This document shows positions 1-47,199 of a stretch of 47,199 bases of DNA, one piece after another. Every line of letters begins with the position of its first letter. Position 1 is the stretch's first letter. The position numbers and the translations under genes are program-made. Origin of the DNA: a virus. The DNA is taken from positions 1 through 47,199 of the IMG/VR virus record IMGVR_UViG_3300025120_000101; one strand, 5' to 3'. The notes under the pieces are model-generated. The model worked only from the letters and a program-made list of their open reading frames with translations. It was not told the DNA's origin and made no database searches.

Positions 1-90
1 ACTCGCGATTCTCATTTTAGCAGGACGAATAACACCACCGTACATATGATATGCGGGAGTAAAACCATCTGGTTTATTTGTATTAGCCAT
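1..90 (-). CDS. N-terminus of a probable capsid-associated protein (runs off left edge)
   Basis: Only the first 30 codons are present. The ATG at 88-90 has a clear Shine-Dalgarno (AAAGGAG, 6 nt spacing). The peptide begins MANTNKPDGFTPAYHMYGG, a style of N-terminus I associate with head decoration or capsid-region proteins of marine podoviruses, but 30 residues are too few for assignment. It is last in the visible head-gene series: portal, small proteins, GroES-like, scaffold-like, then this. The function is inferred from position. Confidence 0.6.
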   Translation of the reverse strand, partial: MANTNKPDGFTPAYHMYGGVIRPAKMRIAS

Positions 91-123
91 GATTATCTCC
101 TTTGTCTATATACATTGTTATTA

Positions 124-624
124 TTAATTTCCTTTATTGGTAGGTTTACTACCAAACGCGACTTTAGAAGTCCTTTGGATATCACTATCTTTTATAGGCA
201 TTCTAGAATCACTTTCTCGCATAAAGTTTTGGTCTACACCGTCCATAGCAGATTGTGCTTGGTTTGAAAAATAAGCATTACGCTCATCAGCAGTTTCGAC
301 AGGTACTTTAGCAAGGATTAAACCTCCAACCCCAATTACTCCTTTGTTGCTTCCGCTATCTACTGTAGGGGCTTCGAAATCAGGATAGTCTTCTGCTCTC
401 ACAGGTTCATATCCTTCTCTAATACGTTTAGACATATTAGATTTATCATCTTGTCCTCTAGTAGCTTCACGAATCCACCTGAATTGATATCCAGGAGGTG
501 CTTCAGGTGCGTCTAACATTGACGGGGGTTTCCAAGGCGTTCTGCGAGTTTGAGAGGCTCGTGTCTCTGCAGACCGTGAGTTACGGTCAGTGGTGACGTC
601 TGTTGTTTTATTATCGTCTGTCAT
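124..624 (-). CDS. Hypothetical head-region protein, 166 aa
   Basis: I do not recognise a family. The start is placed at the ATG at 622-624 because AAGGAG lies 7 nt upstream; a longer reading to 651 would overlap the scaffold-like gene and has no ribosome binding site. The protein is hydrophilic, with a charged, Thr/Arg-rich N-terminus (residues 1-40), a Pro-rich stretch near 35-50 and a Gly/Val patch (GVIGVGGLILAKV) in the middle. It lies 1 nt downstream of the scaffold-like gene, so a role in head assembly is likely from position only. Confidence 0.75.
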   Translation of the reverse strand: MTDDNKTTDVTTDRNSRSAETRASQTRRTPWKPPSMLDAPEAPPGYQFRWIREATRGQDDKSNMSKRIREGYEPVRAEDYPDFEAPTVDSGSNKGVIGVGGLILAKVPVETADERNAYFSNQAQSAMDGVDQNFMRESDSRMPIKDSDIQRTSKVAFGSKPTNKGN

Positions 625-625
625 T

Positions 626-1519
626 TTATACTCCTTCGATATGCTTAGCATATTCTTCTAGCGGCACATTCAGTCTTTTAGCTATTGCTACTTGACTTGG
701 TGTTAGCTTGATTTTGCGTGATGATTTTTTACCACTAGCACCTCTGCTAGAGGCAGCAACCTGTTGCACGGGTGCAGATTGCTCTTCTGAAAACTTGTGT
801 GGGAAATTTTCTTGCATACGTTTGTCTACTTCGGAATAGTACGTGTCAGAAGTTGGGTCTATCCCACCCTCGACAAGTTCTTTATGTATTCCAAATGCTG
901 CAAACGTCATTGCTTGATCATCTCCAAACCATTTATTATTAGCCGCCCATCTCTCTGCTTTTGGATCAGGTCCACTAGCCTGAGGCTGTAGGGTCGGCTG
1001 ATACTGTTCTACGGGAACTTCTTGTGCTTGGTTTTTCTCTCTGACTTGTTGCTGAGCTGATAATCTTCTTAGATTTTCTGCTTCGGCACTTACTCTAGAA
1101 AGTTTTTCAGTTGCATTAGCAACCGCCTCGCCATCCCCTGCATCTTGAGCCTCTCTTAAAAGTTGTTTGGCTCCTGCTATTTCAGATTGTACCCTATTGT
1201 CGTACTCTTTGAAAAGGGAAGAGTCTGAGTTCTTTAACTTTTCTTTTAAGCTTGATGCTGTTTGATTTACGCTTTGAGCATAATTAACAGCTTCATCTCT
1301 CTGTCTTTCTGCTTCTCGCATTTTATAAGTAAGTTTATCAATACGTTTTTGTACTGAATCACTTATTTCGTCTAACTCGTCTTTTGGTTGAGTTTCCGCT
1401 ACAGGTTGTTGTTCAACAACTACTTCGTCTTTGATTGAATCATCAACGTCTGCTGCGTGTATGTCTACTTCCCCTTCGGGAAGTTCTAGTTCTATTTTTT
1501 CTGCTTCGTTATTTTGCAT
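626..1519 (-). CDS. Probable head scaffolding protein
   Basis: This 297-aa protein has the composition expected of a podovirus scaffold: very acidic N-terminus, long charged helical and coiled-coil centre (about residues 45-160, rich in E, K, Q and A), Gln/Pro linker, and a basic C-terminal tail (about 255-297, with SGKKSSRKIKL). The start has GAGGAGG directly upstream. It sits between the portal group and the capsid-type gene at the left edge, where scaffolds normally lie. The call rests on composition and position, since scaffold sequences diverge quickly. Confidence 0.7.
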   Translation of the reverse strand: MQNNEAEKIELELPEGEVDIHAADVDDSIKDEVVVEQQPVAETQPKDELDEISDSVQKRIDKLTYKMREAERQRDEAVNYAQSVNQTASSLKEKLKNSDSSLFKEYDNRVQSEIAGAKQLLREAQDAGDGEAVANATEKLSRVSAEAENLRRLSAQQQVREKNQAQEVPVEQYQPTLQPQASGPDPKAERWAANNKWFGDDQAMTFAAFGIHKELVEGGIDPTSDTYYSEVDKRMQENFPHKFSEEQSAPVQQVAASSRGASGKKSSRKIKLTPSQVAIAKRLNVPLEEYAKHIEGV

Positions 1520-1537
1520 GAGTCCTCCTCAAGATTG

Positions 1538-1990
1538 TTATGATAAAATTGCTTCGGGATTATCTATACAGGCTAGAATTTCATCATCATTTAGAAGACG
1601 CATATCGCCACCTTCTATCTGAAAACGAGCTCCAGCATATCTGCCAAAGATTACCCAATCACCTTCTTTACACCAAGCCCCCTCAGGGAACTTATGTGGG
1701 TCACTATACGCATCTGGTCCTAACGCGACAACATAACCAACAACAGTTGCAAGTCTTTCCTTATCAACAGTTGCTTTAGCTAAATGTATACCGCCTTTAG
1801 TTACAGTAGACGCTGTAAAAGGTAATATTAAAATTCGATACCCAGTTGGTCTAGGTAGCGATTCCGCATGAGAGTCTAAGTTCTCAGGAGTAATAACAGG
1901 TTCTAGACTTGCGTCTGGAGCAGCTTTATCACTTCCAAAATCCCTTAATACCCTATCTGGAACAGTTTTTGTTTCGACTTTATTAGTCAT
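1538..1990 (-). CDS. GroES-like co-chaperonin
   Basis: The protein of 150 aa carries a GroES-type beta-barrel in its C-terminal two thirds: GYRILILPF at the barrel start, a glycine-containing mobile-loop-like segment (TVTKGGIHLA), then VVGYVVALGPDAY and GDWVIFGRYAG, ending in NDDEILACI as GroES proteins do. Such proteins would cap host GroEL so that phage head proteins fold, as T4 gp31 does (established for T4, inferred here). The start at 1990 is preferred because GGAGG is 6 nt upstream; longer readings lack a site. It overlaps the preceding small gene by 8 nt and precedes the scaffold-like gene. Confidence 0.85.
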   Translation of the reverse strand: MTNKVETKTVPDRVLRDFGSDKAAPDASLEPVITPENLDSHAESLPRPTGYRILILPFTASTVTKGGIHLAKATVDKERLATVVGYVVALGPDAYSDPHKFPEGAWCKEGDWVIFGRYAGARFQIEGGDMRLLNDDEILACIDNPEAILS

Positions 1991-2168
1991 TTGCATCCTC
2001 CATATTAGAATGTAAAGTTTGAATCTCCTGTTCACAGAAACTCAAACCTGCTATTTCGCCAACTATCCTTTGGTATTGTTCAAAGTTCTCAATACTTCCA
2101 GCAGCTAACGTTTGCGTAAGAGCTTCTTTTCTCTCACGATATTTACGGAGCAAATGCTCCGTAGCCAT
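1983..2168 (-). CDS. Small hypothetical protein, 61 aa
   Basis: A short, mostly helical, charged protein (MATEHLLRKYRERKEAL...). The start is uncertain: ATG at 2168 or GTG at 2180 directly after the upstream stop; neither has a strong Shine-Dalgarno. It overlaps the GroES-like gene by 8 nt, so the two are probably translationally coupled. No function is recognised. Confidence 0.6.
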   Translation of the reverse strand: MATEHLLRKYRERKEALTQTLAAGSIENFEQYQRIVGEIAGLSFCEQEIQTLHSNMEDAND

Positions 2169-2180
2169 GATATAGTCCAC

Positions 2181-2390
2181 TTATTTAACTGACCTATACC
2201 AAAGAAGTCCTTTTGTTTGTCCGTAAGCCGCTTTGACTTTAGCCTCTTCTGGCTTGTCTAAGCACTCACCTGCTTTAACAGACTCTGTTCTAGTGTTGTC
2301 AACCATTTTAGGTTCACTAGGAGCAGCTCTGTTAGCCTTTTTAGAAGGCGACGGATACTTTTTCATTTTGTCGTCGTAATATTCACGCAT
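2181..2390 (-). CDS. Small basic hypothetical protein, 69 aa
   Basis: Lys/Ser/Pro-rich N-terminal half (KKYPSPSKKANRAAP) and a single Cys. It has a ribosome binding site (GGAG, 8 nt upstream) and lies 14 nt downstream of the portal gene. I recognise no family. It belongs to the head-gene operon by spacing and strand. Confidence 0.7.
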   Translation of the reverse strand: MREYYDDKMKKYPSPSKKANRAAPSEPKMVDNTRTESVKAGECLDKPEEAKVKAAYGQTKGLLWYRSVK

Positions 2391-2404
2391 TATTTTTCTC
2401 CATT

Positions 2405-4825
2405 TTATTGTCTACTATCACGAACTGTTTTTACTAGTTCGTTGTAGTTCTTATCAGCATCAGCTTTTGCTTTCAACTCTAATTCTTGTAATTCTATAGC
2501 AGACTTAGTATCTTGTACTTTTAAATCGGCTTCTATTTTTTCACGTTTGATTTGTGCGTCTAGTTCTGCTTTCATTCCAGAAAGTTGTGCATCTCTTGCG
2601 TCGTCTTCTGCTTTTTGCATCAACTGTTCTTTTTCTAACTGTAATTGTTGTTGGAACATTTCCATTTGTGGGTTTTGTTGTGCCTGTGCTGCGGCTTGTG
2701 CCATTGCTTGTGCTTGACCTGTAACTTGTTGTGTTGCTTGTGCCGCCATCATAGCTATTTCGTTCATAACTTCTGGAGGCATTTGTCCGTCTTCTAGTTG
2801 TGGTAAAGGTTGACCCATAGCTTGTTCTATTTGTTGTCTATATAACATAGACTGGTGTTCTTGTATATTTGCACCTATGGATTGAATCGCTATAGGATTT
2901 TGTTGTACCATAGGATTTTGCATAAACGAAGAATGAGCTTGTATGTACGCTTCATGATTTTGGAACGGATAAGCTTTTATAGGATTACCTGTCATTGCTG
3001 ATTGTTGTTCACTAATAGGGTCACGTGGTGGTACTTCTTGTTCTGGAGGTAATAATGAGTCTATATCTTTAATATTCAAAGCTATATACATTTTTCGGTA
3101 AGAAGCTCTTAAATCATGTAAATCAGGTGCTGCTTGTGCCATTTGTAGCTGTGTTTGAGCTAAAGTAATTCTTTGGGTCATACTGAAAATATTTGGGTCA
3201 CTTACAGGAATAACATCTACAGAATTATCAAAATCTTGTTTAAATACGTTTTCTGAGCCACCTTGTACTTGATAGGGATATTCAGCAGGTAAAAACTCAC
3301 CAAACACTCTTTTTAATATTTTAAACTCAGTTCTTTGTGCGTAATGTAGTCTTTTATGGATTGCGGACATAACTCTTTGTCCTTTTTCCATCAAAGCGAC
3401 TGTTGTCCCTACAGGAGCTTCAGAGTTACCATCCCCTGTTGGGTTTTCTACAGTAGCCGCAAATCTTTTACCAGAATCAACTAATGCTCCTAATAACGTA
3501 GCTAAAGTACCGCTTGGTTCTTTATAAGGTAGCGGAAGGAAAGCATCTTGTAATCTTCCTCCTGGAGCGTCTACATCTCTCCATTCTCCTGGTTGTAATG
3601 GGTCATCATGACGTTGAATATTTAAACCTCGTGATTTAAACCCTGCTGGAAGGTTAGAAAGTGTTCCTGCGTCTATTAATTGGCGTAAAATAGCTGTAAC
3701 TGACTTAGTTAAGCCGCCCATCATGTGAATTAAGCCAAAACCGTAAAAACCTAGTCCTGGAAGAAATTTATAGTGCGTAAAATGCTCTATTTTCTTCTTC
3801 ATGGGGTCATTTTCTTTGTAATTTTGCCTAATTGCGAGAACTTTGTTGTTATCTTTGCAAATAGTTACTACATAAGGCAATGCTACACCTGTTTCTTCTC
3901 CATTTTCGTCTGTATCTTGGTATCCTTCTAAATCTAGGTCGACATGCATCTCTAAAAGAGTAAATTCTTCATCACTTATAGTTCTAGTTAGTCCTTGAAG
4001 TTCTTCAATCTTATCATCTACTTCAGTATTGTCTACTCCGCCTCCTGGACTCATCATTTCGGTGTCTTTATAGAAACCAGACAGCTGTAGTTTACGTAAT
4101 TCGTTTTCATTCATGTGAATTACGTGTGTAATTCTAGGAGAAGTTAATAAATCTACTGCGTAATAAGGAACAACTAAGTCTTCTGATTTAACAAAACGTG
4201 CTACTGCACGTCCGAAAGAAGGGTCATAGTAAATCTTTTTAAATGCTGAACCTGATAACGGTAAATAAAATAAAAGCTGGTCCATTTCTGGGTCATACTC
4301 TTCCATTTTATAAGTTATTTGATAATTCATGAAGTTTTTAACACGATTTGCTTTTTCTAATTTAGCATCATCAGTCATTCCTAAAACTTCTGTATCGACA
4401 GGTCCACCTGCGGGTAGCATTTCTTTGTATGCTTGTGCTTGGAATTGAGTTACGGCTTCTGCGAGTATCGGGTGATGAACTCCTGAAGCACCAACAAAAG
4501 GTTGTGACCTAGAATCGGAATTTATTCCTAATAAATCTAATCCTTCGGTGTATGTTGTGAACCAATCATTTCTAGAATCTAAATCATCTTCAAAAGAGCC
4601 GACTAATTCTGTAGCTATTGTGCTTAATTCGTTGTCTTCTAATTGCTCTGCTAAGTTTTCTCCAAACTTAGAAGGCGTCTCGTCTTCCATGTCGCTTCCA
4701 CGAATAATAGAACCGTCAGGTTGAACAAAAAGTTCAGTTTCTTCTTCAGGTTGTTCCATGATTTCAAGTTCAACTGCTTCTTGATTATTAGGAACTGCCG
4801 AAATTGCTTGTTTTTCAATAGCCAT
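2405..4825 (-). CDS. Portal (head-tail connector) protein
   Basis: At 806 aa this is a large podovirus-type portal, the dodecameric ring through which DNA enters and leaves the head. The N-terminal 70 residues are acidic; the core (about 75-620) holds portal-like segments such as SQPFVGASGVHHPILAEAV, FYLPLSGSAFKKIYYDP and LPGLGFYGFGLIHMMGG. The last 200 residues are strongly Gln/Ala/Met-rich with a charged coiled coil, consistent with an extended barrel. It lies 26 nt downstream of TerL, the usual terminase-portal order. The call rests on context plus recognisable portal-like segments. Confidence 0.9.
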   Translation of the reverse strand: MAIEKQAISAVPNNQEAVELEIMEQPEEETELFVQPDGSIIRGSDMEDETPSKFGENLAEQLEDNELSTIATELVGSFEDDLDSRNDWFTTYTEGLDLLGINSDSRSQPFVGASGVHHPILAEAVTQFQAQAYKEMLPAGGPVDTEVLGMTDDAKLEKANRVKNFMNYQITYKMEEYDPEMDQLLFYLPLSGSAFKKIYYDPSFGRAVARFVKSEDLVVPYYAVDLLTSPRITHVIHMNENELRKLQLSGFYKDTEMMSPGGGVDNTEVDDKIEELQGLTRTISDEEFTLLEMHVDLDLEGYQDTDENGEETGVALPYVVTICKDNNKVLAIRQNYKENDPMKKKIEHFTHYKFLPGLGFYGFGLIHMMGGLTKSVTAILRQLIDAGTLSNLPAGFKSRGLNIQRHDDPLQPGEWRDVDAPGGRLQDAFLPLPYKEPSGTLATLLGALVDSGKRFAATVENPTGDGNSEAPVGTTVALMEKGQRVMSAIHKRLHYAQRTEFKILKRVFGEFLPAEYPYQVQGGSENVFKQDFDNSVDVIPVSDPNIFSMTQRITLAQTQLQMAQAAPDLHDLRASYRKMYIALNIKDIDSLLPPEQEVPPRDPISEQQSAMTGNPIKAYPFQNHEAYIQAHSSFMQNPMVQQNPIAIQSIGANIQEHQSMLYRQQIEQAMGQPLPQLEDGQMPPEVMNEIAMMAAQATQQVTGQAQAMAQAAAQAQQNPQMEMFQQQLQLEKEQLMQKAEDDARDAQLSGMKAELDAQIKREKIEADLKVQDTKSAIELQELELKAKADADKNYNELVKTVRDSRQ

Positions 4826-4851
4826 GTTGATAAATCATAGTATGATTTTGA

Positions 4852-6378
4852 TTAATAATAAACCCTTTCCCCATCATAATACTCTTCTTCCTCAAAATAG
4901 TCACTCGTTAATTGTAAAAAACCACCTTCTCTAAACCTAGCTAACGCTAATGTTGTAGCATCAACAAGGTCATCATTCTCACCTGAAGGGAAGTCAGAAA
5001 CTTCTTCCATAAGTTCTTCACCGAAACGATTATCAGGAACCCAAACGCGTCCGTCTTGAAAAATAGGTGATACAGAATTTAATCTTGCGATTTTATCTTG
5101 ACCTTTTCCTGGACTAAAAGTATTTACAGGAATACCTACTCTACGTAATTCTTGTACTAGAGGTATACCACTAGCTTTCGTTTCAATAATTACTGTATCA
5201 GGAGTCCAATACTCATACAAACGTAGTGCTTCATTTTTTAATTCAGGAAAATCAAAACGTTCTTTTATACAATCTATCAAAATTAAATGTGCTTCATTCC
5301 CGTGGTATATTTCTTCACCTATCTTTCCATCAGGATACCAAACACCCCAAGTTGTTATAGCCGTGAAGTCAGCTCTTTCTGATTTTAAAAACGCTGTATC
5401 ATAACTTTGAATTATGTAATCACATTTCGGTGGTGTGTTTTCTTCCCAAACCATAAACCATTCTTTAGGTATAATCGAAATACCTTCTCCTGTTGGTCTT
5501 TGCATGTATTGAGCCGCCCACTTAGACGGACTAACGGAAGCTTTAATACTTTCAAGTTCAGGCAGTTTCCAAAATTCTTTCCAAAGAGGTTTACCGCTAG
5601 GTAATATAGCAGGGAACTCAATAATCTCCCATTGGTCAGAGCCTTCGTCTTGTGCCATTTTCCTAGTTAATCTACCTGTTAAATCTTTTTTATTCCAACG
5701 GGTCATAACGATAACGATTGCACCTCCTGGTTGTAACCTTTGACGAGGACCCGACATAAACCATTCGTAAGCTTCGTCCATGGCTTTATCGGACATAGCG
5801 TCTTGTTCAGAATGTGGGTCATCAATAATAAACAAATCAGCACCCCTTCCTGCTAATGCACCACCAATACCTGCCGCGTAATATTCTCCGCCTTTATTAG
5901 TTAACCATTTACCAGCAGAACGGCTATCTGCTTTTAGTTCTGTATCGGGAAACAGTTCTCTGTATTCTTCTCCGTCAATTAAATCCCTAACTTTTCTACC
6001 AAAGTTAACTGCAAGGTCAGCGGTGTGGGTAGCTTCTATAATTTTTAGTTTAGGGTTTTTACCTAATAAATAGGCAGGAAACAAATGAGACGCAAACTCA
6101 GATTTTGTATGTCTAGGAGGCATATTAATAATTAAACGTTTTAACTTACCACTAGCAATGTCGTCAAAAGCTTTAGCCATTTTTACATGATGGTCGCCAT
6201 TTATAAACTCAGACCAAATAGCTTTAACAAAATGCATAAAGGTACTTGTTGATTCTTCTTGAAACTCACGTTTAGTTAATTCTTCTAATAAAACAGTAAA
6301 CTCTTTAGCTTCTGCTTTATCTAAATGTGATAGGTCTATGTTTTTTAAAGCTTTTAGCTTATCAGCATTAGAGGTCAT
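4852..6378 (-). CDS. terL: Terminase large subunit (packaging ATPase-nuclease)
   Basis: The protein (508 aa) packages DNA into the prohead and cuts it. Walker A is at about 86-93 (MPPRHTKS), Walker B at 181-187 (DLFIIDD), and a coupling-motif-like VMTRW follows at 224-228. The RNase H-like nuclease has acidic residues at D327 (SYDTAF), E399 (VIIETKASG) and the D470/D473 cluster (NDDLVDA). All expected catalytic positions are present. It overlaps the upstream gene by 11 nt and precedes the portal gene. The small subunit is not adjacent but lies at 10099-10632, separated by lysis genes. Confidence 0.95.
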   Translation of the reverse strand: MTSNADKLKALKNIDLSHLDKAEAKEFTVLLEELTKREFQEESTSTFMHFVKAIWSEFINGDHHVKMAKAFDDIASGKLKRLIINMPPRHTKSEFASHLFPAYLLGKNPKLKIIEATHTADLAVNFGRKVRDLIDGEEYRELFPDTELKADSRSAGKWLTNKGGEYYAAGIGGALAGRGADLFIIDDPHSEQDAMSDKAMDEAYEWFMSGPRQRLQPGGAIVIVMTRWNKKDLTGRLTRKMAQDEGSDQWEIIEFPAILPSGKPLWKEFWKLPELESIKASVSPSKWAAQYMQRPTGEGISIIPKEWFMVWEENTPPKCDYIIQSYDTAFLKSERADFTAITTWGVWYPDGKIGEEIYHGNEAHLILIDCIKERFDFPELKNEALRLYEYWTPDTVIIETKASGIPLVQELRRVGIPVNTFSPGKGQDKIARLNSVSPIFQDGRVWVPDNRFGEELMEEVSDFPSGENDDLVDATTLALARFREGGFLQLTSDYFEEEEYYDGERVYY

Positions 6379-7816
6379 TTAATAATGTTCTTATAAAATC
6401 ATCAAGTTGGTCATACGGTATTTCGTCTACTATTTCTAAATTACTTGGGTCTAATGATAACATAGTGCTTCGTTCTCCTTTCATTCCTCTTGGCGGAAAA
6501 CGTAATGCATCGTATCCTTGTCCTGTAAAAATATCTGCAAATTCTTTATCTATTCCAGAAGGTGTTTTACCTCCTGTCATAGGGCTTCCTCGTAATACAG
6601 TGTTTATATCAAAATCTAGTTTTTTAGCTCCGCCCCTACTAGGACGTCCTCTATACATTTCTATGTCTTGTAATGTTTTTAACATATCATCAGGCATATC
6701 GTTTATATCTAAAGGTTTTTTGAAGTTAGGTTTTAAAACATATCCTGAACCTTCGGCTCCTCTACTTTTTAAACCTTTAGCAAATTGTTTAAATCGAGGG
6801 TCTGCAGGGTCTACTGTAGAAAATATACCTCCTGTAGAAACGTTTGTGTTTCCTGTTGGGAGTTCTAAACTTTTAATTCCTTTGTTTTGACTTCCATGAA
6901 ATAATTGTTTTAACTCAGGGTATTGTCCTGAGAATGCGTCTTGTATTAAAGTAGGGTCTTGTTGTGTGCTATAACGTAAATCAGGACCTGTTTCTAATTT
7001 TAATTCTTTTAATTTTTTAGAGTCTGTTAAAAGATCGGTATAACCAGAACCATAAGTGTATCTGTCAGGAAAATTTTTCCCTGTGAACTGAATACTTCCT
7101 GGAAAATTAGGATTTGGGTTATTAGTAGTGTACTCTCCTCGTAAAAACGCTTTATCAAAATCTAAAGCTTCGTCATCCATACTTCTTCGGTCGTATAAAA
7201 CAGGAGGTATTTCTGTCGGACCTTTTCTTGATTTTATATAATCGTCTTGCATGTCTCGTAGCATAGATTTAGGTATCGTTGGAGAAGAACTAAGGTTTAA
7301 TTCTTGTTGTACTACTTTCGGTGTTTCTTTAGGAGTTACTTTTGGTTCTAGATTCGGGGTAGCTTTTTCTTTAGCTATCATTTCGTCAAGTTGTCTTTGT
7401 GCTTTTTGATGTTTTTTCCTAGCTCGTTCTGCAGCTTCTTGTGCCGCATTCCCATCACCAGAGCCCATATTTCTTAGTTCACGTTGTTCGTTAAATTTTT
7501 CTTGTTTAATTTTTGCTTGTAACTTTTCAGCTTTACGCATAAGTGCTGACCCAGGAATAAAAGGCAACATACTTGCTCCCATCATTATCCCACCCATCAT
7601 AGGATTACCTTCGTCTACCATGAACTTACCTTCACGTAATCCTTGTACGTCACCGAATCCTGGAATAAATTCAGACATAAACGTCATGTTTTCCGCTAAT
7701 CGTTGTGCACGATAGTTATCTGATATAAGACCTTTATCTAATAGAAAATTAGCAATAGCTTGTTGTTGGTTTTCCAACGGTGAGGGTTCGTATGCTTCTA
7801 TCGTTCCATTAGCCAT
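6368..7816 (-). CDS. Virion-type protein with C-terminal ADP-ribosyltransferase-like domain
   Basis: This 482-aa protein has a hydrophobic Gly/Met-rich region at about 70-92 and a basic coiled coil at about 93-150. The C-terminal part (about 300-470) looks like an ART fold: LFHGS (305-309, the first-strand His), STGGIFST (327-334), GYDALRF (434-440) and a Glu-containing GERSTMLSLDPSNLEIV stretch (447 onward). That order matches the ART domains of phage polyvalent proteins and could mean a host-modifying enzyme delivered with the DNA. Catalytic competence is not certain, because the second-motif Tyr position appears to be Phe. It overlaps terL by 11 nt. No strong ribosome binding site is seen. 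Confidence 0.6.
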   Translation of the reverse strand: MANGTIEAYEPSPLENQQQAIANFLLDKGLISDNYRAQRLAENMTFMSEFIPGFGDVQGLREGKFMVDEGNPMMGGIMMGASMLPFIPGSALMRKAEKLQAKIKQEKFNEQRELRNMGSGDGNAAQEAAERARKKHQKAQRQLDEMIAKEKATPNLEPKVTPKETPKVVQQELNLSSSPTIPKSMLRDMQDDYIKSRKGPTEIPPVLYDRRSMDDEALDFDKAFLRGEYTTNNPNPNFPGSIQFTGKNFPDRYTYGSGYTDLLTDSKKLKELKLETGPDLRYSTQQDPTLIQDAFSGQYPELKQLFHGSQNKGIKSLELPTGNTNVSTGGIFSTVDPADPRFKQFAKGLKSRGAEGSGYVLKPNFKKPLDINDMPDDMLKTLQDIEMYRGRPSRGGAKKLDFDINTVLRGSPMTGGKTPSGIDKEFADIFTGQGYDALRFPPRGMKGERSTMLSLDPSNLEIVDEIPYDQLDDFIRTLLNDL

Positions 7817-7886
7817 GTGCCAAGTATATGCTAAACGCTGACCATTTGAAAAGAAAAGTGATTAAATAAAAGTAAAGGAGAAAAGC

Positions 7887-8036
7887 TTATGAGTGGAGTT
7901 CTTGGTTCGCGGGTGGTTTTTTGCGAATAGCTTTCTTTTTATGTTTAAAAATTTTATCAAAGTTCTCGTTGAACTTGTCTTGGTCCATGGGTCTTGGTCT
8001 ACTGCCTTTGCCACCGTGCCATTGTCTATTCTTCAT
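7887..8036 (-). CDS. Small conserved-type phage protein, 49 aa
   Basis: A short reading frame starting MKNRQWHGGKGSRPRP and containing NENFDKIFKHKKKAIRKK. The WHGGKGS..RP...FN.N(F/Y)D.IF pattern resembles a small protein of unknown function seen in many T7- and T4-like phages. It overlaps the preceding o-spanin-like gene by 11 nt, the same coupling used elsewhere in this operon. It is followed by about 70 nt without a gene before the ART-domain protein. Confidence 0.7.
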   Translation of the reverse strand: MKNRQWHGGKGSRPRPMDQDKFNENFDKIFKHKKKAIRKKPPANQELHS

Positions 8037-8379
8037 CGTTATCGTATTCTTTATAATACTCAACAATAGATAGGATGTTTTTAGTATATCTAGTTATTTC
8101 AGCCATGTTCATCGATAAATTTTCATACTGGGGTGTGGTTAACGCATAGTAGGCAACCGCAGGAGCTTTACCTTCTTCAACGAGTTGTAGGTATTCTGCC
8201 ATAATTTCTGGAGTAAGGACTTTCCATTCAACATCAACGGCTTGTATTTCTAACGGCAGTGGTGGGTGATACATGGGTGCGGGTAATGCTATAGTATTTA
8301 CTTCTACGGGTTTAGTTGGTATTAGTGAACAACCACTGACCGCGATTAATAAACTAATACTAATTAGTAGTTGTTTCAT
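8026..8379 (-). CDS. Probable outer-membrane spanin lipoprotein (Rz1-type)
   Basis: The protein (117 aa) begins MKQLLISISLLIAVSGCSL, a type II signal peptide whose lipobox (AVSGC) would lipidate Cys17. The mature protein is Pro-rich near its N-terminus (PAPMYHPPLPLEI), a feature of o-spanins, and longer than classical Rz1. It overlaps the i-spanin-like gene by 20 nt. Together they would fuse inner and outer membranes in the last step of lysis of a Gram-negative host. The lipobox is seen directly; the spanin role is inferred from the pairing. Confidence 0.75.
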   Translation of the reverse strand: MKQLLISISLLIAVSGCSLIPTKPVEVNTIALPAPMYHPPLPLEIQAVDVEWKVLTPEIMAEYLQLVEEGKAPAVAYYALTTPQYENLSMNMAEITRYTKNILSIVEYYKEYDNDEE

Positions 8380-8746
8380 CTTCTTTTACCGTAGTTATAT
8401 CAACAAGATTATTCATTACTTGTTTTGTACCTTTATTAACAATCTTTTCTACTAATCCTGGTTTGTTTAATGCGAGGTTATCTAAATCGTGCTTAGCAAA
8501 TGTTTGTCTTAGTTTATTGACTTCACGAAGTGCGTTTTGTTTTTCGGTTTCTAACAAACCAAGGTCCGTGGATAGTTGTTCTTGTTTAGCTAGGTATTGT
8601 TTAATTGAGTCATTTTGTTCGGTTATTTTACTTTCAAGAACTATTTGATTAGCTTTAGATTGCGATAATTGGTCGAACAGGTATTTAGAACCTGCCAAAG
8701 AAGCTACCAATAAAGCTCCAAGAACCAAACTTATTTTAAAACCCAT
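8360..8746 (-). CDS. Probable inner-membrane spanin (Rz-type)
   Basis: The protein (128 aa) has one N-terminal transmembrane segment (about 4-26), then a long coiled coil (about 30-90), the i-spanin plan. The C-terminal segment KHDLDNLALNKPGLVEKIVN resembles that of Rz-like proteins in marine phages. The start overlaps the upstream stop as TAATG, and the lipoprotein gene follows with a 20-nt overlap. No holin or endolysin is recognisable in the window, so those probably lie outside it or are too divergent to see. Confidence 0.78.
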   Translation of the reverse strand: MGFKISLVLGALLVASLAGSKYLFDQLSQSKANQIVLESKITEQNDSIKQYLAKQEQLSTDLGLLETEKQNALREVNKLRQTFAKHDLDNLALNKPGLVEKIVNKGTKQVMNNLVDITTVKEDETTTN

Positions 8747-9246
8747 TATGTTTTTGTTGTGTATCTATTCATTAAAAAGTCTTTAAAACTATTTGGTAGT
8801 GCTTGGTGTTGGTCTTTGTACTTAGCTATATCAGGGATTAGGTCTTGTGCAAACGGAGAAAAAGTTTCGGAACCCATGATACTCTTCATGTTTTTAGGGT
8901 CATTAAATAGTTGTATAAAATCAGAAAACTCTGTTTCCATTGCTTCTGGGTTTATTTTAGAATCAACATTAGCGTCGTACCCGTCACCGAAGAAGCTGTA
9001 TGGGTTTTTCTTATACTCTTTTTTATAAATATAATCAGGGGAGAAAGATTTTCTATCTGATTTTCGTATTTCTTCTAAAGCATCAAAACGGTCTTGTTCA
9101 TTCAGTTCTGATAATAACTCATTAAGTCTGCTTGGCTCTTTAGGTTTTGGTGCTTCCGACATAACTAAAGGACCCGCAAACATGCCTTCAGGTTTTTGAA
9201 CATTGAATTTTGGAGCGTCTGTGAGTATATCTAATATGCCTGCCAT
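8746..9246 (-). CDS. Hypothetical protein at the head of the lysis/packaging operon, 166 aa
   Basis: A hydrophilic protein without signal peptide or membrane segment. Segments such as DRFDALEEIRKSDRK and SFSPDYIYKKEYKKNPYSFFGDGYD suggest a folded helical protein, but I recognise no family. It is the first gene after the noncoding segment 9247-9491. The start ATG has no convincing Shine-Dalgarno, which is unusual here. It is joined to the i-spanin gene by TAATG. Confidence 0.7.
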   Translation of the reverse strand: MAGILDILTDAPKFNVQKPEGMFAGPLVMSEAPKPKEPSRLNELLSELNEQDRFDALEEIRKSDRKSFSPDYIYKKEYKKNPYSFFGDGYDANVDSKINPEAMETEFSDFIQLFNDPKNMKSIMGSETFSPFAQDLIPDIAKYKDQHQALPNSFKDFLMNRYTTKT

Positions 9247-9261
9247 CTTGAAAGTATATTC

Positions 9262-9275
9262 GAAAAAATTTTTTC
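9262..9275. repeat. Perfect A/T-tract palindrome
   Basis: GAAAAAATTTTTTC is a 14-bp perfect palindrome about 16 bp upstream of the first gene of the leftward late operon. It could be an operator or a bend next to the late promoter. It is short and AT-rich, so chance occurrence is possible. Confidence 0.4.
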
Positions 9276-9337
9276 TCGCAAAATTTTTATCATAGGGACT
9301 TATTCATAAACTAGTTGCAAAAGAGGATGCAAGTCCA

Positions 9338-9353
9338 GGGGCGGGCGGGTGGG
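9338..9353 (+). other. G-quadruplex-type tract
   Basis: GGGGCGGGCGGGTGGG has four runs of at least three G with single-base loops, the pattern of the most stable parallel G-quadruplexes. It lies in the noncoding gap 9247-9491 of an otherwise AT-rich genome. More G-runs follow on the same strand at about 9375-9388, then a small hairpin (CGCG AATA CGCG, about 9387-9398). The role is unknown; packaging, replication or late-transcription control are possible. Confidence 0.7.
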
Positions 9354-9445
9354 TCCCAGCGAGTAAGCGAAAAAGGGGGTATAGGGGTCGCGAATACGCG
9401 AGTAGCGGAGCAGATAGAGTAGACGAATAAGAGAGGAAGACAGGC

Positions 9446-9474
9446 AAAGAAAAGCCCACCGCGATGCAGTGGGC
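9446..9474 (-). terminator. Rho-independent terminator of the early operon
   Basis: On the minus strand, GCCCAC and GTGGGC form a six-pair stem (9469-9474 with 9454-9459) around a 9-nt loop, followed by a T-rich run (TTTTCTTT). It lies 17 nt after the stop of the small gene at 9492-9827, as expected for the end of that transcription unit. Confidence 0.85.
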
Positions 9475-9491
9475 TCGTCAGTCAGTAGCTG

Positions 9492-9827
9492 TTAAGCTAC
9501 TGTGATGAAGTCAGACTTGATTAGCCTGTTCTTGTAGAACTGCCAGATCTTGGCAGGGGTCTGGACTGTATTGAACTCAGCTACTTTGTCAAGTGCTGAA
9601 TTTAATCCTGCAACGTCCTCACCTATTAGCTGTTCAACAGTCAGACTGTTGCCCTCAGCCCTAGCAAGTGCGGATAGGATGCACTGTGCCTGATGAGGTA
9701 GCTTGTTAGCGTTAGCAACAGTATTCAAAGTGATGACTGAAGACTTATCAAATCTTCTTCCATTACCTTGCACTTTAAATGAAGTGAAGTTATTAGTTGC
9801 TTTCTTTTCTATAGTTTTGTTTTTCAT
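9492..9827 (-). CDS. Small protein with winged-helix-like C-terminus, 111 aa
   Basis: I do not recognise a named family. The last 30 residues (TPAKIWQFYKNRLIKSDFITVA) share a pattern with the products at 15306-15677 (DPLRIFRFYAKRLVDEGYFAKA) and, more weakly, 15780-16010. This suggests a small paralogous DNA-binding-like domain. The N-terminus is basic. The start at 9827 is chosen because of the leader AGAAAGGAGAAA; the longer reading to 9854 would swallow that site. It is the last gene before a terminator. Confidence 0.78.
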   Translation of the reverse strand: MKNKTIEKKATNNFTSFKVQGNGRRFDKSSVITLNTVANANKLPHQAQCILSALARAEGNSLTVEQLIGEDVAGLNSALDKVAEFNTVQTPAKIWQFYKNRLIKSDFITVA

Positions 9828-10039
9828 AGTATTTCTCCTTTCTTGAAAAACCACCCAGCTTAATTGCTGAACTTACATATATCATACTGCTTTACTTTGC
9901 GAATGTATACCAAAGAACTAAACTTATTTACTTTTATTTTATGCACTAATAATGGACAGATTACAGGGGACAACGAACAATGGAAGAAGAGACGAAGAGA
10001 CAAAGAGAACAGTGTATGGGTAAGGGAACGTGGTCAGTG

Positions 10040-10096
10040 TATAGAGTAGAGTAGAGTGATTGATAGAGTAGAGTAGTAGAGCAAACGATAGAGTGA
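10040..10096 (+). repeat. GTAGAG-type short repeats in a purine-rich noncoding segment
   Basis: The gap 9828-10098 has no credible gene. Its distal part is strongly purine-rich on the plus strand and holds iterations of TAGAG (TATAGAGTAGAGTAGAGTG, then GATAGAGTAGAGTAGTAGAG, then GATAGAGTGAG). GATAGAGTAGA recurs at about 9412-9422 in the neighbouring gap. The repeats directly follow the terS stop, so a packaging-site or terminase-binding role is possible but unproven. Confidence 0.6.
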
Positions 10097-10098
10097 GC

Positions 10099-10632
10099 TC
10101 AATCCTTTTTGGTAAACTCACCTTCGATGACGTTCGAATCACTTGCTCGTCTCTTGATCATCTCTTCAAGTCGAGTAAGTATGTCGTCTTTGGACATCAT
10201 GTCAATCTTCGCGGTAAGTATCTCGCGTCTATCAATGTAGAGTCCACCAGCTTTGCCTCGATGGACCTCTGCTGTGATAGCTGCGGATATCTGACCTTGT
10301 TCTTTTGCCTCCTCCCGTAGTTCGTGGAGAGTGGACAAATGATTCTCTAGGGAAACTGCGTCCTTCTCAGAGGCTGAGATTTCCAAGTCTATGAGGTAGT
10401 TTCGTACAACAGGGTTATGATTTAGTAATACACTGCCTTGTGTCTTCGCACCCTTCCTGTCTTTGGTATACCCTGCTTTGACAGCAGCTTCAGTGGCTGT
10501 TTGTCCTTTGAAATACTCTTTACAAAACAGTTTTTGTTTAGAGTTGAGCGGTTGCCAAGTCTTACCCTTGTCATCAATGAAAGCTTTACCATCTTCGGTC
10601 GGCATTAATGAGGTGTATGTTAGCTGTTTCAT
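10099..10632 (-). CDS. terS: Terminase small subunit
   Basis: The protein (177 aa) would recognise phage DNA for TerL. The N-terminal half has the Terminase_2-type helix-turn-helix pattern: LNSKQKLFCKEYFKGQTATEAAVKAGY followed in families by a QGS..LL..NP.V element, here TQGSVLLNHNPVVRNYL. A helical oligomerisation region and a charged tail follow. The start at 10632 is preferred because CAGGAG precedes it; the ATG at 10653 has none. terS lies about 3.7 kb upstream of terL in the transcription direction, beyond the lysis genes and a terminator, so the two subunits appear to be in different transcription units. Confidence 0.88.
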   Translation of the reverse strand: MKQLTYTSLMPTEDGKAFIDDKGKTWQPLNSKQKLFCKEYFKGQTATEAAVKAGYTKDRKGAKTQGSVLLNHNPVVRNYLIDLEISASEKDAVSLENHLSTLHELREEAKEQGQISAAITAEVHRGKAGGLYIDRREILTAKIDMMSKDDILTRLEEMIKRRASDSNVIEGEFTKKD

Positions 10633-10701
10633 TCGTATCTCCTGGGTTTGCATAATGTTATTAATATATTATTGTAAAACAATATTATTATATACTTTTC
10701 T

Positions 10702-10829
10702 CATGCCCTCTAGGTATCTTACCATACATTTGTAATAACTAATAGAAAATCTATTACTTTTGATACTCACAACAATCCACTGACCAAGAGCCTTGTAGCT
10801 TGATTCTATTAGTATATTAGTGATATTAG
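10702..10829 (-). promoter_or_regulatory. Control region upstream of terS, duplicated in front of the SNF2 helicase
   Basis: The gap 10633-10970 has no gene. Reading on the minus strand it holds a 23-bp element at 10829-10807 made of three CTAATAT-like units, flanked by the inverted repeat CTTGATT/AATCAAG (10799-10805, 10832-10838). Next comes a 17-bp palindrome TAATAGA-AAA-TCTATTA (10740-10756), then TAGAGGGCATG (10712-10702), with TATAATAAT just downstream as a possible -10. The 23-mer and TAGAGGGCATG both recur, in the same order toward the gene, at 30273-30369. I infer a promoter/operator set. Confidence 0.65.
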
Positions 10830-10901
10830 CCAATCAAGAGAATTATTTTCAAAAACTTTTTTCTTTTACCAGATAACAATACAATAGAATAATAGGGCAA
10901 T

Positions 10902-10923
10902 AAAAAACCCCGCCGAAGCAGGG
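10902..10923 (-). terminator. Rho-independent terminator upstream of the terS unit
   Basis: On the minus strand CCCTGC-TTCG-GCGGGG forms a six-pair stem (one G-T) closed by a UUCG tetraloop and followed by six T. It lies about 47 nt past the stop of the small gene 10971-11153 and would end the early operon before the terS control region. Confidence 0.92.
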
Positions 10924-10932
10924 TCAAAGAAC

Positions 10933-10965
10933 AATTCATCGAGGAGCTTTTAGGGGTGATGAATT
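10933..10965. repeat. 8-bp inverted repeat beside the terminator
   Basis: AATTCATC (10933-10940) and GATGAATT (10958-10965) are perfect inverted copies around a 17-nt loop, between the stop of 10971-11153 and the terminator. A transcript could fold a second hairpin here. The function is unknown; mRNA 3'-end protection is possible. Confidence 0.6.
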
Positions 10966-10970
10966 TCTCT

Positions 10971-11153
10971 TTATAAAGTTAAGCCTCTACGATTGGCTAC
11001 AGACTCAATCATCTCTTTATAGAAGTCAGGCTTCGCATCAACATACTGAGACTTCAGCTGTTTGTCAGTCCACTCGTCCATATTACAAGGTAAAGTGTTC
11101 TTGACACGTTCGTAAAAATCGCCTTCAGGCTCTTTCAAATATTTAGTATTCAT
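10971..11153 (-). CDS. Small hypothetical protein, 60 aa
   Basis: A short charged protein (MNTKYLKEPEGDFYERVKN...) with one Cys. It has the shared leader AGAAAGGAGAAA before its ATG and a TATAAT at about 11176-11181 that could serve a local promoter. It is the last gene before the terminator at 10902-10923. No family is recognised. Confidence 0.72.
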   Translation of the reverse strand: MNTKYLKEPEGDFYERVKNTLPCNMDEWTDKQLKSQYVDAKPDFYKEMIESVANRRGLTL

Positions 11154-11208
11154 AAATTTCTCCTTTCTTATTTATTACTATATATATTATAGCAAACAGC
11201 AATCTCAT

Positions 11209-11622
11209 TTAATACCAGCAGAGCATTACTGCACCACGTGAACCTGCCACATGTAACAAAGTAGCGAGGTCTTTTAGTTCTTTATACTCATACTCAGCAT
11301 TCTCATCGTACCAAGGATGTGGTATCGATATAGTCTCTCCTGGTTTGAACGCTGACAAACCCACCTCAATCTGCTTAGCTTGTTCTTTAAGTTCATCAGC
11401 AGTTATGTGAGCGTCTTCGTCATCATAAGGATGCCATATACCTTCTGTTCCCATAACTTTATCAACAAAAGGTTCATATACTTTGCCTCTAAACGAACCG
11501 TCGCTACCGCCACCGCTGAGCATACCTCCACATAATTGGACATCTTTTATTTCTTCTGCGTCCTCGTGAGTAAATGGTTTGTCACGGTCGTTGCCGTGTA
11601 CTAAATAACAATCAAGACCCAT
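11209..11622 (-). CDS. Hypothetical phage protein, 137 aa
   Basis: Starts MGLDCYLVHGN and contains a Gly/Ser loop (CGGMLSGGGSDGSFRGKVYE) and several His/Asp residues. It resembles small uncharacterised phage proteins that begin MGLD(C/M)YL, but I know no function. The start ATG overlaps the stop region of the upstream gene (11 nt) and has a GGGAGG site. Confidence 0.72.
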   Translation of the reverse strand: MGLDCYLVHGNDRDKPFTHEDAEEIKDVQLCGGMLSGGGSDGSFRGKVYEPFVDKVMGTEGIWHPYDDEDAHITADELKEQAKQIEVGLSAFKPGETISIPHPWYDENAEYEYKELKDLATLLHVAGSRGAVMLCWY

Positions 11623-11854
11623 GAGATACCTCCCTGTTCGGGATAAGAAACTTCAACTCTTCAGGTACTTTTTCTTCTTCATCCATAATAGATTTCCATA
11701 TATACTCTAACTCGTAATCTCTTTTTTCTACAAGTTTATCCATACGCTTATCATATTTTTCATAGGTTTTATCGTAAACGTCTCTAAGCCTCATTACTTC
11801 TTTCAAAACAGGGTTTTCGTTTCGGTGTACTTCTCGTAGTTTTTTAGCTAGCAT
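11612..11854 (-). CDS. Small coiled-coil protein, 80 aa
   Basis: A highly charged Lys/Glu/Arg-rich helix over most of its length (MRLRDVYDKTYEKYDKRMDK). It overlaps both neighbours by 11 nt, so it is part of a tightly coupled group. AGGTAGGG lies just upstream of the start. No function is recognised. Confidence 0.7.
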   Translation of the reverse strand: MLAKKLREVHRNENPVLKEVMRLRDVYDKTYEKYDKRMDKLVEKRDYELEYIWKSIMDEEEKVPEELKFLIPNREVSHGS

Positions 11855-12044
11855 CCCTACCTCCTGTCGTTTTACTTTTCATCCACTCACTAGCAACATC
11901 GATAGACTCACGTCTACCTAACTCAGGATGAACTTCTCGTAGTTTTGCAGGTGCTCCGAACATATTCATCTGTCCTGACTCTTGCATAAGGTCTAGCATA
12001 ACAAAGTATGGTAAATACTCTTTTTGTTTATCAGTTAGATTCAT
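11844..12044 (-). CDS. Small hypothetical protein, 66 aa
   Basis: Helical, with a Met/Gln-rich centre (LMQESGQMNMFGAPAKLREV). The phrase KLREVH also occurs in the product of the next gene (11612-11854), which may reflect local duplication or chance. It overlaps that gene by 11 nt. Confidence 0.68.
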   Translation of the reverse strand: MNLTDKQKEYLPYFVMLDLMQESGQMNMFGAPAKLREVHPELGRRESIDVASEWMKSKTTGGRDAS

Positions 12045-12045
12045 A

Positions 12046-12240
12046 TTAGCCCTCCATTTGTGAAATACGTGCAGGTATCACAACTGTCATATTACAGTCG
12101 TTACAACACCTACCGTCATTAACAGGCTCAGCATTGTTGCCGCCTTCCCATACAACCTCACCTGCGTCATTACGCAAAGGCTCGATATGTCCGTCGCAAA
12201 TACTACATCTGCGGTCATCTAAATTCGTAACATTATTCAT
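12046..12240 (-). CDS. Small zinc-ribbon protein, 64 aa
   Basis: Two Cys pairs, CSICDGH (residues 12-18) and CCNDC (45-49), frame a short beta-rich segment, the layout of a single zinc ribbon. Such proteins often bind nucleic acid or protein partners. It lies 1 nt upstream of the next gene and 2 nt downstream of another small zinc-binding gene. Confidence 0.72.
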   Translation of the reverse strand: MNNVTNLDDRRCSICDGHIEPLRNDAGEVVWEGGNNAEPVNDGRCCNDCNMTVVIPARISQMEG

Positions 12241-12242
12241 AG

Positions 12243-12434
12243 TTATCTCCCGATACTCTTAGTATCATTAATAGTTATATATTGGTATGCACCTTTATTG
12301 TAAGCAGGTGCAGTCTGCTTTTTGCGGCTTTCCGCTAACTGGTTAGCTGCGGCTTCACCACATGCTAAACAAGTCACATAACCTAAGGACAATCTGCCCT
12401 CGGGTATCTGTTCATTACATACTCTACAAGTCAT
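12243..12434 (-). CDS. Small zinc-finger protein, 63 aa
   Basis: Has CRVC (3-6) and CLAC (22-25), a two-CxxC treble-clef or ribbon arrangement in the first 25 residues, followed by a polar helix. It is the first gene after a promoter (12474-12502) and carries the shared leader AGAAAGGAGAAA before its ATG. Exact role unknown. Confidence 0.73.
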   Translation of the reverse strand: MTCRVCNEQIPEGRLSLGYVTCLACGEAAANQLAESRKKQTAPAYNKGAYQYITINDTKSIGR

Positions 12435-12473
12435 AATTTCTCCTTTCTAATAGTTTGATTAACTTACCCTTAT

Positions 12474-12502
12474 AGTATATAAAAGAGCAACGCCAATGTA
12501 AC
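12474..12502 (-). promoter_or_regulatory. Promoter of the 12434-to-10971 gene group
   Basis: On the minus strand: GTTACATTGGCG with -35 GTTACA (12502-12497), a 17-nt spacer and -10 TATACT (12479-12474). It is a slightly degenerate member of the recurrent TTTACTTTGCG-type promoters listed at 15002, 15733, 17089, 24823 and 30182. Confidence 0.65.
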
Positions 12503-12507
12503 CTAGC

Positions 12508-12945
12508 TTACGAGTCGCCATCTTTCTTGAATAAACCATTTTCGAGTTTACCACTACGGTCTTTTATCTCGTCCCATGCAGCATCCATACACTCTTCTAA
12601 TGTCATATTACATTGTGCTGCTAATACTATCAAACACACTATGCAGTCTCCTATACCGTCGCGTAATTCATCGATATCATCGTAGAGTAGAGCTCTAGCG
12701 GTTTCACCAACTTCTTCTAATAGTTTTATCATTTGTTTATCGGGTAATGGTAGAGGACCATTCTCGTTTATAAGTCCACGTTCTTCAGCCCACTCTTCGA
12801 CTCTACTAATAGGTTGCCATCGACAACCTACACCTCGTCTAAATGGTAGTTTAGATGTCGGTCTTCCGTGACTAATATGTTCATTTTGATAATATTCAGT
12901 TTTAGTTTTATATTTAAGTAAACTCATTTTCTCTTCTAGTTTCAT
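12508..12945 (-). CDS. MazG-like nucleotide pyrophosphohydrolase
   Basis: The protein (145 aa) carries the all-alpha NTP pyrophosphohydrolase signature: EEVGE (77-81) on one helix and a D-containing DELRDGIGDCIVCLIV stretch (92-107) on the next, giving the EExxE...D(x3)D metal-binding set. The N-terminal 50 residues are an added basic segment. Family members hydrolyse noncanonical dNTPs or lower ppGpp; which applies is unknown. The start ATG overlaps the stop of a 34-aa gene as ATGA, and GAGGAC precedes it. Confidence 0.85.
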   Translation of the reverse strand: MKLEEKMSLLKYKTKTEYYQNEHISHGRPTSKLPFRRGVGCRWQPISRVEEWAEERGLINENGPLPLPDKQMIKLLEEVGETARALLYDDIDELRDGIGDCIVCLIVLAAQCNMTLEECMDAAWDEIKDRSGKLENGLFKKDGDS

Positions 12946-13046
12946 ACATGTCCTCTAAATAAATAAAATAATGCACGTAATCGCCACTCGGATAAATGAC
13001 GTAAATGCGGTGGTATTTTAATTCTATCTATAACTTTACCCATCAT
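12942..13046 (-). CDS. Coupled micro-gene, 34 aa
   Basis: Tandem ATG codons at 13046/13043 overlap the stop of the upstream gene; its own stop TGA overlaps the MazG-like start (ATGA). AAAGGAGGAAG lies just before the start. The product is basic and partly hydrophobic (KIPPHLRHLSEWRLRALFYL). The double coupling and strong ribosome site argue that it is translated. Function unknown. Confidence 0.62.
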   Translation of the reverse strand: MMGKVIDRIKIPPHLRHLSEWRLRALFYLFRGHV

Positions 13047-13299
13047 CTTCCTCCTTTAATTTTTTAAGTTCATCGTACCAATGATTTTCTATATTAGCGT
13101 GTATAGTTTCCCAAGTTATTCCATAATTAGCATCATGGTTATCTTGTACCGAATATAAAACTTCCATACAATCATCTTCTGTATATTTTAGTTGTGGAAA
13201 CCATTCATCTAATTGCTGTTTTACGTCTTCGATAGACCATACTATGGCTATAGAGTTCATGCTGTTATAACCGTTGCCGTAATGAAATTTATTTGCCAT
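13036..13299 (-). CDS. Small acidic hypothetical protein, 87 aa
   Basis: Starts MANKFHYGNGYNSM after AGGAGG; the longer reading to 13329 lacks such a site. Rich in Trp, Asp and Glu, with a charged C-terminus (KKLKEEDDG). The start lies against the stop of the upstream gene (13299). No family is recognised. Confidence 0.72.
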   Translation of the reverse strand: MANKFHYGNGYNSMNSIAIVWSIEDVKQQLDEWFPQLKYTEDDCMEVLYSVQDNHDANYGITWETIHANIENHWYDELKKLKEEDDG

Positions 13300-13580
13300 T
13301 AGTTTGCCTCCTGTAAGGGTGCACCCCACTCATCGTGAGGCTCTGCAGGTGCAGGGTCAGCAAAATGCTGGTCACACCATATGTTAAAAAAGTATTCTAC
13401 ATCACTATGTTTGATAGACTGATAGGGCTCGTAAACTCGGTGATAGTCATGTATAACCTCAACTACCCAGTCATAAGCTTCTAACACTGTTTCTTCACCT
13501 AGTTGGTGACCCCACCTATCTACGACTAAGTCGCTGATATGCGGTAGTGTTTGCTGTTTAATCTCTTGTAGACTTAACAT
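13299..13580 (-). CDS. Hypothetical protein, 93 aa
   Basis: Acidic, Trp/His-rich (DLVVDRWGHQL, YDWVVEVIHDYHRV). The start is set at the ATG at 13578-13580, within the 3' end of the upstream gene (23-nt overlap); a longer frame to 13619 has a hydrophobic extension but no clear ribosome site. No function is recognised. Confidence 0.65.
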   Translation of the reverse strand: MLSLQEIKQQTLPHISDLVVDRWGHQLGEETVLEAYDWVVEVIHDYHRVYEPYQSIKHSDVEYFFNIWCDQHFADPAPAEPHDEWGAPLQEAN

Positions 13581-13800
13581 CACGTATCTCGGTAGTAGGG
13601 ATAAGTCCAGAAATAGCACTCATGACGTTTTTGTCATTCTCAGCTATAAGGACTCTAGTTTCTAGTTCTTTTATACGTTTAGCTAGGAACTCGTTAGCTT
13701 CTAACTGTCCTTGCATAAACTCCTGAACACTGCGTTGAGTGTCTATAATACCTTCGATAGAGTCAACTATCTTAAGTAAATTTTCTTCTAGGTTTTTCAT
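13558..13800 (-). CDS. Small coiled-coil protein, 80 aa
   Basis: Residues 1-55 form a likely coiled coil (heptad-like leucines and isoleucines, KRIKELETRVLIAENDK). The shared leader AGAAAGGAGAAA precedes the ATG. It follows the long structured intergenic region 13801-14166, which may be its 5' leader. Confidence 0.7.
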   Translation of the reverse strand: MKNLEENLLKIVDSIEGIIDTQRSVQEFMQGQLEANEFLAKRIKELETRVLIAENDKNVMSAISGLIPTTEIRDVKSTRD

Positions 13801-13837
13801 ATATTTCTCCTTTCTTAGTTATGAAATTTGTAAAAGC

Positions 13838-13921
13838 GAGGGAACAATGTGCATCGCAGGAGCGACCTGCGTTGACTATTTGATTACACACGCTAGTCAA
13901 GTTTGTTCTGGTGTAACCCTC
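13838..13921. ncRNA. Structured intergenic element (three stems), possible RNA
   Basis: The 366-nt gap 13801-14166 holds no credible gene but is rich in inverted repeats. GAGGG (13838-13842) pairs with CCCTC (13917-13921) and encloses two adjacent hairpins: CGCAGG/CCTGCG with a 5-nt loop (13855-13871) and TTGACTA/TAGTCAA with a 15-nt loop (13872-13900). The result is a three-way junction of about 84 nt. The strand is not certain: CCCTCTTTT at the plus-strand 3' end looks terminator-like, while on the minus strand it would be a leader of 13558-13800. It does not fit a tRNA. Confidence 0.5.
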
Positions 13922-13949
13922 TTTTCCATATGGAACTTTTGAAATAGGT

Positions 13950-14040
13950 GTGTGACTAGTGCATGTTGGTTTAGTTCTCATTTACTTTTAACCTAACCTC
14001 TCTTTTAGGAGGATTTCATAAGGTTCAATCCTAGTCACAC
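13950..14040. repeat. 10-bp perfect inverted repeat spanning 91 nt
   Basis: GTGTGACTAG (13950-13959) is perfectly complementary to CTAGTCACAC (14031-14040). Inside are a possible 6-bp stem AGGATT/AATCCT (14010-14015, 14027-14032), which would compete with the outer stem, and a GGTTCAATCC stretch that mimics a tRNA T-loop. It belongs to the same structured gap as 13838-13921. Minus-strand -10-like TATAAT sequences lie further upstream at about 14110-14160. Confidence 0.6.
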
Positions 14041-14166
14041 GTTTGCCTAATAACGATAAACTATAAAAACCGTTACTGGGACTTCCGAAAATGTTCTTGT
14101 ATAGTTTTAACATAAGTATATTATATAGTGCAGCATACGATTATAAACCAGCCCTATAATACACGA

Positions 14167-14496
14167 TCAATGTACATTATTTTCATTATTAGAAATAGTA
14201 GCAGCCTCTGGTTTATGGTCAGAGTCGTACCAGTGAAGTGTTGGTTTAATTAAACCTGCTGTATCTGGTTTATATTTATGCCAATACTCTATATATTTCA
14301 AAGATATATCAGATAACAACTCGTTTAAAGGTCGTGTATCGTTCTTAAACAAAGCTAAAAACTCCTTCAAATTCGGAGACTTACCTTCGTCTTGTGCTTC
14401 ATCTATAAAAGTAATCATCTCTACGTCAACATCTGTTAACGAGTTAAAAAACTCTACAAGAGTGTGCGTTTCCGCCATTAATTCTTTAAGTGTCAT
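14167..14496 (-). CDS. Hypothetical protein, 109 aa
   Basis: Acidic, helical (MTLKELMAETHTLVEFFNSL). It has GGAG before the start and overlaps the upstream gene by 11 nt. It is followed by the structured gap. No family is recognised. Confidence 0.7.
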   Translation of the reverse strand: MTLKELMAETHTLVEFFNSLTDVDVEMITFIDEAQDEGKSPNLKEFLALFKNDTRPLNELLSDISLKYIEYWHKYKPDTAGLIKPTLHWYDSDHKPEAATISNNENNVH

Positions 14497-14734
14497 CTTT
14501 TACATCTCCTTCATTAATAACGAACTGACAATCATCACCGTAATCAGTACCTGTGTAGACGGTTGTAATACCGTCCTCTTCGTTTGTAACAACGTGGTTT
14601 GGTTTTTGAATATCAGGTAAACAAATAGCATCCATAACTTCACTTTTAGTTAATTGCCTATTGGAAGTTATTGTGAAATTTCTAACGTCAACAGAATGCT
14701 CAGTTGCGTAATAAATATATCGTTCATTTTTCAT
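14486..14734 (-). CDS. Hypothetical protein, 82 aa
   Basis: A beta-rich, acidic small protein (YIYYATEHSVDVRNFTITSN; later GITTVYTGTDYGDDCQFV). The site before the ATG is GGGGA. No family is recognised. Confidence 0.68.
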   Translation of the reverse strand: MKNERYIYYATEHSVDVRNFTITSNRQLTKSEVMDAICLPDIQKPNHVVTNEEDGITTVYTGTDYGDDCQFVINEGDVKDDT

Positions 14735-14743
14735 AATAGTCCC

Positions 14744-14968
14744 CTAGTCTAGTAAAACCATGTAAGCTTCAGGTTCGTTGACTCTAAACCAGTCAAGACC
14801 TTCACGTACATCGTCATATAGCCTCATTGCTTCACTACCTTTGATCATATCGTAGACCGCTACGGCATCGGGTTGTAGTGTGACCTTCTCGCCAGTGTAT
14901 GGGTTAGCCACATCGACTGGTTCTTTATCAAGTATTTGTAAGCCCTTCGGCATAGTTCTAGTTGTCAT
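14744..14968 (-). CDS. Hypothetical phage protein, 74 aa
   Basis: Starts MTTRTMPKGLQILDKEPVD and is acidic overall. The shared leader AGAAAGGAGAAA precedes the ATG, and a TTTACTTTGCG-type promoter lies at 15002-15030, so this gene heads a transcription unit. A similar small protein is common beside replication genes in phages, but I know no function. Confidence 0.72.
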   Translation of the reverse strand: MTTRTMPKGLQILDKEPVDVANPYTGEKVTLQPDAVAVYDMIKGSEAMRLYDDVREGLDWFRVNEPEAYMVLLD

Positions 14969-15001
14969 AACATTTCTCCTTTCTTTAATAGTTATACTTA
15001 T

Positions 15002-15030
15002 AGTTTATATACGAAAAACCGCAAAGTAAA
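15002..15030 (-). promoter_or_regulatory. TTTACTTTGCG-type promoter before 14744-14968
   Basis: On the minus strand: -35 TTTACT (15030-15025), then TTGCGG, and overlapping -10 candidates TAAACT (15007-15002, spacer 17) or TATAAA (15009-15004, spacer 15). It lies inside the 3' end of the 25-aa reading frame 15005-15082. Confidence 0.62.
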
Positions 15031-15082
15031 CTACTAGCAGAGACCACGCAACTATCAGTATAACCACGTCATCTTTGTTCAT
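15005..15082 (-). CDS. Possible micro-membrane protein, 25 aa
   Basis: Begins MNKDDVVILIVAWSLL and stays hydrophobic to a final Phe-Arg-Ile, so it would be a single transmembrane helix with a charged N-terminus. GGGAG lies 7 nt before the ATG, which overlaps the end of 15069-15254 (14 nt). Its last codons coincide with a promoter -35 element, so selection on the DNA could also explain the open frame. Expression is unproven. Confidence 0.5.
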   Translation of the reverse strand: MNKDDVVILIVAWSLLVVYFAVFRI

Positions 15083-15254
15083 CTTTATCTCCCATCAACT
15101 GTTCAAGAGCATCATAAACACCGTTTATAAAGTCTGTTTCTAATGAATAATGGTACGATGTGTCTGCTGTCACATGAGGGTATATCGCTTTTGCGAGGGT
15201 GGTCACGTTTGTTTTAAAAGTCGTGCCGTCTTTTTTCTGTATTTCTATTTGCAT
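15069..15254 (-). CDS. Small hypothetical protein, 61 aa
   Basis: Starts MQIEIQKKDGTTFKTNVTTL; mixed alpha/beta, acidic C-terminus. AAGGA precedes the start at usual distance. No family is recognised. Confidence 0.68.
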   Translation of the reverse strand: MQIEIQKKDGTTFKTNVTTLAKAIYPHVTADTSYHYSLETDFINGVYDALEQLMGDKDEQR

Positions 15255-15305
15255 AGTTTTTCCTTAAAAAGTAGGTGCACAAGTTTCCCTGTACACCTAA
15301 TTAAA

Positions 15306-15677
15306 TTACGCTTTCGCGAAATAGCCTTCGTCAACGAGTCTTTTCGCATAGAACCTAAAGATTCTTAACGGGTCTTGACCAGTTGTTAAAGTACCTTTTT
15401 TCACAGCCAACGAAACCAAGTCCTGTGCTGTAAAACTAGCTGAGTCAAGCTCAGTTTTTTTACATTCATTCACAGTAGTAATTAACGCATTCATTTGCGG
15501 TGTTTTACCTTCTGGTTGTTTACCAGTGAACTTGTATACAGTTCTTGCTGAACCTTTACCTGCTTTCGTAGGTCTAGGCACGGCTGTCACTTTAGCTTTG
15601 CTCAAAGGCTTTGCAGCTACTTTCGTAGTTGCGATTGGTGCTCTCTTTTTAGAGGGCGTAGATGTTGCAGTTTGCAT
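15306..15677 (-). CDS. Basic protein with winged-helix-like C-terminus, 123 aa
   Basis: The N-terminal 50 residues are a basic Lys/Ala/Pro/Thr-rich tail, histone-like in composition (KKRAPIATTKVAAKPLSKAK). The C-terminal 70 residues look like a small folded domain ending DPLRIFRFYAKRLVDEGYFAKA. The end resembles that of the product at 9492-9827, so the two look paralogous. A nucleic-acid-binding role is inferred. The gene has the shared leader AGAAAGGAGAAA and its own promoter at 15733-15761. Confidence 0.75.
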   Translation of the reverse strand: MQTATSTPSKKRAPIATTKVAAKPLSKAKVTAVPRPTKAGKGSARTVYKFTGKQPEGKTPQMNALITTVNECKKTELDSASFTAQDLVSLAVKKGTLTTGQDPLRIFRFYAKRLVDEGYFAKA

Positions 15678-15707
15678 ATCTTTCTCCTTTCTTTTAGTTA
15701 ATAAACT

Positions 15708-15779
15708 CTACCTTGCGGCAGAACCAGTTTCTAGTATGCCTTCGAATAACGCGAAAGTAAACCAGTATACGATAGGCAT
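15708..15779 (-). CDS. Possible micro-gene, 23 aa
   Basis: ATG at 15777-15779 directly follows the TAA of the upstream gene. The product begins MPIVYWFTFALFEGILETG, with a hydrophobic first half. No Shine-Dalgarno is seen, so it would depend on reinitiation. It overlaps the promoter at 15733-15761, which could equally account for the sequence. Confidence 0.3.
   Translation of the reverse strand: MPIVYWFTFALFEGILETGSAAR
15733..15761 (-). promoter_or_regulatory. TTTACTTT-type promoter before 15306-15677
   Basis: Minus strand: -35 TTTACT (15761-15756) in GTTTACTTTCGCG, spacer of 17, -10 CATACT (15738-15733). The start codon is about 56 nt further on, after the AGAAAGGAGAAA leader. Confidence 0.62.
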
Positions 15780-16010
15780 TTAATGTAGCTTATCTTCAGA
15801 AAACTTTACCAAGTCATTTTCTTCTAGGTAGTTTTTCCAAAACATTAATATAAGTGAAGGGTCTGTCACACCCTTCAACTCCTGACAACCTTGTTCGATC
15901 ATGGTATCAGACACTAATCGAGCCAACTCATCGTTAGCTGACTCAAAAAGTGAAGCCCAAACAAGACCTAAGACATCAGCGTCTATTTTGTACTGTTTAG
16001 GATTTTCCAT
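15780..16010 (-). CDS. Hypothetical protein, 76 aa
   Basis: Acidic and helical. Its end (DPSLILMFWKNYLEENDLVK) has a spacing like the C-termini of 9492-9827 and 15306-15677 (P..I..F(Y/W)...L), so it may be a third distant copy of that domain. It is joined to the DUF932 gene by TAATG. Confidence 0.7.
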   Translation of the reverse strand: MENPKQYKIDADVLGLVWASLFESANDELARLVSDTMIEQGCQELKGVTDPSLILMFWKNYLEENDLVKFSEDKLH

Positions 16011-17038
16011 TAAGCTGCCCTCTGTATAGCAAGTTCTAAAGCCTTGCTTTTACGATTGGCTGCTGCACCAAACCATGCACTATGTAGAGCATTACCTTCG
16101 GTTTGCGACTCACGTAAATGGTCTTCGACATAAGTAACTGCATTTAGTGCACCCCACCACGTACCTCTAGCAGACTTCAAGTTTGCACCTGGACTCTGTT
16201 CTAGAGCATCCATTACTAATGAAGGAAACTTATTAAGCTTCTCTTTTAGTGGCTCTTGTATACCTATAGTCTTACCTTCTGAACGTAATAATTGTTCTTT
16301 ACGATACTCGGCAATCATCAAAGGCTGATATATCTCACCTACATAGTCGAGCACGTCAGAGTGCTTAGCTTTAGATTTAGATAGTAGAGTAGAGTTATTT
16401 CTAAACTCGGTCATAGCTGTCGCAGATAGACCTAAGGCATCTTCTGCAGCTTGTATAACGTCATCACCGAACTCTTTAACATGTGGCATACGGAATGAGG
16501 CTGTATTATTCATACCTAAAGCCATTGTAAGCGTGTTATTACACACAACTCTTATAGGCGTTAGTTTGATAGTCATAGACCTGCCAACTATATGCGGTTG
16601 ATTAATAAGAAGATAGCCTTTCACAAGGTCGTCTCCCGCTAGTTCGAAGTCTTCTGAGATTTTAGCTAAACCCCATATTTCTCCACCATCTTTTAAACTA
16701 CCTGCGGTTTCCATGGTCATATGACCAGCTTCCGTAAAGCGTTTAAAGAATTTGAACACGTCCTCGTTTTGAATAGGGACGTAGTCTCTACCGCAATGAG
16801 ATAGTATTCTGTTATCAGAATCACGAACGATGTGAAAAGTATTCTCCGCTTGGATTATACCTACATCTTCGCTCCATTCGGGGGCGTCTAGCGTGTAACT
16901 AGGACGTTTACTAACAGTCCAGTCTAGCTGTGCAGCCTCCTGCATTTGCAATGGGGTGAGGTTAGCGTCTACTTCAACACCTAATCCGTGCCAAGGTTTG
17001 TCACCTGCCCAAGCCATTGTTTCTACTTGATGTGCCAT
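16010..17038 (-). CDS. DUF932-family protein
   Basis: This 342-aa protein has the hallmarks of the phage/plasmid DUF932 family (TIGR03299-like): an N-terminal WHGLGVEVD motif after MAWAGDKPW, a central GDDLVKGYLLINQPHIVGRSMTI-type core and the conserved RVVCNNTL. Length is normal for the family. Its molecular function is not established; it is common in early phage regions. It carries the shared leader AGAAAGGAGAAA and a strong promoter at 17089-17117, and is coupled to the next gene. Confidence 0.88.
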   Translation of the reverse strand: MAHQVETMAWAGDKPWHGLGVEVDANLTPLQMQEAAQLDWTVSKRPSYTLDAPEWSEDVGIIQAENTFHIVRDSDNRILSHCGRDYVPIQNEDVFKFFKRFTEAGHMTMETAGSLKDGGEIWGLAKISEDFELAGDDLVKGYLLINQPHIVGRSMTIKLTPIRVVCNNTLTMALGMNNTASFRMPHVKEFGDDVIQAAEDALGLSATAMTEFRNNSTLLSKSKAKHSDVLDYVGEIYQPLMIAEYRKEQLLRSEGKTIGIQEPLKEKLNKFPSLVMDALEQSPGANLKSARGTWWGALNAVTYVEDHLRESQTEGNALHSAWFGAAANRKSKALELAIQRAA

Positions 17039-17088
17039 ATATTTCTCCTTTCTAAGTTAATGACAGTAGCTTAATTACTACTAGGGTC

Positions 17089-17117
17089 ATTATACGTACC
17101 AAAGTTACGAAAGTAAA
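17089..17117 (-). promoter_or_regulatory. TTTACTTT-type promoter before the DUF932 gene
   Basis: Minus strand: -35 TTTACT (17117-17112), spacer 17, consensus -10 TATAAT (17094-17089). The -35 lies in the last codons of the nuclease gene 17105-17494. This is the best -10 of the set and helps define the motif. Confidence 0.75.
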
Positions 17118-17494
17118 GCAGTAGTAAGAGCGTCCCAATCGTAAGGCATTGTAAGTGTTAGTAGAGCGTCAGAACTATAACCACCTTTCACTAAATCTTT
17201 TATTCCTGTGAGGCTGTCGATATGGTAGAGTTTGATTTCTCCGTTTTTCCTAGCCATAACAAAAACTTGTCCTCCATGAGAGGCACGTTTAGCTAACCAA
17301 GAGATTTGCATTGGTCGTAGAGTAAGTTTATTACCTGAATGTATTTCTTTTAGTTCTATCCAGAACTCTTTGCCTTTACCACAACCATTAACATCAGGAA
17401 CACCTGCTCCTGTCATCCCAGTTTCAATCCTCTGTAGATGTATCTGTGTTAGGTTGGTTCTTAACAAGAGCCATAAATTTTTTTCTTTTGCCAT
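17105..17494 (-). CDS. VRR-NUC-like PD-(D/E)xK endonuclease
   Basis: The 129-aa protein contains the nuclease core GAGVPDV...FWIELKE (PD at about 32-33, E-x-K at 47-49) followed by LRPMQISWLAKRA, the arrangement of VRR-NUC and Holliday-resolvase-like enzymes. All three catalytic positions are present. In phages such enzymes resolve branched DNA or trim recombination intermediates before packaging. AGGAG precedes the start. It overlaps the upstream zinc-finger gene by 71 nt, longer than usual here. The product class is firm; the exact substrate is not. Confidence 0.8.
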   Translation of the reverse strand: MAKEKNLWLLLRTNLTQIHLQRIETGMTGAGVPDVNGCGKGKEFWIELKEIHSGNKLTLRPMQISWLAKRASHGGQVFVMARKNGEIKLYHIDSLTGIKDLVKGGYSSDALLTLTMPYDWDALTTALLS

Positions 17495-18071
17495 GTCCTC
17501 TCCTACCGAAACCTTTATCTATCATAATTTGCTCGTGAGCTTTTTGTTTTCTTAACTCATGGTAGCCTACCTCAGAAACATAAGCTGTTCCATCAGAGTA
17601 TTTTGCTATAGGTAATTCTTCGGATATTATTTTGTCTATGTTTTGTGGGTCTTCCCAAACTGCATTACTAGGAGCAAACTCTAATACATCTAATAAAGGT
17701 TGTGGCAAAAGTACACCACCTTGCATCCATTCACTAGTTGTTTTATGACCATCATCACGTAACCCTTTCGTTATTGATTTTATACTAAAGTCTGATCGAT
17801 TTGTCTCATATGCTGTTTGTGTTCGACATTCTTTAGAACAATAAACAGATGACTTATGTTTTTCATATTGAAACTCTTTTTCACATCGAACACAAACACA
17901 AGTCTTTTGTTCATTTACAAAACTACCTCGTGATTTTTTAATCGATAAAGCATTACATTCTTTACTACAGTATTTTGTTTTTCGTGGAGGAAGATTTTTT
18001 TCACATTCAGCACAATGACCTCTTTCGGTAATTTGGTATTCCTGGTTTGTTATTTCATATAATTTACCCAT
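17424..18071 (-). CDS. Protein with two Cys4 zinc knuckles, 215 aa
   Basis: Two similar zinc sites follow each other: C20/C23/C35/C39 and C60/C63/C78/C82 (each CxxC...CS/SKxC), with YCSKEC repeated. The C-terminal 120 residues have no recognisable motif. Tandem Cys4 knuckles of this kind occur in phage HNH-associated and DNA-binding proteins, but I see no HNH active site. The ATG lacks a Shine-Dalgarno, and a promoter-like sequence ends only a few nt before it, so the transcript may be leaderless or the start wrong. Confidence 0.7.
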   Translation of the reverse strand: MGKLYEITNQEYQITERGHCAECEKNLPPRKTKYCSKECNALSIKKSRGSFVNEQKTCVCVRCEKEFQYEKHKSSVYCSKECRTQTAYETNRSDFSIKSITKGLRDDGHKTTSEWMQGGVLLPQPLLDVLEFAPSNAVWEDPQNIDKIISEELPIAKYSDGTAYVSEVGYHELRKQKAHEQIMIDKGFGRRGHGKRKKFMALVKNQPNTDTSTED

Positions 18072-18077
18072 ATAAAT

Positions 18078-18106
18078 AGGGTAAAGGAGAAAAACGCCAA
18101 AGTAAA
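18078..18106 (-). promoter_or_regulatory. TTTACTTTGGCG motif before the zinc-knuckle gene
   Basis: Minus strand GTTTACTTTGGCG with TTTACT at 18106-18101. At 17-nt spacing the -10 is TACCCT (18083-18078), a poor match, only 6 nt from the ATG. Either the start codon is misplaced, the transcript is leaderless, or the motif is an operator rather than a -35. Confidence 0.4.
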
Positions 18107-18289
18107 CTACTATATAGAGTAAAAAGCCTCCAGAACACCCTTAAAGTAGAGCAGATAGCGTATAAGCTAATCTAAGCGTGTTTTAGAGACTCTTTATACG
18201 TCTTAAACTAAACCCTCGACTTAACCCTGTTCGTTTAACCTGTGGCGTCTGGTAAAGCCGATTTTTTAGAAAACCTACTTTTTTCTAGC

Positions 18290-18628
18290 TTACCAGTCCC
18301 ATCCTGTATGTGGAGCAACTTTTTGGTTATCTGACGCTAATTTAATTTCACGGTCGTTTAACCAGTCATTAAATGCTCTTTGTGTTTGGTCAACATCTGA
18401 GTAGAGTTGTTTAAATTCTGACCATTTATTACGGGCAACATGTACACCATAATAATAATCACCGTCACCAAGTTTACAACGTGTGATTATTTGCCACATA
18501 CGTTGTTTAGTAACGTCATATTCTTTTCCTAACTGTTCTAATGTAGTTTCTGAAGTATTCCATTTATCATACATATCTCTGTATCTAATGGAGTTTTCTT
18601 TTGCTTTTTGTTGTGAGATACCTTTCAT
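18290..18628 (-). CDS. Small helix-turn-helix protein (sigma-region-4-like)
   Basis: The 112-aa protein has a recognisable HTH at about 28-54: TTLEQLGKEYDVTKQRMWQI, similar to sigma-70 region 4 or RNAP-sigma-like HTH domains. It could be a transcription regulator of the early region. The start at 18628 is chosen because it overlaps the DNA polymerase stop as ATGA; an ATG at 18655 is the alternative. The 217-nt gap after its stop has a 7-bp stem (CTGGTAA/TTACCAG) overlapping the stop codon, with no clear terminator. Confidence 0.68.
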   Translation of the reverse strand: MKGISQQKAKENSIRYRDMYDKWNTSETTLEQLGKEYDVTKQRMWQIITRCKLGDGDYYYGVHVARNKWSEFKQLYSDVDQTQRAFNDWLNDREIKLASDNQKVAPHTGWDW

Positions 18629-20493
18629 GTTTTTATTTCCTTTGTTTCGCCCCATGACGTTCCTAGTTCTTGATCGACTAATAGGGGAACAGCAAGTTCT
18701 ACACAGTTCTCCATTATTCTTGTTACTGTGTTGGCTTGTTCTGTGTTCTCTATTGATATATCGACCTCATCGTGAACCTGTAGGTGAGGAACTATTCCTT
18801 CCTCCCAAAGACCTATCATTGCTAACTTAGTCATGTCAGCAGCTGAGCCTTGTATTAAACGATTTAGAGCCTTGTAAGTATACGACCGTTTAAGGTCACC
18901 ACCATATTTTTCTTTAGCCTCCTCTAGAGGTAGAGGTAGAGTACGTTCATATCTGCTTTCCCACAAATCGAAACGACAACGTCTACCTGCAAATGTTTTA
19001 ATATAACCACGTTCCATAGCTACTCGTGCACACTGGTCTTGTAGAGCCCGAATAAAAGGAACTTTAGCGTGATACTGTTGAAACAATGTCTCAGCTTCTG
19101 TATCATCTAAACCAAGTTCTTTAATAAGTTTTTCTTTACCCATTCCATAACTCAAACCTAGGTTTATCGTCTTAGCTTGTTTACGTGGTATGTTAGCCAT
19201 GTCTGCAACAATCTGATGGAAGTCTGCATTATCGTTAGTGTATAAAGACACTGCATCTTTTGCTCCCGTGAGATTCATTTGGTTAGCGTAATGTACGGTT
19301 AGTCTAGGTTCTTGTTGAGAATAATCAAACACACCCCACTGACAACCTTCTTCTGGAATAAACAAAGAACGTATCAGATTACCTATCTCTGGGTCACGTG
19401 CAGGAACTTGTTGTAGGTTTGGATTACTATAACTAAACCTACCGCTGACAGTACCGCCACGGTCGTTACGCATAGGATGTGCTTCTGCATGAATCCTACC
19501 GTTAAACGCGTGTTCCATAATCATCTTATCTATAAACGTAGTCCTAGCTTTATTTAACTTTCGAGCTCTAACAATTAACTGAGGAAGTTCATGGTCGTGT
19601 CCTTCTAACCAGTCTTTTTGGAAACTAGCCATACCTTTTGCTGTACGAGGAAACCATAATTTATTCTTTTCAAAAATACTCTGTAGAGAAGCATTAGCCC
19701 ATAGGTTTACATCACTACCATACTTACGCTTAATCTCTATTTGTATCTTTTGTTCTTCAGTAGATAACTTTTTACTGACTTTCTCAGCTTTTTCTTCATC
19801 TACTCTAACACCTCTCCATCTCATTTCTAATAGTAGAGGGATTAGTTTAGATTCCATCTCTAGTATCTTTTCTAAGCCTTGCTCAGCTATTTCTAGTTTA
19901 AGTTTATTCCACAACTTTAAAGTTAATGCTGCATCTTGTTCGCCATAAGGTCCAACATATTTAGCATGTAGTTTATACATCTCTGACTTAGGGTTAACAC
20001 CAAAAGCTAGAGCTGCATCTTGTAATAAAGACTCATCTTTTTTCTCGTCACAATAAGCAACACCTAAGTTGTCTAATGAATAAGAAAACCTATTCTCGTT
20101 AATCAAGGGAGCAGCAACGATAGTATCTAGTATATTACCTTTGACTATAATGCCTTCTCTCCTTAACCAACCTACATCGTAGAGTGCGTTATGAAACACT
20201 ACATCTCGTTTTGTAGAACTAAGTAGTTTTGTTAACCATCGTATAACAATACCTTCGTCTAAATTACCACCACCACCGTGACGGATAGGAAAATAACCTT
20301 TCCAGTTCTCTGTTGCTACTCCGAAACCTACCACATGACCACGACCTGTAGCCCATCCTGGACCACAAGTCGTAAGGTGTGGGTCATAGGTCTCTAAGTC
20401 TATAGCCACTGTTTCTGTCTCAGAAAACTGAGGAAAAACATCGGGCACAGTCCAAGAACTTTCGGGAGCAAACATAGAACCTTGTAAAATCAT
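18625..20493 (-). CDS. polA: Family A DNA polymerase with 3'-5' exonuclease
   Basis: The 622-aa replicative polymerase has an intact proofreading domain: DLE at 32-34, D106 (FHNALYDVGWL) and D187 (YGEQDAALTL). The polymerase motifs are A at 390 (DYSQQEPRL), B at 437-450 (RKQAKTINLGLSYG) and C at 574-576 (HDE). The residue matching E. coli Phe762 is Leu445. There is no 5'-3' exonuclease domain, as usual in phages. The start overlaps the upstream stop as ATGA. Motif A is unusual at IEL (here QEP). Confidence 0.96.
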   Translation of the reverse strand: MILQGSMFAPESSWTVPDVFPQFSETETVAIDLETYDPHLTTCGPGWATGRGHVVGFGVATENWKGYFPIRHGGGGNLDEGIVIRWLTKLLSSTKRDVVFHNALYDVGWLRREGIIVKGNILDTIVAAPLINENRFSYSLDNLGVAYCDEKKDESLLQDAALAFGVNPKSEMYKLHAKYVGPYGEQDAALTLKLWNKLKLEIAEQGLEKILEMESKLIPLLLEMRWRGVRVDEEKAEKVSKKLSTEEQKIQIEIKRKYGSDVNLWANASLQSIFEKNKLWFPRTAKGMASFQKDWLEGHDHELPQLIVRARKLNKARTTFIDKMIMEHAFNGRIHAEAHPMRNDRGGTVSGRFSYSNPNLQQVPARDPEIGNLIRSLFIPEEGCQWGVFDYSQQEPRLTVHYANQMNLTGAKDAVSLYTNDNADFHQIVADMANIPRKQAKTINLGLSYGMGKEKLIKELGLDDTEAETLFQQYHAKVPFIRALQDQCARVAMERGYIKTFAGRRCRFDLWESRYERTLPLPLEEAKEKYGGDLKRSYTYKALNRLIQGSAADMTKLAMIGLWEEGIVPHLQVHDEVDISIENTEQANTVTRIMENCVELAVPLLVDQELGTSWGETKEIKT

Positions 20494-20819
20494 TTTTTCT
20501 TTTTAACCCTCACAACCTTTACTTTTGGTTTAACAGCTTTTTTCTTCGGTGCATTACCACCGACCCAAGCTTCGTTTACATCAGGAGTAGATTTATCGTC
20601 TGCTACGTATGTACCTTTCTTAGTTCTAGCACGTTTAGGTTTTATTGCAACTTTAGGTTTGTTAGGGATAACTTTACCTTGTGTAATTGCCTCATCTAAC
20701 GATGTTAGAGTAACTGTTGCATCTTCAACAGCTTTATTGATTACTTTAGCTTTAGCAACTTCATCTACCTCTTTTGGTAGAGGAGTTATAAATTTTACAA
20801 AATTTGACCACCAACCCAT
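20490..20819 (-). CDS. Lys-rich hypothetical protein, 109 aa
   Basis: The C-terminal 50 residues are strongly basic (KPKVAIKPKRARTKKGTYVA, ending KKKK), the N-terminus short and hydrophobic/aromatic (MGWWSNFVKFI). It may bind DNA or the polymerase, whose gene it overlaps by 4 nt. No family is recognised. Confidence 0.72.
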   Translation of the reverse strand: MGWWSNFVKFITPLPKEVDEVAKAKVINKAVEDATVTLTSLDEAITQGKVIPNKPKVAIKPKRARTKKGTYVADDKSTPDVNEAWVGGNAPKKKAVKPKVKVVRVKKKK

Positions 20820-20820
20820 A

Positions 20821-21180
20821 TCAGTCCTCCTCTCTGCCGTCTTCTGCAGAGTAATTTACATCTTCAGCTTCTTCAAAAGCAGCATCCACTGTCTTTTCAG
20901 TATTAGCCATGATGTGTTCTTCAGTTAATAATAAATACCTACGTAAGTCTCTAATGTCATCGAGTAGACCAGCTTCGCCTTTATAGACTTCACCCGCCTC
21001 GAATACATCCCAACCATGCTTTTGTGCTTGGTGCTCGATTCTATCGAACTTACGTGCTAACATCATAAAAGCACCAACACCTCCACGACGTTTCCAAGAA
21101 TCGCCATACGACGTTTCGGCTCGTTTAAGAGCTTCTAAATCGTTTTGAGCAGACTCTTTCATATTTTCCCATTTACTCAT
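20821..21180 (-). CDS. Possible MazG-related (Nmad1/DUF1599-like) protein, 119 aa
   Basis: The pattern YGDSWKRRGGVGAFMMLARK followed by FDRIE and LLDDIRDLRRYLLLTEEHI resembles the K..dYG.sW...K..Ri...D.l.DL.nY layout I associate with DUF1599, a domain linked to nucleotide modification. The assignment is tentative. It is coupled to the ThyA-like gene (4-nt overlap) and carries AGAAAGGAGAAA, so it probably acts with the nucleotide genes. Confidence 0.55.
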   Translation of the reverse strand: MSKWENMKESAQNDLEALKRAETSYGDSWKRRGGVGAFMMLARKFDRIEHQAQKHGWDVFEAGEVYKGEAGLLDDIRDLRRYLLLTEEHIMANTEKTVDAAFEEAEDVNYSAEDGREED

Positions 21181-22220
21181 AAGTTTTCTCCTTTCTCCGC
21201 TTTATTAATATATGACTTTTCTCTCTTGCGGACCCAGTCAAGACAAGCCGTTCTCCAATCAGAAGCTTTTATTAAACCTATTCTGTCATAGGCTTCTTCA
21301 AAATTTTTCATTTTATATTCTTTATACACTTGTAACATAGGAACAGCTATATCAGCAAACGCAGGGTTTTCCCAACTGTCTGTAAAAGAGTCTATGTCCA
21401 TAGGATGTAGATTAAAAAATCTATTAAGTTCCCAATCTAACACGCTTGTGTCATGGAACAATAAGCTGGGTTTATAATCCTCTAGAGTATCATAAGGATT
21501 CTTTATATCTCTATAAGTGTATACGTCTATTTCCATACCTTTAACTTTGTCCCAAACATCGTTTAAATAGATATGAAAACTATCACTAACTTGTCTATAA
21601 ACACCTACTTCTACTCCTATAGCTGATGCCATGTACTCTTGTAATACTGACATATGTACTACGTTAGCACCATAAGCACCCCATAGCATGTCGTTAGACC
21701 TATTACATACTGTCATGTTTAATTTGTTATCTCGTATCTTAAAATAGATATTAGTATTACAAGGAACATCTTTACCTTGTTTATTTAAGTCGTGTGTTGC
21801 GTCCCACATCTGTAAAACAGCTCTTCTATCTTCAGGGTTTTGTTTTAACATTTTGACTATTATAGATAACTGGTCTTTTAAGAAATAATCTCTCCATCGC
21901 CAACCATAGGCACCCCATAGAGTCTCTCCATCATCTGAAAAATTTTCCATAGACTTAACAAAATAAGTTAATGGTTTAAGGTCTTTACGTCCCGCCAACA
22001 TCCAAAGGCTTTCTACAAAGTGGAAAAAAGGATTAGCATCTCTTTGTTTAATTAAACAAACTCTTTCACAGGGTTTCGTATAAACCGTTGTCACAGGCTC
22101 TAGAGCTTCGTATGTTGTACCATTACGGCTTTCTTGAACTCGATATGCTGTTTCATCTAAGAATAAATCAATTCCTAATAACATAGCATCATTTACATTC
22201 CGTGCATTAATTACTTTCAT
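21177..22220 (-). CDS. Divergent ThyA-family enzyme (thymidylate synthase or dUMP hydroxymethylase)
   Basis: The product of 347 aa keeps the ThyA scaffold: VESLWMLAG around E70, WGAYGWRWRDYF at about 101-112, DRRAVLQMW at 131, catalytic Cys154 in DVPCN, R174-S175 in NRSNDMLWG and the substrate Asn (about 186). It departs from canonical ThyA: the His after the catalytic Cys is Asn, the GGD.H.Y region reads SDSFHIY, and the C-terminal MAV-type tail is missing. dUMP/dCMP hydroxymethylases are ThyA relatives, so 5-hydroxymethyl-dUMP synthesis is a real alternative. The start at 22220 has AGGAGG upstream; a longer reading has no site. Confidence 0.85.
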   Translation of the reverse strand: MKVINARNVNDAMLLGIDLFLDETAYRVQESRNGTTYEALEPVTTVYTKPCERVCLIKQRDANPFFHFVESLWMLAGRKDLKPLTYFVKSMENFSDDGETLWGAYGWRWRDYFLKDQLSIIVKMLKQNPEDRRAVLQMWDATHDLNKQGKDVPCNTNIYFKIRDNKLNMTVCNRSNDMLWGAYGANVVHMSVLQEYMASAIGVEVGVYRQVSDSFHIYLNDVWDKVKGMEIDVYTYRDIKNPYDTLEDYKPSLLFHDTSVLDWELNRFFNLHPMDIDSFTDSWENPAFADIAVPMLQVYKEYKMKNFEEAYDRIGLIKASDWRTACLDWVRKREKSYINKAEKGENL

Positions 22221-22306
22221 TTTTTCCTCCTTGATAGCTTGTCTGCGGTTCTTTGAAAAGACCATTCTAAAAACTTACCTAATAAATCACTAAAATATTT
22301 TGTCAT
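22217..22306 (-). CDS. Coupled micro-gene, 29 aa
   Basis: ATG at 22304-22306 opens a frame whose TGA overlaps the ThyA-like start as ATGA; its last codons contain that gene's AGGAGG site. The product is basic at its C-terminus (DKLSRRKK) with an amphipathic N-terminal helix (MTKYFSDLLGKFLEW). It lacks a strong ribosome site of its own, so it may be a leader peptide. Confidence 0.42.
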   Translation of the reverse strand: MTKYFSDLLGKFLEWSFQRTADKLSRRKK

Positions 22307-22313
22307 CTTTTTT

Positions 22314-22535
22314 CTACAAAGTTTCACGATAGCCGTCTATTATTTCGCCTATCAAGAAGATTATTTCTTCATTCATAAGTCCTGGAAGTTTCCTTTTTAT
22401 AAAAGCCACTGCCATTTCTTGTGTCGCAGGAACTTTTAAAAAGAACGCCACTTCTAAAAACTGAGTGTAATGTATATCGACTGAATCTCCCCAGTCTTCT
22501 AAAAGCTGAACTGAGTAGTCATTAACTTTTCCCAT
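22314..22535 (-). CDS. Small hypothetical protein, 73 aa
   Basis: An alpha-helical small protein (VQLLEDWGDSVDIHYTQFLE) with AAGGAG before the ATG and a 14-nt overlap with the upstream gene. It sits inside the putative thymine-modification group. No family is recognised. Confidence 0.7.
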   Translation of the reverse strand: MGKVNDYSVQLLEDWGDSVDIHYTQFLEVAFFLKVPATQEMAVAFIKRKLPGLMNEEIIFLIGEIIDGYRETL

Positions 22536-23454
22536 ATTTACTTTCTCCTTCTATTAAGTCTTCTACTATAGGAAGACTGTTTTGTTTATATATAGACCTT
22601 GTTCTGCCTTCTCCTTTAAGTATCCTAGAATACTTATCAAACTCACAAAGTCCTCCTTCTATATCCCGTAGTTCATACAATCTATCGTTCCGCATTGCTA
22701 TATGCGGTGGCAGTTTACGAATAACTATTTCATATAAGTCCTGCATTTCTGTATTCCAATCATGACTACGTCTACAATAGTCTAAAGGTCTGCCTGTTAA
22801 TCTGTTGAGTCCTCTCATGGCTCCTGGACCTGCATTAGCCCAAGTCATAATATCCTCAGCCTCATCAAGTATGTAGGTGTGCCTTAAATCAGTAATTACT
22901 TCATAAGCCATAAATGGACCCATGTACGGATACTCTCTTAACATAAGCCAAGCTTTTTCTAAAGAGCTTTCTCCTTCACTTTTATCAAACTCTAGTTTTT
23001 TAATTAACCAAGTCTTTTCTTCCCAAATATTATTAATACAGTCAACAACCCCTGTGACTTTATCCATACCGTTTGGTGTTTTAATAATATAAGAACCAGT
23101 AATCCATTGAGGCTGTGCTTTTATTAGTTCTATTGCTTTGTCTCCATCCCAATTAACTAATAAATCGTTTTCTAATAAAGTTCTTCCTGTCGGTATAAAA
23201 TTAAACCAACGAAAGATAATAGTAGCTAATATAACGTCTGCACTGTTTCCTAAAGGCTCTCTAATATGGTTTCTGAACCACCTAGTAGTCCTATCATCTT
23301 CTCTAAATACTTGACAAAACTTAAACTCTTGCAGTATAGGGTCATCCGTCCACGGAGCAGGAAGTTTGTATTCTTCCTTTCTGACCCTAATACTTTCCCT
23401 TTCTGTTTGCCAGTAGCAAAAAAGGTCTAGTTGTTCTGCAAGAAAATCAGTCAT
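22522..23454 (-). CDS. 5-hmdU DNA kinase helical-domain / aGPT-pyrophosphorylase family protein
   Basis: The 310-aa protein matches the helical domain described in 5-hydroxymethyl-dU DNA kinases and alpha-glutamyl/putrescinyl-thymine pyrophosphorylases: FREDDRTTRWFRNHI (50-64), FRWFNFIPTGRTL (81-93), GPFMAYEVITDL (179-190) and GPGAMRGLNRLTG (209-221). These enzymes act on thymine bases carrying a hydroxymethyl group in DNA. No separate P-loop kinase domain is attached. The neighbouring ThyA relative could supply the hydroxymethylated precursor. The family call is from remembered motifs; the precise reaction is inferred. Confidence 0.72.
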   Translation of the reverse strand: MTDFLAEQLDLFCYWQTERESIRVRKEEYKLPAPWTDDPILQEFKFCQVFREDDRTTRWFRNHIREPLGNSADVILATIIFRWFNFIPTGRTLLENDLLVNWDGDKAIELIKAQPQWITGSYIIKTPNGMDKVTGVVDCINNIWEEKTWLIKKLEFDKSEGESSLEKAWLMLREYPYMGPFMAYEVITDLRHTYILDEAEDIMTWANAGPGAMRGLNRLTGRPLDYCRRSHDWNTEMQDLYEIVIRKLPPHIAMRNDRLYELRDIEGGLCEFDKYSRILKGEGRTRSIYKQNSLPIVEDLIEGESKYGKS

Positions 23455-24296
23455 TACTTTTTACGTAATACCCAAGAACAGTTATTAGAGTATTCAGGAT
23501 AAGGTGCTGCTGCTACAACACGTAGAAACTGTCTGCCATACCTAGCTTTAAGCATTTCTAATTGCTCTAAACTCCATCCTCTTTCAGAATCCTCTTTCAT
23601 GGCTTTCTTTAAATTAGGAAGCTGTATGAACGTTCCTGTTACGTCTATTAACTCAAAGTTCCTTTCTAGTTCATCTTTAAGTTCTTTAAAACCCCATTCA
23701 TATACGTGGTCTTCAGGTAACTTGTCGTTAGAACCTTCATGATTAGGAGTAGAAACAAAAATTAATCCGTTAGGTCTTATAACCCTAGCAGCATCATCTA
23801 GCCAAGCACCAATAAACTCTCTACCCATGTGTTCAATAACTTCGGTAGTCCAGAAAAAGTCTATACTTTCATCTTGTAAATCGAATACTGGATTAGTTGT
23901 TAAATCCTGTATTCTTATTTCACCGTTAAAGTTTTTAAACCATGTAGAATCTTTTAATGGTTGACCTGCGTTAGACCAAAAAGGATTTTCCATCTCACAT
24001 GCAGGGTCTATATCATAGCCATAATAAGACCTTATAACATCTGATTTCTTTATAACATAGGCTTTATATAAGTTTCTTAAAGTCCAACACTCACCGCAAC
24101 CTACTTCAAAAGTATCTAATGGTCTACCTAATTGTTTAGCTTCTTCTATACACATAGAAGCTATATTATCGAATCGACTCATATGAGCTATCTCATCAGG
24201 TCGCCAGTTTGCTAATACACCTGCACTAGCTATATCCATTCTTGTATTTTTACTGTCGTTTTCATTAACAGTTAGTTTCTTTCTTATCGATGACAT
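23454..24296 (-). CDS. Class I SAM-dependent methyltransferase
   Basis: The protein (280 aa) has the Rossmann methyltransferase pattern: motif I FEVGCGECWTLR (about 63-74), an acidic residue after the second strand (YYGYDIDPACE), FFWTTEVIEHM as the motif preceding the UbiE-type centre, and VIRPNGLIFVSTPNHEG as post-motif. It looks like a small-molecule or nucleic-acid-modifying methylase rather than a DNA N6/C5 enzyme, since no DPPY or PC motif is seen. The start at 24296 has GGAGGT; a longer reading would extend into the neighbouring gene. The gene ends at the hmdU-family start (TAATG), within the modification group. Confidence 0.82.
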   Translation of the reverse strand: MSSIRKKLTVNENDSKNTRMDIASAGVLANWRPDEIAHMSRFDNIASMCIEEAKQLGRPLDTFEVGCGECWTLRNLYKAYVIKKSDVIRSYYGYDIDPACEMENPFWSNAGQPLKDSTWFKNFNGEIRIQDLTTNPVFDLQDESIDFFWTTEVIEHMGREFIGAWLDDAARVIRPNGLIFVSTPNHEGSNDKLPEDHVYEWGFKELKDELERNFELIDVTGTFIQLPNLKKAMKEDSERGWSLEQLEMLKARYGRQFLRVVAAAPYPEYSNNCSWVLRKK

Positions 24297-24300
24297 TTTA

Positions 24301-24783
24301 TTACCTCCACCAACTTGGTTTATTTCTACCCTTTTCCCATTTAGCGTAATGTTTTTCATTAATAACATAATTACGATAAGCGAGACTAGAGTCCTCGTTT
24401 TTATACTCATCAGGCATAGCTTGTGCTACGTCCGTCATAAGACCTCTAGTAATGTTTTTAGGCATTACATATAACGCATCTGATAGTTTTTGCAAACTAA
24501 GATGAGTACGTTTGTAGCGATAAGTATATTCATTACCTAACGCTAAAAAATGTTTATAGAGCCACCAGTAGTTACCACTACATTCTCTAGCCCATATAGT
24601 ACAGGGGTGGTTCATGTAAGCTTTCTTATATAAACCAACTTCATCTGCATATGTGTCTCCGTCTAATATTCTGTGTGCTGTGCATAACATCTGTGCAGTC
24701 TCTAAAGGCATCTTGACTAACATCTTGTCAGGTTGTGCTTTAGCTGAGACTTCAGGGTCTTCACTAAAATAGAATATGTTCAT
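24301..24783 (-). CDS. Conserved-type phage protein, 160 aa
   Basis: The N-terminus MNIFYFSEDPEVSAKAQ followed by DKMLVKMPLETAQML belongs to a pattern (MNIF..D.DP..(C/A)A...DKH.VKM..E.AQ(L/M)) found in many phages. I know no proven function; in hypermodified-thymine phages small conserved genes of this kind sit near the modification genes, so a role there is possible but unsupported here. It has AGAAAGGAGAAA and heads a unit started by the promoter at 24823-24852. Confidence 0.68.
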   Translation of the reverse strand: MNIFYFSEDPEVSAKAQPDKMLVKMPLETAQMLCTAHRILDGDTYADEVGLYKKAYMNHPCTIWARECSGNYWWLYKHFLALGNEYTYRYKRTHLSLQKLSDALYVMPKNITRGLMTDVAQAMPDEYKNEDSSLAYRNYVINEKHYAKWEKGRNKPSWWR

Positions 24784-24822
24784 GGTTTTCTCCTTTCTTT
24801 AAACATAAAATATATAATAACC

Positions 24823-24852
24823 TTTATACTTTACTTTTATATGCAAAGTAAA
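24823..24852 (-). promoter_or_regulatory. TTTACTTTGC-type promoter before 24301-24783
   Basis: Minus strand: -35 TTTACT (24852-24847) in CTTTACTTTGCAT, spacer 18, -10 TATAAA (24828-24823). It starts the group of methyltransferase, hmdU-family and ThyA-like genes. Confidence 0.65.
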
Positions 24853-24858
24853 GAACTT

Positions 24859-26355
24859 TTATAGCTGATAGTGGCGTGGCGATTTAGGCTCAATCAGGTA
24901 TAGGTTCTCTTTTGTTCTCGTTATACCAACATAAAACACCCTGTTTTCATCATCAGGGTTTTGTTGATAGTTTTTGTATACTCTAGTTGTTATATCTGTT
25001 AACAACACTACGTTGGTAGCTTCGCCACCTTTAGCAGCATGTATAGTAGACAATCGTATACGTGGTTGTTTAGTTATCTTTTCTCCTCTACGTAACATAG
25101 CTCTTATGTAACTAATTTCACTAGGACTCAGTAGAGTAAAAACGTCATACCAATGACCATCAGGTAAATCAGGGAAGTGGCTTTTTAAATCTTGGTACTG
25201 TAGAGTTAAGTTAGCGTCTAACATGTCTAATTTCTTAGGTTTTTCTACTTTTACAAACTTTAATATGTTAGCACACTCATTCAAGGTAACTCCTTCTCCC
25301 TTGCTTAGACGTTCCCAGAAAATTACAGCCCTAACTTTAGCTTCTGATATACTCGGTCTGCCTTTCACTTCAAAGAACCATCCTTCGTTCCTACAATACT
25401 CATCAACATCTTCTAAAAGGTAATTAGTTCTAGCTAAGACCAACCAGTCTCCTTCTTCCATGTTTACTAACTCTATATTTGGTTCCCATCGAACTAATCC
25501 TTCTTCTTTTCTAGGAGTCCATTCTTTATATATTCTTGAACGAACTTGACCTATACACTGTTTAGCTATCTCATGAACAGCAGAAGGTACACGATATGAT
25601 TGTTTCAACACCATGGCGTTTTTAGAATTCTTTATCAAGTAATCAACATCAGCACCCGCCCATTTATAAATAGCTTGGTCGTCATCTCCTGCTACATATA
25701 TCTTTTTAGCTTTTTCTGCAACTTTTCGAACTACCGCCCACTGTAGAGGAGATAGGTCTTGTGCTTCGTCTACGAACATAACATCTAAAGAAGGTACATC
25801 GCCTTCATGCAAAAACTTATAAAGCATGTCGGTGTAATCAACTAACAACCTGTCTTCTTTAAACAACTGTAATCCTCTAGCGAATCGTTCTAACTCAAAC
25901 CAACCTACAGCGTCTTCGACTTCATGCCATTGTTGTTCTAAAGGTATATTACGCATACGAGCAAGGTTTTCTATAAAAGCTAACCTATCGTCATGGGTCA
26001 TGCCAAATATATGACCATCATCTGATGTTGTTCTTCCTGTTAATCGTAAGTTTAGTTTTTCGTTTAGGTCTTTTATATCTGTGTGACTGACTACGCTCTC
26101 TCTTGTTAAACCTAGTTGCCTAAACGCTAAAGAGTGTAATGTTCTAAAAAACGGTAAATCTTTTTCACTAATATTGAACTTAGCTACTGCCCTTTGTTTA
26201 CCTTCTGTTACTGCTTTTTTAGTAAAAGTAAAGAAACCAATACTTTCGGGTTGTGTGCCGTTTTGCAATTCGTCTTCTATAAGACTAAGTAGAGTGCTTG
26301 TTTTTCCTGTTCCAGGAGGTCCAAGAATAACTTGTGTATGGCTCGGTAGGGTCAC
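24859..26355 (-). CDS. UvrD/Rep-like superfamily 1 DNA helicase
   Basis: All SF1 motifs are present in 498 aa: Walker A GPPGTGKT (12-19), FTFTKKAV (motif Ia), DEAQD (196-200), GDDDQAIYKW (223-232), LKQSYRVP (motif IV), STIHAAKGGEATNVVL (V) and YVGITRTKENLYL (VI). The protein is shorter than host UvrD, as in phage helicases. It should unwind DNA during replication or recombination. It overlaps the AlkB-type gene by 4 nt. Confidence 0.93.
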   Translation of the reverse strand: MTLPSHTQVILGPPGTGKTSTLLSLIEDELQNGTQPESIGFFTFTKKAVTEGKQRAVAKFNISEKDLPFFRTLHSLAFRQLGLTRESVVSHTDIKDLNEKLNLRLTGRTTSDDGHIFGMTHDDRLAFIENLARMRNIPLEQQWHEVEDAVGWFELERFARGLQLFKEDRLLVDYTDMLYKFLHEGDVPSLDVMFVDEAQDLSPLQWAVVRKVAEKAKKIYVAGDDDQAIYKWAGADVDYLIKNSKNAMVLKQSYRVPSAVHEIAKQCIGQVRSRIYKEWTPRKEEGLVRWEPNIELVNMEEGDWLVLARTNYLLEDVDEYCRNEGWFFEVKGRPSISEAKVRAVIFWERLSKGEGVTLNECANILKFVKVEKPKKLDMLDANLTLQYQDLKSHFPDLPDGHWYDVFTLLSPSEISYIRAMLRRGEKITKQPRIRLSTIHAAKGGEATNVVLLTDITTRVYKNYQQNPDDENRVFYVGITRTKENLYLIEPKSPRHYQL

Positions 26356-26936
26356 AAACCACTCCTAAAAGTTAAATTAATTCTTTCACCTGCTCTTTCT
26401 AAACTAGGTACAGCATGAGTAGAAGTCATTTGATTATGACCATCAAAAATAAGTACGTCACCGTGTTCAAGAATATAATGTTTTTCATCTATTATAAAGT
26501 TCTCTATTTCAGTTTCTATTTCACTGGTATCTGTACGTTTCTTTACATTGTTTTGATAAGTACGTTGTACAAAAACTCTTGGTGCTCCTAAAGAAATAGA
26601 GACAACTATGTCATCTAATGTAGGAACAGTGTCTGAGTGATGAGGGATACCTTTTCCGTCTACCCCGTAGTAACCACATAAACAAAAAGTAAACTGTTTA
26701 TCAACACCTAATTCTTCCCAAACCAAACGTTCTGCTTCTTGTTTAATTTGATACATTGCATGAGTCCATGGGTCTGGTTTGTAGAGTTTACCTGCATAAT
26801 CAAAAGAAGAACTTCCGAATCCTTTTGTAGGTCTACCCTTCACCATAGAGCCTTTAAACTCTCGTTCTTTAGGTTCATCCCATTCATGTATGTCTGGGTC
26901 TGTGTGTTTAAAATATTTCTTAATATATATTATCAT
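26352..26936 (-). CDS. AlkB-type 2-oxoglutarate/Fe(II) dioxygenase
   Basis: In 194 aa the iron ligands are seen as H100-x-D102 (PHHSD) and H174 (STHAVP), and the 2-oxoglutarate/substrate signature is RINLTFR (185-191), an exact RxNxTxR match. AlkB enzymes repair N-methylated bases; a DNA-modifying role is an alternative given the nearby thymine-modification genes. It is translationally coupled to both neighbours by 4-nt overlaps. Confidence 0.9.
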   Translation of the reverse strand: MIIYIKKYFKHTDPDIHEWDEPKEREFKGSMVKGRPTKGFGSSSFDYAGKLYKPDPWTHAMYQIKQEAERLVWEELGVDKQFTFCLCGYYGVDGKGIPHHSDTVPTLDDIVVSISLGAPRVFVQRTYQNNVKKRTDTSEIETEIENFIIDEKHYILEHGDVLIFDGHNQMTSTHAVPSLERAGERINLTFRSGL

Positions 26937-28456
26937 AGTAAATTGTCATTAAACTCAGGCAAGTCATGTGGCTCGTCCTGTGCTTTAAACTCCTCTATAA
27001 ACCAAACATTAACGCCTTTACCTTTTATGTTGAAAAAGTATGGCTCTCCATGAAGCTGTTTAAGTTTAGAAGTTAATCTGTTTCTTTGATACTCTTTGAA
27101 GTTATTTCTGTGTAAATAATCCATCAAGTCGAGTAGTCTAAAATAAGTCCTGCCTTTATTTGTCCATGGTTTATGTAGTAATAACTCATCTCTTTCCCTA
27201 GCAGGTCTTTCAGTACAGAAAGATTCTAACAACTCCATGAAATGACCTTCAGTAGAACTTTCTTTAGGAACCTCTACTATAGTTATAGCATCTAATAGCT
27301 GTTGTATTATCTGATTCCAAACGTTTTCTTTTACCTTTGGAGGTATTTTATTTAAAGCATCCATACACTTACGCTGAAACCTGTTTTGATTTAATAAATC
27401 ATCTGTTTCTAACTCTAATCGACCGCCTTCAACATCTAAGAACCATATAGGTGGGTCACTGTCCTGTTTTGTAAGGTTACTGAATAGAGGTGTACCACCA
27501 TTAGCCCCGATACCAAACTTACGAGTCCTACATAAAGGACTATTACAATGACTAGCTATCGGTTGGTCATTACATTTATAAAAATAATCTTTCCTTTGTA
27601 GTTGTTTAGCTACTGTTAAAACTTCTTGTGCCCCTAGTGGTGGTTGCATAAACTTTATGTTTACATCTTCTAATCGTTTTTCCCAATCATCAGCAAACTT
27701 CTTTCTTAAAAACACTCCTACATTAAACAAGCCAGAGTTTCTTGAACCTTTAGGAAAGCCTTGAACTACTAAGTGTTGTATACACGGAGGTGCTTGGTCT
27801 AACCACTCTAAGGTTTCGTTTAATGGACTAGCCTCTAATCTTTCTAAAGCACTTGGTTTTAATTCTATTTCTTTTGCATAGTTTAAAAATTCTTCTGGAG
27901 TTAACGCTTGTCCTTCTTTACCATAAGCGTATCTAGTAGAGTTCTCTCCACCAAAATATGGCATGTTTAACGTGCTTCCTCTATCTCCTCTGTCTAATAA
28001 TAGTTTTGTTTGTTTAGGGAATATCTCTACTTGTCCGTAACCGATTGCAGCAGCAACCTGTCTTAGTTTTCTCTGTACCATCGATGCTGATACTGGTTCA
28101 GTCAAGAACATATAGATATGTGCCCCGCCACTTTTACTACGACAAAGAACTAATGGTAATTTTTGCTTAGCTATTTTAATCGCTAAATCTTTTAAATCTA
28201 GCTGATACTCGTCAACGTCTATGGCTCCCCACACACAATTATTGTGCTCGTCTATCGCTACAATACCCACACTTTGATGACCAGACAAGTGGTCTTCCCA
28301 TAACTTTAATAAATCGTCGTCAGACAACTCCTTAGATATAGTAATGTTTTTACCACTTGCCTTTCCATCTTCTCTTGTTTCATTGCTAGCTGTGAAAGTT
28401 CCATACGCTTGACGTAATCCCGCATAGCGTAAAGCAAATTCCTTTGCTAACGACAT
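26933..28456 (-). CDS. AEP-type primase (TOTE-like primase-polymerase)
   Basis: The 507-aa protein has archaeo-eukaryotic primase motifs: GAIDVDEY (D80, D82) for metal binding, CRSKSGGAHIYMF with H113, and LLLDRGDRGSTLNMPYF (151-167) as the third motif. This resembles the primase domain of TOTE conflict systems, which phages use for replication priming. A Cys cluster (about 294-311, CNDQPIASHCNSPLC) could bind zinc and precedes a GIGANGG loop. The C-terminal 190 residues are helical. It is coupled to the AlkB-type gene and follows the probable ssDNA-binding protein. Confidence 0.82.
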   Translation of the reverse strand: MSLAKEFALRYAGLRQAYGTFTASNETREDGKASGKNITISKELSDDDLLKLWEDHLSGHQSVGIVAIDEHNNCVWGAIDVDEYQLDLKDLAIKIAKQKLPLVLCRSKSGGAHIYMFLTEPVSASMVQRKLRQVAAAIGYGQVEIFPKQTKLLLDRGDRGSTLNMPYFGGENSTRYAYGKEGQALTPEEFLNYAKEIELKPSALERLEASPLNETLEWLDQAPPCIQHLVVQGFPKGSRNSGLFNVGVFLRKKFADDWEKRLEDVNIKFMQPPLGAQEVLTVAKQLQRKDYFYKCNDQPIASHCNSPLCRTRKFGIGANGGTPLFSNLTKQDSDPPIWFLDVEGGRLELETDDLLNQNRFQRKCMDALNKIPPKVKENVWNQIIQQLLDAITIVEVPKESSTEGHFMELLESFCTERPARERDELLLHKPWTNKGRTYFRLLDLMDYLHRNNFKEYQRNRLTSKLKQLHGEPYFFNIKGKGVNVWFIEEFKAQDEPHDLPEFNDNLL

Positions 28457-28470
28457 ACAATATCTCCTTT

Positions 28471-29244
28471 TTAGATAGTGTCGTTAACAACGTCGTTCTG
28501 CTGTTCTTGTTTAACTTCAACATCCCCAGACCTAGCAGCACCCATGAAGTCTTTAGCCATCATAGCTATAGACAACTCAGTTGCACCTTCTTGGTTAATA
28601 GTGTAAGCGTTCCAGCTACCTTTATCGTTAGACTGAGTAGTAGTGCCTAGTTTATACGTATAAGCAAACATAGGAGCTTCTACAGAGTCACCCTTAGAGT
28701 TTTGTACCCTAGCCATTCTTAACATCGTAAGCCATTTTCTAGCTACACCTAATTGAGTAGAAGTAAAAGCAAGAACTGCTTGTTGTGCAGTACCATCTTT
28801 AACAACTAAGACAAAGAACTGAGCTGTTTCTACAATCTCATTACCGTCTTTAGTGTAATATCTTCTGTCATCCTGGTTTCTAGTACAACTAGATAGGATA
28901 GATATATCATGACTAGCGTTTACAAGACCGCCACCTTTTTCTCTAGGAATCCACTCGATGTACTTTTTATTATAAGCACATGGAACTATAGAGATACCAG
29001 TTTCACCATCGAAAGCTTCTCCTGTAACTGTGTTGTACAAGTCTCCTGCACTAGCACCTGCTACGTAGCTTCCGTGTTGTTTTTGTAGTTGAGGTGACAT
29101 AGGTTGTAGAACTCTAATAAAGGGAATCGCAAAATCCTCTGTAGTAGTTTCTTCTAACCCTGTCCCGCTTGATAGTAAACTATCATCAAACGTACTTATC
29201 GCTGTAGCTTTACTTTCAGCTACTTCATTTTTATTTTCTGCCAT
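28471..29244 (-). CDS. Probable ssDNA-binding protein
   Basis: The 257-aa protein is beta-rich, with an acidic Thr/Ser-rich N-terminus and an acidic, Asn/Gln-rich tail (QQNDVVNDTI), the layout common to phage SSBs. FAIPFIRVLQPMSPQLQKQ and YIEWIPREKGGGLV are typical of proteins encoded beside primases in podoviruses. I recognise the position and composition more than a specific motif, so the role is inferred. Confidence 0.55.
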   Translation of the reverse strand: MAENKNEVAESKATAISTFDDSLLSSGTGLEETTTEDFAIPFIRVLQPMSPQLQKQHGSYVAGASAGDLYNTVTGEAFDGETGISIVPCAYNKKYIEWIPREKGGGLVNASHDISILSSCTRNQDDRRYYTKDGNEIVETAQFFVLVVKDGTAQQAVLAFTSTQLGVARKWLTMLRMARVQNSKGDSVEAPMFAYTYKLGTTTQSNDKGSWNAYTINQEGATELSIAMMAKDFMGAARSGDVEVKQEQQNDVVNDTI

Positions 29245-29248
29245 GTTA

Positions 29249-29827
29249 TTAATCCTTTTTAATTGAAGCTTTAGTACCTATATAGATACCAAAGGGCTCG
29301 GTTGGTATATCGTTCCCACTAGTAAACTGCTCTTTTACAAAAGCTTTCAGTGTACTAGGATGAACACTTTGTCGCACCTCTGGTGATAATCCTCTAGACT
29401 GGAGAGCGGAAACAGTTTCATCAACTACCTCGCTTTCCTCACGCCCGAACTTTAAAAGAACCTCGTTCTTTATTAGTCCCTCGTGACCGTTAGATACTAG
29501 CCATTCATACGCTTTTTCTTGGTTTGCCTTAGATATGTGAGCGTTATAAAACTCATTAATGGAGATTTTCTCTCCAGTGCTGAGTGTTATTTGAGTAAGT
29601 CCTGCGGATTGCATCGCATCAGGTAACTCTTGCTCCGAAGTCAAACGAAGTTCTTCCTTCTTAGCTTTTAAACTGGCTTCTAACTCGGATACTTCTGTAG
29701 CAAGTTTTAACTGTTTATTAGCTAGGGTGGAAACTATAGAGAGTTCTCCATCAGTAACGTCATTAGTCCATTCCTGAACATCTTCCGTACCAACGAGGTC
29801 CTCAAAGGTTGGTTTATTTTCAATCAT
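29249..29827 (-). CDS. Hypothetical replication-region protein, 192 aa
   Basis: Coiled coil at about 40-70 (ELEASLKAKKEELRLTSEQ), then an alpha/beta region (ISINEFYNAHISKANQEKAY). It has AGAAAGGAGAAA before the ATG and lies 4 nt before the probable SSB gene. No family is known to me. Confidence 0.72.
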   Translation of the reverse strand: MIENKPTFEDLVGTEDVQEWTNDVTDGELSIVSTLANKQLKLATEVSELEASLKAKKEELRLTSEQELPDAMQSAGLTQITLSTGEKISINEFYNAHISKANQEKAYEWLVSNGHEGLIKNEVLLKFGREESEVVDETVSALQSRGLSPEVRQSVHPSTLKAFVKEQFTSGNDIPTEPFGIYIGTKASIKKD

Positions 29828-30146
29828 CTATTTCTCCTTTCTGGTGTAGATCGATATCAACGGGATAATATAAGCCTTCCTGCCTATCCCACTTTAATAT
29901 ACTATATCTACCTCTATTATAAAATGCAGCGATAGAACACGCTACGCCAATGGCGGCAGGGTCGCCAATTAATAATAAGTAATCGCCTTCTTTATAGTCT
30001 TGTAAAAGACTTTTCATCCTACGGACTGAAGGTGACGCACTTAACATAATTTGTGTATTCGAAGGTAATAAGACTTCAAAATCACCATACTGTCTAGCAG
30101 AGGCGATATTACGTCCTTGAACTTCTTGTACGACATATACTGTCAC
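29820..30146 (-). CDS. Hypothetical phage protein, 108 aa
   Basis: Mixed alpha/beta, with a central GDYLLLIGDPAAIGVACSIA stretch that looks like a Rossmann-type core. It starts with GTG and AGAAAGGAGAAA. It is first in the leftward replication unit, driven by the promoter at 30182-30210. Function unknown. Confidence 0.7.
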   Translation of the reverse strand: MTVYVVQEVQGRNIASARQYGDFEVLLPSNTQIMLSASPSVRRMKSLLQDYKEGDYLLLIGDPAAIGVACSIAAFYNRGRYSILKWDRQEGLYYPVDIDLHQKGEIDD

Positions 30147-30181
30147 AATTTTCTCCTTTCTTATTTCTAGTTACGCTTTAA

Positions 30182-30210
30182 ATAATATATAGCATAAACG
30201 GCAAAGTAAA
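30182..30210 (-). promoter_or_regulatory. TTTACTTTGCC-type promoter of the leftward replication unit
   Basis: Minus strand: -35 TTTACT (30210-30205), spacer 17, -10 TATTAT (30187-30182). It faces left, away from the helicase gene, so the gap 30147-30444 is a divergent control region. Confidence 0.7.
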
Positions 30211-30272
30211 GCTATTACCGATATGTAGTTTTAAAAACTAATTTATTTTTATAAAAAACTTTTCTACAACTA

Positions 30273-30369
30273 CTAATATCACTAATATACTAATACTGAT
30301 TATAATAAAACACAACGTTCAAGAGGTTATATCAATATTAGATTTCAAATATCAATATTAGAGGGCATG
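30273..30369 (+). promoter_or_regulatory. Control region of the rightward SNF2 helicase gene
   Basis: Holds a 23-bp element (30273-30295, three CTAATAT-like units) identical to that upstream of terS, then two exact copies of ATATCAATATTAGA 20 bp apart (30329-30342, 30349-30362), then TAGAGGGCATG (30359-30369), also shared with terS. TATAAT lies at 30413-30418. The 298-nt gap 30147-30444 carries no gene. The element is likely an operator/promoter array; an origin of replication is an alternative because of the iteron-like AT-rich repeats. Confidence 0.62.
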
Positions 30370-30444
30370 GAGAATATATTAGCTTGGGCTATATATCTAA
30401 TAGTTTGTAATATATAATCTCATTTAGAAATTAGAAAGGTATAT

Positions 30445-31887
30445 ATGAAATATAAGTTTAAAACGAAGCCGTATGAGCATCAGCTATTGGCATTATCTAA
30501 GTCTTGGAATAAGAAAGAATACGCTTATTTTATGGAAATGGGTACTGGCAAATCTAAAGTGCTTATTGATAATATCGCCTTGTTATATGACAAAGGAGGT
30601 ATAAACGCAGCAATTATAGTAGCACCTAAAGGTGTATATCGTAATTGGTCAGAGAAAGAAATACCTGCTCATATGCCAGACCATATAGAAAAACATATAG
30701 GAGTGTGGACTCCTGCACCTACTTTAAAACAAAAAAGAGAACTAACAAAACTATTCGAAGTAAGTCATGATTTAAAATTACTTATTATTAATGTAGAAGC
30801 TTTCAGCACTAAGAAAGGAGTAGCTTTTGTAGAAAAGTTTATACTCGCTCACAATGTATTAATAGCTGTTGATGAGTCTACTACTATTAAAAACCCAAAA
30901 GCCCAAAGAACTAAAAACTTATTAAAACTAGCAGTCAATAGTAAATACCGTAGGATTTTAACAGGCTTTCCTGTTACCCAATCACCATTAGATTTATACA
31001 GTCAAAGCAGTTTTCTATCTCCACAACTATTAGGTTATACATCATTCTATTCTTTTCAAAATAGATACGCTAAGTTAATTAATCGTAAAATGGGTGCTAG
31101 GTCTTTTAGACAAGTAGTCGGTTATCAAAATTTAGAAGAACTAACTAAAAATGTAAATGAGTTCTCTTATAGGGTGCTTAAGAAAGAGTGTTTAGACCTT
31201 CCTGATAAAGTATATCAAAGAAGAGAAGTAGAACTAACCCCTGAACAAAAGAAAGTTTATAAACAACTTAAAGATTATGCTATCGCTGAACTAGATTCTC
31301 ATGAAATAGTTAGTGTAACTTCTGTTCTTACTCAAATACTAAGACTACATCAAGTAGTTTGTGGTTTCGTTAGACACGATAATGGAGAAGAAGTAGAAGT
31401 AAAAAGCAATCGCTTAGATGAATTAATTAACATTTTAGAAGAAGTACAAGGTAAAACTATTATATGGGCTAACTACCAATATGATATAAAACGAATACTA
31501 AAAACATTACACAACATAACAGGTGTCGAAAGCGTAGCTACGTATTACGGAGAAACACCAGACGAAGAACGTCAAGAAATAATTAGAAGGTTTCAAGACC
31601 CTAATTCAAAACTACAGTACCTAATTAGTAATACCCAAACAGGTGGTTATGGCATAACACTAACAGAAGCAAGTAACGTAATTTATTATAGTAATAATTA
31701 TGATTTAGAAAAACGACTACAGTCTGAAGACCGTGCTCATCGTATAGGTCAAACCAATAAAGTAACTTATATAGATTTAGTTGCTAAAGGAACTGTTGAT
31801 GAAAAGATTGTAAAAGCTTTACGTAACAAACTCAGTTTAGCTCAAGAAGTTCTTGGTGATGAACAATGGAAAGACTGGATAGCTTAA
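30445..31887 (+). CDS. SNF2-type superfamily 2 helicase
   Basis: The only plus-strand gene in the window, 480 aa. Helicase motifs: Walker A EMGTGKSK (31-38), DEST (143-146, replacing DEAH), RILTGFPVTQSP (motif III region), and the SNF2 motif VI QSEDRAHRIGQ in the C-terminal lobe. It is a compact two-lobe translocase. Such helicases are common next to family A polymerases in marine phages. The Shine-Dalgarno AGAAAGG is a shortened form of the shared leader. The stop overlaps the stop of the converging gene at 31884. Confidence 0.93.
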   Translation: MKYKFKTKPYEHQLLALSKSWNKKEYAYFMEMGTGKSKVLIDNIALLYDKGGINAAIIVAPKGVYRNWSEKEIPAHMPDHIEKHIGVWTPAPTLKQKRELTKLFEVSHDLKLLIINVEAFSTKKGVAFVEKFILAHNVLIAVDESTTIKNPKAQRTKNLLKLAVNSKYRRILTGFPVTQSPLDLYSQSSFLSPQLLGYTSFYSFQNRYAKLINRKMGARSFRQVVGYQNLEELTKNVNEFSYRVLKKECLDLPDKVYQRREVELTPEQKKVYKQLKDYAIAELDSHEIVSVTSVLTQILRLHQVVCGFVRHDNGEEVEVKSNRLDELINILEEVQGKTIIWANYQYDIKRILKTLHNITGVESVATYYGETPDEERQEIIRRFQDPNSKLQYLISNTQTGGYGITLTEASNVIYYSNNYDLEKRLQSEDRAHRIGQTNKVTYIDLVAKGTVDEKIVKALRNKLSLAQEVLGDEQWKDWIA

Positions 31888-32630
31888 CCCATTCTATATT
31901 TCATAAGGTCTGACATAGCGTCTGACTTAGACATACCCATTTGATTAGACATACCCATTTCACCCATAGCTTGATTCATTGCTTGTTCTTGAATAGCGGG
32001 TTTTTGTAAGTTTTCCATAATCATTTCTCTTAAAACATCGCTGTCTCCCATACCACCACCGCCTTCACGGTATAATGGTTTGCCCATATTAGCGTACATA
32101 GGTCCACCCATGTTCATAAAGCCCATGTTATTTCTTACATCTTGAGGAAGTTTACTTAATCCTTTATTGCCTTCAGGTATTGGTTTTAATGAACCACCAT
32201 CTTCACGATATAACGGTCTACCCATATTAGCATACATAGGTCCGCCATCCATTTTATAATCAACAGAACCACCATCCATCATCATCTGAGGTTCTTGACC
32301 ACCTTCAGCACTAGCAATTAACATAGCTTTAGCGTTATCTAATACAGCAACTGCTGCTCCAATGTCTCCTTTAGTTCTACCTACAACAGCTTGTGCGAGT
32401 GCTGCTCCGTCTTGTTCAACATTCATAGGTGCTTCTTCCATAGGTTGTCCTTCCATAGCCATTTCACCCATTCCTGGTTCTGGCATCGGTGCTCCACCCC
32501 CCATAGGAGGCATAGGAGGTTGTCCACCACCCATAGGAGGCATAGGCGGTTGTCCACCACCCATTCCACCACCCATCATAGAAGGGGGTGCCATTTGTGT
32601 TATGCCTGTTAGTTTTTCATTAGGGTCCAT
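31884..32630 (-). CDS. Met/Gly/Pro-rich virion-type protein, 248 aa
   Basis: Low-complexity N-terminus with repeated GGGQPPMPPMG blocks (about residues 20-50), a central predicted helix (DGAALAQAVVGRTKGDIGA) and two GGPMYANMG(R/K)PLYRE repeats (about 129-144 and 175-190). It lies 2 nt after the Pro-rich gene in the same operon. Probably an internal virion or tail-associated component; composition is the main evidence. Confidence 0.72.
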   Translation of the reverse strand: MDPNEKLTGITQMAPPSMMGGGMGGGQPPMPPMGGGQPPMPPMGGGAPMPEPGMGEMAMEGQPMEEAPMNVEQDGAALAQAVVGRTKGDIGAAVAVLDNAKAMLIASAEGGQEPQMMMDGGSVDYKMDGGPMYANMGRPLYREDGGSLKPIPEGNKGLSKLPQDVRNNMGFMNMGGPMYANMGKPLYREGGGGMGDSDVLREMIMENLQKPAIQEQAMNQAMGEMGMSNQMGMSKSDAMSDLMKYRMG

Positions 32631-32632
32631 AA

Positions 32633-33976
32633 TTATCTCCTTGGTCGGAATCCGCTTTGGAATACCTGTGTTGTTAGTGTATCACCTTGTCCGTTCATCG
32701 GCAACTGAGAAATACCTTTGTTTAAATATCCACCACCTTTTGCTCCTGTTGGTTCCTCAGGAAAATCTCTAGGAGGTGGAACTTGTGGAGGTTTAGGTGG
32801 AAATTTTCTCGGTGGTCTTATTGGTATTGGTTGCGGCTGTTTACTTTCAAATCCTGGAGCTTGACCAAAAGTTCTAGGGTCTATTGCTCTTTTTAAAGGT
32901 GCTGCTCCACTGTCTGTTGCATACGGTTGGTATGGGTTATTAATTGGTTGACCTGTATAGTAATTTATCGGTCCACTTGGCGGCGGTGGCGGTGGTGGAG
33001 GAGTTATAGGGTCAGGGTCTGTAATCGGTGGCACATAGGGTGGGTCTATTGGAGGAAAATCAATAGGTGGAAAAATACCATCAAAAAATCCAGGAGGAAA
33101 ATCAAATGGTGGGTCACCAATAGTATCATCAAAATCTCCTTCACCAGGGTCACCAAAATTTCCAGGAGGTGGTAAATCTATTGGTCCAAAAATACCCTCA
33201 TAAGGATTACCTATAGGTGAATCTATTGGTGGGACTATTGGTGGAATAACAGGCATATCGTCAGGAGGAATAAAAGGATTACCGCCAAAATCGAAATCAG
33301 GGTTGCCTCCTGGAAACTCAAAACCGTCTTCAAATCCAGGAGGTGTGTATATAGGTTCGTCTTCAAACACAGGAGGAGGAGTGAATATAGGGGCTGAAGG
33401 AGGTGTTATAAAATCTATTGGAGAAGGAACATCCATTGGAGGTCTTTCATCTTCAAAAACTGGTGGAGGTGTAAATATAGGTTCTTCAAAAACAGGAGGA
33501 AGTTGGTCAAATGAAGGAGGTGCTGGAGGTCTTACATCGTCAATAGTCTCAAAAAAATCTCTTTCGTCTATGTCAAATGAAGGTGGTGGTGGTGGTGTAA
33601 AAGGTACAACACTTTCATTAGGCATACGTGGTATTATTGGGTCATTAGGTGGTGTAAACGAACCTAGACCCTCAGGAATGAACGGAGTTTGAGATAAATT
33701 TGCTATTTCGGGAAGTGCTGCTATTCCTTGTTCTATTTCTGTTGCTTGATTGTTTTTAAAATCAGCAACATCTGCTTCGTATTGGTCTGTAGCATTACTA
33801 ATAGCATCGTTTGCTTCTTTTCTAACGGTTATTGCTTCAAGTGCTTTTTGAATAGCGTCTTCGTCAACACTAGGAGGAAGATATTCAAACGAAGGAATAC
33901 TAAATTCGTTTTCCATTTCTTGTCGGGGAGAAAAACCTCTAGGTTCGAAAACATTCCTTCTTCCTCTAATTGCCAT
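32633..33976 (-). CDS. Proline-rich structural-type protein, 447 aa
   Basis: Residues about 120-340 are an extended Pro/Phe/Asp-rich region with repeated PPPVFED(E) and IFTPPPVF units, presumably unstructured. A helical N-terminal segment (residues 30-85) precedes it, and the basic C-terminus ends in FQSGFRPRR. It abuts the 1116-aa gene. The expectation is a virion component; I recognise no family. Confidence 0.72.
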   Translation of the reverse strand: MAIRGRRNVFEPRGFSPRQEMENEFSIPSFEYLPPSVDEDAIQKALEAITVRKEANDAISNATDQYEADVADFKNNQATEIEQGIAALPEIANLSQTPFIPEGLGSFTPPNDPIIPRMPNESVVPFTPPPPPSFDIDERDFFETIDDVRPPAPPSFDQLPPVFEEPIFTPPPVFEDERPPMDVPSPIDFITPPSAPIFTPPPVFEDEPIYTPPGFEDGFEFPGGNPDFDFGGNPFIPPDDMPVIPPIVPPIDSPIGNPYEGIFGPIDLPPPGNFGDPGEGDFDDTIGDPPFDFPPGFFDGIFPPIDFPPIDPPYVPPITDPDPITPPPPPPPPSGPINYYTGQPINNPYQPYATDSGAAPLKRAIDPRTFGQAPGFESKQPQPIPIRPPRKFPPKPPQVPPPRDFPEEPTGAKGGGYLNKGISQLPMNGQGDTLTTQVFQSGFRPRR

Positions 33977-36900
33977 TACTGTGCTCCTATTGTATTTGAA
34001 ACACGTTCTACTCTTTCACCTAATTCATCTTTATCCTCAGGAGTTTTTTGTGTTTTATCTATTGTATCGTAATACTGCATTTCGTTACCTAAATCTTCAG
34101 CGTATACAAAACCATAACTGCTTAAAAATCTTATAAAGTTTTGTGTTGATTGTTGTCCTCTAGCAAAAGAAGCTGTTCTTTCGAAAAGTTCAGGGTCTAA
34201 TAACATACGTCCAATAAATTTACGAGACCTGTTCGCTTGACTATTAGAAAGAGCTGTTATTCTTCTACCTGTTTGTGTTAATGGAGCAATCAATAACCTT
34301 TGCAACATTCTAGCACCTTCAATATTAGCCCCTATTCCGTACTCACCCGTAGTTAAATCTCTAACAACTCCTTGACTAGGTGCTGCACCTACTTCTCGTT
34401 GAACCATTTCGTTTATAACTTTTAAATTAGCAACATAGTCTTTACCTTCTTTACCTAATAAAGGTTCTATAAAATTATCAAAAGTTAATGCTGGACCTGT
34501 AACATCTTCAGGACCGAAACCTTTGTAGATTAAATCATTTAATTTTTGAGGACTTATGATAAAACCACCGCCTTGTCTAGGTTCCATCATCTCTTGCATC
34601 AAATATCTTTTAGTTACTTGTGACATTTGTTCTTGTAGTAAAGGGTCTTTTTTGATTAAATTATTTATGTATTGAATATCATCTAATAATATCCCAGACT
34701 GTCTTTGAGTTTTACCTGTGGCTAAAATAGACTCAACTATATTAGCTACCCTTCTGTCAGGGTTAGCTGAAGATAAACCAACACGAGCTTCTATTTGTAG
34801 AATAGTTTGTTCAGTGTTTTCTAAATCTTTAATAACTTTATTGAAACTTTTAGAATTATTAAACCTAGAAACAAAATCTTTTTCTCCAAAAACTGCTTTT
34901 AATGTTCCTTCTTTATCTTTTACAAACTGTCTAAAATCTTTAGCTATTTGAAACGGTGTTCTGTCTGGATTAGATAATATTTCTCTCTGTACGTATTCAG
35001 CTAAACCGTTTTGTATTTCAAGTATCTCATCAGAACCATCTCGTTTTAATAAAGTCATTAAATCGTTAACTACTGTATTTTGTTTACTGCCTTTAGCTAC
35101 AGTATTGAATAAATAATCTGCAACTTTTTCAGGTCTTTGTTCTAATATAGAACGTACTGATTGAGAGTTAGCTAATTGTATTGCTTCTTTTTGTTGAGAC
35201 CAAGCTAACTTTAAATCGTCTCCATACTGATTTTGATTCATCCAGTTATCTAATTCTACTTTTCTAGTAACAGGTATACCTGATTCAAGAGAAGCTCCTT
35301 CTCTTAATAACTGATTCATTTGTTCTTCTAAACCACGTTCTAATTGTCTTGATTGTTTAGCTGCTTTTATATTATTAGTTGTACTAGCAAATTCGTTTAG
35401 AGATACTCTAGCATCATTTAGTTCTTTTAGTGTAAAGTTAGGAGATTCAAATGTTCCTTTTTGTCCTCTACCTGCTAATCTGTTTAAAGTGTTTCTACTT
35501 CCAGAAGGTATTTGTTCATACAGTAAACGCACAGCTTCATCAGATTCAGATGATTTCAGTAATTTATCTGCCTCCCCTTTTCTTAAATTCATCCATTCAT
35601 TAGTTGGTTTTCTTGTAAAACCAGCACCTGTTGTTAGGTCAGCATAACGTGGGTTTGCTAAAGCATTATTCCATGCTTGGTTAAAAGGAGCTATATAGTC
35701 TTTTTTAATTTCTAATAATCTAGTTTGTTGTCTTTCAAATAAAGGACCACTAGAAGCTTTCGTGTCATCAACTTGTTTGAGTAATGTTTGTCCTGCTACA
35801 GCAGCATCGTCTGCTCCGCCAACTTGAAGTCTTACTGTGTCAATCATGTCGTATGCTTGGTCGTTAAACGCGTCTATATCTTTTTGAGCTAAATCTCTTA
35901 TACCAGCACCTAGTGTTGCCCCTGTTGCTCCGCCTGTAGTTGACGGTCCAACCTTTTCATTTAACACAGTTACAAAACGGTCAATAACTTCTTGGTTGCC
36001 TAGTTTTATTTGTGCGTATAATTCTCTTAATTCAGGGTCATCAGCATATTTTAAAAACAAAGTTTCTAAATCTGCTGCTCCTTGTGTTCCTGCGGATGAA
36101 GCTATTGTTGGGTTATAGTTTTTTAAATCTACTTCAAAACGTTTACCTAAATTATCAATCTGGTCATTAATTTGTTTTACTGAAGTTGCGTCACCGTAGA
36201 GTATTCCAGAAGCTAATGACCCATCTCCTCTTTCTGCTGCTCGTGCTTCTTGCATAGCATCATCTATTTTTTCATAGAAACTAGGGGGTACATCTTTACC
36301 TGTTATCATCTTCCAAACTTTAGGTATTACTTGTGCTGACCCACTTATAAGAGCAGTGCCTCCAAAAGCCCAAGCACCAATCATTCCTGATTCTTTTAAT
36401 ATATCATCAAAATCTCTATCATGAGCCCCCATTGCAGCACCTGCACTTAAACGTAGAAAATCTCCACCTGCTGCACCTGCTGCTGATAACCCCGATAACC
36501 CTAAAACTTTACCAATTTTGCCACCTAATTTATCACTTAACCCAAAAGGACTAGTAAATTTTTTAGAACCGTAAACTGTTAAACCAATATCTCCTGCGAT
36601 AGCTGGGAACTCTTGTAATAAAAAGTTGTAAGTATCTTCTGCAGTAACATAAGGAGTATTTAATAACTGATATTCGTCACTTCCTTCAGGTTTAAAACTT
36701 AATCCTAAAGAAGGGTCACTAGGGTTTATATATTTATAATCACCTGTTAATCCGTATTGTTCACCTAAATATTTAAAATCTTGTATAGTTGGGTTTCTAG
36801 GAGCAAAACCTAATTTACTTCTAAAACCAAAACCGTCTTTAAAAGATTCAAACTGTAATTCGTTTGCGGGGTCAAAACCACGAGCCGCTATCTTTTTTGC

Positions 36901-37326
36901 TTTTTCTATACCAAAAGGAGCAATAGGCTCCATTGGTTGATATTGGTCAGGATAATTACCACGTAATTTTATCGTGTTTCTTCTTTCTTGACCTTCGGGA
37001 CTGTTAAACTCGTCTTGTTGTTTCATATACTCAGGATGACGTTCATACATATCGTATTCAATAGGTGTTCTATTGTAAGGAGCAACCCTGTTTTGCCAGT
37101 CGATAGCGTTTTCTATTTTAACCATGTCGTCAGACGTATAGATACTAGAAGCTTTTGATTTAAGTTCAGGACTATATATAATTGCTGCTAACTCTAATTC
37201 TGCGGGAGACAACAACTGACCATAAGTAACGTTTGGGTTATCTTTTAGTGTTTGTTTTGATAAATCAATAGCAGCCATAGACTGCATTTCTTTAAATTCA
37301 TCAAGTTGTTGTTGAGAAATTTCCAT
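33976..37326 (-). CDS. Large internal virion-type protein, 1116 aa
   Basis: The largest gene. It has an amphipathic/hydrophobic Gly/Ala-rich region at about 230-310 (GKVLGLSGLSAAGAAGGDFL) and long charged helical stretches over 480-1000. There are no enzymatic motifs that I can see. Size, composition and place next to other structural genes fit a T7 gp15/gp16-like ejection protein; this is inferred. Confidence 0.72.
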   Translation of the reverse strand: MEISQQQLDEFKEMQSMAAIDLSKQTLKDNPNVTYGQLLSPAELELAAIIYSPELKSKASSIYTSDDMVKIENAIDWQNRVAPYNRTPIEYDMYERHPEYMKQQDEFNSPEGQERRNTIKLRGNYPDQYQPMEPIAPFGIEKAKKIAARGFDPANELQFESFKDGFGFRSKLGFAPRNPTIQDFKYLGEQYGLTGDYKYINPSDPSLGLSFKPEGSDEYQLLNTPYVTAEDTYNFLLQEFPAIAGDIGLTVYGSKKFTSPFGLSDKLGGKIGKVLGLSGLSAAGAAGGDFLRLSAGAAMGAHDRDFDDILKESGMIGAWAFGGTALISGSAQVIPKVWKMITGKDVPPSFYEKIDDAMQEARAAERGDGSLASGILYGDATSVKQINDQIDNLGKRFEVDLKNYNPTIASSAGTQGAADLETLFLKYADDPELRELYAQIKLGNQEVIDRFVTVLNEKVGPSTTGGATGATLGAGIRDLAQKDIDAFNDQAYDMIDTVRLQVGGADDAAVAGQTLLKQVDDTKASSGPLFERQQTRLLEIKKDYIAPFNQAWNNALANPRYADLTTGAGFTRKPTNEWMNLRKGEADKLLKSSESDEAVRLLYEQIPSGSRNTLNRLAGRGQKGTFESPNFTLKELNDARVSLNEFASTTNNIKAAKQSRQLERGLEEQMNQLLREGASLESGIPVTRKVELDNWMNQNQYGDDLKLAWSQQKEAIQLANSQSVRSILEQRPEKVADYLFNTVAKGSKQNTVVNDLMTLLKRDGSDEILEIQNGLAEYVQREILSNPDRTPFQIAKDFRQFVKDKEGTLKAVFGEKDFVSRFNNSKSFNKVIKDLENTEQTILQIEARVGLSSANPDRRVANIVESILATGKTQRQSGILLDDIQYINNLIKKDPLLQEQMSQVTKRYLMQEMMEPRQGGGFIISPQKLNDLIYKGFGPEDVTGPALTFDNFIEPLLGKEGKDYVANLKVINEMVQREVGAAPSQGVVRDLTTGEYGIGANIEGARMLQRLLIAPLTQTGRRITALSNSQANRSRKFIGRMLLDPELFERTASFARGQQSTQNFIRFLSSYGFVYAEDLGNEMQYYDTIDKTQKTPEDKDELGERVERVSNTIGAQ

Positions 37327-38966
37327 TAATAAAGATTTTCTATGTTTTTAATTTGTTTATCAAGTTCTTCAGTAGGGTCTATTTTTCTATTAAGATTAGA
37401 AGTTCCTTGTGTTTTTCTGTTATAAAAAGTTCCTTCATGTGTTGACCATTCATCTATATTACCAATACCTTTAGAACGTTCAAGAAAAGGCAAATAGGTA
37501 TAAGAACCGTAATCTAACCAATTAGGAGTATCTTTTCCTGCTGGGTCTTGAGTTAATGAAGGAGTGTATAACCTAGTTATAATTGATTGAAAAGATTCAT
37601 CATTCATATCGTATCGTTGAAAACCATTCTTAGGAATAGCTAACTGAGTCTCTGTGTCTAAACCAGAAACTAATCGATCACCGAAACGTAACACGTTGTT
37701 ATATAAAATCTCTGGGTCTTGTGTTGAACCAAAACCTATAATTTGTAAATGGTAAGCTAAATCTTTGTCAGAAAGTGTTCTACCTGTTTGACCATTTGCT
37801 GCTGCTGCCATATAAGCCATTTGTAAAAAGTTTGCTCTTATGGATACGTTATCGTATGACATAGGACCCATAATCTCTCTTAGGTTCATTCCTGATGCTT
37901 GTTCAAATACTTTAGTTGCTTCGTCTATTGATGTTTCATCACCATCTTTTAAAGCTAAATATAATTGTTTAGAAGTATTACCTGTTGATTCATCAAAATA
38001 ATCAGTAACTGGTCTAGTGCCTTGTAATGAAGCTATTTGTTCAAAGTTAGTAACAGCACTATTACCTATGGTAGCTAAAGAAGCTACAAAAGTAGTCGGT
38101 GCTTTAGATTTATCTTTAGTTGCTTCTTTTAATGTATTAATAGTTGGGTTAGCAACGTTTAAAAAACTTCCAACAGCTTGTTCTCTAGCTGATAGCTCTA
38201 CGTCTTTTTTCATTAAGTCTTTTAGAAACGGATTATCAAACATATCGACAGCAGTACCGCCTGTACTTGCTAACTTAGCAGGGTCTATCCAATTCTTACC
38301 TGCAACTATAAAACCAAACTCATTAGCATTTTTGTTTTTTGGTTCTTTAATAAACGTTTCACCTGTTTCTTTATTAAAATATCCTGGACGTATATCAACA
38401 ACACCTGTTTTAGCTTTATCAGTGTCTTGTAAATTTAAAAACTGAAAAGCATCAGGTCCTACTTGTTTTTGTATAAAACTTGCTCTTTGACCTTCTTTAG
38501 TTAACCTAGATGTTTCTTTACCTTTGTCGATAGCTCTAGAAGTAACAGCGTAATCTTTTGCACCCCTACCCATTTGACTACCTACAATCATATTTAAGAT
38601 TTCATCCATGCCAAAAGTATCTTTTTCTTCAGGACTTCCAAACAATGAGTATGCGTCTGCTTGTGCTGTTTCTAATTTAGTAGGGTCTTTTAAATCTGCT
38701 CCTATACTAGTTAAATACTGGTCTCTAGTCATAGGTTTTTCTTCATTTTTAAACAACCCCATAATCCCTTCTACCGCTAACGGTAAAAAAGGAGCTAAAG
38801 TTTCTTTTAATTCAGGTTCAGGTGCACGTCTCGCAGGTCCACGAGCCGTTGGAAACCTCATTGGAGAAGGTGCTAATTTAACAGGGGTTATCCCCCCACC
38901 GTCTTTAGGACCTCCAAAAGTTGGAAAGGGTAAAAACCCTCCTATACCTCTATTACCATTAGCCAT
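37326..38966 (-). CDS. Internal virion-type protein, 546 aa
   Basis: Starts MANGNRGIGGFLPFPTFGG with a Gly/Pro-rich arm, then a helical body (about 70-500). No motif is recognised. TAATG-type coupling and adjacency to the 1116-aa gene suggest one virion substructure. Confidence 0.7.
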   Translation of the reverse strand: MANGNRGIGGFLPFPTFGGPKDGGGITPVKLAPSPMRFPTARGPARRAPEPELKETLAPFLPLAVEGIMGLFKNEEKPMTRDQYLTSIGADLKDPTKLETAQADAYSLFGSPEEKDTFGMDEILNMIVGSQMGRGAKDYAVTSRAIDKGKETSRLTKEGQRASFIQKQVGPDAFQFLNLQDTDKAKTGVVDIRPGYFNKETGETFIKEPKNKNANEFGFIVAGKNWIDPAKLASTGGTAVDMFDNPFLKDLMKKDVELSAREQAVGSFLNVANPTINTLKEATKDKSKAPTTFVASLATIGNSAVTNFEQIASLQGTRPVTDYFDESTGNTSKQLYLALKDGDETSIDEATKVFEQASGMNLREIMGPMSYDNVSIRANFLQMAYMAAAANGQTGRTLSDKDLAYHLQIIGFGSTQDPEILYNNVLRFGDRLVSGLDTETQLAIPKNGFQRYDMNDESFQSIITRLYTPSLTQDPAGKDTPNWLDYGSYTYLPFLERSKGIGNIDEWSTHEGTFYNRKTQGTSNLNRKIDPTEELDKQIKNIENLY

Positions 38967-38996
38967 TATTTTGTTTTACCTCTGTTCTAAAGTTGA

Positions 38997-41036
38997 TCAT
39001 CTGTTGTATAGTCCAGGAATTCCAGGATTAGTAAAACCAGGAGGAGTGTATCCAGGAGTTCCAGGTTGTGTTACAGGCGGTGTTACAGGAGTACCTATCT
39101 GAGGAGTTTGTAATCCTGGTCCTATTCCACCTGCTGCTGGAGTATATCCACTATACTGACCAGCAGGAGAACCACCTGCGTATCCATAACCACCCGCCAT
39201 AGGTCCAAGAGAAGCAGTGAGTGCTCCAACGTTTTGTAACGTCTGCATAGGTAAGTTGTATTGACCTGTGAAGTTTTGGTAGTTTAAATCCATTAGAGAT
39301 TGTTGTCTGCCTCTACCTAGTCCGCCCATACCCATTTGTGATTGAATATCTTGCTGCTGTAGTTGTGGTAATAAACTAGCCATACCGCCGTATTGACCAC
39401 CAAAACCACTTAATGCACCTGCTGTTTGTTGACCTAACCCTGCTAATCCTTGACCACCTTGTAGCCCCATACCGAACTGTTGTTGACCTAAAGCACCTAG
39501 TTGTGAACCTTGTTGTAGCTGATTACCAAATCGTTGTTGGTCTATATTAGAAACTTGTTGTCCTTGTTGTAACTGATTACCAAATCTCTGTTGGTCTAGT
39601 CCTGATAGTTGTTGTCCTTGTTGTAGTGTATTACCAAATCTTTGTTGGTCTAGTTGGTTTAATCCTTGACCTCTTTGCATTTGATTGTCTATTGCTGCTT
39701 GTTCTGAAGCATTTAACGCTTGACCTGTGTTTAATTTAGCTTGTGCTTGTTGTGCTTCAAAACTACCTAGTTGTGATGCTCTAGCTAATTGATTTTGAGC
39801 TTCAGTAGTAGAAAGGTCTCCAAACTGTCTTCCTCTAGCTAGTGCAGAAGAAGCTTCTTGACCTGCTAGTCCTGCTTCTTGACCCGCTAAATTTCCTAAT
39901 TGTGAAGCCCTACCTAATGCTGTTTGTGCTTCTTGACCTGCAAAACCACCCAACTGACCTGCTAATCCTGATTGTAATCCTGCAAGACCTGCTTGTCTTC
40001 CTTGTTGTGCTTCAAAAGCTTGTTGTGCTCTGTTTGCGGCATCTTGATAACCACCACTACGTATAGCTCCTACTTGTTCTGCTGCTCCTCTTGCTACATT
40101 TTCTGCTAACTCATCACGTCTCATTCTAGACCTAGAACCACCGAAAGCTCCTGCACTAACAGCTTGGTCTCTAAGACCCATATCGCTTTTAGCTAATCCT
40201 TCTCTAACATCTTTCATAGTCTGTTCAACTACTTGATCTTCAAAAGGATTATAGAAACTAGATATTCCACTAGGGTCAAAACCACGTGCAGAACCGTAAC
40301 CTGTTTGTTCTGCCCTACTTAAAGCTCCTCTTGCCTGACCAAATTCAGGTCTAGCCCCAGCGACTTCTGACCTAGCTCCTGCAAAACCTGCTCTAGCACC
40401 ACCGAATTGTGGTCTAGCTGCTGCTGTTTCAGTTCTAGCTAAGTCTAGATTAGGTGCTCCCGCTCTAGTTAATTGTTGAGCTTCACTAAATCCAGGAACT
40501 CCTCCTTGAAGATAATCCCTACCTGATTGACCAAATCTAGCTCCTTCTATAAGACCCCTACCTGATTGATTCTGTTGAGCCCCCGCAACCATGTCTCTGC
40601 CTGCCATGTTTTGTTGAGCCCCAAGTATCATATTTCTACCTGTGGTATCAAATTGAGCGTCTTGTGTTAGTCCTGCTCCTAAACTAGATAATCCTCTACC
40701 TTGTCCAAGACCCATAGAAATTTCGTCTTGTCCTCTAGCTAATGCTCCTCTAGAAATACCTGCTGCTTCGTCTAGTAAACCTTGTTGTGCACCTAAATAC
40801 GGTCTATAGCTACCAATCGCTTGATCAGCAAGTTCCATACCATAAAGTTCTCTAGGGTCAAAATCAGCTACCCTTTGTCCTGTGTATGTAAACGGACTTG
40901 AATCAGCCTGACCTAAGTTTTGAAACTGTTGTTGTAAAAACTGTTGTGCAAACGGGAATATATCCTGTTGTAAAAACTGCCCTATATACGGGGCGGGGGC
41001 TTGACTGGAATATTCTTGTTCTTCTCTAGACGCCAT
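38997..41036 (-). CDS. Gln/Gly-repeat virion protein, 679 aa
   Basis: Contains about four tandem 18-residue repeats (LxxLDQQRFGNxLQQGxQ) around residues 445-520, encoded at about 39470-39690, plus shorter RARFAGAR-like and GLAGQ-like repeats before and after them. The N-terminal 100 residues contain QFLQQDIFPFAQQFLQQQFQ. This is a repetitive rod or collar type protein, probably part of the virion. It overlaps the next upstream gene by 11 nt. Confidence 0.75.
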   Translation of the reverse strand: MASREEQEYSSQAPAPYIGQFLQQDIFPFAQQFLQQQFQNLGQADSSPFTYTGQRVADFDPRELYGMELADQAIGSYRPYLGAQQGLLDEAAGISRGALARGQDEISMGLGQGRGLSSLGAGLTQDAQFDTTGRNMILGAQQNMAGRDMVAGAQQNQSGRGLIEGARFGQSGRDYLQGGVPGFSEAQQLTRAGAPNLDLARTETAAARPQFGGARAGFAGARSEVAGARPEFGQARGALSRAEQTGYGSARGFDPSGISSFYNPFEDQVVEQTMKDVREGLAKSDMGLRDQAVSAGAFGGSRSRMRRDELAENVARGAAEQVGAIRSGGYQDAANRAQQAFEAQQGRQAGLAGLQSGLAGQLGGFAGQEAQTALGRASQLGNLAGQEAGLAGQEASSALARGRQFGDLSTTEAQNQLARASQLGSFEAQQAQAKLNTGQALNASEQAAIDNQMQRGQGLNQLDQQRFGNTLQQGQQLSGLDQQRFGNQLQQGQQVSNIDQQRFGNQLQQGSQLGALGQQQFGMGLQGGQGLAGLGQQTAGALSGFGGQYGGMASLLPQLQQQDIQSQMGMGGLGRGRQQSLMDLNYQNFTGQYNLPMQTLQNVGALTASLGPMAGGYGYAGGSPAGQYSGYTPAAGGIGPGLQTPQIGTPVTPPVTQPGTPGYTPPGFTNPGIPGLYNR

Positions 41037-42009
41037 ATCTCTTATTTCCCATTTCGTTAAATTTGTTTAAATTAGCAATACCTTTAGCATGACTTCCTCC
41101 ACCTGCTGCATCAACTGCTGCTTTAGAAAGCATGTACTCTCCGTTACTAGCCATTACAGGTATTAAATCATCTTTAGGACCCCCTGGACCGTACATAGCA
41201 CCACCACTAGGCATGAACATAGGTCTTTTTAATGCTGAACCTTCGTTAGCAAAAGTTACACTAGAGCCACCTATAGGATTCATTTTTAATGCAGAACGTC
41301 TTCTGTTTGAATTTCCAGGAAGTGTTTCAGTTCTAACCATACTTCCTTTACGTTTATCATCGTCACCGAATAATCTTTGAAATAAAGCTGTACCTATACT
41401 TCCTAACCCGCTTGTCATAGCATCAGCTACTACAGGGTCTTGATTATCTATATAGTTTTCCATCTTTTGTAAACCCGTTAAAGGATTTTCAGGCATAGGA
41501 ACTTCAGGCATATCTATGTCCATACCCGCAAACATTTGTTCTTCTAATAAATCTTCAGGTTTTGGTGCTTCTATTTCAGAAAAATCTACTTCTAATACGT
41601 CTGAAGTCATTTCGGGTTTATCTTCAGGAATAAAACCTTGTTCTTTTAACAACTCCATAAGACCTAAGTTACCACCGTTGGCTCTGTTTAAATAACCACC
41701 AACAGCCATCCCTGCGACACCGTATTGGTCTAAATCACTAACATCAATACCTGCTTGTTCTAGTTGTGCTAGTATCATTTCTTGTTGACCATCTTCAGGG
41801 GACGTTAAATTCTCAAATTGAAAATCTCCAAACTCTTGAACTTGGCTTCCTGCAACAGGATTAATAGCCATTTCAGGTCCAGGACTTAATGAAGGAGAAG
41901 TACCGCTACCGATTTGTGCAGGCATATCAGGGTCACCAGCAATTTTTCTACTGATTAAATTTGTTCCTACCCCAACCGCTATGGCTGTCGCTATCGTTCC
42001 TAAACTCAT
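41026..42009 (-). CDS. Virion-type protein with IPVMASNGEYMLS motif, 327 aa
   Basis: N-terminal hydrophobic Gly/Ala segment (MSLGTIATAIAVGVGTNLIS), acidic middle with many Pro/Glu, and near the C-terminus DDLIPVMASNGEYMLSKAAV followed by a Gly-rich linker, a phrase found in phage tail and internal proteins (D.IPA.LS.GEYV). It is coupled to the cupin-like gene by a 4-nt overlap. Exact function unknown. Confidence 0.75.
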   Translation of the reverse strand: MSLGTIATAIAVGVGTNLISRKIAGDPDMPAQIGSGTSPSLSPGPEMAINPVAGSQVQEFGDFQFENLTSPEDGQQEMILAQLEQAGIDVSDLDQYGVAGMAVGGYLNRANGGNLGLMELLKEQGFIPEDKPEMTSDVLEVDFSEIEAPKPEDLLEEQMFAGMDIDMPEVPMPENPLTGLQKMENYIDNQDPVVADAMTSGLGSIGTALFQRLFGDDDKRKGSMVRTETLPGNSNRRRSALKMNPIGGSSVTFANEGSALKRPMFMPSGGAMYGPGGPKDDLIPVMASNGEYMLSKAAVDAAGGGSHAKGIANLNKFNEMGNKRYGV

Positions 42010-42554
42010 GTTAAATCCTCTATGATTTTATCTATTTGTTTTACATCGAAACCTTTTAAGTTTAGTTTAGAAAAATCATCAACGGTTATTTCGTTTACAA
42101 CGTCATCAATATTTAAACAATCTGTTCTATGTACTGTTATAAATGTACATTCTTCGTGTATATATAAAACTCTTTTTGTACCTGCTTCAGTTATTCCATG
42201 AAAAGGTGCTTTTATACGCTCTACACCTTTATCACTATAAATAGATGCTTCGCCTTTCATAATAAAGAAAGGATGGTTTTTAGAATGTATTTTAGTTGAA
42301 ACTAGTAAATTTTTAGGCATAACTATTTGTCTTATATACTGACCATCTGCAAAGTTATGCGTAACAGCTCCTTCCGTCTGACCTGTTATTTGGCTGTTTA
42401 AATCTTGATTATTGTTTTCTTCGCAATGTTTAGTAATAGCTGCTTCAAACTCTTTTATTTTATTTTGAAATTTTATTTTGTTTTCTTTATAATCAAAAAA
42501 CTCACAAGCTTCTTGATAAGATAGTTCGGGATTCTTAACTAATTCAGTATTCAC
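42006..42554 (-). CDS. Small cupin-like protein, 182 aa
   Basis: Begins with GTG and an AGGAG site. The middle (about 72-150) has a cupin-like beta order: GQYIRQIVMPKNLLVSTKIH, NHPFFIMKGEASIYS, then APFHGITEAGTKRVLYI. It has the H...H pattern but not a complete metal triad, so the fold is probable and the activity is not. It lies between the 35-aa micro-gene and the virion genes. Confidence 0.65.
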   Translation of the reverse strand: MNTELVKNPELSYQEACEFFDYKENKIKFQNKIKEFEAAITKHCEENNNQDLNSQITGQTEGAVTHNFADGQYIRQIVMPKNLLVSTKIHSKNHPFFIMKGEASIYSDKGVERIKAPFHGITEAGTKRVLYIHEECTFITVHRTDCLNIDDVVNEITVDDFSKLNLKGFDVKQIDKIIEDLT

Positions 42555-42661
42555 TAGAAGCGGCTCCTAGTTTTCTGTTTCTTTCCTTTAGACGTGTAGA
42601 TATAGAAGTCAGAACGACTTCCTTTTTTCTTCAGGTATGCCTTTTTATCTACTCCAGTCAT
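42554..42661 (-). CDS. Small basic protein, 35 aa
   Basis: MTGVDKKAYLKKKGSRSDFY then a Lys/Arg-rich tail. The ATG has GGAG 7 nt upstream, and its TAG overlaps the GTG start of the cupin-like gene, good support for translation. Strongly basic; nucleic-acid binding is possible. The 85 nt between it and the cyclase stop hold short hairpins (CGTGT-AA-ACACG) but no clear terminator. Confidence 0.6.
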   Translation of the reverse strand: MTGVDKKAYLKKKGSRSDFYIYTSKGKKQKTRSRF

Positions 42662-42746
42662 TGGTTCTCCAGCGTGTTTACACGTATTTGCGAGTTAAAG
42701 CTCACCCCGTAAGCTGCAGCACAATAGCTGATACATTGATTATATA

Positions 42747-44480
42747 TCAAAAAGTGTATATTTTTAAAGGTTTTTCTTTACCTTTTACTTTTATTGGTTT
42801 TAGTTCTTTTAAGTGTAAGCCGCAATACTTTTCTGTTTCTTCACCTATAAGTATATTTACACCCGCTTCTTTAGTAGCTGATTCTAATCTAGCTGCTGTA
42901 TTTACCGCGTCTCCGATAGCAGAATAATCAAACCTAGTATCGCTACCCATGTTGCCTATAACAGCTTCACCCGTATTTACGCCTACTCCGATAGCTACAC
43001 CAATATTCGCTTTTATAATATTTTCTTGTATTTCTTTAGCACACTTTACAGCTAATTCTTCATGATGTTTTAAGTCCATAGGTGCATTAAAGATAGCCAT
43101 CATCGCGTCTCCTATAAATTTATCAACCATTCCTCCTCGTTTTTGTACACACTCTACTTGTACTGTTAATGCTTTATTCATTATTTCAGTAACGTCTTCA
43201 GGAGGTAACGTTTCAGACAACGCAGTAAATCCCCTGACGTCAGTAAACAAGAAAGTACATCGTCTTTTTTCTCCTCCTAGTTTTAACAAATCAGGTTCTT
43301 TTTGTAAACGTTTGACTTGTCTAGGGTCTAGGTAATGTTCGAATTGTTTTTTGATTTGTTGTCTTAATTTATATTGTTCTCTAAACCTTAAATAGAAAGC
43401 TAAAGCTCCTGAGATAAACTGAGAAATCAAAGACCAAGTAACATCTATCAAAACACCTGTAGTTATTGTGTAGTAACCGTAGTAACCCGTTAAAGCCATC
43501 GTAAGTAAAGCTAAGCTAACGCCCCAAGTTATACCTAAATAGCTTATAAAAGCCCATACGAGCCCTACAGAAGCTATAAAAATTAGAAGTTCTAAAGCTA
43601 AAGAATAATCGGGTATGTAAGGACTGTTTTGTATAAGTATTGATTCTGCAAGAGCTGCTTGTATTTTATGTGGTTCTAATAAACCAACAGGTGTAGCGAT
43701 TTGAGGCATTACGCCATTAGCAGTAACACCTACGAATACAAACTTACCGTTGACTTCCATTTCCTGTAAGTTTGTTTGTGGTGTGTCTACCCAACTAATC
43801 CATTTACGACCAAGACTATCTGTTTTAACAGGAGGAATACCACGAATAGCTATTTCTTGTAAACCGTTGTCGTTAGTGGTGATGATGTATGTTTTAACAC
43901 CGAACAGTGCTTTGTATATTTGTGTACCAAAAGAAGCTACCCAACCTTCAGGAGTTCTTAACAACAAAGGAACACGTCTAACTAGTTGGTCTACTTCGGT
44001 GGGAGCACTGGCGATTCCTTGTAATATGTTTTCGTAGGCGTAGAAATTTTCCTTGACTCCCGTTGTAAGTATACCTCCAATATCCTCACCTTTTATAACT
44101 GTTCCTGTAGTTTTTGGGTATTGACCACTATTAGTTTCAAACATAGCTAGGACACTAGGAGCATAACCTAAAGACCTAGCAAAGTCTTCATCACCCATAA
44201 GTCTATCAGGTTGTGGGAAACTTATAACCCAACCAACACCAAGAGCTCCTTTGCCTAGTATCTCTAATTGTATGTCAGATAATCTTTTTCTGGGTAGTGG
44301 GTAACCACCTTCACGTTCAACGTCTTCTTCAGTTATATTAAGAATAACAAAACTACCAGAAGGTTGTTGTTCTTGTATAAAAGTATCGAATACTTTTAGT
44401 TTAAGTATTTCTGTAGGTGTTGTTTGAAATATTAAAGGTAATACTAATATTACTAATAAAGGTATTATTAATTTTTTCAT
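42747..44480 (-). CDS. CHASE2-domain transmembrane adenylate cyclase
   Basis: The 577-aa protein has an N-terminal membrane segment (4-20), a periplasmic CHASE2 sensor domain (about 23-290), three transmembrane helices (about 292-363) and a class III nucleotidyl cyclase domain (about 405-577). Catalytic residues are present: D414 (LFTDVRGFT), D458 in DKFIGDAM with K454 as the adenine-selective Lys, D524 as the second purine-selective residue (AIGDAVN), and N527/R531 for the transition state. It should make cAMP from ATP. The ATG overlaps the FecR stop as TAATG. FecR-CHASE2 cyclase pairs occur in bacteria; a phage copy is unusual. Confidence 0.93.
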   Translation of the reverse strand: MKKLIIPLLVILVLPLIFQTTPTEILKLKVFDTFIQEQQPSGSFVILNITEEDVEREGGYPLPRKRLSDIQLEILGKGALGVGWVISFPQPDRLMGDEDFARSLGYAPSVLAMFETNSGQYPKTTGTVIKGEDIGGILTTGVKENFYAYENILQGIASAPTEVDQLVRRVPLLLRTPEGWVASFGTQIYKALFGVKTYIITTNDNGLQEIAIRGIPPVKTDSLGRKWISWVDTPQTNLQEMEVNGKFVFVGVTANGVMPQIATPVGLLEPHKIQAALAESILIQNSPYIPDYSLALELLIFIASVGLVWAFISYLGITWGVSLALLTMALTGYYGYYTITTGVLIDVTWSLISQFISGALAFYLRFREQYKLRQQIKKQFEHYLDPRQVKRLQKEPDLLKLGGEKRRCTFLFTDVRGFTALSETLPPEDVTEIMNKALTVQVECVQKRGGMVDKFIGDAMMAIFNAPMDLKHHEELAVKCAKEIQENIIKANIGVAIGVGVNTGEAVIGNMGSDTRFDYSAIGDAVNTAARLESATKEAGVNILIGEETEKYCGLHLKELKPIKVKGKEKPLKIYTF

Positions 44481-45598
44481 TAATCATTTTGCGTAATAGT
44501 AATAGTGCTATCACTTCCTCCGTTCACCTTGATTATATTAGATACTCCGTCTTGTATCAAAATTACTGTATAAGCATTACTGCCGTTTAAATCAACCCTA
44601 ACAGTTTCGTTTACTTGTCTTCGTAAACTTACAACGTTTCCTGTTATTAAAGCGGTTATTTGTGTGTCTGGGTCTTTACCTAAAAGAGTTCCTGATATTT
44701 GCGTACTAGTTGCTTGTGCTAATTGGTCTTCTTCTTCAGCTATTGCTAACGCATCTAATACATTAAGAAGGTCTTCAAGATAATTTACATCCAGGAAGTT
44801 AATATCTAGTTCTGTAAATTCAAGTTCATCCTCACCTAAATAATCTACGTCTAAGTAATCTATATCTAGTTCATTAAAATCTAAAATACTTTCTTGTTTA
44901 GTTGATATATTTTCAGCATAGGTTGTCTTTTCTTCTTTAGGAGGAGTAACAATTAACATATTATCGATAAGGTCTAACGTTAAATCTAGTATTACAGGTT
45001 TACTAGGAGCAGATTCAAACACACTAACTGTTGTAGCTTCGTAAGGTTTGTTTAATAATACAGTACCCATAGCTGTAACTACTTCTATTTCTCCGCTAGA
45101 CAAACCTAAAGCATCAGGTAAGAGTATTATAAGGCTACGACCTAGTTCATCAACAGTCGCTGTAAAATCAGTTCCACGAATTGCAATGTTAGCTGTAGGA
45201 GTTTTAAGTGTGATGTTTTGTTTATCTATACGGTTTAAATTACCTGTAATAAATCTCGCAGTTCCTAAACCAAAAGTAAGAGCCATTTTAGCTTTACTAG
45301 GGTCAGGGTCATAGATGTATTCGTCTATTAAGAGTTGTGAGTGTTCGGTAAGCTTTACTGTTGAGTCATCTAAAAAAGTAATAGCCATTCTACCGTTTGT
45401 AGTTATAGCTTCATCGTTGCTTTGAATAGCAAACTTTAAGTTAGCGTCGTATGGTTTGTCTCTTAGTATTTGTGCTGAACCGTTTAGTTCAGATATGTCC
45501 CCAATATCAGCAGCTTGTGCTAGTACCTTGGTCGTTTTGAACGACACAAACAGTAGAAGAAGCATTACCACCAATAGATATGATTTTGAGCCAGTCAT
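44480..45598 (-). CDS. Secreted FecR-domain protein
   Basis: Signal peptide 1-28 (hydrophobic VVMLLLLFVSF, cleavage near AQA-A), then a FecR domain at about 33-160: GDISELNGSAQILRD, ITTNGRMAITFLDDSTVKL and TPTANIAIRGTDFTA, the last a very typical FecR signature. An acidic repeat follows at about 239-282 (ELDIDYLDVDYLG...ELDINFLDVNYLE). The C-terminus (about 335-372) has curlin-like phrases ending in SDSTITITQND. It is probably periplasmic and partner of the cyclase. It overlaps the curlin-like gene by 92 nt if started at 45598, or 59 nt if at the ATG at 45565. Confidence 0.88.
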   Translation of the reverse strand: MTGSKSYLLVVMLLLLFVSFKTTKVLAQAADIGDISELNGSAQILRDKPYDANLKFAIQSNDEAITTNGRMAITFLDDSTVKLTEHSQLLIDEYIYDPDPSKAKMALTFGLGTARFITGNLNRIDKQNITLKTPTANIAIRGTDFTATVDELGRSLIILLPDALGLSSGEIEVVTAMGTVLLNKPYEATTVSVFESAPSKPVILDLTLDLIDNMLIVTPPKEEKTTYAENISTKQESILDFNELDIDYLDVDYLGEDELEFTELDINFLDVNYLEDLLNVLDALAIAEEEDQLAQATSTQISGTLLGKDPDTQITALITGNVVSLRRQVNETVRVDLNGSNAYTVILIQDGVSNIIKVNGGSDSTITITQND

Positions 45599-46241
45599 TG
45601 TCTTGGGTACTCAGTTGTTGAATATTGAATGTTCTTTGTCCGCCTGTGTGGTCTAAATAAAAGTAACCACCTGCTGAAGCATTAACACCTGTACCAGTAT
45701 ACGTTACTGTATTATCAGAACCATCTATGTCCATATAATTAGTTGCACCGTCAATATTTATATTAGAAGTAACTGTGTTATTAGACCCTTGAATAATCCA
45801 GTCTAAATCTAAAGTAGCTGCTAGTGCAGTAGTTCCTTGGTTTAACGTGAAAGTGTTTCCGCTACCTGTAACGGCTACGTTTTGATTAGAGTTATCAGCT
45901 CCGTAAGTATTACTTGGGTCTACTTGTATTGAGAAAGTATTAGTGCCGCCAGTGAATTGATAAAACCCAGTAAAACTGTCTGCGGTAATATCTCCTAAGA
46001 ATTTATTAGTAGCACCTATCATATTGATATCTAACGTCATACTTGTGCCGTCTAAATCAAAAGCAGTTAAACTTCCTGCAGAAGAACCTAAACCACCTAT
46101 AATGTTAGATATACCTAGTTGTTCAAGGTCTATATTCGCCCCTGTTCCCGACTGGTCTACGTATATCTCGTTGTCTGCCGCATAAGCAAACGGAAATAAA
46201 GCAAGACATAGCAAAAGATGTATGCACTTCTTCATCATCAT
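45507..46241 (-). CDS. Secreted curlin-like repeat protein
   Basis: The 244-aa product has a signal peptide (1-21, FPFAYA-A). The mature part begins NEIYVDQSGTGANIDLEQLG, close to the Q-G-N repeat style of curlin subunits, and continues with Asn/Gly/Thr-rich beta repeats (GSGNTFTLNQG, GSNNTVTSNINI, GSDNTVTYTG, FNIQQL) like a beta-solenoid amyloid. The end contains two Cys. Amyloid export through CsgG is inferred from the neighbouring genes. Three ATG codons stand in tandem at the start, 4 nt after the csgG stop. Confidence 0.72.
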   Translation of the reverse strand: MMMKKCIHLLLCLALFPFAYAADNEIYVDQSGTGANIDLEQLGISNIIGGLGSSAGSLTAFDLDGTSMTLDINMIGATNKFLGDITADSFTGFYQFTGGTNTFSIQVDPSNTYGADNSNQNVAVTGSGNTFTLNQGTTALAATLDLDWIIQGSNNTVTSNINIDGATNYMDIDGSDNTVTYTGTGVNASAGGYFYLDHTGGQRTFNIQQLSTQDNDWLKIISIGGNASSTVCVVQNDQGTSTSC

Positions 46242-46245
46242 AATC

Positions 46246-47082
46246 TCATTCTACCTCCTTTTCTTCTGTTTGTAAAACCCAATACTTTTTAGCGTACCCT
46301 TGTTTTATTATTTCTAGTACCCCACCTTCGATAGCTTTCATTAATGCTATGGTAGAAGATTCGTTTCTAGCGTTACCTAACTCTATTTCTACAAGTTCTG
46401 TACCCATCTCTATAAACCGAAACACATCTTCTGATTTACCATAACTAAATATAGTTTTTTGACTTAATACTTCTAGCAATACCTCACCCGTAGCTACAGA
46501 AACCATACGAAGACTAACAGTTATATTGTCTTCTCTGTATTGGATACTATTGCCTATACCTAAGTACCTTGCACCTGCACCACCAGACTCTAAATTAGCT
46601 TCGTAAGAAATAACAGCACCTTCAATTAAAATACCTGCGAACAATAAAGGAGATAACTGTTTTTTCTTTTCTTCCTCACTAGCAAAAGCATCTCTAGCAG
46701 AACGTATAAGTTGTCTTTCTTTAGTTAAGTTATCAAGACCAACTCTTTCTACAACTCTAAAAAACTCACCATTGCCTGCATGTTTTAATGCTCGTATTAA
46801 TAGTGCGTTTGGTTGTTGTGTTATGGCTGTACTAAATAAAGCAAACTCACTGTTGCTTTTACGTTGTCCTGTTTGGTCGGTAAATGCTGTGGGGTATACA
46901 GCAACCACAGGACTTACTTCTGGTACTTCTATATCACGTAAATAAGGGGATTGTAATTCCTGAATAGAAACTACGTTATGTGCTTTAAACCTATGTTCGT
47001 ACGTATCTTCATATTGGTCAAGTATTGAACAGCTAGAACAAAAAAGTACCAATAGGAATCGTAATCTCAGTAACTGTTCCAT
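46246..47082 (-). CDS. csgG: Curli secretion channel CsgG homologue
   Basis: At 278 aa it matches CsgG length. The N-terminus is a lipoprotein signal with Cys candidates at 15-18 (LFCSSCS). The core matches E. coli CsgG closely: VAVYPTAFTDQTGQRKSNSE, FSTAITQQPNALLIRALK, VVERVGLDNLTKERQLIRSA, GARYLGIGNSIQYREDNITV and SYGKSEDVFRFIEMG. In E. coli the protein forms a nonameric outer-membrane pore. The constriction region here reads KSNSEFALFSTA, so the Tyr51/Asn55 positions differ while the Phe is kept. Its ATG lies inside csgF. Confidence 0.95.
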   Translation of the reverse strand: MEQLLRLRFLLVLFCSSCSILDQYEDTYEHRFKAHNVVSIQELQSPYLRDIEVPEVSPVVAVYPTAFTDQTGQRKSNSEFALFSTAITQQPNALLIRALKHAGNGEFFRVVERVGLDNLTKERQLIRSARDAFASEEEKKKQLSPLLFAGILIEGAVISYEANLESGGAGARYLGIGNSIQYREDNITVSLRMVSVATGEVLLEVLSQKTIFSYGKSEDVFRFIEMGTELVEIELGNARNESSTIALMKAIEGGVLEIIKQGYAKKYWVLQTEEKEVE

Positions 47083-47199
47083 CCGCTTCCGTTATCTTTA
47101 GTGTTAATGTTACACCATCACTTGTATACTCAATGGTGTTTCCTTCCAAGGTTATTGTACCTGAATCAGAGGGTGTTTCGCCAAAGAGGTTGTTGACTA
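47033..47199 (-). CDS. csgF: C-terminal part of a CsgF homologue (runs off right edge)
   Basis: The last 55 codons read VNNLFGETPSDSGTITLEGN...IEYTSDGVTLTLK, ending TIPIGTFLF. This resembles the CsgF C-terminus, where an (L)L.N...G....V....Y.V.I....G.L.L.V.D..TG..T.I.V segment follows. CsgF caps and stabilises the CsgG pore in E. coli. It overlaps csgG by 50 nt and precedes it, the csgF-csgG order of bacterial curli operons. The 5' part is outside the window. Confidence 0.72.
   Translation of the reverse strand, partial: VNNLFGETPSDSGTITLEGNTIEYTSDGVTLTLKITEADGTVTEITIPIGTFLF

Follow-up and report, generated by a model that had tools for sequence, protein, structure and literature searches.

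The DNA analyzed here is a viral stretch of 47,199 nucleotides (IMG/VR record IMGVR_UViG_3300025120_000101; hereafter, the window), and its final part carries, on the minus strand, a tightly packed cassette of five genes: csgF, csgG, a curlin-like gene, a FecR-domain gene, and a CHASE2-class III cyclase gene (Table 1). The csgF and csgG genes overlap by 50 nt, csgG and the curlin-like gene are separated by 4 nt, and overlaps of 92 nt and 1 nt join the curlin-like gene to the FecR gene and the FecR gene to the cyclase; both longer overlaps are the commonest values in related loci (110/183 and 89/143, respectively). A preliminary description of this DNA had read the genes as one operon, which is supported by five co-oriented genes that overlap or lie a few nucleotides apart, and the gene identities it gave agree with domain and profile matches, at the family level for the curlin-like protein. 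No Rfam families or tRNAs were found in the window, and promoter-like sites in the cassette region were not above chance.

Table 1. Coordinates of the cassette, its genes, and neighboring features in the window
Feature	Position	Strand	Evidence and remarks
Whole cassette	42747..47199	-	five genes
csgF, C-terminal 54 codons	47033..47199	-	Pfam CsgF, phrog_35372; 5' part beyond window end
csgG, curli secretion pore lipoprotein, 278 aa	46246..47082	-	PF03783 1.7e-45, phrog_20175 4.6e-63
Curlin-like beta-repeat protein with signal peptide, 244 aa	45507..46241	-	family-level Curlin_rpt, AlphaFold, BFVD; single copy
Signal-peptide FecR-domain protein, 372 aa	44480..45598	-	PF04773 2.1e-9, phrog_37870 1e-70
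Membrane CHASE2-class III adenylate cyclase, 577 aa	42747..44480	-	PF05226 5.6e-23, PF00211 1.2e-19
Downstream neighbor of cassette	42006..42554		tail-fibre family
Downstream side of cassette	38997..41036		matches 'DNA ejection'

The CsgF fragment scores below the Pfam cut-off (CsgF, E=5e-4) because only 54 residues remain, and it matches phrog_35372 at 2e-11. The intact csgF of the near-identical contig L007 scores 2e-17, and intact homologues in L005-L009 are 176-192 aa long. The CsgG lipobox noted earlier is present as CSSC in the window copy and aligns with LSSC in relatives. Failure of the CsgG and curlin-like HMM matches had been named in advance as grounds for abandoning the original reading; CsgG matches clearly (1.7e-45), and in the curlin-like family 13 of 18 diverse members match Curlin_rpt (best 1.2e-6), the window copy giving only E=0.11. 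A structure prediction proposed at the same time gave an AlphaFold model (pLDDT 80, pTM 0.79) with a predicted beta-repeat fold that matches other phage and viral BFVD models named 'Curlin associated'. Against the PDB, this model had no significant match, the CsgA fibril 8enq appearing only at E=5.9.

Judged by its sequence, the cassette 'FecR' is a secreted FecR-domain protein and not an iron anti-sigma factor. It has a hydrophobic signal-type N-terminus, where FecR of the iron-citrate regulator FecIRA has a cytoplasmic anti-sigma part; the FecR domain, the only domain found by Pfam, begins at residue 66, and an acidic Leu/Asp repeat region is also present. Further, the FecIRA system includes the FecI sigma factor and the FecA receptor, whereas no sigma factor or TonB receptor occurs among the other four cassette genes. 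The sequence thus does not support the interpretation of this protein as an iron regulator (PMC9599517). Its C-terminal ~40 aa show a conserved curlin-like Gln-ladder pattern (Y343, Q349, I366, I368, and Q370 are invariant in the alignment), with 1.57 curlin-type strands per protein compared with 0.12 in shuffles and a profile score above 150/150 column shuffles. Pfam Curlin_rpt matched none of the FecR tails, and hhalign gave a tail-to-curlin probability of only 17-27%, so that the resemblance to curlin repeats is suggestive only. The structure model of the protein, at pLDDT 45, was unusable.

All catalytic residues of the cyclase are intact: D414, D458, K454, S520, N527, and R531. By analogy with known cyclases, we read these as the two metal-binding Asp, the Lys and Ser (an Asp/Thr/Ser position) that would contact adenine, and the Asn and Arg that would stabilize the transition state. 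Of 64 copies, 63-64 conserve the metal, lysine, and transition-state positions. Relatives in the PDB are adenylate cyclases (best, 6fht, 1.9e-30).

The phage of the window is a marine one with a podophage backbone and is a relative of the HTVC023P-type pelagiphages. Its TerL has 023Pt_psg01, DSL-LC04, HTVC027P, and HTVC023P as best matches (57% identity to 023Pt_psg01; 52-54% to HTVC023P/HTVC027P), and its primase is 37% identical to that of 023Pt_psg01. We searched for the same five-gene order elsewhere, as the preliminary description had proposed, counting only loci with enough contig left for the gene in question. The order was kept across proteins diverging to ~35% identity: csgF precedes csgG in 170/170 loci, a curlin-family gene and FecR are present in 127/127, and the cyclase follows in 73/75. 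The earlier worry that homologous phage contigs might never carry the genes together is thereby answered.

Because the window ends inside csgF, an assembly chimera or a piece of host DNA at the end of a contig had to be considered, and a join near 42.7 kb had been suggested as a place to look. Independent contigs carry the same arrangement with phage genes on either side of the cassette, and the artifact reading was therefore rejected, its probability being negligible. In 16 loci, a single contig holds the cyclase together with relatives of the virion genes that lie downstream here, and L007 shows the right border that lies beyond the window end, with the order tail fibre, lysozyme-like ORF, basic proteins, nuclease-like ORF, small membrane protein, and then csgF. 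The initial view that this is not a host fragment at an edge was thus correct.

The module itself has been known in pelagiphages since 2022, and the window is a further case. Wittmers et al. (2022; PMC9599517) described a T8SS module with FecR and a cyclase in HTVC023P-type podophages and pelagimyophages and reported its expression in ocean metatranscriptomes. The preliminary description was therefore wrong to consider a curlin-like subunit with a FecR/cyclase pair unreported; the gene set is in that study and in the isolates HTVC008M and Melnitz. Gene order and phage type in the window are those of the 2022 module, although a histidine kinase was said always to lie upstream of the latter, whereas just upstream of csgF in L007 are a nuclease-like protein, a 116-aa membrane protein, and a 67-aa ORF; a domain scan of the 116-aa ORF alone found no kinase domain. 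The myophages HTVC008M and Melnitz share all five genes in the same order (CsgG and cyclase are 30-47% identical to those of the window) but have a second curlin gene between FecR and the cyclase. Many pelagimyophages have two curlin genes compared with the one in the window, and in some relatives the second carries a PA14 domain. What we add to the 2022 description is the lack of a known cAMP reader, the class of the FecR protein and its curlin-like tail, and the occurrence of FecR-CHASE2 pairs away from the bacterial csg genes checked.

Such pairs are found in bacteria, as had been claimed. In SAR11 chromosomes, a CHASE2-SpoIIE gene adjoins FecR in 12/16 loci fetched, plus L140 and L151, sometimes with a TPR protein in between, and in one alphaproteobacterium (L152) the genes for FecR, a TPR/SlipAM protein, and a CHASE2-cyclase are consecutive. 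Published clusters include those of Campylobacterota (PMC9239204), one near CyaD1 of S. meliloti (PMC5498481), and a Burkholderia biofilm operon, BiofilmReg (PMC5192318). Like the phage cassette, these encode, side by side, a FecR-domain protein and a CHASE2 receptor whose output domain is cytoplasmic; unlike it, they are without curli genes, the third partner, where seen, is TPR or TPR/SlipAM rather than CsgG, and the output varies among cyclase, kinase, and SpoIIE phosphatase. Conversely, alphaproteobacterial csg operons share with the phage module a csgF adjoining csgG and curlin repeats nearby, but in six such genomes no phage-like FecR was matched within about 8 kb of csg, and the CHASE2 genes lie away from csg.

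We consider it somewhat probable (roughly 0.55) that the cassette is a pelagiphage-type T8SS (curli) module in an HTVC023P-like podophage, in which a phage curli exporter has been joined to a borrowed envelope-sensing unit. During infection, CsgG, as an outer-membrane lipoprotein pore, would together with CsgF export the curlin-like protein, which may then assemble on the infected cell into a beta-rich fibre; such a phage-made fibre is plausible. The FecR-domain protein would be secreted into the periplasm, and there its curlin-like tail may contact curlin subunits or the export site; the protein would signal to the periplasmic CHASE2 of the inner-membrane cyclase as its putative partner, with cAMP presumably rising and acting on some target in the cell. 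The benefit would most likely be altered cell-surface contact, either because potential hosts aggregate or because rival phages are kept out. A stronger version is possible but doubtful: that FecR is a periplasmic amyloid sensor that binds curlin subunits or the growing fibre through its tail and regulates the cyclase, so that the phage installs a complete foreign circuit from fibre export to cAMP in a host with neither class III cyclase nor CRP. Several observations count against our preferred explanation, namely, the marginal Curlin_rpt score of the window protein and its lack of a significant PDB match, the lack of a cAMP receptor in the genomes and phage records searched, the FecR tail without a Pfam Curlin_rpt match, the low confidence of the FecR model, and the finding that the S. 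meliloti FecR gene smc02177 is dispensable for plant-signal perception (PMC5498481). A fibre is also opposed by Melnitz infections, in which neither cytometry nor TEM revealed clumping (Buchholz et al.; PMC9004378).

The same lack of clumping, with the structural divergence of phage CsgF (PMC9004378), favors the proposal of Buchholz et al. (2022) that the CsgG/CsgF pore is repurposed for lysis timing in a pinholin- or secretin-like manner, the other genes being passengers or regulators, and the position of the L007 cassette after a lysozyme-like gene and a small membrane protein fits it. However, its premise of a missing curlin fails, given that every locus with room has a curlin-family gene (127/127) and the pore therefore has a candidate substrate; Melnitz itself is annotated with two curlin genes, and FecR and the cyclase are left unexplained. 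We regard this proposal as unlikely. Highly unlikely, in our view, is an open outer-membrane pore through which nutrients or cofactors enter the infected cell, an idea put forward by Zaragoza-Solas (2020) and Wittmers (2022): although the periplasmic gate CsgE is reported missing from phage modules (PMC9599517), import would need neither CsgF, curlin, nor cyclase, and the case for iron depends on the label FecR, given here to a protein that lacks FecIRA regulator features. It is rather unlikely that the cyclase is the main effector, with phage cAMP (or nucleotide depletion) altering host physiology or countering defence and the fibre genes supplying only the trigger. Retention of the cyclase in 73/75 modules with its catalytic residues intact agrees with this idea, as does the finding that none of 148 SAR11-family genomes has a class III cyclase of its own, but no CRP-type receptor for the product was found in those genomes and no cNMP domain in 15 phage records.

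CRP is the usual reader of cAMP. Our receptor search, which covered the presumed host family (SAR11) and phage records rather than an identified host of this phage, found a CRP-type receptor in 0 of 148 SAR11-family genomes and a cNMP-binding domain in 0 of 15 phage records, compared with a baseline of 88/114 Alphaproteobacteria positive. Phage cAMP is thus left without a known reader and probably does not act through host CRP. One SAR11-family genome has a protein read as FNR-type, and nine have cNMP domains in large fused proteins (of acyltransferase or ABC-transporter type where read), among which a non-CRP reader is possible. For the earlier claim that the phage couples outer-membrane state to cAMP, the FecR-CHASE2 pairing makes such coupling plausible, but the search found neither CRP in these genomes nor a cNMP-binding domain in the phage records. 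The surface ocean is dominated by SAR11 and its phages; if a phage causes amyloid-like fibres to be exported from its host, this would alter contact between cells, their aggregation, and recombination within the planktonic population. The cassette raises the questions of what would respond to phage cAMP in a presumed host family without CRP, and whether the FecR protein senses the state of the outer-membrane exporter via CHASE2.

When genome contigs were scanned for a bacterial operon that could have donated the whole five-gene set, seven loci were returned, from MAGs labelled Maricaulis, Marinimicrobiota, Flavobacteriaceae, Rhodobacteraceae, and Pelagibacter. All carry phage-type csg genes and were judged to be phage contigs, one of them (L091) clearly so, with a terminase and a portal.

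The five genes claimed by the preliminary description were found at 42747-47199, tightly packed on the minus strand, with strong Pfam and PHROGs support for csgG, FecR, CHASE2, and the cyclase. The csgF match is weak because the gene is truncated in the window, and the single curlin-like copy also matches weakly, its support coming at the family level. Gene order was compared over 194 distinct loci on contigs that were either viral or mis-binned into MAGs; because these loci were chosen for a csgG resembling that of the window or of pelagimyophage HTVC008M, the rates describe that clade. The order is upheld, with csgF ahead of csgG in 170/170 loci with room, curlin and FecR after csgG in all 127 with room, and the cyclase after FecR in 73 of 75; in the commonest arrangement csgF and csgG overlap by 50 nt and curlin and FecR by 92 nt. 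Phage CsgF proteins carry a basic N-terminal extension ahead of the hydrophobic signal segment, several copies with and others without an AT-hook-like RGRP motif. Some pelagimyophages encode a second curlin, a possible fibre-tip adhesin, in which a PA14 (GLEYA-like) domain of the carbohydrate-binding type is fused to curlin repeats.

The source is an IMG/VR virus record of 47,199 bases whose TerL is 57% identical to that of phage 023Pt_psg01, with further matches to DSL-LC04, HTVC027P, and HTVC023P. The rest of the window encodes portal, terminase, DNA polymerase, helicases, primase, and three families that are likely a DNA hypermodification set (see table). This phage is, by sequence, a relative of HTVC023P-type pelagiphages, and SAR11 is its presumed host by analogy with them.

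Coordinates of selected features in the window and in comparison contigs
Feature	Location	Strand	Remark
Thymidylate synthase family gene	window 21177-22265		
5-hmdU DNA kinase family gene	window 22522-23454		
'Alkylated DNA repair' family gene	window 26352-26936		
Small basic ORF	window 42560-42665	minus	~35 codons; between cyclase and tail-fibre gene
CsgF	L007:7566-8144		basic N-terminal extension
PA14-curlin fusion	L207:10011-11342		pelagimyophage
PA14-curlin fusion	L214:7570-8874		pelagimyophage

On its downstream side the cassette is followed by a gene of a tail-fibre family and by genes for internal virion proteins. An assembly chimera is ruled out, since in 16 loci the cyclase shares a contig with relatives of these virion genes. 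On L007, a 47-kb contig with a CsgG 99% identical to the window's, the upstream order, with ORF names read from their sequences, is tail fibre, lysozyme-like ORF, basic proteins, nuclease-like ORF, 116-aa membrane protein, 67-aa ORF, and csgF. The cassette precedes tail/internal virion genes in the window and L007, whereas it lies upstream of terminase in five other loci (L064, L071, L037, L039, L048); it thus has at least two genome positions, which among podophages suggests that it was inserted more than once or was relocated. The supposed novelty of the full set did not hold: the module is present in HTVC008M and Melnitz, csgF/csgG were described earlier (Zaragoza-Solas 2020, PMC7029224), the pore was considered as a lysis regulator (Buchholz 2022, PMC9004378), and the full module, including FecR and cyclase, was reported in HTVC023P-type and myovirus pelagiphages and as expressed in metatranscriptomes (Wittmers 2022, PMC9599517). 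The cassette is therefore a further example of a known module.

Chromosomal CHASE2 genes occur in 24/148 SAR11-family genomes (~one sixth), apart from two phage-type contigs. The one domain-scanned encodes a CHASE2-SpoIIE phosphatase; 16 further fetched loci encode proteins related to it along nearly the whole length, and FecR adjoins the gene in 12 of these and also in L140 and L151, a TPR protein separating the two in some cases (loci L140, L151, L310-L325). The pair is possibly an envelope-sensing system. Successive genes of another alphaproteobacterium encode FecR, a TPR/SlipAM (Slam-type) protein, and a CHASE2-cyclase, and published FecR-CHASE2 clusters agree with this pairing. The csg neighbourhoods of six csgF-bearing alphaproteobacteria contain neither a FecR nor a CHASE2 gene. 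Thus, the phage module seems to combine a curli exporter with a FecR-CHASE2 sensing unit whose partners in bacteria are different.

Conserved in the cyclase are the metal-binding D414 and D458, the adenine-contacting pair K454 and S520 (the latter position Ser/Thr in 63/64 homologues), and N527/R531. Its nearest solved structures are adenylate cyclases, and the expected product is cAMP. In the Melnitz copy (L003) Ser replaces the conserved Asn of the transition-state motif (VSTAARIE), and activity may therefore be altered. Class III cyclases were found in 2/148 SAR11-family genomes, both on phage-type contigs carrying this module. A cNMP-binding domain occurs in 10/148, against a baseline of 88/114 Alphaproteobacteria over the cut-off in the same search; one carrier is a 245-aa protein, FNR-type by our reading of its N-terminal cysteines, and the others are large (representatives: 863-aa acyltransferase/GDSL, 995-aa ABC-transporter-type). 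Nor was the domain found in 15 phage records, several of them fragments, so this search points to no known cAMP receptor in the presumed host family or its phages.

Phage FecR begins with a hydrophobic, signal-like stretch, after which comes the FecR domain. A role as iron regulator is not supported, as the protein has no counterpart of the cytoplasmic anti-sigma region found in FecR proper and the cassette genes include no FecI or FecA. Within its last 40 residues, Y343, Q349, I366, I368, and Q370 are kept in 27/27 diverged sequences, and curlin-type strands are 13-fold enriched over shuffled tails. The tail profile scores against curlin N-termini above 150/150 column shuffles, highest for this region of the protein; hhalign probability is 17-27%, the tail has no Pfam match, and the structure model was unusable. 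We regard the tail as curlin-like rather than proven curlin. Overall, the module would export a curlin-like fibre, with FecR-CHASE2 feeding back to cAMP, a reading to which we give a probability of 0.55; the sensing step taken alone is doubtful. We infer that a fibre forms, that FecR and CHASE2 are in contact, and what the cAMP acts on, and Melnitz cultures without clumping (Buchholz 2022, PMC9004378) count against this overall reading.

Pelagiphage-type curli contigs also sit inside MAGs of Maricaulis, Marinimicrobiota, Flavobacteriaceae, Rhodobacteraceae, and Pelagibacter (L085-L091, L137), where they would falsely mark these taxa as csg- or cyclase-positive. A 1.5-kb low-coverage wastewater contig labelled Salmonella phage S.Kent 1-2-1 (L004, OR851715.1) encodes a CsgG 42% identical to that of the window phage.
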